In this document: positions 1 to 64,000 of the stretch, in pieces
Layout: each line of letters begins with the position of its first letter
Numbering within the stretch: the stretch's first letter is position 1
Assembly: GCF_003385845.1 (NCBI RefSeq)
Contig: NZ_QRDJ01000006.1
Span: 682,001-746,000 of the forward strand
Direction: 5' to 3'
DNA length: 64,000 bases
Origin: Kushneria indalinina DSM 14324
GTDB lineage: Bacteria; Pseudomonadota; Gammaproteobacteria; Pseudomonadales; Halomonadaceae
Translations under genes and position numbers: made by a program
Notes under the pieces: generated by a model
What the model was told of the DNA's origin: nothing
What the model saw: only the letters and a program-made list of their open reading frames with translations
Database searches by the model: none

Positions 1-695
1 TGGCCGATACGGGTCTTCGCGAGGAGGCCCGCAGCTCGCTGGGGCGCTTTATGGGGGTTGCACTGCCGGCCATGGCCTCCCAGCTGTTGCCGGCGGTCTC
101 GGCGCTGGCGGCCACCGGGATCGTGGCGCGACTCGGCGAGGCCGCGGTGGCCGCCTGGGGGCTAGCCGCGCGTCTGGAAACCTTTGTCATTCTGGTGGTG
201 CTGGGATTGACCATGTCCCTGCCGCCCTGGCTCGGGCGCAGCTATGGGGCCGGACGCTGGCAGGAAATCCGGGCGCTTATGAATCTGGCGGCACGCGTGG
301 TGCTGATCTGGCAGCTGCTACTGGGTCTTTTGTTGAGTGCGCTTGCCATGCCGCTGGCAGGTCTTTTGGCTGGTAATGACGAAGTACGCGGCATGCTGGC
401 AACGCTTTTGTATTTCATGTTGCCCAGCTACGCCTTTTTAGGGATCTGCATGCTGGTGGTGTCGGCCTGCAACGCACTGGGCTGGCCGCGTCGGGCCGTG
501 ACGGTCTCCTTCATGCGTCTTTTTGTCTGCTATCTGCCCTGTTTGAGCCTGGGGGCCTGGCTGGGCGGCTTCATGGGTCTGGGCATTGGCGCTGCCGTAG
601 GCAATGTGCTGGCCGGCGTGCTGGCCTGGTGGAGCTATCGCCGCATACTGGGCGACAAGGGGCGTGAGCCGGAAGGTGCCGTCCCGGTCGGATGA
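1..695 (+). CDS. MATE family multidrug/Na+ efflux transporter, C-terminal part
   Basis: The reading frame is open to the left edge, so only the C-terminal ~230 residues are present. The visible part is almost entirely hydrophobic helices (about six) with short basic loops, and has the AAVAAWGLAARLE stretch that follows the inter-lobe linker in MATE exporters (family knowledge). MATE proteins are inner-membrane Na+- or H+-driven exporters of cationic compounds. The protein ends in a short hydrophilic tail at a TGA. The substrate cannot be told from the sequence. The first in-frame ATG at 51 is internal, because the frame continues upstream of it. Confidence 0.85.
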   Translation, partial: ADTGLREEARSSLGRFMGVALPAMASQLLPAVSALAATGIVARLGEAAVAAWGLAARLETFVILVVLGLTMSLPPWLGRSYGAGRWQEIRALMNLAARVVLIWQLLLGLLLSALAMPLAGLLAGNDEVRGMLATLLYFMLPSYAFLGICMLVVSACNALGWPRRAVTVSFMRLFVCYLPCLSLGAWLGGFMGLGIGAAVGNVLAGVLAWWSYRRILGDKGREPEGAVPVG

Positions 696-790
696 CATGA
701 GCATCCTGCGTAAACGTCCGGCGTGAAAGAGGGTCGGCGTTGTGTTTATAGTATTAGTACTCTTTCATGGCTGATATTGCGGAGGCGGAT

Positions 791-1288
791 ATGCGCAGGA
801 GTCCCAGAGGATATCGCAATGGGCTGTCGGGGCTTGCCGTCGTGGTGATGCTCTCGGGCTGTGCTCAGCACTCGGCACAGGAAAACGGCGTCACCCAGGC
901 CGGCGACTCATCTCTGGCCAGTGGTAGCGTGCAGGATGTCGATCGCGTCTTTGAGCAGGCAAACGCCGATCCACGCAGCGGCCTCGACGCTCTGGATCTT
1001 GAGCGCATCGGCCTTGGCAATTACTGGAACATGCTGGATGAAAACGGCGACGGGCAGGTCTCGCGTCAGGAATTTCGACGGCGTTTTGACGACCCTGCCA
1101 TCCAGCGCCAGCTGCAGATGACGGCGCCATCTTCACAGCAGGGGCGCTTGGAGCCGGGAACGGCACCTGCGACATTGAGCACGCCCTCGGCGGCGGCCTG
1201 GGGTGTCGCGCCCCCCGAGACATCGCCCGAGTCAGAGACACCGGGGGCGTCGACCGACAGCCGTAGTGAGCAGGCGCTGTCCCCCTGA
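791..1288 (+). CDS. EF-hand lipoprotein, hypothetical
   Basis: A small predicted outer-membrane or periplasmic lipoprotein of about 165 residues. The ATG at 791 has a GGAGG six bases upstream, so it is preferred over the in-frame ATG at 767. A short basic N-terminus and hydrophobic stretch lead to a lipobox (LSGC). The mature part has one canonical EF-hand loop, DENGDGQVSRQEF, with Asp/Asn/Asp/Glu at calcium-coordinating positions, preceded by a helix that may be a half-hand. The C-terminal ~60 residues are Pro/Ser/Thr/Ala rich and look disordered. Calcium binding is inferred from the loop only; no function is known. It is followed by a strong terminator shared with the converging aminotransferase. 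Confidence 0.75.
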   Translation: MRRSPRGYRNGLSGLAVVVMLSGCAQHSAQENGVTQAGDSSLASGSVQDVDRVFEQANADPRSGLDALDLERIGLGNYWNMLDENGDGQVSRQEFRRRFDDPAIQRQLQMTAPSSQQGRLEPGTAPATLSTPSAAAWGVAPPETSPESETPGASTDSRSEQALSP

Positions 1289-1302
1289 GAAGGCCAGACA
1301 TG

Positions 1303-1333
1303 AAAAAAGCGAGCCATCAGGCTCGCTTTTTTT
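1303..1333. terminator. Bidirectional intrinsic terminator
   Basis: Perfect 8-bp stem AGCGAGCC/GGCTCGCT with a 4-nt ATCA loop, an A-run on the left and seven T on the right. It lies between the converging EF-hand lipoprotein and aminotransferase genes and can work on both strands. Confidence 0.9.
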
Positions 1334-1350
1334 GTAACCATCCCCGGAGC

Positions 1351-2541
1351 TTATTTGACGACCGTGGCAATGGCGCGCGCCACGTATTCCAGCGAGTCTC
1401 CGGAGAGCCCGGCAATGTTGGCACGTCCCGAGCCGACCATGTAGATGCTGAACTCATCGCGCAGTCGTTTGACCTGTGCCTGCGTCAGACCGGTGTAGGA
1501 GAACATGCCCCGCTGTTCGGCGATAAAGGCAAAGCGCTCTTCAAGACCGTGCGGACGAAAGGCGGCCACAAAATCACTGCGCAGACCGTTGATACGCCCG
1601 CGCATCTCGGCAAGCTCCTGTTGCCACTGCTCGGTCAGCGTCTGCGAACCCAGGATCTCGGCGACGACTGCCGCACCGTGAGAGGGCGGTGTGGAGTAGT
1701 TCTCGCGAGCGGCAATGGCGATCTGGGTGCGTACGTTCTGCATCTGCTCATGATCAGCGGCCAGTACCATCAGTGAGCCGGTGCGTTCGCGGTAGAGGCC
1801 AAAGTTCTTCGAGCACGAGGTCGTGATCAGCAGTTCATCGAGCGCCTCGACAAACAGACGTACGCCAAAGGCGTCCTGATCCAGGCCGTCACCAAAACCC
1901 TGGTAGGCAAAATCGATCAGCGGCAGCAGTCCGCGCGATTTGACCACTTCCAGAATCTCGCGCCACTGATCTTCTGACAGATCAAAGCCGGTCGGGTTAT
2001 GGCAGCAGGCATGCAGCAGCACGATATCGCCTTCAGGCACTTCCTCGAGGGCGGCCAGCATGGCCTCGAAGTCCAGACGATTGTCGGCGTTGACGTAAGG
2101 GTAGCGTTTGACCTCGATGCCGGCAGCTTCAAAGATGGCCGGGTGATTGGGCCAGGTCGGGTCGCTCAGCCAGATGGCTCGATTCGACAGGTGCGACTTT
2201 AAAAAGTCGGCGGCCAGGCGCAGGGCACCGGTGCCCCCCGGGGTCTGGGTGGTGCTGATCCGCCCGGCGCTCAGCGCTTTAGAGTCTTCACCCACCACCA
2301 TTTTGGTGACCGCCTCGGTATAGCGCGTATCGCCATGCGAGCCAATGTAGCTTTTGGTGGCTTCCTGCTGATAAAGCTGCTCTTCCGCCTTTTTGACCGT
2401 GGCAAGCACCGGGGTACGGCCCTTGTCGTCACGATAGACACCGACCCCGAGATCAACCTTTTGCGGGTTGGTGTCCTGTTGATAGGCCTCGATCAGGCCG
2501 AGGATGGCGTCCCCGGGAACTCGCTCGATACGCTCGAACAT
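1351..2541 (-). CDS. Aspartate/aromatic amino acid aminotransferase (class I PLP)
   Basis: A 396-residue cytosolic PLP enzyme, the usual length for the AspC/TyrB group, moving amino groups between aspartate or aromatic amino acids and 2-oxoglutarate. Seen: VDLGVGVYRDDKG near the N-terminus, the CCHNPTG cofactor and substrate motif in the middle, and SCSKNFGLYRERTG containing the PLP-binding lysine. The conserved C-terminal Arg region is present (GMFSYTGLT...GRANIAGLS). TyrB-like or AspC-like specificity cannot be settled from the sequence, so no symbol is given. It has no close operon partner. Confidence 0.92.
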   Translation of the reverse strand: MFERIERVPGDAILGLIEAYQQDTNPQKVDLGVGVYRDDKGRTPVLATVKKAEEQLYQQEATKSYIGSHGDTRYTEAVTKMVVGEDSKALSAGRISTTQTPGGTGALRLAADFLKSHLSNRAIWLSDPTWPNHPAIFEAAGIEVKRYPYVNADNRLDFEAMLAALEEVPEGDIVLLHACCHNPTGFDLSEDQWREILEVVKSRGLLPLIDFAYQGFGDGLDQDAFGVRLFVEALDELLITTSCSKNFGLYRERTGSLMVLAADHEQMQNVRTQIAIAARENYSTPPSHGAAVVAEILGSQTLTEQWQQELAEMRGRINGLRSDFVAAFRPHGLEERFAFIAEQRGMFSYTGLTQAQVKRLRDEFSIYMVGSGRANIAGLSGDSLEYVARAIATVVK

Positions 2542-2674
2542 CTTGAATGACTACCTCGTCGGGTTGGCGGTCATGAATGAATAGGCATGTAGGTGGCACA
2601 CGAGAAATAATGCCACTGCAGGGCCGTTACTGCCACCGCCGATGACAGGGCCGACCCTGGCCCGCACGCGATGG

Positions 2675-3820
2675 CTAGCGAGGGGCGTCGTAGCGCCCGG
2701 GCCGACGTTTGGAAAAGACGATCTGCCAGAGCTGAAGATCCCGTGCCCTGAAGGCACCGGCGCAGCTGGCCAGATAGTAACGAAACATGCGCTGGGTACG
2801 CTCGTCGTAGGGCAGCGAGGGCCAGGCCGCCTCGATGTTCTCAAGCCAGGCCATCAGGGTACGGTCGTAGTCTGCGCCGAAATTCTGCCAGTCCTCCATG
2901 ACCATTCTGTCCTCGGTGGGCGTCACGATCTGGGCGATTGAGGGCAGCACTCCGTTGGGGAAGATGTACTTGTTGATGAAGGGGTCAGCACCGATCTTCG
3001 AGTTGTTGGAACCGATGGTGTGCAGGACGAAAAGACCATCCGGCGCCAGCAGACGCTCCACGGTCTCAAAGTAGGTCTGGTAGTTCTTGTGCCCGACATG
3101 CTCGAACATGCCGATGGAGACGATGCGGTCGAAACTGCCCTGCAGATCACGGTAGTCCTCGAGCAGGATCTCGACATCCAGTCCTTCGCAGCGCTTTCGG
3201 GCAAGCTCTGCCTGCTCTTTGGAAATGGTGATGCCTGTGACGTGGACACCGTAATGGCGTGCGGCGTGTTCGGCAAAGCTGCCCCAGCCGCAGCCGATAT
3301 CGAGTACCCGCATGCCGGGACGCAACTGCAGCTTGCGCGCGGCCAGATCCAGCTTGGCGACCTGGGCTTCATGCAGGGTGGTGGCCTCTTTCCAGTAGCC
3401 GCATGAGTAGCACATGGTTTCATCCAGCATGGCCTCGAACAGGTCATTGCCGAAATCATAATGCTGCTCGCCCACCATGAAGGCGCGTGTTTTGCTCTGC
3501 AGGTTGGTCAGGCTGGTCTGAAGCTGATAGAACAGCTTCTCGCGACGGGTATGGGCACGATCGCCCAGGTTGGCCAGTAGAACGCGCTCGATGAACTGGT
3601 CAATGCGCTCACATGTCCACCAGTTGTCCATGTAGGATTCGCCCAGTCCCAGCGACCCCTGGCGCACCACCCGACTATAGAAATCGGGGTTATGGATCTG
3701 CAGGTCCCAGGGCTTGTTGCCGTTGAGCGCCACGCCCGTGGGCTCAAGCCATCCTTCGATCAGACGGCGTGAGCGTGTATCAGTATTGGTCGTTGAATTG
3801 TCAGCGGTATTGCTGGTCAT
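2675..3820 (-). CDS. cfa: Cyclopropane-fatty-acyl-phospholipid synthase
   Basis: A 381-residue SAM-dependent enzyme that methylenates cis double bonds of membrane phospholipid acyl chains, often in stationary phase or under acid or salt stress. Seen: the SAM-binding motif VLDIGCGWGSFAEHAA, the upstream YDFGNDLFEAMLDETMCYSCGYW block typical of CFA synthases, and the conserved VSIGMFEHVGHKNYQTYF segment. The ATG has an AGGGGAGA ribosome binding site 5-12 bases upstream. It is monocistronic, with about 200 bp of AT-richer DNA upstream containing a TTGACA on the minus strand at 3895-3900. No convincing -10 was found for it. Confidence 0.96.
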   Translation of the reverse strand: MTSNTADNSTTNTDTRSRRLIEGWLEPTGVALNGNKPWDLQIHNPDFYSRVVRQGSLGLGESYMDNWWTCERIDQFIERVLLANLGDRAHTRREKLFYQLQTSLTNLQSKTRAFMVGEQHYDFGNDLFEAMLDETMCYSCGYWKEATTLHEAQVAKLDLAARKLQLRPGMRVLDIGCGWGSFAEHAARHYGVHVTGITISKEQAELARKRCEGLDVEILLEDYRDLQGSFDRIVSIGMFEHVGHKNYQTYFETVERLLAPDGLFVLHTIGSNNSKIGADPFINKYIFPNGVLPSIAQIVTPTEDRMVMEDWQNFGADYDRTLMAWLENIEAAWPSLPYDERTQRMFRYYLASCAGAFRARDLQLWQIVFSKRRPGRYDAPR

Positions 3821-4023
3821 GACATTCTCCCCTGGTAATGGTTCATTACCCCCACAATGCCTCCCTGAATATGAGCGGGTGACATACCTGCCTATGTCAA
3901 AGGAACCCTTGAGTGTGGTTTTCTTGCATCAGCCTTAAAATTTAATCGACAATTCTCCATTTTTCAGCCCTTGTTTCTATAAAGGAGGTTTACATTTCAA
4001 CCCTGTCGTGAAGGAGAAACTGC

Positions 4024-4362
4024 ATGAAGGTCATGATCGATCTATGTGTTGTGCCGCTGGGTGTTGGTGTTTCGGTGGGGGCCTATGTGTCGGCCTGTCA
4101 GGAGGTCATCGAGCAGGCAGGACTCACACATCAGATGCATGCCTATGGCACCAACATTGAAGGGGAGTGGGAGGAGGTCTTTGAGGTGGTAAGGCGATGT
4201 CATGAAGTGGTTCATGACATGGGAGCGCCACGCATCACGACCTCCATGCGCATCGGAACGCGCACGGATCGTGAGCAGAGCATGTCAGACAAGATCGAGA
4301 GCGTGCAGACGCATCGCCAGGACGGCAGGGGGGATGTCAGTGACAGCGAAGCGTCAGGGTGA
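4024..4362 (+). CDS. MTH1187/YkoF-type thiamine-binding domain protein
   Basis: A 112-residue protein matching the DUF77/MTH1187 family, small proteins that fold like half of the thiamine-binding YkoF and bind thiamine or related ligands in some members. Seen: the opening MKVMIDLCVVPLGVGVSVGAYV, the middle HAYGTNIEGEWEEVFEVV and the end MGAPRITTSMRIGTRTD, which follow the family pattern. A strong AAGGAG lies upstream of the ATG. The last ~18 residues go beyond the usual end and overlap the converging lipoprotein gene by 26 bp. No TPP riboswitch is visible. The role in the cell is not established. Confidence 0.85.
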   Translation: MKVMIDLCVVPLGVGVSVGAYVSACQEVIEQAGLTHQMHAYGTNIEGEWEEVFEVVRRCHEVVHDMGAPRITTSMRIGTRTDREQSMSDKIESVQTHRQDGRGDVSDSEASG

Positions 4363-4696
4363 CGTGCCGGATATCGCCTTCCGGGGTGGCGGCTTCCAGG
4401 GCGTCCGTAGTGGAGCTGGCGTCGGAGTCGTCGTCCATGGTGGCCATGGCAGGTGGGGTCACCTCCATGTCCACCATGCTGGCCTGTCGGCCACCGCGCG
4501 CGCGACACTGATGTTGTCCGGTCTCCATGGCATTGGCTCGGGCCGTGGGTTCATCAGTGGCACCGGCGCTGACGGTCAGGATTCTTTCTGACGGCCCCTC
4601 CTGTTGAGTAGCGCTACAGGCTGGCAGCAGACCGGGCAGTAACAGCATGCCAAGGCAGGCGAGCGCAGGTCTGATGACAGAAGAAGGGGCACGCAT
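4337..4696 (-). CDS. Small lipoprotein, hypothetical
   Basis: A 119-residue protein with a signal peptide and lipobox (LLPAC, Cys about residue 27), then a Ser/Thr/Asp-rich region and a C-terminal HVTLTLRCH. Two cysteines remain in the mature chain (QHQCRARGG and LRCH) and could form a periplasmic disulfide. No family was recognised. It starts just downstream of the LysR gene on the same strand, only 2 bp after its stop, so the two are probably co-transcribed, and it overlaps the 3' end of the converging thiamine-binding-type gene. Confidence 0.65.
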   Translation of the reverse strand: MRAPSSVIRPALACLGMLLLPGLLPACSATQQEGPSERILTVSAGATDEPTARANAMETGQHQCRARGGRQASMVDMEVTPPAMATMDDDSDASSTTDALEAATPEGDIRHVTLTLRCH

Positions 4697-4698
4697 GG

Positions 4699-5613
4699 TC
4701 AGAGTACTCCCACGGAATTTTCGAAACCGTCAAGATCGGTCAGCCAGCGCTGTGCATGCTGGGTCAGATGCTGTGTCAACGCTTCCAGTATATTCCCCCC
4801 CTGACGCCAGTAATGCCAGTAGAGCGGCACGATAACGTCAGAGCTGCTTTCAAGATCCACCAGCTCCCCACGCTCGATGGCCGCCTGCGCCTGGATTTCG
4901 GGCACCAGACCATAGCCGATGCCGGATCGAATCATCTGATAGAACCCTTCAGAAGAGGGGCACAGGTGATGCGGAAACGGCACGGTCACGCCATGGTTGG
5001 CAATGTAGCGCTGCTGAAGGCGATCATCGGGGCCAAAGACTACTGCCGGTGCTTCGGCAAGCGCAATGCGATCCAGACCATTGGGGAAGTAGCGCTTCAC
5101 GAAGTCGGGCGTGGCCAGCGGGCGATAGCGCATGCCGCCAAGCGGGCGGGCGCGGGCCCCCTGAATCGAGCGTGGCGTCATGCATAGACAGGCAGCGACC
5201 TCGCCATCACGCATGCGCTTGAGCGCTGCTTCCTGATCCTCGACAACCAGGTCAAACAGCACGGTATGCTCACGAAAGAAATCCTCTACCGCCTCGGCCC
5301 ACCAGGTGGCCAGGCTGTCGGCATTGAGCGCGATGCGCAGACGCTGTTCGCGATCACCGAGTGAGGGCACATAATCGAGCAGATCATGTTCCAGTAGCCG
5401 AACCTGCTGAATATGGTTAAGCAGTCTTTTGCCCAGATCGGTGGGAGCAATGCGTGGCGCACGGATCAGGACCGGCTGGCCCAGGCGCGCCTCCAAAAGC
5501 TTGATTCTCTGCGATACCGCGGACTGGGTCAGTCCCAATACCTGAGCGCCGCGCTCAAAGCCTGCCTGGTCCACAACGGCGCCAAGCGCCTCAAGAAGTT
5601 TATAGTCGAGCAT
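4699..5613 (-). CDS. argP: LysR-family regulator, ArgP (IciA) type
   Basis: A 304-residue LysR-type transcriptional regulator. Seen: the N-terminal winged helix-turn-helix (DYKLLEALGAVVDQAGFERGAQVLGLTQ and SAVSQRIKLLE), which reads as ArgP rather than generic LysR, then an effector-binding domain with the ArgP-like WWAEAVEDFF stretch. In other proteobacteria ArgP senses lysine/arginine and activates the exporter argO. Here the DNA upstream of its start (5614-5856) has no recognisable argO/lysE gene, so its local target is unclear. The gene ends 2 bp before the small lipoprotein gene. Confidence 0.85.
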   Translation of the reverse strand: MLDYKLLEALGAVVDQAGFERGAQVLGLTQSAVSQRIKLLEARLGQPVLIRAPRIAPTDLGKRLLNHIQQVRLLEHDLLDYVPSLGDREQRLRIALNADSLATWWAEAVEDFFREHTVLFDLVVEDQEAALKRMRDGEVAACLCMTPRSIQGARARPLGGMRYRPLATPDFVKRYFPNGLDRIALAEAPAVVFGPDDRLQQRYIANHGVTVPFPHHLCPSSEGFYQMIRSGIGYGLVPEIQAQAAIERGELVDLESSSDVIVPLYWHYWRQGGNILEALTQHLTQHAQRWLTDLDGFENSVGVL

Positions 5614-5856
5614 AACGCCTGCTAAGCCGCTTTATATGAGGTTCCATCCAACAGCCCTATAGAATAGAGCATGTAACAGGCAGGTGCTTATGAGCACGAT
5701 CCGATACGCCAGCCCGGGCGCCGTCATCAAAACGACGCCACGGACGGCAGGAAGGCGCCCAGAAGCACAAGACCCGTTTCCAGAAGCCAGCCGGTGGCCC
5801 GGAGCAGGCCTTTTGGCCGGTCAGGCCGGGGTGTGGGAGACGAATTGTCCCCGCAG
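5614..5856. other. Intergenic region upstream of argP, no gene recognised
   Basis: This stretch separates the argP start from the 3' end of the SIMPL gene. An open + strand frame from the ATG at 5690 (with a weak AGGCAGG before it) runs into the SIMPL gene and encodes a Pro/Arg-rich sequence that resembles nothing known, so it is not called. The argP promoter should lie here. Confidence 0.5.
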
Positions 5857-6624
5857 TCAGTTCGTATGGAATGACGACGCGCCAAGCGCCCAGTTGACCA
5901 GGACGCCCGCATCCACGCTGATGGTGCCCGGCGTGTAAGTGGCGCTGTCGGCCTGTTCACTACGCGCCGTGGCCATCATCATCGGACGAAAGACCGGTGC
6001 TCGGGTTTCCTGAATACGCTCGACATCGCCCAGCGTCACGGACAGGGTCTCCGCCATCAATTCTGCCTTGTGCCGAGCACGTAGCAGCGCCTTTTGAAGC
6101 GCCCTGTCCTCAACGCCTTCCCGATCGCTGACGTCATAGCGAATACCTGCCAGACGATCGATGCCGTTGGCAAAGAGGGCATCGATGATATCGGGCAACG
6201 ATGTCAGGTCGTTGATGTCGATATCAAGATTGCGCTCGATGATCACGCGCTCAAGCAGTGGGGCATTCTGATCATGTTGCTGCAGCTGCTGTTCGTTGCG
6301 CACGCTCAGATTGCCGGCATGCAGGTGATCATCATCAATACCCAGCTTTCGCAGCGCGTCGATCAGAGCGGTGCTGCGTTTTTCCAGCTGCTTACGCGCC
6401 TGAGGCGTGGCATCGTCATCGCGTTCGCTGCCCATCTCCACCAGCGGGGTCGCTTCTACCAGTACCGCATTCAGGGTGGCCCGGTCGGGCCGCACATCGA
6501 TACTGGCTTCGGCCTGGACCTCGATCTGAGGTGGTACGTGTGACTCTGCGGCCAGAGCCGGCATCACCGGCAGACTCATGGCGATTAGTGCCAGACACGC
6601 TGGAAGGCGCAGTGAGACGGGCAT
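5857..6624 (-). CDS. SIMPL domain (DUF541) periplasmic protein
   Basis: Predicted periplasmic protein of about 255 residues. The start is set at the ATG at 6624, which gives a typical signal peptide (MPVSLRLPACLALIAMSL followed by an ALA-like cleavage region); the frame is open for 48 more codons upstream, but those do not look like a secretion signal. The mature part has the SIMPL features: IEVQAEASIDVRPDRATL at the front, a Lys/Glu-rich helical middle, and DVSDREGVEDRALQKALLRARHKAELMAETL towards the end. Bacterial SIMPL proteins are linked to oxidative stress resistance (YggE); the molecular role is unknown. Confidence 0.85.
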   Translation of the reverse strand: MPVSLRLPACLALIAMSLPVMPALAAESHVPPQIEVQAEASIDVRPDRATLNAVLVEATPLVEMGSERDDDATPQARKQLEKRSTALIDALRKLGIDDDHLHAGNLSVRNEQQLQQHDQNAPLLERVIIERNLDIDINDLTSLPDIIDALFANGIDRLAGIRYDVSDREGVEDRALQKALLRARHKAELMAETLSVTLGDVERIQETRAPVFRPMMMATARSEQADSATYTPGTISVDAGVLVNWALGASSFHTN

Positions 6625-6900
6625 GGGGCGATGCTCCACACAGGGCGCCATCGGCGCGGGAAAAGGACGATACTGGTTCACGACAGACCGGAAATGACCT
6701 CGGGGGCCAATACTGCGTGAGATAGTAAAGAGGCTGCGGCATGAAGTACAACGCTCTTTGCGTACCATCCCTTGCCGGGTTGAAGAAAAGCGCCTGTCGG
6801 TTTGAGGGGGATTTGCCTCATTGAGTCTACGCGATCATGATGAGCGCGACGGGCGCTGCCCCGAACCCTCGTTTTCGATCGGTCAGGACGATACATCAGA

Positions 6901-8007
6901 ATGCATGTGAGTAAACAATGGTTTGCCGGTCTGGCGCTGGGCGTGCTGTCCGTGTCGGCGCAGGCCGATATTACGGTGCACGATATTGAAGGCCGTGACG
7001 TCACACTCGACAAACCGGCAGAGCACATCGTGCTGGCGGAAGGGCGTCAGTTGATTGCACTGTCGCTGCTGGACAAGGACCCGGCACACTGGCTGCTGGG
7101 CTGGGGCAGCGACATGAAGCGATCGCCCGAGCTTTATGACATCTATCGCCAGCGTGCGCCGGCACTTGATGACCTGCCCATCGTGGGCGACGGGCCGGGA
7201 CCGGGCAGCATCTCGGTGGAAAAAATCATTTCGATGAACCCTGATGCGGTCGTTTTAAGCCGCTCGCAGGTGCCGGTATCCCAGGGGCAGGAACTCATGC
7301 ATCAGCTGGATGCGGCCGGCATTCCCGTTGTGTTTATCGATTTTGCCACCGACCCGCTGGATGACACCGTGCCCAGCCTGCGTGCGCTGGGCACGCTTCT
7401 GGGACGCGAGGATCAGGCCGAGCGCTTTATCAGCTTTTACGAACAAAAGCGTCAGGCCGTCCTGGATCGAGTCGAAGATGACTCGGATACCGACAGGCCT
7501 ACGGTGATGATCGAGGCCCATGCCGGCATGAATGAGTGCTGCAATTCACCCGGGCAGGGCAGCTTTGATCACTTCGCCAGACGTTTGAACGTGGACAACA
7601 TCGGCGCCGACGTGCTCAAGGGCAAGAGTGGCCGGATCGACCCCGAGTACGTGCTGACCCGTGATCCCGATGTCTATATCGCTACCGGCGGTGGTTACCT
7701 GCGTCGGGTCAATGGCCTGGTGCTGGGGCCGGACGTGGAGGAAAGCGAGGCGGCTCAATCCCTGAAGCGCATTCTGGAGCGCCCCCTGATCGGCCATTTG
7801 AGCGCCGTTGAAAACGGCCGGGTGCATGGTCTCTACCATCATCTGATCAACACACCGCTCAATATTCTGGTGCTGGAGCAGATGGCCAAATGGAGCTATC
7901 CCGACCGCTTTCAGGACATTGATGCCCGCCAGACGCTTGAAGAGATCAACGAGCACTACATCAGCGACCCGTTTACGGGAACACTGTGGGTTGATCTGAA
8001 AGGGTAG
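6901..8007 (+). CDS. ABC transporter substrate-binding protein (iron-siderophore/cobalamin type), orphan
   Basis: A 368-residue periplasmic binding protein with an N-terminal signal peptide (cleavage near AQA-DITV). Seen: the TroA/BtuF-like opening ITVHDIEGRDVTLDKPAEHIV, the lobe-1 end ISMNPDAVVLSRSQVP, a long linking helix, and the C-terminal lobe with YVLTRDPDVYIATGGGY. A CC pair (MNECCNSPG) in lobe 2 is unusual. No permease or ATPase gene is next to it, so it must use a transporter encoded elsewhere. Its neighbour, converging from the right, is cobO, which weakly suggests a corrinoid or iron ligand. No cobalamin riboswitch signature was seen upstream. Confidence 0.8.
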   Translation: MHVSKQWFAGLALGVLSVSAQADITVHDIEGRDVTLDKPAEHIVLAEGRQLIALSLLDKDPAHWLLGWGSDMKRSPELYDIYRQRAPALDDLPIVGDGPGPGSISVEKIISMNPDAVVLSRSQVPVSQGQELMHQLDAAGIPVVFIDFATDPLDDTVPSLRALGTLLGREDQAERFISFYEQKRQAVLDRVEDDSDTDRPTVMIEAHAGMNECCNSPGQGSFDHFARRLNVDNIGADVLKGKSGRIDPEYVLTRDPDVYIATGGGYLRRVNGLVLGPDVEESEAAQSLKRILERPLIGHLSAVENGRVHGLYHHLINTPLNILVLEQMAKWSYPDRFQDIDARQTLEEINEHYISDPFTGTLWVDLKG

Positions 8008-8045
8008 AACGGCGCCGGTGAGCAGCGCCGTATCTGCGGTTGCGC

Positions 8046-8654
8046 CTAGTAATCGAGCCCGCGTCGTGCCTTCAGGCCGTTGTTGAAGGCATGGCGGGTT
8101 TCCTGCATTTCGGTAATGGTATCTGCCATGGCCAGCAGCTCACGATGGGCGTTGCGCCCGGTCACGATCACGCTCTGCTCGACGGGGCGGTGTTGCAGGG
8201 CGTCCCTGACCGCCTCGATATCGAGATAGCCGAATTTCAGCATATAGGTGATCTCGTCGAGCACCACCAGATAGACGCCCGGGTCGCTCAGCATTTTTCT
8301 GGCATCCTGCCAGACCGCTTCACAGGCCTGGCGGTCGGTCTCGCGGTTTTGTGTCTCCCAGGTGAACCCGGTGCCCATGGTGGCCACCTGCAGGTTCGGG
8401 TCCTCCTGCAGGCGTTCGCGTTCGCCGCACTCCCACTCGCCCTTGATGAACTGAACCACGCCCACGCCATAGCCGTAGCCCAGCGCGCGCGTCACCGTTC
8501 CCCAAGCGGCGGTGGTCTTGCCCTTGCCGTTGCCGGTGAAGATCAGCAGCTGCCCGCGCTCTTCACTGGCGCCGGCGACCCGCTCATCCACGTGACTTTT
8601 CAGTTTTTCCATGGCGCGCTGATGGCGCGCCTGGCGTTGGTCGTCGTTGCTCAT
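8046..8654 (-). CDS. cobO: Cob(I)yrinic acid a,c-diamide adenosyltransferase
   Basis: A 202-residue cytosolic enzyme (CobO/BtuR/CobA family) that attaches the 5'-deoxyadenosyl group of ATP to cob(I)alamin or a precursor. Seen: the P-loop FTGNGKGKTTAAWG, FIKGEWECGERE, the LVVLDEITYMLKFGYLD Walker B-like segment, and the C-terminal VTGRNAHRELLAMADTITEM, all in the expected order and length. It lies 45 bp downstream of the NupC-type transporter on the same strand, so the two may share a transcript. No other cobalamin synthesis genes lie in the window, consistent with salvage. Confidence 0.95.
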   Translation of the reverse strand: MSNDDQRQARHQRAMEKLKSHVDERVAGASEERGQLLIFTGNGKGKTTAAWGTVTRALGYGYGVGVVQFIKGEWECGERERLQEDPNLQVATMGTGFTWETQNRETDRQACEAVWQDARKMLSDPGVYLVVLDEITYMLKFGYLDIEAVRDALQHRPVEQSVIVTGRNAHRELLAMADTITEMQETRHAFNNGLKARRGLDY

Positions 8655-8699
8655 GTCAGGGTGTCCTGTTGTGAAAGCGAATGATCGTGGTCCATGGTC

Positions 8700-9920
8700 C
8701 TACATTGATAGAAACAGGCCCGCCAGCGAGGCGCTCATCAGATTGGACAGTGTCCCGGCAAGAATCGCTTTCGGCCCCAGCCGGGCCACATCGCCACGCC
8801 GTGAGGGTGCCATGACAGCCAGCCCGCCCATCAAAATGGCAATGGAGGAGATGTTGGCAAAGCCACACAGCGCAAAGGTGATAATGGCGCGCGTGTGTTC
8901 GCTGAGATCGCCTTCGAAGCCGGTAAAGGAGGCAAAGGCGACGAACTCGTTGAGAATCGTTTTCTGGCCGATAAAGTTGCCGGCCGCCACGGCTTCCGAC
9001 CACGGCACGCCGATCAGCCAGGCCACGGGGGAGAAGATATAGCCCAGAATCAGCTGCAGGGTGAGATCTTCAAAACCAAACAGCCCGCCGATACCGGTAA
9101 GGATGGCATTGGCCAGCGCGATCAGACTGACAAAGGCCAGCAGCATGCCACCCACATTGAGGGCCAGCTGCACGCCGGTGCTGGCACCGGTCGCCGCGGC
9201 ATCGATGACGTTGGCCAGCTTTTCATCGTTTTCGGCAGTGGAAACATTGGTGTCGTGTCTGGGCGTTTCGGTCTCCGGCAACATCATCTTGGCCATTAAA
9301 AGGCCACCGGGCGCTGACATGAACGAGGCCGCGATCAGGTATTGAAGGTCCACCCCCATCGCGGCGTAACCGGCCAGCACGCCGCCTGCAACGCTTGCCA
9401 GGCCGCCGACCATGACGGCGAAAAGCTCCGAGCGGGTCATGTTGGCGATAAAGGGGCGTATCACCAGCGGCGCCTCTGTCTGGCCGACAAAGATGTTGGC
9501 GGCTGCAGACAGCGATTCGGGGCGGCTGGTGCCCATCAGCTTTTGAATGCCGCCGCCGAGAATGTTGATGACCCAGCGCATGATGCCCAGGTAATACAGC
9601 ACTGAGACCAGCGAGGAGAAAAAGACGATGACCGAGAGCACCTGGATGGCAAAGATAAAGCCATTGTTACCGCCGGCCAGCGAGCCGAAGAGAAATTCGA
9701 TGCCATCGCCGGCGCTGTCGATGACCGTCTGAACACCACCTGACATTCCCAGCAGGACGGTCTGGCCCACCGGCACATAGAGAACAAACAGGGCAAAGCC
9801 GGCCTGCAGGACAAATGCCCAGAACACGGTGCGCAGACGAATGGCGCGGCGGTTTTCGGAAAAGATAAAGGCGACTGCCAGCACGAACACGATGCCAACC
9901 AGTCCCATCAGAATTTGCAT
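8700..9920 (-). CDS. NupC-family concentrative nucleoside transporter (CNT)
   Basis: A polytopic inner-membrane symporter of about 406 residues, the usual length. The ATG at 9920 is chosen: it has GGGAG eight bases upstream and opens directly into a hydrophobic helix, whereas the 42 codons before it are Arg/Pro-rich. Seen: conserved CNT blocks including FFSSLVSVLYYLGIMRWVINI, FVGQTEAPLVIRPFI (the nucleoside-binding GQTEAPL segment) and FALCGFANISSIAIL near the C-terminus. It imports nucleosides with Na+ or H+. cobO follows on the same strand. Confidence 0.93.
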   Translation of the reverse strand: MQILMGLVGIVFVLAVAFIFSENRRAIRLRTVFWAFVLQAGFALFVLYVPVGQTVLLGMSGGVQTVIDSAGDGIEFLFGSLAGGNNGFIFAIQVLSVIVFFSSLVSVLYYLGIMRWVINILGGGIQKLMGTSRPESLSAAANIFVGQTEAPLVIRPFIANMTRSELFAVMVGGLASVAGGVLAGYAAMGVDLQYLIAASFMSAPGGLLMAKMMLPETETPRHDTNVSTAENDEKLANVIDAAATGASTGVQLALNVGGMLLAFVSLIALANAILTGIGGLFGFEDLTLQLILGYIFSPVAWLIGVPWSEAVAAGNFIGQKTILNEFVAFASFTGFEGDLSEHTRAIITFALCGFANISSIAILMGGLAVMAPSRRGDVARLGPKAILAGTLSNLMSASLAGLFLSM

Positions 9921-10178
9921 GATCAGCAACTCCCGGTATGTATTATTGATTGTTCCAGGGAACAACGCTCTCTCGTATCGCTCGGGCGCTTTCGTATTGC
10001 CCGGACGCTTTGGCGCACACCTTACCAGATTGAAGTCTGAGCGCACGGGCAGTCACCGGCAGGCGCAGCGGACCCGCACAACGGCGCGCAATTATGGCCG
10101 GATTTGAAATTTGAATATACCTGAAGGTGATGGATTGGTAGGGTGGTCAGCTTTGCTATCAAACGGTGACCCCCCTTC

Positions 10179-11738
10179 ATGTCTTCATCCGACTCCGCTC
10201 GAGTGCTCGGTCAACGTATCGTATTTGCACTCAGTGGCGGCCTGCTGGTGCTGTTTGTGACCGCCGCACTGATCGATATCGATACGGTCAGCAGCTGGAT
10301 CGATACCGCCTTTGGCTGGTCAACCTACTGGTTTGGTGCCTACTGGCAGCTGTGGATGCTGCTCAATCTTGTCATTGCCCTGGCGCTGGCGCTGACACGC
10401 TATGGTGATGTGCGTCTGGGCGGCAACGACAGTGAAGTCACCATGTCGACCTTCAACTGGCACGCCGTGATTCTCTGCGCCCTGCTGGGTGGCGGGGGCG
10501 TGTTCTGGTCCACGGCCGAACCCATTTATCATTTCATGTCGACGCCGCCGGCCTTTGACGGCGTGGAAAGCGCCACACCCGCAGCCATCGGCCCGGCACT
10601 GGCACAGGGGTTTTTCCACTGGGGCTTCAGCGCCTGGGCCTGTCTGGGCACACTGTCGGCGCTGGTCATGATCCATGCGCATTACCACGGCGGCATTCGC
10701 CTGCGCCCTCGCGCACTGCTGTATCCGTTTCTGGGACAAAAGGTGGAAACCCACTGGCTGGGGATCGTGGCTGACGTTGTCTGCATTCTGGGCGTGGCGG
10801 CCGGTACCATCGGCCCCATCGGCTTTCTGGCCACCCAGCTTGCCTATTCGTTCAATACGCTGTTTGGCTGGGCTGACAGCTACACTCTGCAGCTGGCCAT
10901 TCTGGGCGGGCTGGTGGTTATCTACACGCTTTCAGCCGCCACCGGGCTGTCGCGCGGCATTCAGTGGCTCTCCAACTGTAACGTCTGGATTGTGCTGGTG
11001 CTGTTTGTGCTGATCATGGTGGCAGGTCCGGGGACGTTCATCGTGCACTCCATGATGGAAGGTTTCGCCAGCTACCTGCACAACTTTGTCGGCATGTCGC
11101 TGACGCGGGGCAGCGAAAACGAAGCATGGCTTGGGCAGTGGACGCTCTTTTTCTGGGGCTGGTTTATCAGTTTCGTGCCCTCCATGGCCATGTTCGTGGC
11201 GCGCATTTCGAAAGGCCGTACCCTGCGGGAGCTGGTGATCGCACTGGCCATTACCGCCCCGGTGGCCACCAACATCTGGTTTGCCACGCTGGGGGGCTCG
11301 GGCATCTTCTATGAGCTTCAAAACCCGGGAAGTGTCTCGGACTCCCTGACCGCCGGTGGACTGCCTGCTGCGCTTTTGGCGGTGACCAGTCAGCTGCCGC
11401 TGGCGTTTATCATCGTGCCGGCCTTTTTGCTGCTGACTACCATTTTCGTGGCCACAACCGGTGATTCCATGGCCTATGCCATCGCCATGTCGGTGACCGG
11501 TGATGCCAGGCCGTCGGCATTTGTCCGTATCTTCTGGGCCATCTCCTTTGGCGTGGTCGCAGCACTGTTGCTGATGATGGGACAGGGAGGCATCAGTGCG
11601 CTGCAGTCCGTCATCGTCATTGCGGCCGTGCCGGTGTCACTGCTGCTGCTGCCGCTGCTATGGACCGGGCCGAGAGCGGCCTACGCCATGGCCCGTGAGC
11701 AGGGGATTGCCACCGAGAAGCGCCCTTCCAAAGGGTAA
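10179..11738 (+). CDS. BCCT family transporter
   Basis: A 519-residue inner-membrane transporter of the betaine/carnitine/choline family, with about 12 helices. Seen: the TM4-5 region HWGFSAWACLGTLSALVMIH and the family signature around residues 318-345 ending in MFVARISKGRTLREL. The signature differs from betaine carriers: the BetP core WAWWISW reads WGWFISF here, so two of the aromatic-box tryptophans are Phe. Long charged N- and C-terminal osmosensing tails are absent. It is therefore probably a carrier of another quaternary amine or zwitterion rather than a classical betaine osmoregulator (inference). No strong ribosome binding site precedes the ATG. Confidence 0.88.
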   Translation: MSSSDSARVLGQRIVFALSGGLLVLFVTAALIDIDTVSSWIDTAFGWSTYWFGAYWQLWMLLNLVIALALALTRYGDVRLGGNDSEVTMSTFNWHAVILCALLGGGGVFWSTAEPIYHFMSTPPAFDGVESATPAAIGPALAQGFFHWGFSAWACLGTLSALVMIHAHYHGGIRLRPRALLYPFLGQKVETHWLGIVADVVCILGVAAGTIGPIGFLATQLAYSFNTLFGWADSYTLQLAILGGLVVIYTLSAATGLSRGIQWLSNCNVWIVLVLFVLIMVAGPGTFIVHSMMEGFASYLHNFVGMSLTRGSENEAWLGQWTLFFWGWFISFVPSMAMFVARISKGRTLRELVIALAITAPVATNIWFATLGGSGIFYELQNPGSVSDSLTAGGLPAALLAVTSQLPLAFIIVPAFLLLTTIFVATTGDSMAYAIAMSVTGDARPSAFVRIFWAISFGVVAALLLMMGQGGISALQSVIVIAAVPVSLLLLPLLWTGPRAAYAMAREQGIATEKRPSKG

Positions 11739-11765
11739 CGAACGGGGTCTTTCCTGAGCCTCAAT

Positions 11766-11798
11766 AAAAAAGCCTCGCAGCGTTGCGAGGCTTTTTTT
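11766..11798. terminator. Bidirectional intrinsic terminator
   Basis: 9-bp stem AGCCTCGCA/TGCGAGGCT with a GCGT loop, A-run on the left and seven T on the right, between the converging BCCT transporter and antiporter genes. Confidence 0.9.
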
Positions 11799-11838
11799 AT
11801 GGCAGGGCCAGTTGGTTATGGATGCTTGCCGGGCAGAA

Positions 11839-13728
11839 TCACGACGGCAGGCGGCCGGGATTGCTGCTGTCACTGCGTCCCGGCGTCACGCGCTGCTCTT
11901 CGCGGGCCCGCTCTTCACGCTCGCCCGGCTGCATTTCCGGGGAGTCCGGATAGATCAGGCTGATCACGCGCTCGCCCGCTCGAGGCGCGAGGGTCGCGTC
12001 GGTGTGGACCACGCGCAGCCGGCCGTTGGCTGCCACACAAAAAAGAGGCATCAGCCGGCCATCGTGAATGCGACGATACTCTTCAAGACCAAAGCTGTCG
12101 GTCATTTTCGCCACCCGGATTTCGGCACCACCGGCCACCAGACTTGCCAGCTTGGCAAAGGTGGCCTCGTCATTGAAAAGCCGCGGCAGATGGCCCAGCG
12201 CACGATCCTGCTGTCGCTTGGCATGCTTGCTCGACTCTTCGGCCAGTCGAAAGACATTGCCATGGCCGAGCATGTGCTCAAAGTGCAGTGCCGCCAGATT
12301 GTTGAGCTCGCGGTAGGGAGACAGCGGCAGCAGGCGACCGATACCGGTCAGCTCCAGATGCTGGGTAGCATGCTCTGACAGGGGATTGCCGTAGTAGACC
12401 GGCAGACCGGCCATGCGTGCTTCCTGAACGGCGTCCCAGCTGGTGTCGGTCAGGCGTACGGTCCAGCCCATCGTCATCAGCTCGCTGGCAATGGCGCGAG
12501 CGACCGGGTTGGCACCGATGATGAGAAAGCCGGTGGGCTCGGGCTCGTTGACCTTGAGCGCCTTGACGATGGGCTTTGAAAAGAGACTCTGGATGACCAC
12601 GGTGCCGATGATGACCAGAAAGGTGATGGGCACCAGCATCTCGGCGCCTTCAACGCCGGCCTGCTCGAGCTTGATGGCAAACAGCGAGGCTACCGCGGCG
12701 GCGACGATGCCGCGGGGCGACAGCCAGGCCAGCAGGGCCTTTTCACGCCAGTGAAGCTCGGTACCGATGGTGCAGACCCAGACGGTAATGGGGCGGGCCA
12801 CAAACATGAGCACGCCCAGAAACACCCAGGCCGGCCAGTTCAGGGTCATCAGCTGCTCGGTGGTGATGCGCGCGGCCAGCAGGATGAACAGCCCCGAGAC
12901 CAGCAAAACGGTCAGCGTTTCCTTGAATTCGATGATCGGTCGCACAGGGATCCCGCGCATGTTGGCCATCCAGATGCCCATGACGGTCACGGTCAAAAGC
13001 CCCGACTCTTCAAACAGCGCGTTGGAGCCGGCAAACAGCGTCAGCATGATCATCAGGGTGCCGAAGTTATGCAGCCGCTGCGGCAGCCAGTGATGACGCA
13101 GAATAAGCCCCCAGAGCCAGCCACCCAGCGCGCCCAGGCCGAACCCGAGACCGACGGTCTGGCCAAACAGCAGCACGGTATGGGATGCCGCCCCGTTTTC
13201 CTGACCCAGCGCCACGAATTCATAGATCAAAACGGCCAGCAGGGCGCCTACCGGGTCCACCAGGATGCCTTCCCAGCGCAGGATCTGGGAGAGATTGGCC
13301 TTGGCGCGTAGCGTCTGCAACAGCGGAATCACCACGGTCGGCCCGGTCACGACCAGCAGCCCGCCCAGAACGGCGGCAATCTCGAGCGGCATGTCCAGAA
13401 GCCACCAGGCGGCCACGGTGCCGATCAGCCCCGTAATGACCACCCCCCAGGTGATCAGGCGGATCACGGTGCGCCCATGGCCGCGCAGATCCTCATAGTT
13501 GAGCGTAAGACTGCCCTCAAAGAGAATTACTGCCACAGAGAGCGAGACCAGCGGAAACAGCAGCTCGCCCAGAATGGCGTCGGGGTCCAGCCAGCCGGTG
13601 ACGGGCCCGGCGATCAGGCCGACAATCAAAAGAGGCAAAATGGCAGGCAGGTGAACCCGCCACGCCGCCCATTGACACATCAGGGACAGCAGGCCGATCA
13701 GGGCCAGATAGAGCGCAGCGTGTTCCAT
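11839..13728 (-). CDS. CPA1-family cation:proton antiporter with TrkA-N (RCK) domain
   Basis: A 629-residue protein with an N-terminal membrane domain of about 12 helices (residues 1-400), then a cytosolic Rossmann-type RCK_N domain starting at GFLIIGANPVARAIASELM and a TrkA-C-like region with an acidic/basic tail. The membrane part has the VILFEGSLTL and WEGILVDPVGALLAVLIYEF motifs (the DP pair) typical of NhaP-type CPA1 Na+(K+)/H+ antiporters. The nucleotide-binding domain suggests gating by nucleotides. The likely role is pH and cation homeostasis, in keeping with a salt-adapted host (inference). It converges on the BCCT gene. Confidence 0.88.
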   Translation of the reverse strand: MEHAALYLALIGLLSLMCQWAAWRVHLPAILPLLIVGLIAGPVTGWLDPDAILGELLFPLVSLSVAVILFEGSLTLNYEDLRGHGRTVIRLITWGVVITGLIGTVAAWWLLDMPLEIAAVLGGLLVVTGPTVVIPLLQTLRAKANLSQILRWEGILVDPVGALLAVLIYEFVALGQENGAASHTVLLFGQTVGLGFGLGALGGWLWGLILRHHWLPQRLHNFGTLMIMLTLFAGSNALFEESGLLTVTVMGIWMANMRGIPVRPIIEFKETLTVLLVSGLFILLAARITTEQLMTLNWPAWVFLGVLMFVARPITVWVCTIGTELHWREKALLAWLSPRGIVAAAVASLFAIKLEQAGVEGAEMLVPITFLVIIGTVVIQSLFSKPIVKALKVNEPEPTGFLIIGANPVARAIASELMTMGWTVRLTDTSWDAVQEARMAGLPVYYGNPLSEHATQHLELTGIGRLLPLSPYRELNNLAALHFEHMLGHGNVFRLAEESSKHAKRQQDRALGHLPRLFNDEATFAKLASLVAGGAEIRVAKMTDSFGLEEYRRIHDGRLMPLFCVAANGRLRVVHTDATLAPRAGERVISLIYPDSPEMQPGEREERAREEQRVTPGRSDSSNPGRLPS

Positions 13729-13806
13729 GCAGGAAGATTCCGATAGGGGTCGATAAGGGTGCGCAGCCTAGACGCAGGCGATGGCCGTTGCAATGGGGAG
13801 TGAAAG

Positions 13807-13829
13807 TGGCCGCCTTAAGGTGGCGGCCA
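13807..13829 (-). terminator. Possible terminator hairpin of ydiJ
   Basis: 8-bp inverted repeat TGGCCGCC/GGCGGCCA with a 7-nt loop just after the ydiJ stop. The downstream T-tract on the minus strand is weak (CACTTTCACTCC), so this is a possible terminator only. Confidence 0.45.
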
Positions 13830-13836
13830 TTGATCG

Positions 13837-16800
13837 TCACAGTGACGCGTTGTGATGACGCAGGTGCGACAAAAGGGCCTGCATGGGATGTTCGAGCGTG
13901 ACCTCGGAGAAGCGCCGGACCTGGCTTCGACAGGAGTAGCCGGTCACCAGCAGCCGGGTATTGTCTTCACCGGATTCCACAAGCGGCTGCCAGGACTGGC
14001 TGTAAATGATGCGCGACGTTTCCAGGTTGCGCGCCTCATGCCCGTAAGTACCGGACATGCCGCAGCAGCCCGTGGGCACCAGCTCAAGCTCAAGGCCAAA
14101 GGCGCTGAAGACCTGCTGCCAGGCCCTGGCGCTGCCGGTGGCGTTGGTCTTTTCGGTGCAGTGACTCAAAAGTCGATAGCGAACGTTCGACTTCGATGAC
14201 GCGTCATTTGATGTCGGCGCCAGTGTTCCCGCCATGGAAAGCAGCCATTCTTGGGGCAATAGCACCTCGGGCACGGCGTCCTGGCCCAGCGCGTCGACAT
14301 ACTCCTGACGGTAGGTCAGGGTCATGGCCGGATCGAGACCGACCAGCGGCACCTCAAGACGGGCCAGTGATCGAAGCTGCTCGGCCTGGTGTCGTGCGGT
14401 TTTTGTGAATGCCCCCATGAAGCCCTGCACGTGCATGGGCTTGCCGTTGGGCAGATAGGGCGCCACGAAGACGCGTATCCCCAAAAGGCTCAGGCATTCG
14501 ACAAATTGACGGGCAACACTGGCATCAAACCAGGAGGTGAAGGCGTCCTGTACCAGCACGACGCTGCGCGCCTTTTGCTGTTCGCTTAAAAGCCCGAGCG
14601 CGACCGGGGTCGCCTCGGCAATGCCCCAGGCGTGGAGCTGTTTGTGAAAGTCACTGTGTGAAAAGGTCGGGGCGTCCACCATGCCGATCCCGCGCGCCAT
14701 GACGTGCTGTACCAACTTCTGGCGCAGCAGGAAATTGTACAGCGGCGCTACCGGTTTGAGCCGCGGCATCAGGGTTTCCATGCGCCCAATCAGATGATCG
14801 CGCAGTGGTCTGATGCGCCGGCCATGATAGAGCTCCAGAAAGCGGCTGCGAAAATCCGGCACGTTGACCCGTACCGGACACTGCCCGGCGCAGGACTTGC
14901 AGGCTAGACAGCCGGCCATGGCCTCGTGGACCTCATCGGAGAAGCGATCATCCCCCTTGAGCGTACGTCGCAGTCGTGCCGGCAGCGTTTTAAGACGCTG
15001 GATCGTGCCGGCCTGGCGCAGTTCATGTGCCTCGGCCAGTACATCATGGCCGGCTGCCTGCTCGCGTCGTAGCCACTCGCGCATCAGACTGGCGCGCCCC
15101 TTGGGCGAGTGAATGCGCTCACGGGTGGCCTTCCACGACGGGCACATGGCGTCGTTGGGGTCGTAGTTGTAGCAGGCGCCATTGCCGTTGCAGTAGACCG
15201 CGCTCTGGTAACTCTGCCAGACCCGCTCGTCGATGGTGCGATCGAGCTCGCCGCGTGTGGTAACACCATCCACGGTGAGCAGGGTGGCATCGCTTGCCGG
15301 CGGCGTGGCGATCTTGCCGGGGTTGAGCTGGTTTCTCGGATCGAAGGCGCCCTTGAGCTGCTGCAGGGCCGGATACAGGTCGCCAAAAAAGGCCGGGGTA
15401 TATTCCGAACGAATGCCCTTGCCGTGCTCGCCCCACAAAAGCCCGCCGTAGCGCTTTGTGAGGGCGACGACCTCATCGGAGAGCGGGCGAATCAGGGCCG
15501 CCTGCGCAGGGTCCTTCATGTCGATGGCCGGGCGGACATGCAACACGCCGGCATCCACATGGCCGAACATGCCGTATTCAAGGCCGTGGCTGTCGAGCAG
15601 GGCGCGAAACTCACTGATGTAATCGGCGAGCTGCTCGGGCGGTACGGCCGTGTCCTCGATAAACGGAATCGGGCGCTTCTCGCCACGCACGTTGCCTAAA
15701 AGCCCCACGGCGCGCTTTCGCATGCCGTAGACCGTCGTAATACGCTCGCGGCCCCAGGCAATGGTATGGCCCAGGCGCTCAACGTCTCGGTTGTTTTCCA
15801 GCGCCTGTGTGAAGCGCTCGACACGACGCTGGAGTGATGCCTCATCGTTGTCGTTGAACTCCACCAGGTTGATACCCCGCACCGGTGCGGCGCCTTCCTC
15901 ACCGGCCGGGAAGTATTGCGCCACGCCATCCCAGACGATGTCTTCCATGGCGAGCATCAGCACGCGGTCATCGATGGTCTCGATCGAGGTGGGGGCATCC
16001 GGGCTGTCATCGCTGCCCATCAGGGCGCGGGCATCGCGCAGGGCATCCATGAAGCCCGAATAGCGTACGTTAATCAGCGCCGAATATTTCGGCAGCGGCA
16101 GCACGTTGAGGGTGGCCTCGATTAGAAAGCTCAGCGACCCTTCGCTGCCACACAGCGCGCTGTTGAGATCTAAACGCCCGTCCTCGGTGCGCAGGTGGGC
16201 CAGATCGTAGCCGGTCAGGCTGCGGTTGAGCGGTGGAAAGACGCGCTTGATCTGTTCCTGACGGGTATCGATGATCTCACGCGCACAGCGGTGCACCTCA
16301 CCGATACGGTCCGTGCGGGCGCACTGCGCTTCAAGCGCGGCGTGATCAAGCGGCCGGCTGACAAAACGCTCGCCGCCTACCAGGGCAACATCCAGTTCGA
16401 GCACGTGATGGCGTGTCTTGCCATAGGCGCGCGAGCCCTGGCCGCAGGCGTCGGTGCTGATCATGCCGCCGATGGTGGCGCGGTTGGAGGTCGAAAGCTC
16501 GGGGGCAAAGAAAAGCCCAAAAGGCTTGAGGGCCGCATTGAGCTGGTCCTTGACCACGCCGGCCTGAACGCGCACGCGGCGATTGTCCACGTCGATGTCG
16601 ATGATGTGATGCATATAGCGGGTGACATCCACCACCAGGCCATCGGTCAGAGACTGCCCGTTGGTGCCGGTGCCGCCGCCGCGCGGGGCCAGCACCACCT
16701 CGGCGAACGCCTCTTCGCCGGCGAGCCCGGCCAGCAGGGTAATGTCATCGGCGTCACGCGGATAGACCACGGCCCGGGGCAGGCGCTGATAGAGCGAGTT

Positions 16801-16929
16801 ATCGGTGGCCAGGACGATGCGGTTGGCATCATCTGCGGCGATATCGCCCTTGAAGCCGCGAGCCTCAAGGGTGTCAAGAAACTGCTGATAGCACTGCTCG
16901 AGCGCTGGGGTCTTAAGCTGTTCGGTCAT
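13837..16929 (-). CDS. ydiJ: FAD/4Fe-4S D-2-hydroxyglutarate dehydrogenase, YdiJ type
   Basis: A fused flavin and iron-sulfur oxidoreductase of 1030 residues, similar to YdiJ (1018 in E. coli), which oxidises D-2-hydroxyglutarate made by SerA. Seen: an FAD_binding_4 domain with LAPRGGGTGTNGQSLTDGLVVD and APELSTSNRATIGGMISTDACG (residues ~85-170), an FAD oxidase C-terminal domain with the substrate-site segment GHVDAGVLHVRP (~445-460), a ferredoxin-like motif CLACKSCAGQCPVRVNVP (~660), and a CCG-type cysteine-rich domain with TGCCGMSGTYGHE (~960). The ATG at 16929 is preferred; an in-frame TTG lies two codons upstream. Confidence 0.93.
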   Translation of the reverse strand: MTEQLKTPALEQCYQQFLDTLEARGFKGDIAADDANRIVLATDNSLYQRLPRAVVYPRDADDITLLAGLAGEEAFAEVVLAPRGGGTGTNGQSLTDGLVVDVTRYMHHIIDIDVDNRRVRVQAGVVKDQLNAALKPFGLFFAPELSTSNRATIGGMISTDACGQGSRAYGKTRHHVLELDVALVGGERFVSRPLDHAALEAQCARTDRIGEVHRCAREIIDTRQEQIKRVFPPLNRSLTGYDLAHLRTEDGRLDLNSALCGSEGSLSFLIEATLNVLPLPKYSALINVRYSGFMDALRDARALMGSDDSPDAPTSIETIDDRVLMLAMEDIVWDGVAQYFPAGEEGAAPVRGINLVEFNDNDEASLQRRVERFTQALENNRDVERLGHTIAWGRERITTVYGMRKRAVGLLGNVRGEKRPIPFIEDTAVPPEQLADYISEFRALLDSHGLEYGMFGHVDAGVLHVRPAIDMKDPAQAALIRPLSDEVVALTKRYGGLLWGEHGKGIRSEYTPAFFGDLYPALQQLKGAFDPRNQLNPGKIATPPASDATLLTVDGVTTRGELDRTIDERVWQSYQSAVYCNGNGACYNYDPNDAMCPSWKATRERIHSPKGRASLMREWLRREQAAGHDVLAEAHELRQAGTIQRLKTLPARLRRTLKGDDRFSDEVHEAMAGCLACKSCAGQCPVRVNVPDFRSRFLELYHGRRIRPLRDHLIGRMETLMPRLKPVAPLYNFLLRQKLVQHVMARGIGMVDAPTFSHSDFHKQLHAWGIAEATPVALGLLSEQQKARSVVLVQDAFTSWFDASVARQFVECLSLLGIRVFVAPYLPNGKPMHVQGFMGAFTKTARHQAEQLRSLARLEVPLVGLDPAMTLTYRQEYVDALGQDAVPEVLLPQEWLLSMAGTLAPTSNDASSKSNVRYRLLSHCTEKTNATGSARAWQQVFSAFGLELELVPTGCCGMSGTYGHEARNLETSRIIYSQSWQPLVESGEDNTRLLVTGYSCRSQVRRFSEVTLEHPMQALLSHLRHHNASL

Positions 16930-17192
16930 GATCAAGTCTTGCGGCTGTGGTCTGTCGAAAGCGTGCGATTGTGCTGCGTCATCGGCTCGGGCAGCAGGCG
17001 GTGTGCATGTACTGTCTCACGGCGGGGCAGGCGGCTGTCGCCATCGTGGTTCGGTATGCGCATAATGCACTGGCAGTCATGCGGTTGCGGCAGATAAAGT
17101 GTCGTGGCTGGCTGCCGGCCAATAGTGTCGGGCAGCGTTATTTTTTACAATATGTTCCTTTTCCTGATTCCGCATCGTGCGCGCGCGATTGA

Positions 17193-18506
<1,314 letters not shown>

Positions 18507-18580
18507 TGCCGAGCGCGTCGGCATGCAGGTGCCGGCGCGTTTTATCATCAATCGATAACGACAATTTGCAGAGCGCGCTT

Positions 18581-19756
18581 ATGGAACTGCTTTCTCTTCA
18601 GTTTGATCCTCGTCATCTGGATGCTCATCTGATCGGTGCCGGTCAGGCCGCCCTGACGCTGGCGCGCCAGTTTCGCGGGCTTGAACTGGCCCTGACCCTG
18701 CACGGCGAGATGATGCCTGCATTGAGCGCGCTGGCGCGTGAAGAGGGCTGGCACTGCGTTGCAGCCATGCCGCAGACCGGCCAGCTCTGGATCGTGGCCA
18801 CCGGTATCACAAGCGAGGATGCACATTGGGCAGAGAGGGCACATCAGCTTGGCATTGGCGTGTATGTGCCTGCCTGTCCCGAGCTGTCTACCGTGCGCCT
18901 GCCGGCGCGCACTCAGGCACTGGCGCCCGAGGCGCCCAATGCCCTGCGGCGTGGCCATGTCTCGCTGGTCGGCGCCGGCCCGGGAGACCCGGGGCTTTTG
19001 ACCCTGCGCGCGCTGGAGCGACTGCAGGAGGCAGATGTCGTTATTCATGACCGACTGGTCAGCCCGGAAATCCTAGCGCTTGCCAATCCGCAGGCGCGAC
19101 GCCTGTATGTCGGCAAGGCCCGCTCGGCACACAGTGTGCCGCAGGAAGGGATCAATCAGTCTCTGGTGGATTGGGCGCGCGGCGGTTACTGCGTCGTGCG
19201 CCTGAAAGGGGGGGATCCCTTTATTTTTGGTCGTGGTGGCGAGGAGCTGCAGGCACTGGCAGATGCGCAGCTCTCCTTTGAGGTCGTGCCGGGAATTACG
19301 GCGGCCACGGGGATTTCGGCCTATACCGGCATTCCGCTAACGCATCGCGATCATGCCCAGTCGGTGCGTTTTGTCACCGGTCATCTGCGTAATGGCACCT
19401 GCGATCTTGACTGGCAGACACTGGCGGCACCCGGCCAGACCCTGGTCTTTTACATGGGGTTGGGGACGCTGGACACCCTTTGCGAGCAGCTGATTCAAAA
19501 CGGTCTGTCAGCGTCAACGCCCATCGCACTGGTAGAACAGGGCACAACGGCCAGGCAGCGCCTGCATACCGGTACGCTCGAAGACCTGCCAAGGCGGCTG
19601 GCGGATCTGAAAGCGGCGCCGCCCACCCTGATTATCGTCGGAGAGGTCGTGACCCTGCATGACACGCTGGGCTGGTTTGCCACGCAAACGGCGAGAAGCC
19701 TGGGCTGGGAAAGCGGCAAGCATCCCTCGCCGCTGCCGCTGGCCGACAGTCGCTGA
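18581..19756 (+). CDS. Uroporphyrinogen-III C-methyltransferase with degenerate CysG-like N-terminal domain
   Basis: A 391-residue protein. Residues ~126-375 are a complete SUMT (CobA/CysG_A) domain: [56 protein letters not shown] and the end [11 protein letters not shown]. It methylates uroporphyrinogen III to precorrin-2, towards siroheme and corrinoids. The first ~125 residues align with the Rossmann half of CysG_B ([40 protein letters not shown]) but the catalytic VDD reads PAC and the ~100-residue dimerisation part is missing. Full CysG is ~460 residues. Precorrin-2 oxidation and chelation are thus probably not done by this protein. The ATG at 18581 is preferred over upstream codons with a weak context. 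Confidence 0.88.
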
Positions 19757-19796
19757 TCAGATCAATGCGCGCCGGAAAGCTGCGCTGGTCGCGCCG

Positions 19797-20048
19797 TCAG
19801 CGCAGGAAGGAGAAGTCGGGCAGCGGAAAGGGCAGGGGAATGTTCTGCATATAGCTGATGATCAGAGCCAGCATGATGGGGCTGAACAGGGCAAACAGCG
19901 TCAGCATCAGCCAGTTGAAGCGTTCATACCAGAGCACATTGCGGTAACGACGGTTGGAAGGCAGCGGATCACGCAGCGAGCGATACCCCATCGGCATCGT
20001 CTCTTCTGCGCTCTCATCCGTCGTGGCACCATTATCCTGCTGAGACAT
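19797..20048 (-). CDS. Small membrane protein, hypothetical
   Basis: An 83-residue protein with a hydrophilic N-terminal half and one strong transmembrane helix (FNWLMLTLFALFSPIMLALI), ending in a Pro/Phe-rich tail (PLPFPLPDFSFLR). Its ATG at 20048 overlaps the upstream gene's TGA (TGATG), a sign of translational coupling. I do not recognise the family. It is probably an inner-membrane protein with a short periplasmic tail. Confidence 0.6.
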   Translation of the reverse strand: MSQQDNGATTDESAEETMPMGYRSLRDPLPSNRRYRNVLWYERFNWLMLTLFALFSPIMLALIISYMQNIPLPFPLPDFSFLR

Positions 20049-20257
20049 CACGACACCATCTGCGCCTGAATCAGTGAATCAATCAATATCTCCTCACCCA
20101 TCTCCGGGCGTGTTACGCGCAAAATGATAAAGGCAGTACGGTGTGCGGAATCGAACGTGTTCCACGCCTCGTCAGGACACGCCAGAGAGGATTCAACCCA
20201 GCGTGATGCCCATGGCTGACAGGGGGTGTGATGTTCCGGATAGCGGGCACTGGTCAT
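20048..20257 (-). CDS. Small soluble protein, hypothetical
   Basis: About 69 residues. The start at ATG 20257 has GGAGG eight bases upstream, better than the in-frame ATG at 20272. Seen: a Trp/His/Pro-containing N-terminus (PEHHTPCQPWASRWVESSLA), then an alternating pattern (RTAFIILRVTRPEMGEEILI) that suggests beta strands. No family recognised. It is coupled to the downstream membrane protein by a 1-base stop/start overlap, so the two probably work together. Confidence 0.55.
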   Translation of the reverse strand: MTSARYPEHHTPCQPWASRWVESSLACPDEAWNTFDSAHRTAFIILRVTRPEMGEEILIDSLIQAQMVS

Positions 20258-20301
20258 CGCGGGGTCCTCCATCGAGAACGGTACAGGTTCATGACAGTAT
20301 A

Positions 20302-20661
20302 TCAACGAACGTCACTCTCGCGATGATCGGTCGTCGCGCTGGATGAGCGAGGCGTCGAGGTCGTGTTGCGCTGCTGGTAGCTGCGCTTTTCCTCTCTCAG
20401 GTTGCGCTGTGATTGCCGCAGCTGCTGCTGTTGTAGTGAGCGCTCGCCACGAGAAGTCGTCTGCTGGTTGCGCAGGCTGGATTTCTGACGATTGACGCTG
20501 GATTCACCGGATTGAATGCGGGAGTGCTGCTGGGCGCGCTCGAAGCGTTGCTGTGCTTCGCTACCGGCGCGCTCCTGTGATGCTGCAACGCTTTGCAACG
20601 TGCCCATGGCCAGTATTAGGCCGACAGACAATGAAAGAAGACCAACGCGATAATAACGCAT
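20302..20661 (-). CDS. Secreted Gln/Ser/Arg-rich low-complexity protein
   Basis: A 119-residue protein with a clear signal peptide (MRYYRVGLLSLSVGLILAM, cleavage near SVA-AS) and a mature chain almost wholly made of Gln, Arg, Ser and Glu, including QQQQLRQSQRNLREEKRSYQQ. It should be a long helix or coiled coil, or disordered. AGAGGAG lies seven bases before the ATG at 20661. No family recognised; similar short Gln/Arg-rich periplasmic proteins occur in related bacteria, without known function. Confidence 0.6.
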   Translation of the reverse strand: MRYYRVGLLSLSVGLILAMGTLQSVAASQERAGSEAQQRFERAQQHSRIQSGESSVNRQKSSLRNQQTTSRGERSLQQQQLRQSQRNLREEKRSYQQRNTTSTPRSSSATTDHRESDVR

Positions 20662-20702
20662 GCTGACGCTCCTCTGATCGGGCACGACTTACAGCAATGA
20701 GA

Positions 20703-20915
20703 CTAGCCTGCCTTGCGGGTCATCCTCGCCTGGTGAAGTTGAAATTCCTCGGCCATGGCAAGATCAAAGGCGGCCTGACGAAACTCCTGCATGGTGCAGA
20801 TATAGTGCCCATTGGGGCAGCGCAGTTCGTGGTGGTCCGGAGTACGCCCGGGCCAGGAAAGGGTGATATTGCATTCGGGGCAGCGCGGTCCACTGCGCAA
20901 GGTGGTTGAGTTCAT
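20703..20915 (-). CDS. Small zinc-ribbon protein, hypothetical
   Basis: A 70-residue protein with CPEC near the N-terminus and CPNGHYIC 21 residues later, giving a CxxC...C(x)3H-type zinc site like the small zinc ribbons of DksA- or rubredoxin-like proteins. The C-terminal half is a helix rich in Ala, Gln and Glu (MQEFRQAAFDLAMAEEFQLHQARM). No enzymatic motifs. It is possibly a nucleic acid or protein interaction module. It ends close to the secreted protein gene on the same strand. Confidence 0.65.
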   Translation of the reverse strand: MNSTTLRSGPRCPECNITLSWPGRTPDHHELRCPNGHYICTMQEFRQAAFDLAMAEEFQLHQARMTRKAG

Positions 20916-21220
20916 GACATTTCCCTTGTCAGTATGGATATTAATATGCGGTGCACGCCATCGATGGCATTCCCTGCCGGCGATGCGACGCGGACTCTAG
21001 CATAATGTAGCGGGGTGTACAGGCTGACCTGTATTGGTAAATAGCCTGGAAATCCATCGATTTAAGGCTGGGCTAATATCCGGGAAATGTGAGAGAAAAG
21101 GCCGCGATGAGCAGGGATGTGATGGGGCAAAAATGATTTTCGGGATTAATTCACGATTCATGGAACCAATCCCGACTGCCGCGGTCAGAGTTAGTGCAAG
21201 ACATCCTTCTGGGTTTCTTT

Positions 21221-21244
21221 GCCCCTCGTTTCGAGGGGCTTTTC
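21221..21244 (+). terminator. Intrinsic terminator of an unidentified + strand transcript
   Basis: 8-bp stem GCCCCTCG/CGAGGGGC with a TTT loop and four T after it on the + strand. No + strand gene ends just upstream (the nearest gene, the zinc ribbon, is on the minus strand), so it may end a small RNA or be a leftover. Confidence 0.6.
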
Positions 21245-21288
21245 TTTGCCCGGAATCCACGAAACGATCACGCAAATACTTCTGCTGA

Positions 21289-21316
21289 TTGACTGCCATG
21301 GTGCAATGCGTACAAT
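21289..21316 (+). promoter_or_regulatory. Sigma-70 promoter of tRNA-Leu
   Basis: TTGACT (21289-21294), 16-bp spacer, TACAAT (21311-21316). The first base of the mature tRNA is 12 bp after the -10 box, so transcription should begin a few bases upstream of the tRNA. Confidence 0.8.
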
Positions 21317-21327
21317 ACGCCGCACTC

Positions 21328-21412
21328 GCGGGAGTGGTGGAATTGGTAGACACGCTGGATTTAGGTTCCAGTGCCGTAAGGCGTGAGAGTTCGAGTCTCT
21401 CCTTCCGCACCA
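21328..21412 (+). tRNA. tRNA-Leu (anticodon UAG)
   Basis: An 85-nt class II tRNA read directly: acceptor GCGGGAG pairing with CTTCCGC, D loop with TGGTGGAATTGGTAGACAC, anticodon stem CTGGA/TCCAG with loop TTTAGGT (anticodon TAG at 21362-21364), a long variable arm, T loop GTTCGAGTC, and an encoded CCA. It reads CUN leucine codons. Its 3' end is the attachment site of the genomic island that follows and is repeated at 26830-26860. Confidence 0.97.
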
Positions 21413-21427
21413 TCTGCTTTACTTGTA
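21397..21427. repeat. attL direct repeat (tRNA-Leu 3' end)
   Basis: 31-bp sequence covering the T-stem side and 3' end of the tRNA plus 15 bp beyond the CCA. It is identical to 26830-26860 and in the same orientation. The tRNA remains intact, as is usual for tRNA-targeting integrases. Confidence 0.9.
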
Positions 21428-21526
21428 CATTTTCTGACATACCCTCCAGCCCCCATGGGGCCTAGTCTGTAGCAAATCTCTTTCCTCTAACGTCATCCTC
21501 AAAAGCGCCTTTAGAATAGCTCTTCG

Positions 21527-21551
21527 TGTATGCCTGTGTGTATGCTTCCAG
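21527..21551 (+). repeat. Integrase arm-like repeat, copy 1
   Basis: The 25-bp sequence starting TGTATGCCTGTGTGTATG, about 100 bp inside attL. It matches 22 of 25 positions with 26762-26786 and 16 of 16 with 26945-26960. It probably marks an integrase/excisionase arm-binding site of the island (inference). Confidence 0.55.
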
Positions 21552-21568
21552 TTAGGCATACAAAAGTC

Positions 21569-21967
21569 ATGAAATCACTGTATGAAGCGCTCACAGACAA
21601 GCGCCGGCCGCTGGCGGACATCACTTTAAATTCCCTTGAACCCGAGGATAAAGACTACCGGGAGCTCGATGGATAGGATTTATATTTTCGTGTGAAGGCC
21701 AACAGCTCAAAATCATGGGAGCTGCGTTTCAAGCGCCCGGATGGACGCTGTTCTTGGCTGGGTCTCGGTGGTTTTCCTAATAGAGCTGGTAAAGCGGCTC
21801 GCAAAGAGGCCTTTGATCTTAGCGCGATGGCTGCCAACGGCGTCGATATCGTCACGACAGCACGGAGTCGGTCCTGCCTCCAGACGATTTCGGATGTAAT
21901 GCCAAGAAAACGGGTTAACCGTGCGCTTAAGACCAGGTTCTGTGTGAAAATTCAGTCTCGTGCATAG
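21569..21967 (+). pseudogene. P4-type tyrosine recombinase (integrase), N-terminal remnant with nonsense codon
   Basis: From ATG 21569 the frame reads as the DUF4102 arm-binding domain of P4-family integrases: ADITLNSLEPEDKDYRELDG, then an in-frame TAG (21674-21676), then DLYFRVKANSSKSWELRFKR, PDGRCSWLGLGGFPN and GKAARKEAFDLSAMAANGVD. Past about residue 95 the similarity fades and the frame ends at 21967. The catalytic domain (R...HxxR...Y) is absent, so about three quarters of the gene is deleted. Position next to the tRNA attachment site fits the family. It is not functional. Confidence 0.85.
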
Positions 21968-22128
21968 CTTGATGCGGGCCGGTATCACCATGGCCTTAAG
22001 GCTGCTGAACACATTGCTAGAATAGGTATTTGCGCACCCCTTTTCATTCAACAAGCTAGATAGACGCTTTACCACATTGCGCTGACGAGTTTTCCGACCA
22101 GTGCGCTTCCCATTACCAAGGAGAGATC

Positions 22129-22524
22129 ATGATCCGCCAGCAGCTTGCCAAAATCAGAATGAGCCGATGTGAAGATAAAGACAAATACATTGAGATCGTG
22201 GTTTTCCTTGATGGCGACCGTTGTATTTGTGAAGAGGATAGCTATGGGCACGTGAAGGATAACTATGGTGACGGGCTCCATATGTACCCGGTCCTTTTAA
22301 CACCTGTTCCTGACCGTGGCGCGCCTGTATTCGAGATAGAGTGGGGCGGTAATGACAGAACCTTCACTGAGCTGGATTTCCAGCTCAAACGACCGGTGAA
22401 GGAAGGTGACAATGTCATCTGTGAAGAGTCGAGCGATAACAGTCAGGACCAGGTTAAGTACGACTACAAGATCAAGAGTATCGAGGTCCTTCTGAATGCC
22501 TTGCCGGGGGGCGAATCGGCATAA
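22129..22524 (+). CDS. Acidic hypothetical protein, island cargo
   Basis: A 131-residue intact gene with a good AAGGAGAG seven bases before the ATG. The protein is acidic (runs such as CEEDSYGHVKDNYGD and CEESSDNSQDQVKYD), has alternating beta-like segments (YIEIVVFLDGDRCIC; APVFEIEWGG) and no membrane segment or signal. I do not recognise the family. Small acidic beta proteins like this are sometimes immunity or anti-toxin partners, but no toxin partner is next to it. A strong terminator follows at 22573, so it is probably a stand-alone transcript. Confidence 0.65.
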   Translation: MIRQQLAKIRMSRCEDKDKYIEIVVFLDGDRCICEEDSYGHVKDNYGDGLHMYPVLLTPVPDRGAPVFEIEWGGNDRTFTELDFQLKRPVKEGDNVICEESSDNSQDQVKYDYKIKSIEVLLNALPGGESA

Positions 22525-22572
22525 TGATTCATGGACGTGCCGGCACCAGCCCGGGCGGATAGCGCTTCCACT

Positions 22573-22602
22573 AAAAAGCCCGCTCCGGTGAGTGGGCTTT
22601 TC
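22573..22602 (+). terminator. Intrinsic terminator after the acidic orphan gene
   Basis: 10-bp stem AAGCCCGCTC/GAGTGGGCTT (one G-T pair) with a CGGT loop, A-run before and four T after. It lies about 50 bp past the orphan's stop. Confidence 0.85.
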
Positions 22603-22609
22603 CTTGGGG

Positions 22610-23296
22610 ACATCCCGTCCGTCAGCTTGTGCGCAAGTCTCAATTTATCTCGGCATAGTCGATCCTGAGCAAATGCTCCTGACGCGAACCTGTCTGCAAG
22701 TTCGCTTTCTGATAGACCTAACCGCGCTGAAGTAATGTACAGATATTGGTCGCCATCGCCGAAAGAACAGCTTGTAGGGCGCAGGACCGGAAGCTTGATC
22801 CGTCGCATGATCGTTCCTTTCGGCGATATCTGGACGATGACTCCCCCATCAAAAAACACAATGAGAAGCGCTCCCTCCCGGTCAATCAGTAATCCATCAG
22901 GCTTGCCTGTATCCGTGGGGGGCCGATAAGCATTTGTCGGTGACTGACGTCACCAGAAAAGGGATCGTGATCACAGGCGTAGATGCATCCGCATCGCGAG
23001 TCCGTGACGTAGAGTGTTTGCCTGTAAGGACTCAAGTCGATCCCATTAATTAAAGTGCACCCGGAATCGATCGTGTGCCACACTCCGTCCGGATCAAGAC
23101 GATACAGATAGCTTGAGCCCTACCGTAGCCCCTTCATACATCAAGCCAACCCATAGACGATTTGAAGGGTCCAGGCGTGCATCGTTGAGTCGGTAGCCCT
23201 CCTGAGCATGGGGTGTTGTCGCAATGCGTTGGTGTTCCCCCTTTTTACCGACCAGCTCGACATGACAGCCGATCCCTACAAGCAACTCGCCGTTTA
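22610..23296 (-). pseudogene. SMP-30/gluconolactonase family, broken
   Basis: Three minus-strand frames in order make one interrupted beta-propeller: RLNDARLDPSNRLWVGLMYEG (23094-23285), then DSGCTLINGIDLSPYRQTLYVTDS with YACDHDPFSGDV (22886-23083), then FFDGGVIVQISPKGTIMRRI ending in TSCSFGDGDQYLYITSAR (22660-22859). These are the metal-site blocks (RxNDxxxDxxGR, NGxxxSPDxxxxYxxDS and the late Asp region) of SMP-30/lactonase proteins. Frameshifts separate them and the N-terminal ~80 residues are missing. The family usually acts in sugar lactone hydrolysis. It is not functional here. Confidence 0.8.
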
Positions 23297-23298
23297 CT

Positions 23299-23337
23299 CG
23301 GCAGCTTGATTAAATATTATTTTTAATCAAGCTGCCG
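23299..23337. repeat. Perfect 16-bp inverted repeat
   Basis: Arms 23299-23314 and 23322-23337 (CGGCAGCTTGATTAAA and its exact complement) around a 7-nt AT loop. It lies at the border between the SMP-30 remnant and the AT-rich membrane gene, about 40 bp past that gene's stop. It may act as its terminator, although no T-run follows on the minus strand, or mark an insertion boundary. Confidence 0.7.
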
Positions 23338-23379
23338 TGGCGCCAATGTACGTTGTAGAATATTTAGAAGTTAAATTAT

Positions 23380-24186
23380 TCAATAACGGTTAAACTCTTC
23401 CGCAGCTTTATGCAACTGACTTTCAATCGATCTTCGTATGCCCCAGTTTGCACTTGTATATTTTTCAAGAACTCTAATCGAGGTGATCGAGCTTAATATC
23501 CCGCAAATTAATAAAGCTATAAGAGCAGCTTTGCCATTCGTTAAAAAACCAGCTTCAACGTTAAGGTACCCAGCTAAAACCACCCCGCAGGATATTAAAA
23601 TCCACAGCAAGAATAGTTTAATGTATAACCCTTTATAACAATTTTGCTCTGTCAAGGTGTTTGTTTTGCCGCGCAAAATAAGTGGATTAAAGCAAGCCCC
23701 TAATATGTTTAGCAGAGGTATTGCGCCCACTAAGAAACCTTCTATAGCAACAGTTTTAGAAAACTCTTTTTCCTTGGAGTTGGTAATCAAACTTCTTCCC
23801 ATATTAAAAATTTCTCCAGTATTGTAGTTATGGTAAACTTCAAGATATCCGTCCCTGGAATCGACGCCCAGACAAAGCTTTTGTTTTTCAAAAACGTCAA
23901 TTGACTCGTTGTTGAGCTTTAATACGCCTTCTTTTTGAGTGAGAAGATTTTTATATCTAATTATTTGTCGTTCGTCCCTGTGATGAAAGCTTTTTATACT
24001 CACACCTTCTCCGTCAGGTGTTTTTATATCGGAAGTGATATCCCTGACCTGTTTGGTAGTAGTATAGGAGTGATCTGTATGGCTCGAACTCAAGATCATC
24101 ACAGGGAAAAAATCAATCTTAGGAAAAATTATAGATGTCACACCACTAGCTATATTTTGTTTTGTGTCAGAAAAGTTGTTCAACAT
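23380..24186 (-). CDS. AT-rich membrane protein of unknown function, island cargo
   Basis: A 268-residue protein in a stretch far richer in A+T than the host genes, so probably acquired from a low-GC source. The N-terminal ~135 residues are soluble and charged (DIKTPDGEGVSIKSFHHRDE; KLCLGVDSRDGYLEVYHNYN). The C-terminal half has about four hydrophobic segments (FLVGAIPLLNILGACF, LFLLWILISCGVVLAGYL, GKAALIALLICGILSSI) and a basic/helical tail. No known domain recognised. No obvious ribosome binding site was seen. It could be a sensor or a phage/plasmid membrane protein; there is no support for either. Confidence 0.6.
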   Translation of the reverse strand: MLNNFSDTKQNIASGVTSIIFPKIDFFPVMILSSSHTDHSYTTTKQVRDITSDIKTPDGEGVSIKSFHHRDERQIIRYKNLLTQKEGVLKLNNESIDVFEKQKLCLGVDSRDGYLEVYHNYNTGEIFNMGRSLITNSKEKEFSKTVAIEGFLVGAIPLLNILGACFNPLILRGKTNTLTEQNCYKGLYIKLFLLWILISCGVVLAGYLNVEAGFLTNGKAALIALLICGILSSITSIRVLEKYTSANWGIRRSIESQLHKAAEEFNRY

Positions 24187-24517
24187 TCTAATAGCTTCCT
24201 ATAGCCACAAGATTCGTATAGTTTTGGTTTTTATACAGCAGTTCGACTTTAAACTTCGATCCATGATGCATTTTTAATGAAGGTAAATCTAAATTTAAAT
24301 GTTTAATTTTTATTGCCTCACTTTTCCAGTCTGTCAAATCTACTCAGCTTGATCTCGAGTCTGATACACTAGGTATTGGCTGCAGCTCCTGATTATTCAG
24401 TGGGGTGTATGAGCGTATCAACCAATCTCGATTGTTCACTGTGGAGACTTTTCATCAGCGATCAGATTGAGCGCTGATAAAGGCTGCTTTCTCAGCTCAC
24501 CATGAGTGATAAGTCCT
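24187..24517. other. AT-rich spacer in the island, no gene seen
   Basis: 331 bp between two minus-strand island genes. Very A+T rich around 24190-24330. A 7-bp inverted repeat (ATCAGCG...CGCTGAT, about 24454-24478) lies after the lipoprotein gene but lacks a T-tract. No gene or RNA was recognised. Confidence 0.5.
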
Positions 24518-25147
24518 TCACGTATCTAATGTGCGGGCACCCAGTTCAAGGATGGCATTTATTGCCTTGGTAAAACTTTCCTTGTAAGAGCGTTCTGCTG
24601 CAACCCTTTCGACCAGATAAAAAGAGACGCAGCCATCTCCATTACTACATGATGCATATCCAGTGCTTTTTACGATTTCATTAAAGAGCTTTCTATCCGG
24701 TTCCTTGGAGCTCAGCACATATTGAACTTCCATATCTCTGGTGATCCCAGAGAAGGTGCTGGCTGAGCTCAAGGCTCCTTCTTCGCCAGTTTCCAGCATT
24801 TTTACGTCCAGCACATATCTTGAATCTTCAAACGGTGCATAGATACCTGCACTTTTCATGCCATTTTCCAGCGCTTCTCTCGCAGCATGCTCAGGCATGT
24901 TGGGAGATACATGGCCTGCTATAGGAAATATGCTGGTTCCTCGAAAATTTTCTATGCTTCTTAAGCTAATGCTTTGGTTAAACTGGTTGTCTTGATTAGC
25001 CTGAGTTTCGAAAACTGGGGTGGTTTTATCGATGTTGGGTTCGCCGGTTATCGAGACACAGCCTTGGAGAGAAATCAGTAAAACCGTGGTGGCAATCAAG
25101 GGTTTTCGGTTTGAATCAAGCTTCACAAGCGTTCCCCACATATTCAT
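24518..25147 (-). CDS. Lipoprotein of unknown function (YajG-like fold suspected), island cargo
   Basis: A 209-residue lipoprotein with a basic N-terminus, hydrophobic stretch and lipobox LQGC (Cys about residue 29). The mature part has HAAREALENGMKSAGIYAPF followed by YVLDVKMLETGEEG and a long region ending in SYKESFTKAINAILELG, an arrangement seen in YajG and other periplasmic lipoproteins of similar size. This comparison is by eye and uncertain. Two cysteines in CSNGDGC could pair. The start could also be a later codon, as the first ~13 residues are long for a signal peptide. Codon use is less GC-rich than the flanks. Confidence 0.6.
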   Translation of the reverse strand: MNMWGTLVKLDSNRKPLIATTVLLISLQGCVSITGEPNIDKTTPVFETQANQDNQFNQSISLRSIENFRGTSIFPIAGHVSPNMPEHAAREALENGMKSAGIYAPFEDSRYVLDVKMLETGEEGALSSASTFSGITRDMEVQYVLSSKEPDRKLFNEIVKSTGYASCSNGDGCVSFYLVERVAAERSYKESFTKAINAILELGARTLDT

Positions 25148-25366
25148 TTTTATACAATTTGAGTTGACTAAGATGATTTTATGCTAATTTAAGCTATGTT
25201 GCTATTTTTTACAATTGCCTCAGTCAGCTTTTGCCAATTCCAATGATGTTTTTTCAACAGATATGCTTGGCAAGGTTCTACACCATCACTTTATTCTTAC
25301 TACTCTCGAATAGCAGGCGGTGATACCCACTCGTTCATCCTGCATCAATCGAGCATCGTTACCGGC

Positions 25367-26650
25367 ATGAATACTTGGATACCCTCCCCATGGGCCAGAC
25401 GTTTGAAAGTGACGTCTAACTGGAGACTTCGTCTCGATAATGACCGTCCGACCGTTACCGGACTCTCGGCAAAAGACATCATTTGCGATTGGCAGGTGCA
25501 AAAGGTCCGAACAACTCAAGGTTCCGCATGGGCGTCCTGCCATGTCGAGATCGCCAATGCTGTTTCCACGAAAACGACCAGCGTTGTTCTCAAGGGGCTT
25601 GCCAGGGACAGTGCGGAAAAACTCGCGGATGCGCTGCGTTTTAATCTGAATCGCTATCTCCTGAGAATGCTGGCCTCACGGGCAGCCATGATCGCCCGTT
25701 GGCGTCATGATGCCTTTGGCCAGCTTTACAGGGATCGCTGGAATCGACGAAGCCTCCTCGATCAACTCTATGGTGAACGCGACAACCTTTTCCTGCAGGT
25801 GAGATTTCCAATGCTGATTTGACTGCCCACCCAGCGCTTGATGAGTCTGGGGAAAACGCTGAGGCTACTGAAGCAATCGGCAATCTGTGAAGGACATTCA
25901 GTAATGAGCTTGAGCAACAGGCAGAATCGTTGAATCGGAAGTTCGAGCAGGCCGAGTTGCTTCGACATCGTGACTTTCTGGACAGGGTAGAATCGCGGCC
26001 ACTTACGGACGAGCAAGCTGCTGCGGCCATTTGCTTTGATGATTGGGTTCGCTTCATTGCGCCGGCCGGGTCCGAAAAGACATCCACTATGGTGGCCCGC
26101 GCTGGCTACCCCGTACGGGCGGGTATCGCCCGACCTGATCAGATTCTGCTGCTGGCCTGCAACAGCGATGCCGCCAGCGAACTCAGAGAGAGCCTTAACT
26201 CAAGGGTGGTGCCTTGGGTCGATGGTCTTGAAAAGATCCAGTCCAGCACCTTTCATGCCTTCGGCCTGCGGGTTATTAGTGAAGTCACCGGGGTTTCAGG
26301 ACATCTGCCTTTTATTCTCTGCAGTACTGTCCAGAGACATCGGCACATTCCAGGCACAAAAGGACCGGGTGGATACCGTACCACTGACACCAATTGATCC
26401 CGAGGCCATCGTGACCCATCGGGAGGAAGTCGTAAAAAGCTAGGAGGAGAAGATGATCGCCGACTGGTTGACGCTCAACGGCATTAACTACCGGTACGAG
26501 AAACCCTATTACAGCGATACGGCTGATGCCGGGCATGGGCAGTACCATCCAGATTTTTATTACCCGGACGCTGACCTCTACCACGAGCACCTTGCACTCG
26601 ATGCGCCCGGAGAGCCACCGGCATCCTTCCAATATGAGCAGATATTATGA
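25367..26650 (+). pseudogene. HelD-like UvrD/SF1 helicase, degraded
   Basis: Pieces in order of a DNA helicase IV-type protein. The N-terminal domain is WARRLKVTSNWRLRLDNDRP...DALRFNLNRYLL (25367-25822). The SF1 core start follows, VESRPLTDEQAAAAICFDDW and a Walker A reading APAGSEKTS where AGSGKTS is expected (a Gly to Glu change from GGA to GAA), then RPDQILLLACNSDAASEL and STFHAFGLRVISE (25880-26300). After a frameshift comes IVTHREEVVKS, an in-frame stop at 26441-26443, and ADWLTLNGINYRYEKPY and YHPDFYYPDADLYHEH, ending near 26635. The C-terminal motor half is missing. It is not functional. Confidence 0.8.
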
Positions 26651-26761
26651 CCAAGCTGGCGCTGTGCCTGCAGGTTCGCTAGCTGGGGCCGTCAGCCTGA
26701 TCAATAGCAATGATGTAAATCCAATTTTGAAATCGATAGATCAAAACAGCAACGCTCGGTT

Positions 26762-26786
26762 TATATGCCTGTCTGTATGCCTCCAG
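26762..26786 (+). repeat. Integrase arm-like repeat, copy 2
   Basis: 25-bp sequence matching 22 of 25 positions with 21527-21551, in the same orientation, 44 bp inside attR. With copy 1 it fits the idea of arm sites flanking the attP core. Confidence 0.55.
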
Positions 26787-26829
26787 CTCCTGACATGTGT
26801 AAGGGTTGTTCTATAAAGAGGAAGCCGTC

Positions 26830-26860
26830 CTCTCCTTCCGCACCATCTGCTTTACTTGTA
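26830..26860. repeat. attR direct repeat
   Basis: 31 bp identical to 21397-21427, including the last 16 bases of the tRNA-Leu gene and 15 bp beyond. It marks the right end of the island. Confidence 0.9.
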
Positions 26861-26944
26861 TGCCTTCTGAAGTACTCTTCAGCCCTGAACGGAGCTCGCT
26901 TCAAGTAATTTTCCATATCCAGATGCTGCCAGCACGACATGCCA

Positions 26945-26960
26945 TGTATGCCTGTGTGTA
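26945..26960 (+). repeat. Integrase arm-like repeat, copy 3 (outside attR)
   Basis: 16 of 16 bases identical to the start of copy 1 (TGTATGCCTGTGTGTA), lying 85 bp outside the right repeat, close to the 100-bp distance of copy 1 from attL. This suggests the end of a second, older element at the same site. Confidence 0.5.
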
Positions 26961-26969
26961 GGCTGTCGA

Positions 26970-28553
26970 TCAGTGATCCTTGTCTTCCCCCGTACGGTAA
27001 TCGAAGTAGGCGAAATCTCCGGCCAGAGCCTGACCGCTGAGGTCCTGGACACACAGGCTTGTAAACGTTCCGGTAAAGCGAATGTATTTTGCGTCATCGT
27101 CAGAAAGATGAGCGATGTCGATTTTGTCGCCGACCGATTGCCACTGCTCAGGCTCTGTCGAGTAATAAAACTGCAGCTGCTCCCTGTCGATTTTTGCCTT
27201 TAAAAAGGTGGAGGACGCCGGCAGCGCAATCTCTTCACTTAATAGCTCATCGTATTCGCCATGCCGAGACTCGATGATGCCAAGACACTTGCCCAGCTCT
27301 TCATGATGGGTCACGCGCAGATAAACGTAATCGGCCGTGTCGTAATAGATGATCAGCCCGGCCATCTGCTGAAAGTGTTCGGGTGAAAACTCCAGTTCGG
27401 TCTCGACCTCGACATGGAAATGTTCCAGGCGTCTTGCCAGCAGACTTTGACGATGCGTCGACTGCATCGATTCGCCGCCCTTGAGCCTTAGAAACCCGGG
27501 ACGTTCGTGCAGGGAAATCCAGTCCTGCGTAAAGGGTCGCCTGAGCGAGTTCCAGTACAGTTTTAAGCGTGAGTCAGAGAAATCATCGTGACCATCCTCC
27601 TGAGGCAACGGATGCGACGCCAGATTCGGCGCGGTGACCTGCCAGTCCGGATAGGGGCCATTTTCGATTCGCAGCCACCCGTCCTCGGTCCAGTAACATT
27701 TCTGCAGCGCTGTCTCACGACCGAGAATGCATTTGTCATCAATGGCCGGGCGGGCGCACAGGTGCGCCATGTACCAGTCACCGTCCTGGGTGGTGACCAG
27801 ACTGCCATGGCCGGCCTTTTGCAGCCGGGACGGATCCTCCCGGTCGGAGGTCAGTATCGGGTTTTCAGGGTCGACCTCATAAGGCCCTGACAGGGAACTC
27901 GAGCGAGCGACCGTCACCGCGTGGTTGTACTCTGTGCCGCCCTCGGCGGTGATCAGATAGTAATAGCCACCATGTTGATAGATATGGGGGGCCTCTGTCA
28001 GGCCAAGCTCGGTCCCTCTGAATATATTGTGAACGGGGCCAGTCAGGCGTTTTCTGTCGTGGTCGTAGCGTTGCAGAGCGATGCCGGCAAAGGGGTGCTT
28101 GCTCTTGCGAAAGTCCCAGATCATGTTGAGAAGCCACTTCGAACCATCCTCGTCATGAAACAGGGAGGGGTCGAAGCCGCTGCTGTTCAGATAGACAGGA
28201 TCCGACCAGGGGCCTTCGATGTTGTCGGCGATAATGAGGTAGTTGTGTGTATCCTTGAAGGCCCCCTCCCGACTTTTGACATCGGTATAGATCAGGTAGA
28301 AAACGCCATCGGCATGGCTCAGGCAGGGCGCCCAGACGCCTCCCGAGTCGATGTTGCCGATCATGTTGAGCTGTGACACTCGAGTCAGCGGATATGTCAG
28401 CAGCTGCCAGTGCACCAGATCCTTGGAATGATGGATCTGTACGCCGGGGAACCATTCGAAGGTCGATACCGCGATGTAATAATCGTCGCCTACCCGAAGG
28501 ATCGAAGGGTCAGGATGATAGCCGGGCAATACAGGGTTGGTAATCAGCGTCAT
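26970..28553 (-). CDS. Glycoside hydrolase family 43 beta-xylosidase
   Basis: A 527-residue GH43 enzyme that releases xylose from xylobiose or short xylo-oligosaccharides. There is no signal peptide, so it is cytosolic. Seen: the N-terminal five-bladed propeller starting NPVLPGYHPDPSILRVGDDYY, with the catalytic base Asp in HPDPS, the pKa-modulating Asp in SGFDPSLFHDEDG and the acid Glu in TEAPHIYQHGGYYYL. A C-terminal beta-sandwich (GH43_C2) follows from about residue 320. The length fits XynB-type enzymes. The frameshifted symporter lies immediately upstream on the same strand, so the two form an operon for uptake and cleavage. No xylA/xylB gene is nearby. Confidence 0.95.
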   Translation of the reverse strand: MTLITNPVLPGYHPDPSILRVGDDYYIAVSTFEWFPGVQIHHSKDLVHWQLLTYPLTRVSQLNMIGNIDSGGVWAPCLSHADGVFYLIYTDVKSREGAFKDTHNYLIIADNIEGPWSDPVYLNSSGFDPSLFHDEDGSKWLLNMIWDFRKSKHPFAGIALQRYDHDRKRLTGPVHNIFRGTELGLTEAPHIYQHGGYYYLITAEGGTEYNHAVTVARSSSLSGPYEVDPENPILTSDREDPSRLQKAGHGSLVTTQDGDWYMAHLCARPAIDDKCILGRETALQKCYWTEDGWLRIENGPYPDWQVTAPNLASHPLPQEDGHDDFSDSRLKLYWNSLRRPFTQDWISLHERPGFLRLKGGESMQSTHRQSLLARRLEHFHVEVETELEFSPEHFQQMAGLIIYYDTADYVYLRVTHHEELGKCLGIIESRHGEYDELLSEEIALPASSTFLKAKIDREQLQFYYSTEPEQWQSVGDKIDIAHLSDDDAKYIRFTGTFTSLCVQDLSGQALAGDFAYFDYRTGEDKDH

Positions 28554-28580
28554 TGATGTCGTCCTTTTTAAGGCGGGGTA

Positions 28581-29986
28581 TCAAGCTCTTGCCTTGAGAT
28601 CCTGAATGATCTTCGGATAGCGCTTATCCAGATCGTAGAAAAGCATCAAAACAATGATGAGTACGCAAATGGCCAGCGGTAGATAAATAAAGAGCGCCTG
28701 GATGGACAACAGGGCCGTATCGGTCTGTGCGTCGCCGCCGCCGACATAGCCGCCCATGGCAAGTATCCAGCCGATAAGCGCTGTACCGAGACCGCTGCCG
28801 ACCTTGATGCCCATGCTGCCGCCGCTGTAGACCATGCCCTCATTACGGATTCCGGTCTTCCATTCACCGTATTCGACGGTATCGCCCAGCATGGCGAACA
28901 TGCTGCCGTTGATCGGTGCCTTGCCGATGCCGCGATAATCGTGCCGGCAATGATCAGGGCGACATTGGTGAGATCGATCAGCATGATTAAATAACCGAAG
29001 ATGGTAATGACTTCGCCAACAATAATGGCGTTGCGCTTGCCGAATCGTTTGGTAATCGGTGCGACGACGACCATGCCCAGCAAAATGAAAGCGATATAGG
29101 CCGTCGTCACGACCCCTACCAGCCAGGTGTTATCAAGAATGTATTCTGCGTAATAAACCACGGCGCCCGAGTTGAGCCCGTTAAAGATGTAGGTCAACAG
29201 GATGAACGCTGTGGCAAGCACCCAGTATCGGTTTCTGCCCAGCGTCTTCAGGCTTTCCTTGAGCGAGACCTTCGTGTCTCGCATGTTCTGGCTTGCGGGC
29301 TGGACTCGCTCTCTGGTCGTCTTGAACGTAAAGATGAAAAGCGCCGTGCCTATCGCGCCAAACATCATGAAGGTCATGACCCAGCCAAACTGGCCTCCGC
29401 CCAGTAATGTCGCGACCGGTAGCGTCAGGTTGCTGACCAGCAGAACGCCCACGAGTGCCAGGCTCATGCGAAAGACATTCAGCAGCGAGCGCTGGTACTG
29501 ATCCTGAGTGATGAGCGAGTTCATGGTGCCATAGGGAACATTGAGCCCGGTGTAGACCAGGCAGACAACGTTGTAGGTGACGGCGATATACACCACCTGC
29601 CAGAAGGGGTCGATATCGGGAACGGCGAACAGCAATACCGCCGACACGGCAAAGGGGACTGCCAGCCACAGCAACCATGGTCTGGCCTTGCCATGCCGGG
29701 AGGTTGTCTTGTCGATGATGTAGCCCATCGCAACATCCGAGACGCCATCGAACACGCGTGAAAAGAGCATGATCGAGCCGATGACGCCCGCGGCAATGCC
29801 GATAACATCGGTGTAGTAATAGACAATGAAGATACTCATTGCCTGCCAGATAAAGTTGCTGGCCAGATCGCCACAGCCATAACCGACTTTCTCCAAAAGA
29901 CCAATTTTCTCGGCTTCCGGAATAGAAGCGCTGGCCGATGATGCTTCCGGCTGTGGGCCTTCCAGGGTATTCCTGTTTGTCGTCAT
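28581..29986 (-). pseudogene. GPH-family pentoside:cation symporter, single-base frameshift
   Basis: A sugar symporter of the glycoside-pentoside-hexuronide family (XynP/YagG-like), about 467 residues if repaired. The first frame starts at 29986 and gives the usual opening (LLEKVGYGCGDLASNFIWQA; DKTTSRHGKARPWLLWL; NVPYGTMNSLI) up to VALIIAGTII. There one base is missing: the next codons read in the +1 frame as the expected RGIGKAPINGSMFAMLGDTV, then EYGEWKTGIRNEGMVYSGG to the end at 28581. The missing G (+ strand) is at about 28934-28935. It sits 27 bp upstream of the xylosidase. The break is either real inactivation, with export of function to a paralogue, or a sequencing error. Confidence 0.85.
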
Positions 29987-30110
29987 GCATCATCCTGATG
30001 AGAGGGAAGGGCAATGGTTTGAAGGCCGCGGCTGGTGGCCGGAGCGTGAGGTTCATATGGATGTGGTCGCTGCCCGGCTGGTTTTTAAAGCGCCTATACG
30101 ACCTGTTGGG

Positions 30111-30143
30111 TCAAGCCATGAACTGCTGTTTCAAGCCACGAAC
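30111..30143. promoter_or_regulatory. Direct repeats, possible operator of the xyloside operon
   Basis: TCAAGCCATGAAC (30111-30123) and TCAAGCCACGAAC (30131-30143), one mismatch, starts 20 bp apart (two helical turns). They lie about 125-155 bp upstream of the symporter start. The spacing is like AraC-type activator sites (inference). No regulator gene is next to the cluster. Confidence 0.4.
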
Positions 30144-30460
30144 CATGAGTCAGCGTTGTAAAGCCTGTGCTGCATTACCATTAGACGTTGGTAAACCATC
30201 GAAGACCGAAGGTGATAATGATGGCTGTCCGGGTGATGGAACATGAAGATGGCGGGGGGCCGAGAGGAAATAATAAACTGGTGATTTCAGGGTGTTTACA
30301 GAGCCGGTGATAACCGGCGGAAGAATGCCTTGTTGAATCAATACAGAAGCGATACAGGTCCTGAAACCCTGAGTAGCATCATGATTGGTAATGATCCAGA
30401 CATCACGGAAGGGCTGAATGGATGCTTCAACAGGTAAACAGGTAACTAAACAGGCTATAG

Positions 30461-30492
30461 CTGCCCTGTGCCTGTGCTGCCCTGTGCCTGTA
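30461..30492. repeat. 16-bp tandem repeat (2 copies)
   Basis: Two head-to-tail copies of CTGCCCTGTGCCTGT(G/A), at 30461-30476 and 30477-30492, with only the last base different. Just upstream is AACAGGTAAACAGGTAACT, another short repetition. Confidence 0.8.
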
Positions 30493-30586
30493 AAGAAATA
30501 ACGGGTAGCCGGATTGATTCGAGTGTCGCAGGCAGCAAGGCTGATGACCCATCGCGCATCAGCCTGTCCGCACGTGAAAAGGGTCC

Positions 30587-30775
30587 TCAACGCTTGCCGG
30601 AAACATCATCCTTGTCATTAAGCTCTTCGCAGGCAGCTTTCGCGGCGTCCTCGGTCGTATAGGTCGCGATTTCCATCCTGGTACCCTCCAAGAAAACGAC
30701 GAACCCCTCGACATGGTCGTTCTCACCCGTGGAGGTGAACTCTCCTGCTGCGGCGTATTGATAGGTATAAGGCAT
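30587..30775 (-). CDS. Small hypothetical protein
   Basis: A 62-residue protein with GGAG eight bases before the ATG. It is hydrophilic, starts MPYTYQYAAAGEF, has a central VEGFVVFLEGTRMEIATYTTEDAAKAACEE-like pattern (beta strands then a helix) and an acidic/basic end. No membrane segment or known motif. It is flanked by intergenic DNA on both sides and looks monocistronic. The family was not recognised. Confidence 0.6.
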   Translation of the reverse strand: MPYTYQYAAAGEFTSTGENDHVEGFVVFLEGTRMEIATYTTEDAAKAACEELNDKDDVSGKR

Positions 30776-31045
30776 GATGATCTCCGATGGTCAGCTTTAT
30801 TGATGCGCCTTTAATGAGGCTAGGGGAGCCGCCAGCGCCACGCCATGTCCAGAGTGTTAACTTTGGTCGTCATTTGGCAGCACAGGCGAAAGTGGGCGTG
30901 GGACCATTAAAGACGGCTGCCTGGCACCAGGCTCGATGACTGGTAGCTCAGGGCAGGGAAAAGCTGTCTGTCATGCTCTGATGGGGTGGATTCTGATGGT
31001 TCGAATGAAAGTAGCAGCATTTAGTACCGACAAAATCTGCCGATA

Positions 31046-31068
31046 GCCTTCTGATACGGTCAGAAGGC
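31046..31068 (+). promoter_or_regulatory. Hairpin covering the comF ribosome binding region
   Basis: Perfect 9-bp inverted repeat GCCTTCTGA/TCAGAAGGC with a TACGG loop, ending 5 bp before the comF ATG. The likely ribosome binding site (AGAAGG) is inside the 3' arm. A two-codon mini-frame, ATG CCA TGA, at 31069-31077 overlaps the comF start. Confidence 0.6.
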
Positions 31069-31073
31069 ATGCC

Positions 31074-31826
31074 ATGAAAAACGGTTCAGGAGATATATGG
31101 CGGGTAAAGGGCAGGCGTCTTGTCGAGACGCTGGACCGCACGCTTGCCTGGACCATGCCCGGCTACTGCAGTTTTTGTCTGGCAGGTACTGCAGGCGGCA
31201 GGCCCTGGTGCGATCAATGTTTCAGAGCACTGGCATGGCATCAAAGCGCGTGCCCCTTGTGCAGTGAGCCGCGGCCGGCATCGGTGCCTGCCGACATGCC
31301 CTGTGGCCACTGTCTGAAGCAGCGGCCGAATTTTGATGACAGCTGGGTGCCCTTTCTCTACGAAGGCGAGATCGCGCAGTTGATTCAGCGCTTCAAGTTC
31401 AGCGCCGATCGTCGCGCCGGTCATATCCTTTTACAGCTCATGCTACAGGCGCTCAGGGAGTACCACGGGCAGGTGCAGGCGATCGTCACGGCCGATCTTC
31501 ATCCCCGGCGCGCCCGAGAGCGCGGCTTTGATCAGACCCTGTGGCTGGGAAAACGAATCGCCGCGGCGCTGGATCTGCCTCTGTATCGGGCGACGCGGCT
31601 TCGCCTGACGCCGACGCAACGAGGGCTGTCGCGCCGGGCCCGACAGCGTAACGTTCACCGCGTCTATCGCGTGATGTCACCGCTGCCTGCTTCCGTGCTG
31701 CTGTTTGATGATGTCATGACCACCGGCGCCACGCTTGAGGCCCTCTCACGCGCCTGCCGTGAACAGGGCGCCGCCCATGTCACCGCCGGTGCGCTTGCCC
31801 GTACCCCGGCAGGTCGCGCAATCTGA
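31074..31826 (+). CDS. comF: ComF family phosphoribosyltransferase-like protein
   Basis: A 250-residue protein similar to ComF/GntX, linked to DNA uptake and recombination in naturally transformable bacteria. Seen: an N-terminal double zinc ribbon (CSFC, CDQC, CPLC, CGHC, residues ~33-80), the YEGEIAQLIQRFKFSADR segment, and a type I PRTase domain with VLLFDDVMTTGATLEAL (PRPP-binding loop) near the C-terminus. The HPRRARERGFDQT motif is the conserved ComF core. The substrate is unknown. The ATG at 31074 is reached through the hairpin described separately. Confidence 0.9.
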   Translation: MKNGSGDIWRVKGRRLVETLDRTLAWTMPGYCSFCLAGTAGGRPWCDQCFRALAWHQSACPLCSEPRPASVPADMPCGHCLKQRPNFDDSWVPFLYEGEIAQLIQRFKFSADRRAGHILLQLMLQALREYHGQVQAIVTADLHPRRARERGFDQTLWLGKRIAAALDLPLYRATRLRLTPTQRGLSRRARQRNVHRVYRVMSPLPASVLLFDDVMTTGATLEALSRACREQGAAHVTAGALARTPAGRAI

Positions 31827-31859
31827 TAGCATGGCGCATTCAGACGCGGAGATAGTGTA

Positions 31860-32834
31860 GTGGCTCACCCCTTTGAACAGCTCGACCCGGCGCGCATCGT
31901 AGCGGCCATAGAAGCGCAGGGCTTTCGTACCGAAGGCGAGCCCTTTGCGCTCAACAGTTATGAAAACCGGGTCTTTTTGTGGCGCGACGACGACAACCAG
32001 CGCTTCATCGTCAAGTTTTACCGGCCCGATCGACTCGAGGATGCCGCCATCCTGGAGGAGCATGCCTTCGTCGATGAGCTGCATGCGGCGGGTTGCCCCG
32101 TCAATCGACTCTGGCGCAGCGAGTCGGGCGAGACGCTGCATCACCATGACGGCTTTCGTTTTGCCATCTTCCATTTCGTGTCGGGGCAGGCCCCGGAGCT
32201 GGACAACCCCGAGCATCTTTTCGCACTGGGGAGCACGCTCGGGCAGATGCATGCCGTCGCGCGCCGCAGTGTCTTTAAACATCGGTCCATACTGCGGCCG
32301 CACACCATCGCACTCGAGAGTCTTGAAAGCATTCGCGCCAGTCACTGGCTCAATGCCCGGCAGCGCCGTGCCCATGAGCAGATCAGTCAGACGCTGCTGG
32401 ACATGCTGCCTGAAAAGGCCTGGCCGGATGATGCCTTTCAGCGCGTTCATGGCGACTGCCATCTGGGTAATATCCTGGGGCGGGAAAGCCATTTTTCACT
32501 GGTGGATTTTGATGACTGCGCCATGGCGCCTGCCGTGCAGGATCTGTGGATGCTGTTGACCGGCGAGGATGAGCCTTCCTGGCAGGCGCAGCTGGCGGAA
32601 CTGATTGAAGGCTATGAAGAACACTGTTCGCTGGATCGGCGCCAGCTGGGGTGGATCGAACAGCTACGAACGCTTCGCCTGGTGCGCTATAGTGCCTGGC
32701 TTGTGGAGCGCTGGAGCGATCCGGCTTTCCCGCGAGCCTTTCCCTGGCTTGCCAGTGAACACTACTGGGATCAGCATATCAGAACTCTCGAACAGCAGCG
32801 TGTCGCGCTGTCGTCACCCCGCTGGCTGGCCTGA
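31860..32834 (+). CDS. srkA: Stress response kinase A (YihE family)
   Basis: A 324-residue protein kinase-like phosphotransferase (APH/choline kinase fold). The E. coli homologue YihE/SrkA counters MazEF-driven death under stress. Seen: NSYENRVFLWRDDD nucleotide-binding loop with FIVKFYRPDRL (ATP-anchoring Lys), the brain-type HGDCHLGNIL catalytic loop and VDFDDCAMAPAVQDLWML (metal-binding Asp). The start is GTG at 31860, with GGAG about nine bases before it, and the N-terminus lines up with the family. The family length is 320-330. It lies 33 bp after comF, probably co-transcribed. Confidence 0.92.
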   Translation: MAHPFEQLDPARIVAAIEAQGFRTEGEPFALNSYENRVFLWRDDDNQRFIVKFYRPDRLEDAAILEEHAFVDELHAAGCPVNRLWRSESGETLHHHDGFRFAIFHFVSGQAPELDNPEHLFALGSTLGQMHAVARRSVFKHRSILRPHTIALESLESIRASHWLNARQRRAHEQISQTLLDMLPEKAWPDDAFQRVHGDCHLGNILGRESHFSLVDFDDCAMAPAVQDLWMLLTGEDEPSWQAQLAELIEGYEEHCSLDRRQLGWIEQLRTLRLVRYSAWLVERWSDPAFPRAFPWLASEHYWDQHIRTLEQQRVALSSPRWLA

Positions 32835-32925
32835 CGCAGCGTCGACATGACCGGGCTGACCGGAAATGAAACATGCCACGGTGTCCGCATGGACATCGGA
32901 TATACCCGAAACGCAGGAAAGAAAC

Positions 32926-33480
32926 ATGAGTCAGGAGATGGAAAACCACTATCGCGAGATCCTCTCTGCTCTGGGCGAGAATCCGGAGCGCGAAGGACTT
33001 CAGGACACGCCGGCACGTGCTGCCAAGGCCATGCAGTTCCTGACGCATGGGTATCAGCAAAGTCTGGACGATATCGTCAACGGCGCGGTGTTTTCATCGG
33101 ATACCGATGAAATGGTGATCGTGAAGGACATCGAGCTCTACTCGATGTGCGAGCACCACATGCTGCCCTTTATCGGCAAATGCCATATCGGTTATCTGCC
33201 GCGCGGCAAGGTATTGGGACTCTCCAAATTTGCCCGTATCGTGGACATGTATGCCCGTCGCCTGCAGATTCAGGAAGAGCTGACCCGCCAGATTGCCAAT
33301 GCCGTTCAGGACGCCACCGATGCCCGCGGGGTAGGGGTGATTGTTGAGGCGCGCCATATGTGCATGATGATGCGCGGCGTGGAAAAACAGAACTCCAGCA
33401 TGAAAACCTCGGTCATGCTGGGCGATTTTCGTGACAATCTGCCTTCACGTCAGGAATTTCTGACGCTTGTCTATAACTGA
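32926..33480 (+). CDS. folE: GTP cyclohydrolase I (FolE)
   Basis: A 184-residue enzyme converting GTP to 7,8-dihydroneopterin triphosphate, the first step of folate synthesis. Seen: [19 protein letters not shown], the zinc/substrate motif [19 protein letters not shown] (Cys and two His), [19 protein letters not shown] and the C-terminal [19 protein letters not shown]. The ATG at 32926 with AGGAAAG upstream matches the usual N-terminus. It follows srkA by about 90 bp. Confidence 0.96.
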
Positions 33481-33605
33481 TCGCCATACGTTGACCTCAT
33501 GGGTCGATCCCGATCCCGGGCAACGTTTCTCCTGTTCGATAGCATGTCCTATGCTTGGCACATATCCCGAGTGCCCCGAGAATTTCAAATCGACAGGAGA
33601 ACGAC

Positions 33606-35063
33606 ATGGATACGTTGAACGACCAGAGCCTTTTCAGACCCTTTGCCTACATTGACGGTAGTTGGGTCGCGGCCGACAGCGGCGAGCAGATCGACGTCGA
33701 CAATCCTGCCACCGGCGAGATCATCGCTCGGGTGCCGCGTCTGGGCGCCGCCGAGGCGCAGCGTGCCATCGAGGCGGCCCACGCCGCCTTTCCTGACTGG
33801 CGCGGTCGCACCGCCATCGAGCGTGCCGATATTCTTTACCGCTGGTATGAGCTGATGATCGAGCACAAGCGCGATCTTGGCCGCATCATGACCCTTGAGC
33901 AGGGCAAACCCGTTGCCGAAGCCGAAGGTGAAATCGTTTATGCGGCAAGCTTCATGCGCTGGTTCGCCGAAGAGGCGCGGCGTGTCTATGGCGACACCAT
34001 TCCGGGGGCGAAGGCCAATCAGCGCATTATGGTGCTCAAGCAGCCGGTTGGCGTGGTAGGTGCCATTACGCCATGGAATTTCCCGTCTTCCATGATTACC
34101 CGCAAGGCGGCGGCCGCGCTGGCCGCAGGCTGCCCGATTGTCATCAAGCCGGCCGGCCAGACGCCGCTGTCTGCCACGGCGCTGGCGGTACTGGCCGAGC
34201 GTGCCGGGGTACCGCGCGGTGTGTTCAATGTGTTGCCGGGCAGCGCCAGCGAGATTGGCAAGGCCATGACTGACTCAACGCTGGTGCGCAAGATCACCTT
34301 CACCGGATCCACCGAGGTCGGGCGCAAGCTGATGTCCCAGGCCTCAAGCCATATCCAGAAGATTTCGCTGGAGCTTGGCGGCAACGCGCCCTTTATCGTG
34401 TTTGATGATGCCGACCTTGATGCTGCGGTCGCCGGTGCCATGGCTTCCAAGTTCCGCAACGCGGGCCAGACCTGCATCTGTACCAATCGCTTTCTGGTGC
34501 AGTCGGGGGTGGTCAATGCCTTTTGCGAGAAGCTGGCGGCGGCCATGAATGGCGAGCTGATGGTCGGCGATGGCATGCAGGAGGGTGTCAACATCGGCCC
34601 CATGATCAATGAGGATGCGGTCAACAAGGTGCACGAGCACGTTCAGGACGCCATCGACAAGGGGGGCGAGCTGATGATCGGCGGGCACCAGCATACGCTG
34701 GGCGGCCGCTTCTATCAGCCTACGCTCATCAACGGCGCCGATGCCTCGATGAAGGTGGCCTCCGAGGAGACTTTCGGGCCACTGGCGGCCGTCTTCCCCT
34801 TCGATGATGAGGCGCAGGCAATCAGCATGGCCAACGATACCGAATTTGGTCTGGCGGCCTATTTCTATACGCGCGATGCCGGTCGGATCTGGCGCGTGGG
34901 AGAGGCGCTGGAGTACGGCATCGTGGGCGTTAATGAAGGGCTGGTGTCCAACGCAGCAGCACCGTTTGGCGGCATGAAGGAGTCCGGGCTGGGTCGTGAA
35001 GGCTCACGCTACGGGCTGGAGGAGTACATGGAAACGAAATATCTGTGCATGACGATCCAGTAA
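33606..35063 (+). CDS. gabD: NAD(P)+-dependent succinate-semialdehyde dehydrogenase
   Basis: A 485-residue aldehyde dehydrogenase of the GabD subgroup, oxidising succinate semialdehyde to succinate in GABA breakdown. Seen: the NAD(P) fold with GAITPWNFPSSMITRK, the general-base Glu in SLELGGNAPFIVF, the catalytic Cys in NAGQTCICTNR, and the GabD end PFGGMKESGLGREGSRYGL. The start at ATG 33606 has AGGAG five to nine bases upstream. No gabT aminotransferase is adjacent. A strong terminator follows. Confidence 0.95.
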   Translation: MDTLNDQSLFRPFAYIDGSWVAADSGEQIDVDNPATGEIIARVPRLGAAEAQRAIEAAHAAFPDWRGRTAIERADILYRWYELMIEHKRDLGRIMTLEQGKPVAEAEGEIVYAASFMRWFAEEARRVYGDTIPGAKANQRIMVLKQPVGVVGAITPWNFPSSMITRKAAAALAAGCPIVIKPAGQTPLSATALAVLAERAGVPRGVFNVLPGSASEIGKAMTDSTLVRKITFTGSTEVGRKLMSQASSHIQKISLELGGNAPFIVFDDADLDAAVAGAMASKFRNAGQTCICTNRFLVQSGVVNAFCEKLAAAMNGELMVGDGMQEGVNIGPMINEDAVNKVHEHVQDAIDKGGELMIGGHQHTLGGRFYQPTLINGADASMKVASEETFGPLAAVFPFDDEAQAISMANDTEFGLAAYFYTRDAGRIWRVGEALEYGIVGVNEGLVSNAAAPFGGMKESGLGREGSRYGLEEYMETKYLCMTIQ

Positions 35064-35098
35064 CCCTGAAGACCTGTTCAATCGTTGAATACGCTATT

Positions 35099-35127
35099 GG
35101 AAAACCCCGCGCTGGCGGGGTTTTTTA
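35099..35127 (+). terminator. Intrinsic terminator of gabD
   Basis: 8-bp stem AACCCCGC/GCGGGGTT with a GCTG loop and six T, 35 bp after the gabD stop. Confidence 0.9.
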
Positions 35128-35171
35128 TGCGCTGAAGGCCTGTTGTCTTCAACGCCTGTGGCATTCGTGGC

Positions 35172-35318
35172 TCAGGAACACATGCCATGTACCGGTGTGA
35201 ACCACCAGCTCTGCTCGCTGGCGTAGGCGTAGGTGCCGGCAGTGGTCACGATGGTAATCGCAACGGCGACGGTCATTTTTTGGATGGTCAGTCCCTTGAT
35301 GGTCAATGACTTCCACAT
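35172..35318 (-). CDS. Small membrane/secreted peptide, 48 residues
   Basis: A short frame with GGAG nine bases before the ATG at 35318. The peptide starts MWKSLTIKGLTIQK, has one hydrophobic segment (MTVAVAITIVTTAG), then AYASEQSWWFTP and ends with GMCS. It could be a single-span membrane protein or be cleaved at TYAYA-S to give a ~14-residue exported peptide. No family recognised; whether it is expressed is unknown. Confidence 0.45.
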   Translation of the reverse strand: MWKSLTIKGLTIQKMTVAVAITIVTTAGTYAYASEQSWWFTPVHGMCS

Positions 35319-35566
35319 GCGGGGTTACTCCGGACGGTTTTTTTAGTTTTTTTGCCGTTGCAGGTCATTGCAGCCGACGCTGGCCGGGCAAGGCATTATT
35401 GCCTGCAGGCATGTTCTGACACTGTGCCGTTTGGATTAAGAAAGGTTTCAGCAGGGAATTATTTTTACCCGGGCAACACCTATGGTTCCAAGGGAAATGA
35501 GCAGGCTCAGGTGATCCTTGAAAAGGACTGCCCTGATGACATGGCCCGAACTCGACAGGTGCAAAT

Positions 35567-35600
35567 AAAAGGGCCGCCATCGTGAGATGGCGGCCCTTTT
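35567..35600 (-). terminator. Intrinsic terminator of purH
   Basis: 15-bp stem AAAAGGGCCGCCATC/GATGGCGGCCCTTTT with a GTGA loop, located 19 bp past the purH stop on the minus strand; its minus-strand 3' arm ends in TTTT. Confidence 0.9.
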
Positions 35601-35618
35601 GACGGCTGATGCTCGAGA

Positions 35619-37232
35619 TCAATGCCTGAAGTGGCGCATGCCGGTAAAGACCATGGCCATGCCGGCCTCGTCGGCGGCCTTGATGACCTCTTCATCCCGC
35701 ATCGAGCCGCCGGGCTGAATGACGGCCGTAATGCCGGCCGCTGCGGCGTTGTCAATGCCATCACGGAAGGGGAAGAAAGCGTCGGATGCCATGACGCTGC
35801 CTTTCACCTCAAGGTTCGCCTGTTCTGCCTTGATGGCCGCGATGCGGGCGGAGTTGACGCGGCTCATCTGGCCGGCGCCCACGCCCACGGTCTGGCCGTT
35901 GCGCGCATAGACGATGGCATTGGACTTCACAAACTTGGCGACCTTCCAGGCAAACAGCAGATCATCAAGTTCATCACTGGAAGGCGTGCGTTGTGTGACC
36001 GTGCGAAGTTCATCTTCCGTCACCATGCCGCTATCGCGTGACTGCACGAGAAGGCCACCGGTGATCCGCTTGTAGTCAAAGCTTTCAGGGGTGCTTTCAG
36101 GCCAGGCGCCGCATTCCAGCAGGCGCACGTTTTTCTTGTCGGCTACCGTCCGACGCGCCTCGTCGCTGATCGCCGGTGCAATGATGACTTCGACAAACTG
36201 GCGCTCGACGATGGCGGCTGCCGTATCCCCGTCGAGTTCGCGATTGAAGGCAATGATGCCGCCAAAGGCGGATTCGCTGTCGGTGGCAAAGGCGAGCTCG
36301 TAGGCGCTCTTGAGCTGACCGTCACGGCTGATGCCCACGCCGCAGGGGTTGGCATGCTTGACGATGACACAGGCGGGTGCGTCAAGGCTCTTGACGCATT
36401 CAAGCGCAGCATCGGTATCGGCGACGTTGTTGTAGGACAGTTCCTTGCCCTGGAGCTGGACGGCGCTGGCGATACTGCCCGGTGCGGGCTCACGCTCGGT
36501 ATAAAACGCTGCCTGCTGGTGCGGGTTTTCGCCGTAGCGCATCTGCTGGCGCTTGTGGAACTGCGTCGACCAGGTGCGGGGCAGGGCGGATGTTGAATCG
36601 TCACCACTTTCGACGATGCCGCCCAGATAGCTGGCAATGGCGGCGTCATAGCCTGCCGTATGCTCAAAGGCCTTGACCGCCAGGTCAAAGCGCAGGGTGG
36701 TGTCGGTACCCTGATTGGCGCTTTCCAGAGAGTCGAGTACGCGCGCATAGTCGCTCGGGTCTACCACGATGGTGGTGTAGGCGTGATTCTTGGCGCAGGC
36801 ACGCACCATGGTGGGGCCGCCGATATCGATGTTCTCGATGGCGCGCTCGAGCGTGCAGTCCGGTTCGGCCACGGTTTCCGCGAAGGGATAGAGATTGACC
36901 ACCACCATGTCGATGGGGGCAATGTCATGCTCGGCCATGACGTCATCGTCCTGGCCGCGACGGCCCAGAATGCCGCCGTGAATGCGTGGATGAAGCGTCT
37001 TGACCCGGCCATCCATGATTTCCGGGAACCCCGTATGCTCGGAGACCTCGGTGACGGCGATGCCCTGCTCATTCAAGAGGCGCCATGTGCCGCCGGTCGA
37101 AAGAAGCTCTACGCCAAGAGCGGTTAGGCGGCGGGCGAAGTCCACGATGCCGTCCTTGTTGGAGACACTGATCAGTGCACGGCGGATCGGCTGGCAGGCG
37201 TGGGACATTGCAGTCTCGTCTTGATGAGTCAT
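35619..37232 (-). CDS. purH: Bifunctional AICAR transformylase/IMP cyclohydrolase
   Basis: Up to 537 residues, catalysing the last two steps of IMP synthesis. Seen: the MGS-like IMPCH domain ([40 protein letters not shown]), then the AICARFT domain with [13 protein letters not shown], the active-site KHANPCGV segment and [16 protein letters not shown] near the end. The start may be ATG 37232 or the internal ATG 37208 ([11 protein letters not shown]); the sequence does not decide between them. It lies 53 bp or more after fis and belongs to the prmA-dusB-fis-purH strand group. purD does not follow here. Confidence 0.96.
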
Positions 37233-37284
37233 GAGGTTTCCGTGGCAGGCAGTAAACGTGTCATGCGCGAGCAGCGCATCAGGC

Positions 37285-37581
37285 TCAGATCAGATCGTAC
37301 TGTTTGAGCTTCTTGCGCAGTGTCCCGCGGTTCAGGCCCAGCATCTGTGAGGCCAGGGTCTGGTTGCCGCGGGTATGGGCCATGACCGAACGTAGAAGCG
37401 GGGCTTCCACTTCGGCCATGACCATGTTGTAAAGGTCGGTTACGTTTTCACCATCAAGATGGGAAAAATAAAGCGACATGGCCTGATCAACCGCCTCACG
37501 CAGCGTGCGTGACTGCGACGGATGCTGGTGAAGCTGGATGGGGGTTTCACCCGGGTGATCAGACAGTGGATGACTACTCAT
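37285..37581 (-). CDS. fis: DNA-binding protein Fis
   Basis: A 98-residue nucleoid-associated regulator. Seen: the central dimer helices ([23 protein letters not shown]) and the C-terminal helix-turn-helix [22 protein letters not shown], nearly identical to the Fis consensus. It bends DNA and controls rRNA, tRNA and supercoiling genes. Its ATG overlaps the dusB stop by 4 bp (ATGA), the classic dusB-fis arrangement. Confidence 0.97.
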
Positions 37582-38591
37582 GCGGCACGCGTTCCATCTA
37601 TAGGGGCGAACGGAGAATTTTCGGCGAAAAGCGCTATCAGGTAGCGCTGCTGTTCGTCACAGCCTTCAAGGGTGTTGAATTCGCGGCGCCAGCGTTCGCC
37701 GTGCTCGGCACCGGCGAGATACCAGCCAATATGCTTGCGTGCGATGCGCACCCCCATATGCTCACCGTACAGGGCATAAAGGGCTTCCAGATGGCGGGTC
37801 ATGACCTCGGCGCGCTCGCTGGCGGTGGGGGGCGTCAGGAAGCTGCCATTTTCAAGATGGTGCTCGATCTCGCGAAAGATCCAGGGGTTGCCCTGAGCGG
37901 CGCGTCCAACCATGACCGCATCGGCGCCGGTATAGTCCAGCACCTGGCGCGCCTTTTCGGGGCCGTCGACATCGCCATTGGCAAACACCGGGATGGCAAG
38001 CTCGGATTTGATCCGGGCGATGGTGTCGTACTCGGCCAGACCCTGGTAGCGCTGCTCGCGGGTGCGACCATGAACGCTGAGTGCTGCAATGCCGGCAGAT
38101 TCCGCCATGCGGGCGATGGTAAGCGCGTTACGGGTCTGATCACACCAGCCGGTGCGGATCTTGAGCGTCACGGGGATATCCACTGCGCTGACCACCCGCT
38201 CCAGAATCTCGGCGACCAGCGCTTCATCGCGCATCAGGGCTGAGCCGGCGGCCTTGTTGCAGACCTTCTTGGCCGGACAGCCCATGTTGATGTCGATGAT
38301 TTCAGCGCCATTGTCGGCATTGACGCGCGCGGCATCTGCCAGCATTGCCGCATCGCCACCGGCAATCTGCACCGAGCGGGGGCCGGGCTCGCCGCTGTGG
38401 TCCAGTCGCAGGCGTGATTTGGGCGTATGCCATAGCCGCTTGTCGGCGGTCACCATCTCGGAGACCACCAGACCAGCGCCCAGCGTTCTGCAGAGCTGGC
38501 GAAAGGGGCGATCGGTAATTCCCGCCATGGGCGCAAGAATAACGCGCCCGGCCAGCCGGTGAGGGCCGATACAGGGCAGTCCGTTAACCAT
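37578..38591 (-). CDS. dusB: tRNA-dihydrouridine synthase B
   Basis: A 337-residue FMN enzyme reducing uridine in the tRNA D loop. Seen: VILAPMAGITDRPFRQLC at the N-terminus, DINMGCPAKKVCNKAAGSALM (catalytic Cys in NMGCP...), VTLKIRTGW, VHGRTREQRYQG and FMN phosphate-site MVGRAAQGNPWIF. The start at ATG 38591 (MVNGLPCIGPHRL) gives the family length; the codons upstream are Ser/Arg-rich and not conserved in kind. It is translationally coupled to fis. Confidence 0.95.
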   Translation of the reverse strand: MVNGLPCIGPHRLAGRVILAPMAGITDRPFRQLCRTLGAGLVVSEMVTADKRLWHTPKSRLRLDHSGEPGPRSVQIAGGDAAMLADAARVNADNGAEIIDINMGCPAKKVCNKAAGSALMRDEALVAEILERVVSAVDIPVTLKIRTGWCDQTRNALTIARMAESAGIAALSVHGRTREQRYQGLAEYDTIARIKSELAIPVFANGDVDGPEKARQVLDYTGADAVMVGRAAQGNPWIFREIEHHLENGSFLTPPTASERAEVMTRHLEALYALYGEHMGVRIARKHIGWYLAGAEHGERWRREFNTLEGCDEQQRYLIALFAENSPFAPIDGTRAA

Positions 38592-38685
38592 TGAAAGCTT
38601 GATCCGGAAAAGGGAGGAACATGATAGCGACCTGAGCGCCGATCTTGAAGGGCCAGGTCGCGTTGCTTCGCCGAAAGAACGGTAC

Positions 38686-39606
38686 TCAGTCGGTGTTGAC
38701 GGGGCGATAGCCTTCGACACAGACCCAGCCCTCGCGCTCACGGGGCTCGTTCATGTAAAGCCCCTGATCCCGATAGGCCTCGAGGATATCGTCTGCCTGG
38801 TGCGACAGAATGCCCGAGAGCGCCAGGCGCCCGCCCGGGGCGACGTGTGCTGCAATCATGGGCGCCAGTGCCACCAGCGGTCCGGCCAGAATATTGGCCA
38901 CGACCACGTCAAAGCGCTCATCGGGTGCCTGCTCGGGCAGGTACAGATCGAAGTCCTGCTCGGCGATTTCGTTGCGCCCGGCGTTGTCCCGGCTGGCCAG
39001 CAGGGCCTGCGGATCAATATCGGTGCCGACGGCATGAGTCGCACCGAGCTTGAGCGCCGCGATGGCCAGAATGCCCGAGCCGCAGCCGATGTCGATCAGA
39101 CGCTTGTGCTCAAGCTCGCCGGCCACGGCCAGCTCATCCAGCCACTGCAGGCACAGCGCTGTGGTTGGGTGAGTGCCGGTGCCAAAGGCAAGGCCCGGGT
39201 CGAGCAGCAGATTGACGGCATCAGGCTCCGGCGCATCGAGCCAGCTCGGCACGATCCACAAACGCTGCCCCATTTTCATGGGCTCAAAGCCGTCCATCCA
39301 TTCGCGACTCCAGTCGCGATCCTCGAGCACTTCGTATTCGATGTCGGGGCAGGGCTCGTCGCCAACTGCCGCAGCCCAGTGTTCGCGCACCCGTGCGATC
39401 ATGTCGCTGACGCCTTCCAGGTCGTCATAAAGACCGGTCAGAACGGTCTGATTCCACAAGGGAGTCGTGCCGCGCTCGGGCTCGAATACCGGGTCATCAA
39501 CGGCGTCTTCAAGCGTGATGGCCTGAGCACCTTCGTTGGTGAGCAGTTCTTCAAGCAGTTCGGCGTGTTCCGGCGCGATGTGCGCCTTGAGTTGAAGCCA
39601 GGCCAT
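38686..39606 (-). CDS. prmA: Ribosomal protein L11 methyltransferase
   Basis: A 306-residue SAM enzyme that trimethylates L11. Seen: the N-terminal substrate-recognition domain (1-~100) and the Rossmann fold with AFGTGTHPTTALCLQWLDE, LIDIGCGSGILAIAALKLGA and VVANILAGPLVALAP. Length and motif order match PrmA. It is the first gene of the prmA-dusB-fis-purH group on the minus strand, about 95 bp ahead of dusB. Confidence 0.96.
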   Translation of the reverse strand: MAWLQLKAHIAPEHAELLEELLTNEGAQAITLEDAVDDPVFEPERGTTPLWNQTVLTGLYDDLEGVSDMIARVREHWAAAVGDEPCPDIEYEVLEDRDWSREWMDGFEPMKMGQRLWIVPSWLDAPEPDAVNLLLDPGLAFGTGTHPTTALCLQWLDELAVAGELEHKRLIDIGCGSGILAIAALKLGATHAVGTDIDPQALLASRDNAGRNEIAEQDFDLYLPEQAPDERFDVVVANILAGPLVALAPMIAAHVAPGGRLALSGILSHQADDILEAYRDQGLYMNEPREREGWVCVEGYRPVNTD

Positions 39607-39659
39607 AAGGCCTCCTGCAAAGCCGGGTGGAGGGCATGGCGGGGATGCCCTGAAAGCAT

Positions 39660-39683
39660 CAGGGGGCGATATGATCGCCCCCT
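39660..39683. repeat. Perfect 11-bp inverted repeat between accC and prmA
   Basis: CAGGGGGCGAT and ATCGCCCCCTG around an ATG-only loop of about 2-3 nt, in the 112-bp gap between the accC stop and the prmA start. Neither strand has a T-run, so it may be a transcript hairpin or a weak terminator. Confidence 0.65.
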
Positions 39684-39718
39684 GACGGGTCCTGTACGAT
39701 AGACGTCAAAAGCAGGTA

Positions 39719-41062
39719 TCAGTGCAGACCCAGCTTCTTTTCCAGATAGTGGATATTGACCCCACCGCGCTGGAACTCGACATCGCGGACCAGATCCTTT
39801 TGCAGATCAATATTGGTCTTGATGCCTTCAACCAGCAGCTCATCCAGCGCATTCTGCATGCGCGTCAGCGCGCTTTCGCGGTGTTCGCCCCAGGTGATAA
39901 GCTTGCCGATCAGCGAGTCGTAATTGGGCGGCACCGTATAGCCGGTATAAAGATGCGAATCCATGCGCACGCCCAGACCACCGGGGGCATGATAGAAAGT
40001 GATCTTGCCGGGCGAGGGCATGAAGGTGCGAGAGTCTTCGGCGTTGATGCGACACTCGAAGGCGTGCCCGTTGGCCACCACATCTTCCTGTCGAATCGAC
40101 AGCGGAATGCCGGAGGCGATCTTGAGCTGCTCCTTGACGATGTCGACACCGGTAACCATTTCTGTGACCGGATGCTCTACCTGAACGCGGGTGTTCATCT
40201 CGATAAAGAAGAACTCGCCGTTTTCGTAGAGAAATTCGAAAGTGCCCGCGCCGCGATAGCCAATCTCGATGCAGGCATCGACACAGGCCTTGAGCACGTT
40301 CGCGCGGGCCTGCTCATCGATATGGGGCGCCGGTGCTTCCTCGAGGACCTTCTGATGGCGGCGCTGCAGCGAGCAGTCGCGATCAAAAAGATGGATGGCA
40401 TTGCCCTGGCCGTCAGCCAGTACCTGTACCTCGACATGGCGAGGACGCTCCAGGTACTTTTCCATGTAGACGACATCGCTGCCGAAGGCGGCGTTGGCTT
40501 CCGATTTGGTGACCGCCACAGCCGAGACCAGCTGTGACTCTTCGCGAACCACACGCATGCCGCGCCCACCGCCACCGGCGGCGGCCTTGATCATGACTGG
40601 AAAGCCGATGCGCCGACCGATTTCCAGTATTTCAGCATCGTCGTCGGGCAGCGGGCCATCAGAGCCCGGAACCGTGGGAACGCCGGCCTTTTTCATGGAC
40701 TCGATGGCCGAGACCTTGTCACCCATCAATCGAATGACATCTGCCGTGGGGCCGACAAACACAAAGCCCGAACGCTCGACCTGTTCGGCGAAGTTGGCGT
40801 TTTCGGAGAGAAAGCCATAGCCCGGATGGATGGCGGTGGCATCCGTTACCTCGGCGGCTGAAATCAGGGCCGGGATATTGAGATACGACGCCGGGGAGGG
40901 CGCAGGGCCAATACAGACGGCTTCATCGGCAAGGCGTACATGGATCAGGTCACGGTCAGCCTTGGAATGGACAGCCACCGTCTTGATACCGAGTTCCTTG
41001 CAGGCGCGCAGTATGCGTAGTGCGATTTCGCCGCGATTGGCGATCAGTACCTTTTCCAGCAT
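39719..41062 (-). CDS. accC: Biotin carboxylase subunit of acetyl-CoA carboxylase
   Basis: A 447-residue ATP-grasp enzyme that carboxylates biotin on AccB, feeding malonyl-CoA to fatty acid synthesis. Seen: [20 protein letters not shown], the glycine-rich loop [31 protein letters not shown], the [20 protein letters not shown] block and [18 protein letters not shown]. The ATG at 41062 is standard; it starts 13 bp after the accB stop, so accBC is an operon. Confidence 0.98.
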
Positions 41063-41075
41063 GCTGAAAATCCTG

Positions 41076-41549
41076 TCAGGCAATGATGATCATGGGCTGG
41101 TCAAACTCGACCGGCTCGCCATCTTCAACAAGGATCGTATCAATCACGCCATCCTTGTCCGCTTCGATCTGGTTCATCATCTTCATGGCTTCAACGATGC
41201 AGATGGTGTCACCCTTTTTGACGCTCTGGCCGACTTCTACGAACGACTTGGCGCCGGGCGCCGGGGCGCGATAGAAGGTGCCGACCATGGGAGAGAGCAC
41301 CTGATGGCCGCTGGGCATGGCCGGCGCGGCTTCTTCGGCCGCGGGTGCGCCGCCACCGGTGCCCTGCTGCGGCTGTGCCTGGGTCTGAGGGTAATAGCCC
41401 ATCGGTGCCTGCGGCATCATCATCTGACCCTGCTGACCGGGCAGATTGCGGCTAATACGGACGGACTCCTCGCCTTCCTGAATCTCGATTTCGCTGATGT
41501 TGGATTCTTCCAGCAGCTCGATGAGCTTCTTGACCTTGCGAATGTCCAT
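41076..41549 (-). CDS. accB: Biotin carboxyl carrier protein (AccB)
   Basis: A 157-residue protein with an N-terminal [20 protein letters not shown] helix, a Pro/Gln/Ala-rich linker (about 50-90, [20 protein letters not shown]) and a biotinyl domain with the biotinylated Lys in [13 protein letters not shown]. It carries biotin between AccC and the carboxyltransferase AccAD. The aroQ gene that often precedes accB is absent; dsbD lies about 230 bp upstream on the same strand. Confidence 0.97.
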
Positions 41550-41779
41550 GACAATACCTGTTGATCGATCGTGCCTTGCCTGGAACAGGGCACGGGAAAG
41601 TAAACTCTGTTGTCAGGCAGTGAACGTGCCCTCGAACACCTCATGGTTAACCTGCAGGTCAACCGGCAAGATAGCGACATGATCTCAGACGATCACGCCG
41701 CCGCAAATGTGTCGGGGGAGTTTGCCGAAAAAAGCGAACGGTGTCCAGAAAGTCACTGAATGATACCGACGAAACCCGG

Positions 41780-43705
41780 TCAGGCATTTTTAGCAACATG
41801 CTTGAGCAGATCGCGCATTTGCGGGCGTCCGATTTCGCCCTGGGTGCGTAGCGAGCGCATCTCCTGGCCATCGCTGAAAAAAAGCAGTGCCGGGGGGCCG
41901 AAAAGGTTATAGCGCTTGAGCAGCGCCCGTGCTTCCGGATCATTATCCGTGACATCGAGGCGAATCAGTACAAGATCCTGGAGCTGTTCGCGGATGTCGG
42001 GGTCGCTCAGGACGTCTCGCTCAAAGCGGCGGCAACTGATGCACCAGTCGGCGTAGACATCGATCATGACGGGTCTTTCGGCATTGTCGACCAGACGATC
42101 GAGCGCCTGGCGACTTGTTACCGTGGTCATGTCGAGCGAGGTGTTACTGCGATCCGTTGACGCCGCACCGCCATTGGCCAGCGGCGCCCACGGATCATCA
42201 TGGCCCATGGCAGAACCGATCAGGCACAAAACGCCCCAGAGTAGTACGATCAGGGCGAGCGCCTGGCGCAGGCGCGACCATAGCGACTGCCCGGACCGCG
42301 ACAGGGCGCCCATCCCCATGCCGACCAGTACGGCAAGGCCACCCCACAGCGCCAGTGACAGCGCGGGCGGCAGTAGACGCTCCAGCAGCCACAGGGCAAC
42401 GCCTGCCAGCGCCACGGCAAAGAAGCTGCGTACGCCCTCCATCCAGGGGCCGCTGCGCGGTAACCAGCCGGCGCCGAGTGTGGCGACCAGTATCAGGGGA
42501 ATGCCCATGCCCACGCCCAGGGCCAGAAGCGCAAGCATGCCGACCACAGGGTTGGAGCCTGCCGAAAGGTAGACCAGTACGCCTGCCAGTGGCGCGGAGA
42601 TGCAGGGAGAGACAATCAGGGTCGAGAGCGCGCCGGCCAGTGCCGCCCCCGGCAGCCCGGCGCGGCGCAGCCGGTCCTGCCAGGCGTTGATGCGCTGCTG
42701 AAAACGTGCCCCGGGAGAGAACTGCCAGACATCCAGCAGCCACAGGGCAAATACCAGAAACAGAGCGGCAAAGGGGATCAGTACCCAGGGCGACTGCAGC
42801 CGCGCCTGGAGGTTGAGGCTCGCACCAAACAGCCCCATCAGGGTGCCAAGCGCCGCATAGGTCAATGACATGCCGGCCACATAGGCAGATGACAGCGCCA
42901 GCGCGCGGGGTTTGTCCGCATTCTGGCCCACCACCAGGGTGGTCACGATGGGCAGCATGGGCAGCACGCAGGGCGTGAAGGCAAGCCCTAGCCCTGCCAG
43001 CAGGAAAACGCCCATCATGACCAGCAGGCTGGACTGGCCGGGCAGGGCGGAAGTGTCGCTATCGCGCGGTTGATCCGTGTCCTGGGTTTTCCCGTCCTGT
43101 GCCTTTGCGACAGGGGCAGGGTCGCCCGGCATTTGCGCGTCGATAAAGCGCTCGGGCGTGGTGCCGGGAGCAGCCTGAAGACGGCGCGTTTCGGGAGAGT
43201 AGCAAAGCCCCGCCTCGGCACACCCCTGGAAATCGACGCGAATCGGTATCGAGGCGTCATCGGACACCGACCCCTTCAGTGTTGCCGTAATGACCAGCGG
43301 GTGATGAAAGACTTCCACGTCGCCCAGAAATTCATCGTGAATGGCTTCACCGCGGGGTATCTCGACGGATTCAAGCGCAATGTCCTCGCGCTCGATGTGA
43401 AGTTCAAACCGGTGACGATAGAGATAGTAGGCATCGGCACTGGCAAATCCCACCTTGATCGTATTGCCTTCGCGCCACGCTCTGTAGGTAAATGCCTGAT
43501 CGACGGGCAGGAAGTCGCCGTTGCCGGTGGTGTCTGCAGAGGACGTCTGCCATGGCATTTCAGCCGTACTGCTGCCTTCTACGCGGCTGGAACCCTCGAC
43601 GGCAGCATTATCGTCAGAGGTGGAAAAGAAATTGCTGGCAGGCGCTGCGCCTGACAGCACGATCCCCAGCAGGGTGACCATTAAAAAAAACAGGGCGCGC
43701 GACAT
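41780..43705 (-). CDS. dsbD: Thiol:disulfide interchange protein DsbD
   Basis: About 640 residues. DsbD carries electrons from cytosolic thioredoxin to periplasmic isomerases and cytochrome assembly proteins. Seen: a signal peptide, an N-terminal immunoglobulin-like domain with the Cys pair (FQGCAEAGLCYSPETRRL), eight-helix core with the two membrane cysteines (FTPCVLPMLPI and SPCISAPLAGV), and a C-terminal thioredoxin domain with WCISC (about residue 555). GGAG lies six bases before the second ATG of the ATGATG pair, so 43705 is preferred over 43708. It is not accompanied by cutA here. Confidence 0.96.
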   Translation of the reverse strand: MSRALFFLMVTLLGIVLSGAAPASNFFSTSDDNAAVEGSSRVEGSSTAEMPWQTSSADTTGNGDFLPVDQAFTYRAWREGNTIKVGFASADAYYLYRHRFELHIEREDIALESVEIPRGEAIHDEFLGDVEVFHHPLVITATLKGSVSDDASIPIRVDFQGCAEAGLCYSPETRRLQAAPGTTPERFIDAQMPGDPAPVAKAQDGKTQDTDQPRDSDTSALPGQSSLLVMMGVFLLAGLGLAFTPCVLPMLPIVTTLVVGQNADKPRALALSSAYVAGMSLTYAALGTLMGLFGASLNLQARLQSPWVLIPFAALFLVFALWLLDVWQFSPGARFQQRINAWQDRLRRAGLPGAALAGALSTLIVSPCISAPLAGVLVYLSAGSNPVVGMLALLALGVGMGIPLILVATLGAGWLPRSGPWMEGVRSFFAVALAGVALWLLERLLPPALSLALWGGLAVLVGMGMGALSRSGQSLWSRLRQALALIVLLWGVLCLIGSAMGHDDPWAPLANGGAASTDRSNTSLDMTTVTSRQALDRLVDNAERPVMIDVYADWCISCRRFERDVLSDPDIREQLQDLVLIRLDVTDNDPEARALLKRYNLFGPPALLFFSDGQEMRSLRTQGEIGRPQMRDLLKHVAKNA

Positions 43706-43766
43706 CATGAACTCCGCAGCGCTGGCATTTTAAAATGCCGAGAGTGAAGGTAAGGAGTGCCTGAAT

Positions 43767-43800
43767 AAAACATGTCGCGGCGCAACGGCGCCGCGACATG
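43767..43800 (-). terminator. Intrinsic terminator of ppa
   Basis: Perfect 13-bp stem CATGTCGCGGCGC with its complement, AACG/CGTT loop, followed on the minus strand by TTTTATT. It lies about 75 bp beyond the ppa stop, before dsbD. Confidence 0.85.
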
Positions 43801-43876
43801 CTGGTATGAAGACATTTTTTCAGCGAAGGGGTTCGCCGATCAGTGCTTCGAGGGCCACGCGATCATGGATTGATGA

Positions 43877-44413
43877 TCAGTGACTGTCCTTCTGGAAGGC
43901 ATCGATCGATTTTTCGATGGCCTTGATGGCAGCGGCCTTGTCGCCCCAGGTGTCGATCTTGACCCACTTGCCCTTTTCGAGATCCTTGTAGTTCTCGAAA
44001 AAGTGCGCAATCTGCTGACGCAGCAGTTCGGGCAGATCAGTGACTTCCTCGACATCGTCATAGGCCGCGGACAGCTTCTGGTGAGGGACGCAGATCAGCT
44101 TGGCATCTTCGCCGGCTTCATCGGTCATGTGCAGGATGCCCACGGGGCGGGCGCGAATGACACAGCCGGGCTGTACCGGGTAGGGCGTCACGACCAGCGC
44201 GTCCAGCGGGTCACCGTCATCGGCCAGCGTGTTGGGGATGAACCCGTAGTTGGCCGGATAGAACATCGGGGTCGGCATGAAACGATCGACCAGCAGCGCG
44301 TCGAGATCCTTGTCGATTTCATACTTGATCGGCGTATGGTTGGCAGGAATCTCAATCGCCACGAACAGATCGTGGGGAACATCCTTGCCGGCGGGGATCT
44401 TGTCGAAACTCAT
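43877..44413 (-). CDS. ppa: Inorganic pyrophosphatase, family I
   Basis: A 178-residue cytosolic Mg-dependent enzyme (E. coli Ppa: 176) that hydrolyses PPi. Seen: the start [47 protein letters not shown] with the metal-binding DGDPLD signature, and KLICVPHQK. The ATG at 44413 has AAGGAC upstream; codons before it are not related. A PPi-dependent phosphofructokinase gene lies about 3 kb away on the same strand. Confidence 0.97.
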
Positions 44414-44569
44414 CGATCGAGTCCTTGCGTTTGCGGGTTGAAAATTCGAGAGTGAAAATCGTGGGAAATTATACGAACCAGGCAGGACGATTACCAATTC
44501 GGTCGAGCGGCAGCTCCCGATCCGCACAATACGATAAATCCGTTGTCTCGTAAAAAGGATGCCAGTGAC

Positions 44570-46324
44570 GTGCAAAGTGGCCTGTCATTAAGTTTCGGAC
44601 ACGCGTTCGTGGCGCCCGATCAACGCCGTCATCGCTCCTCGATGTCGGTCCAGGTGCCCGATAACGCTCGTCAGCTCGAGATCAAGGGTGCCTGCGCGAT
44701 CATCGCGGATTCTACCTGGCGCAATGCGATTGCGCGCCAGGCCGGCGACATTTCGGTACGTGGCTTTCTGGCTGATTACTATTCCACGCCTGACCACTGG
44801 GACATCAAGACCTCGGCCACCAGAGTGCTGCGCGCGCTCAACGGCTGGTGCTACAGCCAGAGCCGCTACGTCCAGGGCGGCAGCTATATCAGCTCGCTGT
44901 CGGCCATTATCTTTCGTGGCCGGGAAAGTTACCTGTTTCATATGGGCGATACGCTGGTCTTTCGCCTGCGCGGCGCCGAGTTTGAGCAGCTTTCGCGCGA
45001 TCATGTCACGGACCTGGGCGGCTATCGCTATCCCTCCCGCGCGCTGGGCATGGACAACAACATCGATATCGATCACATGAGTCTGCCGCTCAAGACAGGC
45101 GATGTGTTTTTGTTTACCTCCCAGGCTGTGCGCGGCACGCTCACACCCACGGACTACGTGCACGCCATCCGACAGCAGGATAACGACCTTGATGCAGCCT
45201 GCGAGCGTCTGGCCGGCATGGCGCGTGAGCGTGCCGGTGCACGGGGTTACGGCGCTGAAGCCTTCTGCTTTCAGCTGGTTCGTGTCGACACGCTTCCAGA
45301 TGAAGATATGGGGCCGCCGGTTCAGTTTCCCGGGCAGTTGCCGATCCCGGCCGAGCTTGAGGCGGGGGATCGCATTGACGGATTTCTGATCGAGTCGATC
45401 ATCTCCAGAACGGCACGAGCTCATGTTTACGGGGTCAGGGATGAAACCTCGCTGCGGCGGATGGCGATGAAGGTCCCCAGTCCCGCGATGTCGTCCAGAA
45501 ATCCCTATCTGGAGCATTTCCTGTTGCAGCAGTGGATCGGCGAACGAGTACGCTCCCCCTTTGTGGTGCGCATCGTGGCGCCCCCGCGTCCCCGGCGACA
45601 TCTCTATTATCTGATGCGTCCCATCGAGGGACAGCCGCTGGATCACTGGCTGGCACAGCATCCCGACGCCGGTCTCGAACAGCGCCTCGACATTGCGCGC
45701 CAGCTCGCGCGTGCCGTGCATGCGCTACATCGGCGCGACATTCTTCATCAGGCCATTCGTCCTGAAAACATCATGATTGATGAACATGAGCAGGTGGTCC
45801 TGATCGATTTTGGCGCCTGCGCGCGCCGGCTGGATGACGACAACAACGCGGCGCTGGCCCTGGCACGGGATGGTAGGCTTGGGATGCACAGTGCGCCGGA
45901 GTACGCCCTCGGGCTGGGCGTCAGTCGTCGTAGTGACCAGTATTCGCTGGCCTCGACCATCTACTGGTTGCTCACTGGGGCCATGCCCTACGACATTGCA
46001 CCTGATACGCTTGAAAGTGAACAGGCGCTGTCAGGGATGACCTACCGTCGCGCCCGCGAGATCAATGCTCAGATACCGACATCCATCGATGATGCGCTGG
46101 CGCGTGCCCTGTCCCCACGTCGAGCGCTTCGTTTCAGGCGCCTGTCCGAGATGATCCAAACGCTTCGTCACGGCGCAGCGCTTGATGACGATGATGACGA
46201 CGAAGCCTCTTCATCGGGTGAAAAAACGCTGGATGCCTCATCGCGTCAGAAGGCGCTTCGTCTATGGCAGGGCATTGCGGCGGCCCTGCTGCTGATTCTG
46301 GTGGCCGTCATGCTGATCCAGTAG
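44570..46324 (+). CDS. PP2C phosphatase/Ser-Thr kinase fusion, both domains apparently degenerate
   Basis: About 584 residues: an N-terminal PP2C-like domain (~1-240), a kinase domain (~270-540) and one C-terminal membrane helix (~566-583). The start is GTG 44570 with AAGGA upstream; a TTG at 44543 is the alternative. The layout is that of the bifunctional phosphatase/kinases found near nitrate transporters. Compared with that family, PP2C residues are altered: DGVS reads DSTW (47-50), SDG reads SQA (184-186), and QDN reads GAEA (228-231), while GD (126-127) remains. In the kinase the Lys (301) and DFG (413-415) remain, but the catalytic HxD loop reads HQAIRPEN, with Asp changed to Ala and Lys to Arg. 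Probably a membrane-anchored scaffold or regulator rather than an enzyme (inference). Confidence 0.85.
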
Positions 46325-46345
46325 GACGCTCCGGATCGATACGTT

Positions 46346-46382
46346 AAAAACCCCGGCCACGCAATGTGGCCGGGGTTTTTTT
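46346..46382. terminator. Bidirectional intrinsic terminator
   Basis: 15-bp stem AAAAACCCCGGCCAC/GTGGCCGGGGTTTTT with a GCAAT loop, A-run and T-run, between the converging PP2C/kinase gene and pfp. Confidence 0.92.
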
Positions 46383-46420
46383 GATCTCGGCATTCAGGCC
46401 GAAGGGTCGGTTGCTCGTGA

Positions 46421-47680
46421 CTAGAGATGGTACTCGGGCAGCTTTTTGGTGATGCGCTCCAGGCGCAGCTTGGCGACCTTGGGCAGGCCGTTCTCGAACG
46501 GCGGGAAATCTTCGCCCTGAATCAGGGGGCGCAGATAGCGGCGACCGGCATCATTGATGCCAAAACCGTCTTCGCGAATATACTCCGCTGGCATGAACTT
46601 TTCCTGATTGGCGACCCGTTCAAGCGGGGCATCAATGATCGACCAGCTGTACGGGTCTTCACTGTCACGCTGAATGGCCGGCATCACGGCATTTTTGCCT
46701 TCAAGGGCGCATTCCACGGCGCGCTGGCCCACGGCGTAGGCCTGTTCGACATCAACGGCCGAGGCCAGATGGCGCGCGGCGCGCTGCAGGTAGTCGGCCA
46801 CGGCCCAGTGATACTTGTAGCCCAGATCCTGCTTGACCATGCCGGCCAGCGTGGGGGCAACGCCGCCGAGCTGGCGATGGCCAAAGGCGTCGGTATTGCC
46901 GGCATCGGCCAGGAAGGTGCCGTCTTCATAGCGGGCGCCTTCCGAGACGACCACCACGCAGTAGCCGTGCTTTTTGACCGCGGCGTCGATGTGGGCCATG
47001 ACGCGCTGGCGGTCAAAGGGCACCTCGGGCAGCAGGATCATGTGCGGCGGGCCGTCATTGGTTTCGCTGGCAAGGGCCCCGGCGGCGGCAATCCAGCCGG
47101 CATGGCGACCCATGGCTTCCAGGATGAAGACCTTGGTGGAGGTCGAGCACATCGACGCAATATCGAGGGCCGCTTCGCGGGTGGAGGTGGCGATGTACTT
47201 GGCGACCGAGCCAAACCCCGGAGAGTTGTCGGTAATGGGCAGGTCATTATCGACGGTCTTGGCCACGTGAATGGCCTGCAGGGGGTAGCCCATGTGTTCG
47301 GAAAGACGGGAAATCTTCAGGCAGGTATCGGCGCTGTCGCCGCCGCCGTTGTAGAAGAAGTAACGAATGTCATGGGCCTTGAAGACTTCGATGAGGCGCT
47401 CGTACTGGCTGCGGTGCGTCTCGATATCCTTGAGCTTGTAACGGCAGGAGCCAAAGGCGCCGCCCGGGGTATGTCTCAGTGCTGCGATGGCCTCGTCACT
47501 TTCCAGGCTGGTATCAATCAGATCCTCGGTCAATGCACCGATAATGCCATTGTGTCCGGCATAGAGGGTACCAATGCGATCGCTGTACTTGCGGCATGTC
47601 TGGATGACGCCGCAGGCACTGGCATTGATAACGGCCGTAACACCACCTGATTGCGCGTAAAAGGCGTTATTGGAGGTCAT
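46421..47680 (-). CDS. pfp: PPi-dependent 6-phosphofructokinase
   Basis: A 419-residue PFK of the pyrophosphate type. Seen: AQSGGVTAVINASACGVIQ, the GGGDS motif (NGGGDSADTC), in which Asp replaces the Gly of ATP-PFK, the catalytic TVDNDLPITDNSPGFGS (TIDND in ATP-PFK), and EAMGRHAGWIA. It reversibly transfers phosphate from PPi to fructose 6-phosphate. ATG 47680 with AGGAAG upstream; the ~40 codons before it are low-quality sequence. It pairs with ppa in that both control PPi, but they are not in one operon. Confidence 0.94.
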   Translation of the reverse strand: MTSNNAFYAQSGGVTAVINASACGVIQTCRKYSDRIGTLYAGHNGIIGALTEDLIDTSLESDEAIAALRHTPGGAFGSCRYKLKDIETHRSQYERLIEVFKAHDIRYFFYNGGGDSADTCLKISRLSEHMGYPLQAIHVAKTVDNDLPITDNSPGFGSVAKYIATSTREAALDIASMCSTSTKVFILEAMGRHAGWIAAAGALASETNDGPPHMILLPEVPFDRQRVMAHIDAAVKKHGYCVVVVSEGARYEDGTFLADAGNTDAFGHRQLGGVAPTLAGMVKQDLGYKYHWAVADYLQRAARHLASAVDVEQAYAVGQRAVECALEGKNAVMPAIQRDSEDPYSWSIIDAPLERVANQEKFMPAEYIREDGFGINDAGRRYLRPLIQGEDFPPFENGLPKVAKLRLERITKKLPEYHL

Positions 47681-47955
47681 GAGCTTCCTGCTTCTTATGA
47701 ATGTAGGTCGGCCAGCGCCGTTGCTCTGACCGATTTGTCTCTCGGCAACGTGGCGCACCTCTTGTGGGCAGCGCTGCTGTTGGTCGGTCAGCGGATCGAT
47801 GGCCGGCATCGGGTATTACCCGTGGGGCGATCATAGCCATTACCTGCAGGCCTGATCCAGTCAGAGATTCAGGATTTGCAGGTGAGCCGGAGCCTGACGT
47901 CGATTCATGCCCCATGCTAGGCTGATCCGGCTTTTGACGGAGAGCCCAATTTTTC

Positions 47956-49341
47956 ATGCATATTCACATTCTCGGCATCTGTGGCACGTTCATGGGCAGC
48001 CTTGCGCTGCTGGCTCGCGAGCTCGGGCATCGAGTCACCGGCTCGGACAAGGGGGTCTATCCCCCCATGAGTACACAGCTTGCCGCACACGGTATCGATG
48101 CCGGGCACGGCTTTGATGCGGCCAATCTACAGCCCAGGCCTGATCTGGTCATCATCGGCAATGCGTTGTCGCGCGGTAACGTCGAGGTCGAGACTGTCCT
48201 TAACGAGCGTATTCCCTATACCTCCGGGCCACAGTGGCTGGCGGACAATGTGCTGCAAAAAAGGCGAGTGCTGGCGGTGGCCGGCACCCATGGCAAAACG
48301 ACAACGGCCAGCATGCTGGCATGGATCCTCGAGCAGGCCGGGCTGTCCCCGGGCTTTCTGATCGGCGGTATTCCGCGCAATCTGGGCATTTCGGCACGTG
48401 CGGGGGCGGCCGGCGGCGTTTTCGTGATCGAGGCCGACGAGTACGACACGGCCTTTTTCGACAAGCGCTCCAAGTTTGTTCACTACCTGCCGGACGTTGC
48501 CGTGCTCAACAATCTGGAGTTCGATCACGCCGATATTTTCAGTGACCTGGCGGCCATCGAGCGACAGTTTCATCATCTGGTACGTCTGGTGCCGGGCAAC
48601 GGACAGCTTGTCGTGGCGGACGACGAGGACGCGCTGTCCCGCGTGCTGGAGATGGGTTCCTGGTCACCGGTGGCCCGCTTTGGCCGCACAACTCATGCGC
48701 AGTGGCGCCTCGCTGACGGCGCCGATGACCGCCACTTTGTCGTCAGCGCCCCCGAGGGGGAAGTGGTCGTATGGTGGGGCATGAGCGGCGAGCACAACCG
48801 GCGTAATGCACTGGCGGCCATGGCGGCCGCCAGTGCCGTCGGGGTCACGCTTGAGCAGTCGGCCGGCGCACTGGCCACGTTTGCCTCCCCCAGGCGCCGT
48901 CAGGAGGTGCGCGGGTGCGTCAACGACATTCAGGTCATCGACGATTTCGCCCATCATCCGACAGCGATTGCCATGACGCTCGAAGGCCTGCGCGCCGTAC
49001 CCTCCAGCGGACGCCTGATCTCCGTGATCGAGCCACGCTCCAATACCATGAAACTTGGCACCATGAAGGCGCGCCTGCCGGAAAGCGTTGCCAGTGCCGA
49101 TGAAGTCTACTGGTATCAGCCGGCGATGCTGGGGTGGTCGGTAGCCGAGGTCGCCCAGGCGTGTCCGGTGCCGGCCCATGTCATGACCACCACCGAGCAG
49201 CTGATCGAGGTGCTGGTGGATCAGGCGCGCCCGGGCGACCGGATTGTCATCATGAGCAACGGCGGCTTTGATAACATTCATGAGCGGCTTTTGAAGGCGC
49301 TCGAACAGCGCCATGGGCAGACGGCGCACGCCGAGGCCTGA
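47956..49341 (+). CDS. mpl: UDP-N-acetylmuramate:L-alanyl-gamma-D-glutamyl-meso-DAP ligase
   Basis: A 461-residue Mur ligase that recycles the murein tripeptide by linking it to UDP-MurNAc. Seen: the N-terminal HILGICGTFMGSLALLARELGH nucleotide-binding motif, the P-loop GTHGKTTTASMLAWIL, EADEYDTAFFDKRSKF and DDFAHHPTAIAMTLEGLR, the Mpl/MurC order. Typical length (457 in E. coli). The start is the standard MHIHILG. A hairpin of 9-bp arms at 49369-49398 separates it from the converging DedA-PAP2 gene. Confidence 0.96.
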   Translation: MHIHILGICGTFMGSLALLARELGHRVTGSDKGVYPPMSTQLAAHGIDAGHGFDAANLQPRPDLVIIGNALSRGNVEVETVLNERIPYTSGPQWLADNVLQKRRVLAVAGTHGKTTTASMLAWILEQAGLSPGFLIGGIPRNLGISARAGAAGGVFVIEADEYDTAFFDKRSKFVHYLPDVAVLNNLEFDHADIFSDLAAIERQFHHLVRLVPGNGQLVVADDEDALSRVLEMGSWSPVARFGRTTHAQWRLADGADDRHFVVSAPEGEVVVWWGMSGEHNRRNALAAMAAASAVGVTLEQSAGALATFASPRRRQEVRGCVNDIQVIDDFAHHPTAIAMTLEGLRAVPSSGRLISVIEPRSNTMKLGTMKARLPESVASADEVYWYQPAMLGWSVAEVAQACPVPAHVMTTTEQLIEVLVDQARPGDRIVIMSNGGFDNIHERLLKALEQRHGQTAHAEA

Positions 49342-49368
49342 CAGGGTCGGTGAGTTCGTATGAGCACC

Positions 49369-49398
49369 GGGGGCCATTCACGCCATGTGATGGCCCCC
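49369..49398. repeat. Hairpin between mpl and DedA-PAP2 genes
   Basis: 9-bp arms GGGGGCCAT/ATGGCCCCC with a 12-nt loop in the 93-bp gap between two converging genes. No T-run, so termination is possible but not clear. Confidence 0.5.
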
Positions 49399-49434
49399 GA
49401 TTGTCATGGCGGCTCTCGAAGGCCGGCAGGAGAG

Positions 49435-50853
49435 TCAGAAGGCGGGCACCCAGATGATGCGCGCAGTCACCAGTGCCACCGATGCCAGCGTCAAAAGCAT
49501 CAGCTGCATGGGCGTGGCCACACCGGCCAGACTGCGCCTGGCAAAGAGGTGATAGCTGATGCGGGTCGCACCGCAGATAATCAGTCCCAGCAGTGCACCG
49601 CCGACAAGGTCACTGATCCAGTGCACGCCAAAGGTCAGTCGCGACAGGGCAACAATACTGGCGGCAACGATCGCGAGCCAGTAGGGCCAGTGCCGGGTTC
49701 GGCTTGAGAGCCCCTCGGCAATGAAGGCGGCACTCAATCCCCAGAACACCACGGCCGTTGAGGCATGCGCGCTCGGGTAGGAAAACGAGCCGGTCAGATG
49801 CTCAGGCGTATCCGGCCGTGCGCGTCCGATCCACTGTTTGAGTGCGGTATTGCTGAAGGCCAGCAGGGCCAGGGCGCCGCCCCAGTGAAACACGGCGGCC
49901 AGACGCTTTCGCAGCAACAGCCAGGCAAGCCAGGGCGTCAGCATGGCGATCACCCCGAGTGCATCGCCGATACGATCCAGCAGCACCGATATCTGCATCA
50001 AGGGACGGTTGTCAGGGTGGGAAAAGAAGCTCTGCGCCGCGACATCCAGTGCCAGCGGTTGATGAAGCCCAGCCACAAGCCATGTCCAGCCGATAAAGGC
50101 GAGTATGCCCACCAGTACCAGCACGATGGAGGCCAGCGGGATCTCACCGCCAATCCGTCTCTGGCGAAGGCTTAGCCAGAGCCGGCGCGTTATGGTGTGC
50201 CGGCGCGCTCGGACAAGCAGGCCGCGATAGAAGCGGCTGTCCCGGTCGAGCCGTCGCCGCAGCCACGACAGCGCAAGGCCAAGGGCGATGAACACGAAAA
50301 ACAGCACCGACAGCAGCATTTCGGCGCCGGGGGGCAGATGGACCAGCCGCTGCCAGCTGCGTCCCAGATAGTAGCCGGGCAGCAGGTAGGCGGGTGCCCA
50401 GAGCAGCGCCGAGATCACATTGACGATCAAAAAGCGCATCGGCGGCATGTACATCATGCCGGCCACCATGGGAATAATGGGGCGTACCGGGCCGACAAAG
50501 CGTCCGAACGCTACTGACAGGGCGCCGTAACGAGTGAAAAAGCTTTCGCCCTTGTCGACCCAGTGGGGATAGCGATTGAACGGCCACCAGGCGCGAAGGC
50601 GATCACTCTGGGTGCGTCCGAGCCAGTAGCTTACGCCATCGCCGATTACGGCGCCGATGAAGGCGCTGAGCAACAACGCGACAATGGAAATCTGGTCGTG
50701 GCCTGCCAGCGATGCGGCGGCCGTAAGCATGACCACACCGGGCATGACCAGACCGACCAGCGCCAGTGATTCGAGCAGGGCGACGGCGCCAACGATGACA
50801 ATCAGGATCGTCGGGTTGTGCGCCCACTGATCAATCAGGGCAACAGGATTCAT
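49435..50853 (-). CDS. DedA-PAP2 fusion membrane protein
   Basis: A 472-residue integral membrane protein of two fused parts. Residues 1-~200 are DedA-like (GAVALLESLALVGLVMPGVVML; IGAVIGDGVSYWLGR; GRFVGPVRPIIPMVAGMM with the conserved Arg/Pro). Residues ~240-450 are a PAP2 phosphatase: KQWIGRARPD, SYPSAHAS (PSGH with Ala for Gly) and SRLTFGVHWISDLVGG, the three parts of the acid phosphatase signature. DedA proteins help flip undecaprenyl phosphate or other polyprenyl/lipid phosphates, and PAP2 proteins dephosphorylate such lipids, so the fusion fits lipid-carrier recycling (inference). Confidence 0.92.
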   Translation of the reverse strand: MNPVALIDQWAHNPTILIVIVGAVALLESLALVGLVMPGVVMLTAAASLAGHDQISIVALLLSAFIGAVIGDGVSYWLGRTQSDRLRAWWPFNRYPHWVDKGESFFTRYGALSVAFGRFVGPVRPIIPMVAGMMYMPPMRFLIVNVISALLWAPAYLLPGYYLGRSWQRLVHLPPGAEMLLSVLFFVFIALGLALSWLRRRLDRDSRFYRGLLVRARRHTITRRLWLSLRQRRIGGEIPLASIVLVLVGILAFIGWTWLVAGLHQPLALDVAAQSFFSHPDNRPLMQISVLLDRIGDALGVIAMLTPWLAWLLLRKRLAAVFHWGGALALLAFSNTALKQWIGRARPDTPEHLTGSFSYPSAHASTAVVFWGLSAAFIAEGLSSRTRHWPYWLAIVAASIVALSRLTFGVHWISDLVGGALLGLIICGATRISYHLFARRSLAGVATPMQLMLLTLASVALVTARIIWVPAF

Positions 50854-50896
50854 CTAACAGGACTCCACACAATGACTTGCCGCGCCGGGCGCGGTT

Positions 50897-50925
50897 TTTA
50901 CTGCTGCCGACAACTGGCTTATAGT
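50897..50925 (+). promoter_or_regulatory. Possible sigma-70 promoter of proA
   Basis: TTTACT (50897-50902), 17-bp spacer, TATAGT (50920-50925), between the diverging DedA-PAP2 and proA genes. It would give a leader of about 130 nt. The -35 is weak. Confidence 0.35.
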
Positions 50926-51059
50926 AGCGATTCATAAGTATCGGACGGACAAACGTAAAATCGCCGGCCAGTATAGTCAGCCGCTGTGCCCTGCGATAGC
51001 GTCAGGAGTCGACGACAGACAAGCGCGGCCGCGCATTCGGGAACAGGAGAACAGCGCAG

Positions 51060-52340
51060 ATGACGTCTGAGGTGCAAAGGGAAGACAGTGATATCGCCAC
51101 CCGCATGACGCTGCTGGGTCAGCAGGCGCGTCGGGCATCGAGTCTGCTGCGCAGCAGCACCACGCAGCAGCGAAATGAGGCACTCGCCGCCATGGCTCGC
51201 GAGCTGTCGACACAGCGTGAGGCCGTGCTGGAAGCCAACGCGCGTGATATGGCTCGTGGCAAAACGGAGGGGCTGTCGGAGGCGCTCATGGATCGGCTGT
51301 TGCTGACGCCTGAGCGCATCGACGCCATGATCTCCGGACTTGACACCGTGGCCTCCCTGCCGGACCCGATCGGCGGTATCGATGATCTTCGCACTCAGGC
51401 CAACGGGCTGCGTATCGGCCGTATGCGCACGCCGCTGGGCGTGATCGGTATCATCTATGAGTCTCGCCCCAATGTGACGGTGGACGCCGCCGCGCTGTGT
51501 CTCAAGGCCGGTAATGCCGCCATTCTGCGCGGTGGTTCTGAAGCCTTTGAATCCAATTGCGCCATTGCCCGCTGTATCGCTTCGGGTCTTGAGCGGGCCG
51601 GTCTGCCGAGCCACGCCGTGCAGCTGGTGGAGACCACCGATCGTGCGGCTGTGGGCGCGCTGATCACAGCGAATGAGTACGTGGACGTGATTATTCCGCG
51701 GGGCGGGAAGTCGCTGATCAAGCGCATCTCGGAGGAGGCGAGCATCCCGGTTATCAAGCACCTGGAAGGGCTTTGCCACATCTTCGTGGATCGTCATGCA
51801 TCACTGGATATGGCCTTCGATATCGCCTTTAACGCCAAGTGCTTTCGCTATGGCATCTGTGGCGCCATGGAAACGCTGCTGGTGGATCAGGCGGTGGCCG
51901 AGACCTTTCTGCCGCCCATGATCGCGCGTTTCAAGGACGCGGGTGTCACGGTGTGTGGTTGCGACAGGGTTCAGGCACTGACCGAGGTTGAGCCGGCCAC
52001 CGAGGAGGACTGGCAGACCGAGTACCTGGGGCCGTATCTGTCCATTCGGGTGGTCGATGACATGCACGCTGCCATCGAGCATATCAATCACTACGGCTCA
52101 CACCATACCGATGCCATCGTTAGTGACCATTTCGGCCATACCCAGCGTTTTTTGGCGGAAGTGGATTCAAGCTCGGTCATGGTTAATGCACCGACCTGCT
52201 TTGCCGATGGCGCGCAGTATGGTTTGGGTGCCGAAATCGGCATTTCCACCGATAAGCTGCATGTCAGGGGGCCGGTAGGGCTTGAGGGGCTGACCACGCG
52301 TAAATATATCGTGCTGGGCGATGGTCATGTTAGAACGTAA
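51060..52340 (+). CDS. proA: Gamma-glutamyl phosphate reductase
   Basis: A 426-residue NADPH enzyme making glutamate 5-semialdehyde for proline, a major compatible solute in halophiles. Seen: the ALDH-like fold with [31 protein letters not shown]-type region, [26 protein letters not shown], the catalytic Cys region [19 protein letters not shown] and [22 protein letters not shown]. proB is not in the window. The start at ATG 51060 is standard for the family. Its 3' end overlaps the start of nadD. Confidence 0.97.
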
Positions 52341-52989
52341 GCCGCGTGTCGCCATGTTTGGCGGCACGTTCAATCCGGTTCATATCGCGCATCTGCGCGC
52401 GGCCGTCGAGATTCGCGACGCCCTTTCGCTGGACGCTGTACACATGGTGCCGGCGCATCTGCCGCCCCATCGCAGCGCGCCGGGCGTCAGTTCCGAGGAC
52501 CGCCTGAGCATGCTGAAGCTGGCACTGGCCGATACGCCGGGGCTGATTGCCGATGACCGCGAGATTCACCGTGACGGGCCGTCCTGGTCGCTGGACACGC
52601 TCGCCTCCTTGCGCGAGCAGTATGGCGACCAGGCGCGTCTTGTGATGGTGCTGGGGCGTGACGCCTTTTTGAAGCTGCATGAATGGCATGAGCCTCGAGC
52701 GCTTTTTGATTATGCCCATATTCTGGTGATCGGCCGCCCGGAAAGTGATGAAGTGCAGTGTTCGGCACTCGAGGCGCTGATCGAAGGGCGCCGCGTTGAC
52801 AGCACCGATGCGCTCATGGCTGAGCCCTGCGGCCGGGTGCTGGATTATGACCGAACCACGGCGATGGCCATCTCCGCAACCGCCATTCGTCAGACGCTGG
52901 CCCGGGGCGGGAGCATACGCTATCTGATGCCGCCGGCGGTTGAAGCCTTCATCGAGCAGCGCGGCCTCTACACCGGCGAGATGCCCTGA
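52321..52989 (+). CDS. nadD: Nicotinate-nucleotide adenylyltransferase
   Basis: A 222-residue enzyme converting nicotinate mononucleotide to deamido-NAD. Seen: [19 protein letters not shown] (the GxFxPxHxGH nucleotidyltransferase motif), [18 protein letters not shown], and [21 protein letters not shown] (ISxTxIR) near the end. Starts ATG 52321 or ATG 52327, both inside the last codons of proA, so translation is probably coupled. Typical NadD length. Confidence 0.95.
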
Positions 52990-53102
52990 CACGATGAAAA
53001 AGCATCCCGGTACGCTCAAGGCGCCAAAAGCTGTAAATGGCTATGGTGCCTATCCCTGACAGCGGTACAATGCGGGCCTGAACCCTATATCTCCGAGGAG
53101 CT

Positions 53103-53468
53103 ATGCAGACAGTACTTTCATCTCTGGTGGTTGATGCCCTGGAAGAGCTCAAGGGGCGTGATATCGCCGAACTTGATGTCTCCAGAATGACCAGCATCAC
53201 CGATGTCATGGTGGTGGCCAGCGGCACTTCCAGCCGACACGTCAAGGCATTGGCAGACAATGTGGTTGAGCGCGCCAAAAACGAGGGCGTTCGTCCACTG
53301 GGTGTAGAAGGGGAGGCCGGCAGCGACTGGGTGCTGGTGGATCTGGGTGATGTGGTGGTCCATGTCATGATGCCGGATGCCCGCAGCCTCTACGATCTGG
53401 AACGGCTCTGGAGCGAATTGCCCAACGATCTGGGTCGTCATGAAGCGATCGGTGAGCGCCAGTCTTGA
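53103..53468 (+). CDS. rsfS: Ribosome silencing factor RsfS
   Basis: A 121-residue protein of the RsfS/YbeB family that binds L14 and blocks subunit joining under starvation. Seen: [41 protein letters not shown] and [15 protein letters not shown], the family core. Its TGA overlaps the rlmH TTG start (TTGA). Confidence 0.96.
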
Positions 53469-53932
53469 AATTGAGAATGCTTGCCGTTGGCACGCGCATG
53501 CCGGACTGGGTCACTCAGGGGGTCGAGGAGTACCGCAAGCGGCTGCCGCGCGAGATGCCACTGGAAGTGGTCGAGCTGTCACCCGGTCCACGTCAGAAAA
53601 GCGCGGACCCTGCGAAGGCGATACGCGTTGAGGGCGATCGCCTGCTGTCGAAAATCAGGGACAGTGAACTCGTGGTGGCGCTTGATGTCGAAGGCAAGCC
53701 CTGGTCGACACCAGTGCTCTCCGAACGCATGCGTGACTGGCAGATGACCGGCAGCGACGTGTCCCTTTTGATCGGTGGCCCGGATGGTCTCGATCAGCGC
53801 TGCCTGTCACGTGCTGATCTTCGCTGGTCCCTGTCGCCATTGACGCTGCCACATCCGCTGGTACGTGTATTGCTGGCCGAACAGCTCTACCGTGGCTGGA
53901 CGCTGATGACCGGGCATCCCTACCATCGCTAG
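53465..53932 (+). CDS. rlmH: 23S rRNA (pseudouridine1915-N3)-methyltransferase
   Basis: A 155-residue SPOUT methyltransferase acting on position 1915 of 23S rRNA. Seen: the opening [37 protein letters not shown], the SAM-knot [10 protein letters not shown] and [18 protein letters not shown]. The start is TTG at 53465, because it gives the family N-terminus (MKLRML) and overlaps rsfS; the next ATG would lose four conserved residues. Length is exactly that of the family. Confidence 0.94.
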
Positions 53933-54003
53933 GGGGCTGAGCATGCATCGTTTTTTGCTTGCCGGTTGGCCTATCCGTTTACCGTTTTTGGGCAGTCTCC
54001 TCA

Positions 54004-55920
54004 ATGCGCCCACGTCGCGCCACGCTTAAGGATTCCGAACAACAGGCACGTATCTTTCGTCATCGCAGCATTGTGGCGGCGTTTTTTGTGCTCATCATGT
54101 TTTCCGGTCTGATCGGGCGCATGGTATGGCTGCAGGTTGTTCAACACGACATCTTCATTACGCGCTCGGATAAAAATCGAATGCGTGTCGAGCCGCTGCC
54201 GCCCAATCGCGGCCTGATCTTTGATCGCAACCATGATGTAGTGGCCGAGAACCGGCCGACCTATAACCTCACTCTGGTGCGTGAGCAGGCCGGCGATGTC
54301 AGCCAGACCATTGCACGCCTGATCGATATTCTTGATCTTCCCCCCGAAGAGCACGATGTGCTGGCGCAGCGCTCTCGTGAGCGGCTGCGCTCCTATGAGC
54401 CTGCGCTGTTGCTCAGTGATCTCAATGAAGGCCAGATCGCCCGGATTGCGGTCAATCGTTATCGACTGCCTGGCGTGGAGGTCGAGGCCCAGCTCATCCG
54501 TTATTACCCCGACGGCGAGTGGATGTCGCATGTGCTGGGATATGTGGGGCGTATCAGCCAGGAAGACCAGCAGCGTATTGATACCAGCAATTACGCCGGC
54601 ACCCACTTCATCGGCAAGACCGGAATCGAGCGGTTTTATGAAGATGAGCTGCATGGTCAGGCGGGGGTACGCCGTGTGGAAACCAACGCTCGTGGCCGAG
54701 CGCTGCGCGAGATCGATCGAACGCCGCCGCAGCCGGGCAAGAATCTGACGCTGACGCTGGATTCAAAGCTTCAAAAGCTGGGTCACGAGCTCTTGAAGGG
54801 CAAGCGCGGTGCCATTGTGGCCATCGAACCCGCGAGCGGCGCCATTCTGGCCATGGTGTCCGAACCCGGCTTTGACAATAACAAGTTCGTGACCGGCATC
54901 GACACCAAATCCTACGCGGCCCTGCGTGACGATGTTGACATGCCGCTTTATAACCGGGCCTCGCGCGGACAGTACCCGCCGGCTTCCACGGTCAAGCCCT
55001 ACATGGCGTCTGCGGGTCTGGAGTACGGTCTGATACAGCCCTCCGACACGGTCTATGACCCGGGCTACTACCAGCTGCCCAACGACTCCAGACGCTATCG
55101 CAACTGGCTGCGCTGGGGACATGGTCGGGTCGACATGAAGCGTGCCATTACGGTCTCCAACGATACCTATTTCTTCAGCCTCGCCCATCGCATGGGTATC
55201 GATCGGCTCTCCGAGTTCATGCACAAATATGGGTTCGGTGAGGATCACAGCCTGGATGTCTGGGGGGCCGGCAGTGGATTGATGCCCAGCCGCGACTGGA
55301 AGCGTGGGCGCTATAACCAGGCATGGTACCCGGGCGAAACCCTGTCAGTGGGCATCGGACAGGGTTATTGGCTGGCCACGCCCTTGCAGATGGCCACTGC
55401 TGTCGCCGTGCTGGCCAACGATGGCAAATGGGTGCGTCCGCACCTTGCCATGCAGGTGGGGGATGAGAAGATCGCGCCACCTTTCGAGAATACGCCCGAT
55501 GACGTGGAACTGGATAACCCGCGCTGGTGGGATCTGATCCATCAGGCCATGGAAAACGTCATGAGCGGCAGCGAAGGCTCGGGACGTGCTTCGGGCCGCA
55601 ACCTTCAGTACCGCATGGCAGGCAAGTCAGGCACGGCGCAGGTGTTTACCCTGGGGCAGAAGGAGAAGTACAACGCCGCCGAGCTTGAAGAGCGCCTGCA
55701 TGATCATGCCCTGTTTACGGCCTATGCCCCGGTGGATGACCCGAAGATCGCGCTTGCCGTTATTATCGAAAACGGCGGTGGCGGCAGTAAGGTGGCCGCG
55801 CCCATCGCCCGTGAAATGCTGGATGCCTGGATACTGCCGAGCATGAAGTCCAGTGAAGAGGCGCAGCGCCACGCCCAGCAAAATGAAAGCGCTGCTCAGC
55901 AGATCGTGACGGGAGACTGA
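54004..55920 (+). CDS. mrdA: Penicillin-binding protein 2 (elongation transpeptidase)
   Basis: A 638-residue inner-membrane D,D-transpeptidase of the Rod complex. Seen: one N-terminal membrane helix (SIVAAFFVLIMFSGLIGRMV), a pedestal domain, then the transpeptidase with the catalytic Ser in PASTVKP (about residue 328), SND in TVSNDTYF and KSGT in AGKSGTAQV (about 541). ATG 54004 (MRPRRATLKDSEQQ) is chosen because the 15 codons before it are hydrophobic/Trp-rich with no ribosome binding site. The mrdB ATG follows 2 bp after its stop. Confidence 0.96.
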   Translation: MRPRRATLKDSEQQARIFRHRSIVAAFFVLIMFSGLIGRMVWLQVVQHDIFITRSDKNRMRVEPLPPNRGLIFDRNHDVVAENRPTYNLTLVREQAGDVSQTIARLIDILDLPPEEHDVLAQRSRERLRSYEPALLLSDLNEGQIARIAVNRYRLPGVEVEAQLIRYYPDGEWMSHVLGYVGRISQEDQQRIDTSNYAGTHFIGKTGIERFYEDELHGQAGVRRVETNARGRALREIDRTPPQPGKNLTLTLDSKLQKLGHELLKGKRGAIVAIEPASGAILAMVSEPGFDNNKFVTGIDTKSYAALRDDVDMPLYNRASRGQYPPASTVKPYMASAGLEYGLIQPSDTVYDPGYYQLPNDSRRYRNWLRWGHGRVDMKRAITVSNDTYFFSLAHRMGIDRLSEFMHKYGFGEDHSLDVWGAGSGLMPSRDWKRGRYNQAWYPGETLSVGIGQGYWLATPLQMATAVAVLANDGKWVRPHLAMQVGDEKIAPPFENTPDDVELDNPRWWDLIHQAMENVMSGSEGSGRASGRNLQYRMAGKSGTAQVFTLGQKEKYNAAELEERLHDHALFTAYAPVDDPKIALAVIIENGGGGSKVAAPIAREMLDAWILPSMKSSEEAQRHAQQNESAAQQIVTGD

Positions 55921-55922
55921 CG

Positions 55923-57062
55923 ATGATGATGGACTACTGGCAGCGGGTGTATCGCCGCAGTCGTCGGCAGTATCAGCGTCTGAGCTGGCGCACCCTGCAT
56001 CTTGATCCCTGGCTTTTGCTGGCGCTGCTGACCATCGTTGCCGGCGGTCTGATCGTGCTCTACAGCGCCGGGGGCGAGTCTACACATCTGGTGGAGGCCC
56101 AGGCGCTTCGATTCGCTGCCGCATTTTTGATCATGCTGCTGATCGCGCAGTTTTCACCGCGCACCATGCAGCGCTTTGCGTGGTTTTTCTATGTCGTGGT
56201 CATCCTGATGCTGGTGGCGGTGGACGTGATCGGCACCCATGCCATGGGGGCTCAGCGCTGGCTGACCATTCCCGGCGTCATCCGCTTTCAGCCCTCCGAG
56301 CTCATGAAGCTTGCCATGCCGATGACCATTGCCGCCTATCTATCGCGCCGGGTGTTGCCGCCCGGGTGGCTGGACCTGCTGGTGTGTCTGCTGCTGATGG
56401 GATTTCCGGTGGCGCTGATTGCCAATCAGCCCGATCTGGGCACCTCCATGCTGGTTACGGCCTCTGCTGTTTTCGTGATACTGCTGGCCGGGCTTTCCTG
56501 GCGTTTTGTGGCGGTCTGCGCAGGGTTCGGGATCGCCGCGATGCCGCTTTTGTGGTTCAACATGCACCAGTATCAGCGCCAGCGGGTACTGACCTTTTTG
56601 AATCCGGAAAGTGATCCGCTGGGAACGGGCTGGAATATCATACAGTCCAAGACCGCGATCGGTTCAGGCGGCATCCATGGCAAGGGCTGGATGCAGGGAA
56701 CACAGTCACAGCTCGAGTTTCTCCCCGAACGTCACACCGATTTCATTGTGGCCGTGCTCGCCGAAGAATTCGGCTTGATCGGTATGGCCGTACTGATGTC
56801 CTGCTATCTGCTGTTGATATGGCGTGGCCTCTACATGGCCACTCAGGCGCACGATACCTTTGGAAGACTGCTGGGGGGCAGCCTGATCCTGACCTTTTTT
56901 GTCTATGTGTTCGTCAATGTCGGCATGGTCAGCGGCGTTTTGCCGGTGGTCGGCGTACCGCTGCCGTTGATCAGCTATGGCGGCACGGCCAGCGTGACCC
57001 TGATGGCCGGCTTCGGTATGCTGATGGCCGTTTTTACCCATCACAAGACCACGCCACGCTAG
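55923..57062 (+). CDS. mrdB: RodA, peptidoglycan glycosyltransferase of the elongasome
   Basis: A 379-residue SEDS-family protein with ten predicted helices that polymerises glycan strands with PBP2. Seen: SQTLRFAAAFL-type and QRWLTIPGVIRFQPSELMKL near the first third, the catalytic/functional ESDPLGTGWNIIQSKTAIGSGG loop, FLPERHTDFI, and PLPLISYGGTASVTLMAGFGML at the end. It starts 2 bp after mrdA. Confidence 0.97.
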   Translation: MMMDYWQRVYRRSRRQYQRLSWRTLHLDPWLLLALLTIVAGGLIVLYSAGGESTHLVEAQALRFAAAFLIMLLIAQFSPRTMQRFAWFFYVVVILMLVAVDVIGTHAMGAQRWLTIPGVIRFQPSELMKLAMPMTIAAYLSRRVLPPGWLDLLVCLLLMGFPVALIANQPDLGTSMLVTASAVFVILLAGLSWRFVAVCAGFGIAAMPLLWFNMHQYQRQRVLTFLNPESDPLGTGWNIIQSKTAIGSGGIHGKGWMQGTQSQLEFLPERHTDFIVAVLAEEFGLIGMAVLMSCYLLLIWRGLYMATQAHDTFGRLLGGSLILTFFVYVFVNVGMVSGVLPVVGVPLPLISYGGTASVTLMAGFGMLMAVFTHHKTTPR

Positions 57063-57073
57063 AGAGAGTCGGG

Positions 57074-58099
57074 ATGAAGCCGGATCGATGTCATTCAGGT
57101 AAGAAATGGCGCTGGGCCATGGCAATGCTGCTGGCGGTGGCACCGCTGGCAAACGCGGCAGGCGAGTATGACCCGAGCACCAATGATCAGGCACGTGCCG
57201 TGGTCGACAGGCTTGCCGAAGCAGGGCTTGATCGCCAGAAGCTTGATGAAACGCTGGCCCGGGCCAGTCGTCAGCAAAAGATCATCGATGCGATTTCAAA
57301 ACCCGCCGAACGTCATTTGCGCTGGGATCAGTATCGCGACATCTTTATCAAGCCTGAGCGTGTGGCCGGCGGAGTTGAGTTCATCCGGGCTCACCGTGAT
57401 GCCATGATACGTGCTGAGCAGGAATACGGGGTGCCGCGTGAGATCATTGCCGCCATCATCGGCGTGGAAACCTGGTATGGGCGCCACACCGGCAGTTATC
57501 GCGTCCTCGATGCCCTGACCACACTGGCCTTTGACTATCCGCCCCGCAGTGATTTTTTCGGCCGTGAGCTGGAAGCCTTTCTCACCCTGACCAGCGAGCA
57601 GGGTCTTGATCCGCTGGAGCTCAAGGGCTCCTATGCCGGTGCCATGGGGCTGCCTCAGTTCATGCCCAGCAGCTATCAGGCCTACGCCGTCGACTTCAAC
57701 CATGATGGCATCAAGGATCTCTGGGAGGAGCCTGTCGATGCCATCGGCAGTGTGGCCAACTATTTTGCCGAACATGGCTGGCGCCCGGGCCGGCCGCTGA
57801 CGGTGGCGGCCCATCTGGAGGCCTCGCAAAAGCCCGAAGATGTCGAGTTCAATCAAGCCAAACCGCCGTATATGCGGGTCGGAGATCTAAAGGAAAAGGG
57901 CGTGGTGGCCGACATCGCCATCTCCGATGACGAGGAGGTGATTCCATTGGCGCTCGACTATGCCGATGGTGATGACCACTATCTGTTTGGTCTGCATAAC
58001 TTCTACGTCATTACGCGCTATAACCACAGCCATCTCTATGCCATGGCCGTCACCACGCTGGCCGAGCAGATCCAGGCGGCACTCCAGCGGGAGGGGTAG
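57074..58099 (+). CDS. mltB: Membrane-bound lytic murein transglycosylase B
   Basis: A 341-residue enzyme (MltB/Slt35 family) that cleaves murein glycan with formation of 1,6-anhydroMurNAc. Seen: a signal peptide (MLLAVAPLANAAGE), FIRAHRDAMIRAEQEYGVPREIIAAIIGVETWYGR with the catalytic Glu, YRVLDALTTLAFDYPPR, GSYAGAMGLPQFMPSSYQAYAVDFN and GVVADI. No lipobox cysteine appears, so it is probably soluble in the periplasm (MltB of E. coli is a lipoprotein). Start ATG 57074. Confidence 0.94.
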   Translation: MKPDRCHSGKKWRWAMAMLLAVAPLANAAGEYDPSTNDQARAVVDRLAEAGLDRQKLDETLARASRQQKIIDAISKPAERHLRWDQYRDIFIKPERVAGGVEFIRAHRDAMIRAEQEYGVPREIIAAIIGVETWYGRHTGSYRVLDALTTLAFDYPPRSDFFGRELEAFLTLTSEQGLDPLELKGSYAGAMGLPQFMPSSYQAYAVDFNHDGIKDLWEEPVDAIGSVANYFAEHGWRPGRPLTVAAHLEASQKPEDVEFNQAKPPYMRVGDLKEKGVVADIAISDDEEVIPLALDYADGDDHYLFGLHNFYVITRYNHSHLYAMAVTTLAEQIQAALQREG

Positions 58100-58100
58100 G

Positions 58101-59054
58101 GTGTCATTCTTGAAAGCCTTTCTGCCGGGGCATGTCCCGCGCTCGGTTCTGCTGTTGGTGATCGTAGCGCTGATGGGCGGCTGTGCCAGTGGCGGCGGTA
58201 GCGCCGGCGGACGCTACGCCATGTCCCGTGATGCCTACCCTGATCGTCAGGTCGATGTCTCGCAGGTGCCGGATGCGGTGCCTCGGGTTGAGCCGCGCTC
58301 ACGCAGCGGCAATCAGTCCAGCTATCAGGTACTGGGCAAGCGTTATCACGTGCTCTCATCGAGCGAGGGGTACAGCCAGACGGGGCTGGCCTCCTTCTAT
58401 GGTCAGAAATTCCAGGGCTACGATACCGCCAACGGTGAGCAGTACGATATGTATGCCATGTCGGCGGCGCATCGCTCCCTGCCGTTGCCCACCTTCGCGC
58501 GCGTGACCAATCTGGCCAACGACCAATCCGTGATTGTTCGCGTCAATGACCGTGGCCCGTTTCATGATGATCGTTTGATTGATCTCTCCTATGCAGCAGC
58601 GTCGCGACTGGATATGCTCGGCGATGGCACGGCCAGGGTACGGGTCACCGCCATAGATCCGCGCCAATGGCAGGCTCAACACAATAACAATCAACAGATC
58701 GCGGCCCGCTCGGGGCGCATTGAAGACTCGCCGGGAGCCTCAAGAGCTCAGGAACCTGTCCGGCAGGGCGCAGGTGCCTCTGCGCAGCAGGCAGCTGCAC
58801 CTGTGATCCGCAGTAACGACCAGGGCAACGCCGTCTACCTGCAGGTGGCGGCCCTTGGATCGGATGAGCACGCCCGGGCGCTCAGGGACAAGCTCGAAGC
58901 GCGTCTTTCAAGACCGGTTCGGGTAACACGACATGCCGCCATGCATCGGGTACAAGTGGGTCCACTCGATGATCCGATCATGGTGGAATCAGTCAGGTCC
59001 GAACTGCATGACGCAGGCTATGATCAGCTACACCAGGTAGCTGGCACGGACTGA
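58101..59054 (+). CDS. rlpA: Septal ring lytic transglycosylase RlpA (lipoprotein)
   Basis: A 317-residue lipoprotein. The start is GTG 58101, with GGGAGGGG upstream; it begins directly after the mltB stop. Lipobox LMGGC. The double-psi beta-barrel domain includes GLASFYGQKFQGYDTANGEQYDMYAMSAAHRSLP and the active-site Asp/His pair with VRVNDRGPFHDDRLIDLSYAAA. A Gln/Ala linker is followed by a C-terminal SPOR domain (VYLQVAALGSDEHARALRDKL) that binds denuded glycan at the septum. RlpA cleaves such glycans in Pseudomonas (family knowledge). Confidence 0.95.
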   Translation: MSFLKAFLPGHVPRSVLLLVIVALMGGCASGGGSAGGRYAMSRDAYPDRQVDVSQVPDAVPRVEPRSRSGNQSSYQVLGKRYHVLSSSEGYSQTGLASFYGQKFQGYDTANGEQYDMYAMSAAHRSLPLPTFARVTNLANDQSVIVRVNDRGPFHDDRLIDLSYAAASRLDMLGDGTARVRVTAIDPRQWQAQHNNNQQIAARSGRIEDSPGASRAQEPVRQGAGASAQQAAAPVIRSNDQGNAVYLQVAALGSDEHARALRDKLEARLSRPVRVTRHAAMHRVQVGPLDDPIMVESVRSELHDAGYDQLHQVAGTD

Positions 59055-59079
59055 ATACAAGCAAACAGAGAAAGGCAAT

Positions 59080-60273
59080 ATGACCCTTTTTGCAGTAAAC
59101 GTATGCCGCTGGCGCCACCTTGTCGCGTTTTCCTCGCTGGCGCTGACTCTGACGGCGGCGCCCGCAATGGCATCCGATGGCCCGTCACCTTCAAGCTTTA
59201 TTCCTTCGCCGCCGGGGCTTGCCGCGACATCATGGGTGTTGATGGACGCCAAATCCGGTCGTGTCCTGGTTGAACACGATGGCAACGAGCGCGTTCCGCC
59301 AGCCAGTCTGACCAAGATGATGACGGCCTATATTGCTGAAAGCGAAATCGAAAGCGGTAACATGTCTGCCGAAGATGAAGTTCGTATCAGCAAGGAAGCC
59401 TGGCAGACCGGTGGCTCGCGGATGTTCGTCAAGGTCAACAGCAATGTGCCGGTGCAGGCACTGATGCAGGGCATCGTGGTGCAGTCCGGTAACGATGCCA
59501 CGGTAGCCATGGCCGAACACATCGCCGGCAGCCAGTCATCGTTTGCCGATCTCATGAATGAACATGCACGCCAGATGGGCCTGCAGAATACGCACTTCAT
59601 GAACCCGACCGGTCTGCCGGACCCGGAGCACTACTCGTCGGCCTACGATATGGCCGTGATCGCACGGCACATCATCAACGATTTTCCCGATCACTATTCG
59701 CTTTATGCCGAGAAATATTTCACCTGGAACGGCATCAAACAGCCCAACCGCAATCTGCTGCTGTGGCGTGACAAGACGGTCGATGGCCTGAAAACCGGCC
59801 ATACCGAAGAGGCAGGATACTGCCTGGTAGCGTCGGCCCAGCAGACCGACACCCGCCTGATCGCGGCGGTTATGGGGACCAATTCGGAAGAGGCCCGGTC
59901 GCAGGAAACCCAGAAGCTTTTGAGCTATGGCTTTCGCTACTTCCAGACCCAGAAGGTGTATGACGCTGGGCAGGAGCTCACGCGTGCCCGCGTCTGGGGC
60001 GGCACTCAGGATGAGGGCAGCTTCGGCGTGGCCAACGATGTCTACCTGACAGCTTCCAAGCAAAATGATGCAGGCCTTTCCAACCGCATCAATATCAATG
60101 GTGATCTGCAGGCGCCCATCCAGGCCGGCCAGCAATACGGCACGGTTCAGATCGTACAAAATGACGAAGTCATTGATGAGCAGCCGCTGGTCGCGCTCGA
60201 AAGCATCGAGCAGGGCGGTCTGTTCAAGCGTCTCTGGGATGGCCTTTTGAAGTTTGTTCAGGGTCTGTTCTGA
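59080..60273 (+). CDS. dacC: D-alanyl-D-alanine carboxypeptidase (PBP5/6 class)
   Basis: A 397-residue low-molecular-weight PBP that trims the terminal D-Ala from pentapeptides. Seen: a signal peptide (cleaved near AMA-SD), the SxxK motif in PPASLTKMMTAYI (Ser about residue 76), SGN in VQSGNDATVAMAEH, KTG in DGLKTGHTEEAG, a PBP5_C beta domain, and a C-terminal amphipathic helix (FKRLWDGLLKFVQGLF) for membrane anchoring. The dacA/dacC distinction is not certain. A strong terminator follows at 60306. Confidence 0.95.
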   Translation: MTLFAVNVCRWRHLVAFSSLALTLTAAPAMASDGPSPSSFIPSPPGLAATSWVLMDAKSGRVLVEHDGNERVPPASLTKMMTAYIAESEIESGNMSAEDEVRISKEAWQTGGSRMFVKVNSNVPVQALMQGIVVQSGNDATVAMAEHIAGSQSSFADLMNEHARQMGLQNTHFMNPTGLPDPEHYSSAYDMAVIARHIINDFPDHYSLYAEKYFTWNGIKQPNRNLLLWRDKTVDGLKTGHTEEAGYCLVASAQQTDTRLIAAVMGTNSEEARSQETQKLLSYGFRYFQTQKVYDAGQELTRARVWGGTQDEGSFGVANDVYLTASKQNDAGLSNRININGDLQAPIQAGQQYGTVQIVQNDEVIDEQPLVALESIEQGGLFKRLWDGLLKFVQGLF

Positions 60274-60305
60274 TCCCTGAAACCGCAACTGTTCCATGAC
60301 CATCA

Positions 60306-60337
60306 GGGGGGATTCGGCTGACGAATCCCCCCTTTTT
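60306..60337 (+). terminator. Intrinsic terminator after the PBP5/6 gene
   Basis: 11-bp stem GGGGGGATTCG/CGAATCCCCCC with a GCTGA loop and five T, 33 bp after the stop. It separates the murein genes from ybeD-lipB-lipA. Confidence 0.92.
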
Positions 60338-60395
60338 CAGTAAAATGGCAGGTAATCGGGCGAACTTTCAGCCTGCAATGCTCAAGAGGTTTATC

Positions 60396-60722
60396 ATGTC
60401 CAGGCCTTCATCCAAAAAGCCTGCCGCTATCCTGTCGTCACCCGGCGACGATAAAAGGGCACAGGAGGCGCCGAAGATCGAGTTTCCCTGCGATTACGCC
60501 ATCAAGATCGTGGGAAACAACGATGTTGAATTCGATCGTGACATGCTCGATATCGTGGAGCGGTTCTCACCGGAGCTCGATCGTTCACGCGTGACCCATC
60601 GTGACAGCCGCAACGGCAAATACCGCTCTCTGCATGTCACCATTTATGCGACCGGCGAAGAGCAGCTCAACGAGCTTTTTGTGGCGCTCAAGGCGACCGG
60701 TCGTGTTCAGATGGTGCTTTAA
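60396..60722 (+). CDS. ybeD: YbeD/DUF493 family protein
   Basis: A 108-residue small alpha/beta protein; in most gammaproteobacteria it lies between dacA and lipB, as here. Seen: IEFPCDYAIKIVGNNDVEFDRDMLDIVERF and YRSLHVTIYATGEEQLNELFVALKATGRVQMVL, the DUF493 core. Its start is ATG 60396, with AGAGG six bases before. Homologues are regulatory ACT-like proteins tied to lipoate or lipid metabolism; function not established. Confidence 0.93.
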   Translation: MSRPSSKKPAAILSSPGDDKRAQEAPKIEFPCDYAIKIVGNNDVEFDRDMLDIVERFSPELDRSRVTHRDSRNGKYRSLHVTIYATGEEQLNELFVALKATGRVQMVL

Positions 60723-60773
60723 GACGCACCGGCTGACAGGCGACCCTGCCGGTTCTCCCCTGAGGTGGCACTG

Positions 60774-61478
60774 ATGAGTGATACAAACCTGGATGATCAG
60801 AGCATTGGCGTATATCGTCTGGGGGTATGCGATTACACCACGATCTGGGAGGCGATGCGCCGCTTTACCGATGAGCGCGATGCCACAACGCAGGATCAGA
60901 TCTGGCTGGTGGAACATTTTCCCGTGTTTACCCAGGGGCGGGCCGGCAAGCCGGAACATTTATTGAATCCCGGCAGCATTCCGCTGGTACACAGTGACCG
61001 TGGCGGACAGGTCACCTATCATGGGCCCGGGCAGTTGATCATGTACCCACTGATTGATGTCAAAAGGCGACGCATCGGGGTACGTGCCATGGTGGATGCC
61101 CTTGAAAATGCCGTCATTCGTTCGCTGAGTGACCACGGTATTACGGCCCGCTCACGAACGGATGCACCGGGTGTCTACGTGGAGGATGCCAAGATTGCTT
61201 CCCTCGGGCTGCGTATCCGCCGGGGCAGCAGCTTTCACGGGATTGCCTTCAATATCGATATGGACCTTGCCCCCTTTGACCATATCAATCCCTGTGGCCA
61301 TGCAGGGCTTAGAATGACACAGCTTCGCGATCTGCTGTCGCAACCACCGGACATGGCGCGTGAAGCACAAGGATTGCTCGGAGCCTTTGCCGCTGAACTC
61401 GGCAACCCCGAGCTTCAGGAGATGGTGAGCGCACCCGGGGTGCTGACCCACATTTCTCGAGTAACAGGATCAAACTGA
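60774..61478 (+). CDS. lipB: Octanoyl-ACP:protein octanoyltransferase
   Basis: A 234-residue enzyme moving octanoate from ACP to lipoyl domains. Seen: [41 protein letters not shown] with conserved His, the catalytic Lys in [13 protein letters not shown] and the Cys in [18 protein letters not shown] 60774 has GAGGTGG before it; its TGA overlaps the lipA ATG (TGATG). Confidence 0.97.
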
Positions 61479-62452
61479 TGACCGAGACGACTGCTACCAC
61501 CCCCAAACAGCGGGCTGAAAAAGGTGTCAAGCTGCGCGGCGCCGAGAAGGTGTCCCGCATTCCGGTCAAGGTCATTCCGACCGAGACCCTGCCGACCAAG
61601 CCGGACTGGCTCAAGGTGCGCATGCCCATCTCGAAAGAGGTGACACGCATCAAGGAAACCCTGCGCCGGCACAAGCTTGTGACGGTATGCGAAGAGGCGT
61701 CCTGTCCCAATCTTGGTGAATGTTTCAACGGCGGCACGGCCACCTTCATGATCATGGGGGATATCTGCACGCGCCGCTGCCCGTTCTGCGACGTCGCTCA
61801 CGGCCGGCCCAATGCACTCAATGAAGACGAGCCGCGGGAGCTTGCTGAAGCCATCGCCGAGATGCGCCTGAAGTATGTCGTGATCACCTCCGTGGATCGT
61901 GATGATCTGCGTGATGGCGGTGCGCAGCACTTCAACAACTGCATCGAAGAGATCAGAAAGCGCAGCCCTGACCTTGAGGTCGAGGTGCTGGTGCCTGATT
62001 TTCGTGGCCGCATGGAGAAAGCCATCGATATCATGCGTCAGGAGCCGCCGGATGTGTTCAATCACAACCTTGAAACGGTTCCGTCGCTCTATCGCCGCGT
62101 GCGTCCGGGCGCTGACTATCAGTGGTCGCTGGATCTTCTCAAGCGCTACAAGGAAGCCCGTCCCGAGGTGATGACCAAATCGGGGCTGATGCTGGGTGTG
62201 GGTGAAACCGATGACGAGGTGGTCGAGGTCATGCGTGACCTTCGCGCCCATAACGTCGATATGCTCACCCTTGGCCAGTACATGCAGCCTTCACGCAATC
62301 ACCTGCCGGTCGATCGCTGGGTACACCCCGACACGTTTGCCTGGTTTGCCGAAAAGGGCTACGAGCTGGGCTTCAAGCATGTCGCGTCAGGCCCGCTGGT
62401 ACGCTCAAGCTATCACGCCGACAAGCAGGCACATGGTGAAAGGGTGTCCTGA
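61478..62452 (+). CDS. lipA: Lipoyl synthase
   Basis: A 324-residue radical SAM enzyme inserting sulfur into octanoyl domains. Seen: the auxiliary cluster motif [12 protein letters not shown], the radical SAM CxxxCxxC in [39 protein letters not shown] and the C-terminal RSSYHADKQ. It is translationally coupled to lipB. Confidence 0.98.
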
Positions 62453-62613
62453 AACATGACAGGCTCGGGCAGCTGATACCCGACATGTTTTGTTCATCGC
62501 GCCCGGCACTGCCGGGCGCTGTTGTCTCCGGGGTCCTTGTCGCCCATCGAGGGCAGAAACTATTTCGCTGCGTAACGGTCAGTAACCATAACGGCCGTCA
62601 AGTGGAGGGAGCC

Positions 62614-63623
<1,010 letters not shown>

Positions 63624-63624
<1 letters not shown>

Positions 63625-64000
63625 TGCGACTCTGGCGATGTGCGGTGTTTGTGGCGGCACTGCTGCCGTTTCTCTGGTGGGCCTTTCAGGTAGCAGCAGG
63701 GCAGGCCGGCCCCGAGCCCGGGCAGTATCTGCTGCTCAACTTTGGCCAGTGTGCGCTGATTCTGCTGCTGTTGACGCTGAGCCTCACGCCGCTGATGAAG
63801 CTGACGCGCTGGAAGGGGTTTGCCGTGATCCGGCGCCAGCTGGGGCTCTGGACCTTCAGCTATGGGGTACTGCATCTGACCAGCTATCTGCTGTTCATAC
63901 TGGGGCTGGATTTCTCGGCGCTGGGCGCGGATCTGCAGCGGCGGCCCTACATCATGGTGGGGTTTGCAGCCCTGCTTATGCTGCTGGCGCTGGCGGTGAC
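63624..64000 (+). CDS. msrQ: Heme-binding quinol subunit MsrQ, N-terminal part
   Basis: Starts with the ATG in TGATG at the msrP stop and runs off the window. About 125 residues of a membrane cytochrome (YedZ/MsrQ): MRLWRCAVFVAALLPFLWW, LLLTLSLTPLMKLTRW and LGLWTFSYGVLHLTSYLLF with a heme-ligand His. It supplies electrons from quinols to MsrP. Confidence 0.95.

Follow-up and report, generated by a model that had tools for sequence, protein, structure and literature searches.

Membrane-anchored fusions of a PP2C-type phosphatase and a protein kinase, encoded near NarK or FNT transporters and carrying intact catalytic motifs, are what we take to be the bifunctional phosphatase/kinases (bPPK). 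Pseudokinases and pseudophosphatases are each already known, and serving as an allosteric partner or decoy is a common role of pseudokinases. Some unicellular relatives of PHLPP had a C-terminal kinase domain, according to one source (PMC12002173). In the open-access literature we recognised no paper on the protein described here or on a bacterial double PP2C/kinase pseudoenzyme, nor any devoted to the intact fusion family. The gene considered here lies in a 64,000-nucleotide stretch of Kushneria indalinina DSM 14324 (contig NZ_QRDJ01000006.1; hereafter the window), and its product seems to be both kinds of pseudoenzyme in one bacterial protein, with the two domains dead together across Halomonadaceae.

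The reading frame (44543 or 44570 to 46324, + strand) is open and full-length, in agreement with a preliminary description that called the gene intact and well formed. GTG 44570 is the likely start codon; it is preferred because AAAGGA ends 10 bases upstream of it and because in L004, L006 and L007, three close Kushneria loci, the TTG further upstream does not share the reading frame. The layout proposed there, a PP2C domain followed by a kinase and a C-terminal membrane helix as in bPPK, is borne out by Pfam, by alignment with intact relatives and by hydropathy (Table 1). In HMMER searches, Pkinase matched residues 284–514 over its cut-off (77.3 bits against 31.7) and PP2C_2 stayed under its own (12.0 against 24), the latter model scoring 47.7, 60.9 and 56.2 bits in three intact relatives. 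Homology to intact members is full-length (29–38% identity), and one of them, L139, used as a query, finds the window gene in the Kushneria genome at E = 2.6e-110; the relative from K. avicenniae (L031) is 85% identical to the window protein.

Table 1. Coordinates in the window of the gene, its diagnostic residues and its two neighbours; dead-form rows and intact relatives are the two sets of aligned sequences described in the text.
Feature	Coordinates	Strand	Basis
Predicted double-pseudoenzyme gene, 584 aa: PP2C-like + kinase-like + C-terminal membrane helix	44570..46324	+	ORF, Pfam, alignment, hydropathy
Putative ribosome-binding site AAAGGA before GTG 44570	44554..44559	+	Direct reading; also in Kushneria loci L002–L007
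PP2C-like putative pseudophosphatase domain, residues 5–245	44582..45304	+	Alignment with intact relatives; PP2C_2 12.0 bits, below 24
Ser23 at motif-1 Asp site (N-x-D)	44636..44638	+	Dead-form rows S 130, A 4; intact relatives D 80/80
Asp47-Ser48, motif 2: Asp kept, Gly lost	44708..44713	+	Dead-form D 133/134, G 0/134; intact D and G 80/80
Gln185 at motif-8 metal Asp site	45122..45124	+	Dead-form Q 112, R 17, P 4, H 1; intact D 80/80
Clade-specific insertion, residues 225–229 (RGY..), before motif 11	45242..45256	+	R225 and G226 134/134; Y227 131/134
Motif 11: Glu230-Ala231, against Asp-Asn in intact relatives	45257..45262	+	Alignment
Kinase-like domain, residues 262–535	45353..46174	+	Pkinase 284–514, 77.3 bits; PDB phmmer matches
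Lys301, ATP lysine (VAIK), kept	45470..45472	+	K 132/134 dead-form rows
Gln320 in place of alphaC Glu	45527..45529	+	Dead-form Q 133/134, E 1; intact E 80/80
Ala395 in place of catalytic HRD Asp	45752..45754	+	9 different residues in 134 rows, Asp never; entropy above 87% of kinase-domain positions
Asn400, catalytic-loop Asn, kept	45767..45769	+	N 127/134 dead-form rows
DFG motif, residues 413–415, kept in window protein; Gly lost in most of clade	45806..45814	+	D 131/134, G 19/134
C-terminal hydrophobic helix (tail anchor)	46268..46318	+	Peak 18-residue hydropathy 2.5
ppa, inorganic diphosphatase, divergent neighbour	43877..44413	-	NF002317 284 bits, cut-off 200
pfp, diphosphate--fructose-6-phosphate 1-phosphotransferase, convergent neighbour	46421..47809	-	NF010675 634 bits, cut-off 273

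We aligned 134 distinct Halomonadaceae sequences without the HRD aspartate (the dead-form rows) with 80 distinct other relatives, namely ten second copies inside Halomonadaceae and 70 sequences from the rest of the order (18 plus 52 further distinct matches); a class-level motif check covered 27 non-Halomonadaceae loci. Three split-match pieces (L118, L131, L132), a PP2C-only fragment with its motifs kept (L133) and a partial sequence (L178) were dropped before counting, L179, L251 and L252 were left out of the analysis, and identical rows were merged (110 loci giving 99 distinct rows; 8 of 60 later loci duplicated earlier ones). The HRD Asp and the motif-8 Asp are both absent from all 134 dead-form rows and both kept in all 80 other relatives, the HRD site being non-independent evidence as the rows were sorted by it, although the resulting split is identical to a split by provenance. 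Thirteen of the 14 sites counted are invariant in the 80 intact relatives, the other being the Asp of the DH motif (D 76, E 4), and all 27 class-level loci are intact at 13 sites. None of the relatives examined outside the dead clade carries the losses (0/80 and 0/27). The aligned catalytic positions coincide with those named in the preliminary description, save for a slip of one residue at the DN motif.

A match to the window protein occurs in 249 of 250 Halomonadaceae genomes, the exception (G089) being 88% complete. In a quick tree of 27 of the 134 dead-form rows and all 80 others (LG+G4, SH-aLRT without bootstrap, catalytic columns kept in), the dead form makes up one side of a branch with an SH-aLRT of 100 and a stem length of 0.59. 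The dead state is apparently of single origin and belongs to a Halomonadaceae-wide clade, not to one gene. A C-terminal hydrophobic helix is found in 133 of the 134 dead-form rows, and none of the 134 has a second hydrophobic segment, both at an 18-residue mean of at least 1.6. Two members stand out: G204 has its match spread across two frames (L118/L131), possibly through a frameshift or an error of assembly, and L177, a divergent Halomonadaceae member, is without the ATP Lys.

Motif names and roles in both domains are those we presume from general knowledge. In the PP2C-like domain, the preliminary reading of DS at 47–48 and of Gln at the motif-8 Asp (185) stands, the motif-8 DG being QA (185–186), but the DN pair is EA (230–231) and not AE. 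The same list had omitted the motif-1 change of Asp to Ser, the five-residue insertion before motif 11, where positions 225–228 are a gap in all 80 intact relatives, and the alphaC change of Glu to Gln. Position 230 varies freely in the dead clade: the motif-11 Asp site is D in 79 rows, E in 34 and another residue in 21, and the adjoining Asn is kept in 8 of 134.

In the kinase-like domain, the HxD motif does read HQA (393–395), and the retention of the ATP Lys and of DFG in the window protein is confirmed by alignment; the following Lys is indeed Arg (397), which says little given that the 80 intact relatives have K in 51 cases and R in 29. The alphaC position was assigned through alignment with PknE. 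Two dead-form rows depart at the ATP Lys (one Arg, one Ala), and DFG has lost its Gly in 115 of 134 and its Asp in three. When ranked by variability among kinase-domain positions, Lys301, Gln320 and Asp413 fall at the 14th, 7th and 17th percentile, and position 395 drifts. Both domains are predicted to be enzymatically inactive. The motif-2 Asp (133/134), an acidic residue (Asp or Glu) at motif 11 (113/134) and, in the kinase half, the Lys, the Asn and the Asp of DFG are still in place, so that some metal or nucleotide chemistry may persist.

Loss at several sites of a well-formed gene had been read as selection for a non-enzymatic role over decay, with dN/dS across close relatives as the check. 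By the Nei–Gojobori method, the window gene gives 0.039–0.051 for the PP2C domain and 0.062–0.096 for linker plus kinase against L002–L007; with L008, a more distant comparison, the two values rise to 0.107 and 0.132. Whole-gene dS, at 0.7–1.0, is partly saturated; both domains lie mostly at 0.04–0.13. The tail evolves faster (0.20–0.47 against L002–L007). Ten of 405 other close dead-form pairs were taken, seven of them with a finite whole-gene dN/dS (0.036–0.107), and seven of 12 pairs of intact relatives gave 0.030–0.120, so that the dead gene is about as constrained as the intact ones. The window gene is under strong purifying selection, which, with its presence in nearly every genome of the family, supports the selection reading: the protein probably has a non-enzymatic role kept across Halomonadaceae, its inactivity being deduced from the residues.

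Defining clade-specific positions as those with one residue in at least 95% of the 134 dead-form rows and that residue in under 10% of the 80 intact ones, we found 27, of which 22 are in the PP2C domain and five in the kinase domain. Measured along the sequence and not by coordinates, 14 of the 22 lie within five residues of old active-site positions (three are in the insertion), a value reached by 0.00045 of random draws and one of 240 circular shifts. A limit of eight residues gives 17 of 22 (0.00075 of draws, 5/240 shifts), and the result is weaker at three (9 of 22; 0.0074, 13/240). The pattern of variability fits lost phosphotransfer, a nucleotide pocket that is possibly kept and a rebuilt phosphatase pocket, and we infer from the clade-specific residues that this may be a single pocket.

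The usual nitrate transporter partner had been reported absent, and ppa and pfp indeed stand beside the window gene instead. Among the best 80 of 107 dead-form loci, ppa is the divergent neighbour in all 80, with pfp, accB and dsbD in 77 each, and ppa also adjoins 20 of the 22 divergent Halomonadaceae members; the two others, L177 and L170, have no ppa match in the stretch examined. A NarK or FNT homologue falls within the stretch of 60 of the 70 intact loci (FNT in 32, NarK in 29, both in one), the NarK query passing its NCBIfam threshold (316.9 against 311.7) and the FNT query matching TIGR00790 short of the threshold (137 against 232). Of the remaining ten loci, three have ppa and seven have none of FNT, NarK and ppa. 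Some intact relatives from genomes outside Halomonadaceae sit at the locus of the window gene. In G265 an intact kinase diverges from ppa, and beyond ppa come homologues of dsbD, prmA, dusB and purH in an arrangement collinear with that of the window; in G270 the intact protein has homologues of dedA, mpl and pfp to one side, and to the other nirB followed by ppa; and G279 likewise has nirB then ppa. Here nirB (G270, G279) and prmA exceed NCBIfam cut-offs, and the names dsbD, dusB, purH, mpl and dedA are presumed. The intact ppa-linked rows (L205, L206, L212) fall at separate places in the tree, none of them as sister to the dead clade. Since intact relatives share the syntenic locus, the ppa/pfp surroundings seem to have been there before catalysis was lost and have the look of inherited synteny. 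Gene order, and not the tree, makes it likely that the ancestral locus was tied to nitrite assimilation. A nirB-nirD-FNT cluster elsewhere in the Kushneria genome (L284:2849-8076) has no bPPK homologue.

Another part of the window, 20001–30000, has a GC content of 0.45–0.55 against about 0.60. It includes two ORFs without a Pfam match at E 0.001 (23380–24186 and 24518–25147, both on the - strand), possibly a foreign segment, and a GH43 glycoside hydrolase with a GH43_C2 domain (26970–28553). Between them, two adjacent ORFs on the + strand (25367–26397) match the N-terminal domain of helicase IV, at a score under the cut-off, and no more than the first third of the UvrD helicase model; they look like a broken helicase gene.

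The constancy of ppa and pfp had first suggested a functional link, in which the window protein would sense pyrophosphate metabolism, or act as its scaffold, together with the neighbouring pyrophosphatase and PPi-phosphofructokinase. We consider this unlikely: accB and dsbD show that the wider block is conserved too, pfp is convergent and not co-transcribed, and the idea is weakened by the intact relatives that occupy this locus (G265, G270), where the neighbourhood seems to predate catalytic loss, and by the nirB that separates kinase and ppa in two genomes (G270, G279). Slightly more doubtful again, in our view, is that the window protein serves an active sibling kinase or phosphatase as allosteric partner or as decoy, which would fit the common role of pseudokinases. 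It gains from the second, intact relative in 10 of 12 re-searched multi-match Halomonadaceae genomes (L121–L130; all but L122 have an FNT-family homologue within the stretch examined). The Kushneria genome itself, however, was searched with Pkinase, PF13672 and the L139 query, and gave no Pkinase match over cut-off besides the window gene (79.6 bits). PF13672 (PP2C_2) matched nothing there, the window gene included, and so would overlook any other PP2C domain that has diverged strongly, and L139 found the window gene and a single further match at E = 0.085. One 265-aa kinase-like protein (L285:667-1461) scores below every cut-off, with 19.3 bits for PF00069 and 66.5 of 372 (PRK12274) and 64.8 of 490 bits for two NCBIfam serine/threonine kinase models; it is possibly a small live kinase. 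Exactly one Pkinase match is present in 22 of 101 Halomonadaceae genomes, among them G089, which has no bPPK match; in the other 21 that match is the window-gene homologue in the 14 for which both positions are given. A decoy for an intact paralogue is weakened by these searches finding none in the own genome, and a live sibling in Kushneria is left with one weak candidate.

It is improbable, too, that the kinase half has taken up a different enzymatic activity, such as AMP transfer, through its retained Lys, Asn and DFG Asp, a change with precedents in SelO and SidJ as described in PMC12599244. Those three residues stay in nearly all rows (132, 127 and 131 of 134) while the catalytic Asp is lost, but the alphaC Glu is Gln in 133 of 134, the DFG Gly is mostly gone, a few rows have lost the Lys or the DFG Asp as well, and it is the phosphatase half, not the kinase half, in which the newly conserved residues are concentrated. 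Least probable by far is a decaying relic on its way to becoming a pseudogene. The free variation of positions 395 and 230, the G204 match in two frames and the faster tail are what one would cite for it; the low dN/dS of both domains in the Kushneria pairs, the matches throughout the family and the 27 near-invariant clade-specific positions in practice refute it by conservation.

We lean, without strong confidence, towards a non-enzymatic, tail-anchored binding protein derived from a nitrite/nitrate-linked PP2C-kinase, with both active sites lost once and the phosphatase pocket rebuilt. The ancestor would have been an active membrane-anchored PP2C-kinase in a nitrite/nitrate assimilation locus, both sites would have been lost in the ancestor shared by the Halomonadaceae sampled here, and the protein would have been kept thereafter for binding. 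The former phosphatase metal pocket would have become a new conserved site made of R22, S23, M25, the R225-G226-Y227 insertion and F232-C233-F234, most likely binding a ligand or partner protein, and the kinase-like domain (Lys301, Asn400 and Asp413 kept), having no catalytic base, may bind nucleotide as a conformational switch. A bolder form, which we regard as doubtful, is a Halomonadaceae-wide membrane receptor whose dead phosphatase pocket binds a small molecule or phosphoprotein and whose dead kinase is a nucleotide-gated switch. If this bolder form is true, a two-enzyme phosphorylation switch would have been converted whole into a non-enzymatic sensor, and in some species the sole Pkinase match over cut-off would be a dead protein. 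The intact relatives at the same syntenic locus offer a natural before-and-after comparison, and the gene would allow the function of a dead signalling enzyme to be studied in a clean genetic setting.

With intact bPPK the window protein shares near full-length homology at the identity given above, the domain order and the C-terminal membrane helix (75 of 80 intact relatives). It differs in that those examined keep the metal and catalytic motifs of both domains (80/80 and 27/27) and mostly have NarK or FNT near (60/70), and the window gene has neither. We know of no PP2C domain in EssB/YukC. EssB/YukC is likewise a membrane protein with a dead kinase fold, acting as a non-catalytic scaffold, but belongs to the type VII secretion system and has all three kinase motifs degraded (PMC12599244). 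TAB1 and PHLPP2 have a PP2C fold with altered metal sites and are kept without phosphatase activity; unlike the window protein they are eukaryotic, and PHLPP lost the kinase domain where the window protein keeps both dead domains (PMC12002173).

Among the kinase-like families of PMC12599244, SelO-type proteins also lack the canonical catalytic motif and keep the ATP Lys and a DFG-type Asp, yet the alphaC Glu is Gln in the window protein and AMP transfer is a SelO feature. CP1 pseudokinases are COG3899-linked and without a membrane segment, unlike the window protein with its PP2C-like partner domain and C-terminal helix. DLHK keeps the HRD Asp, has degraded ATP and metal motifs and no membrane segment, the opposite of what is seen here. 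DYD shares the absence of the alphaC Glu, but has the ATP Lys changed to Arg and a DYD motif where the window protein keeps Lys and DFG; ActPs1–3 and GLW, per their section heading, have all three catalytic motifs diverged and differ from it on the same two counts. By these definitions the window protein is outside CP1, DYD and DLHK. Bacterial pseudokinases are recognised by the loss of at least one of the VAIK Lys, HRD Asp and DFG Asp, and here the HRD Asp is absent in 134/134; PP2C pseudophosphatases are recognised by the loss of a metal-binding Asp in a recognisable PP2C domain, and here the motif-8 Asp is lost in 134/134, the domain being recognised by alignment, with PP2C_2 under its cut-off. 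Judged by sequence, the window protein is a bPPK descendant that lacks the catalytic residues of that family and qualifies as pseudokinase and pseudophosphatase at once.
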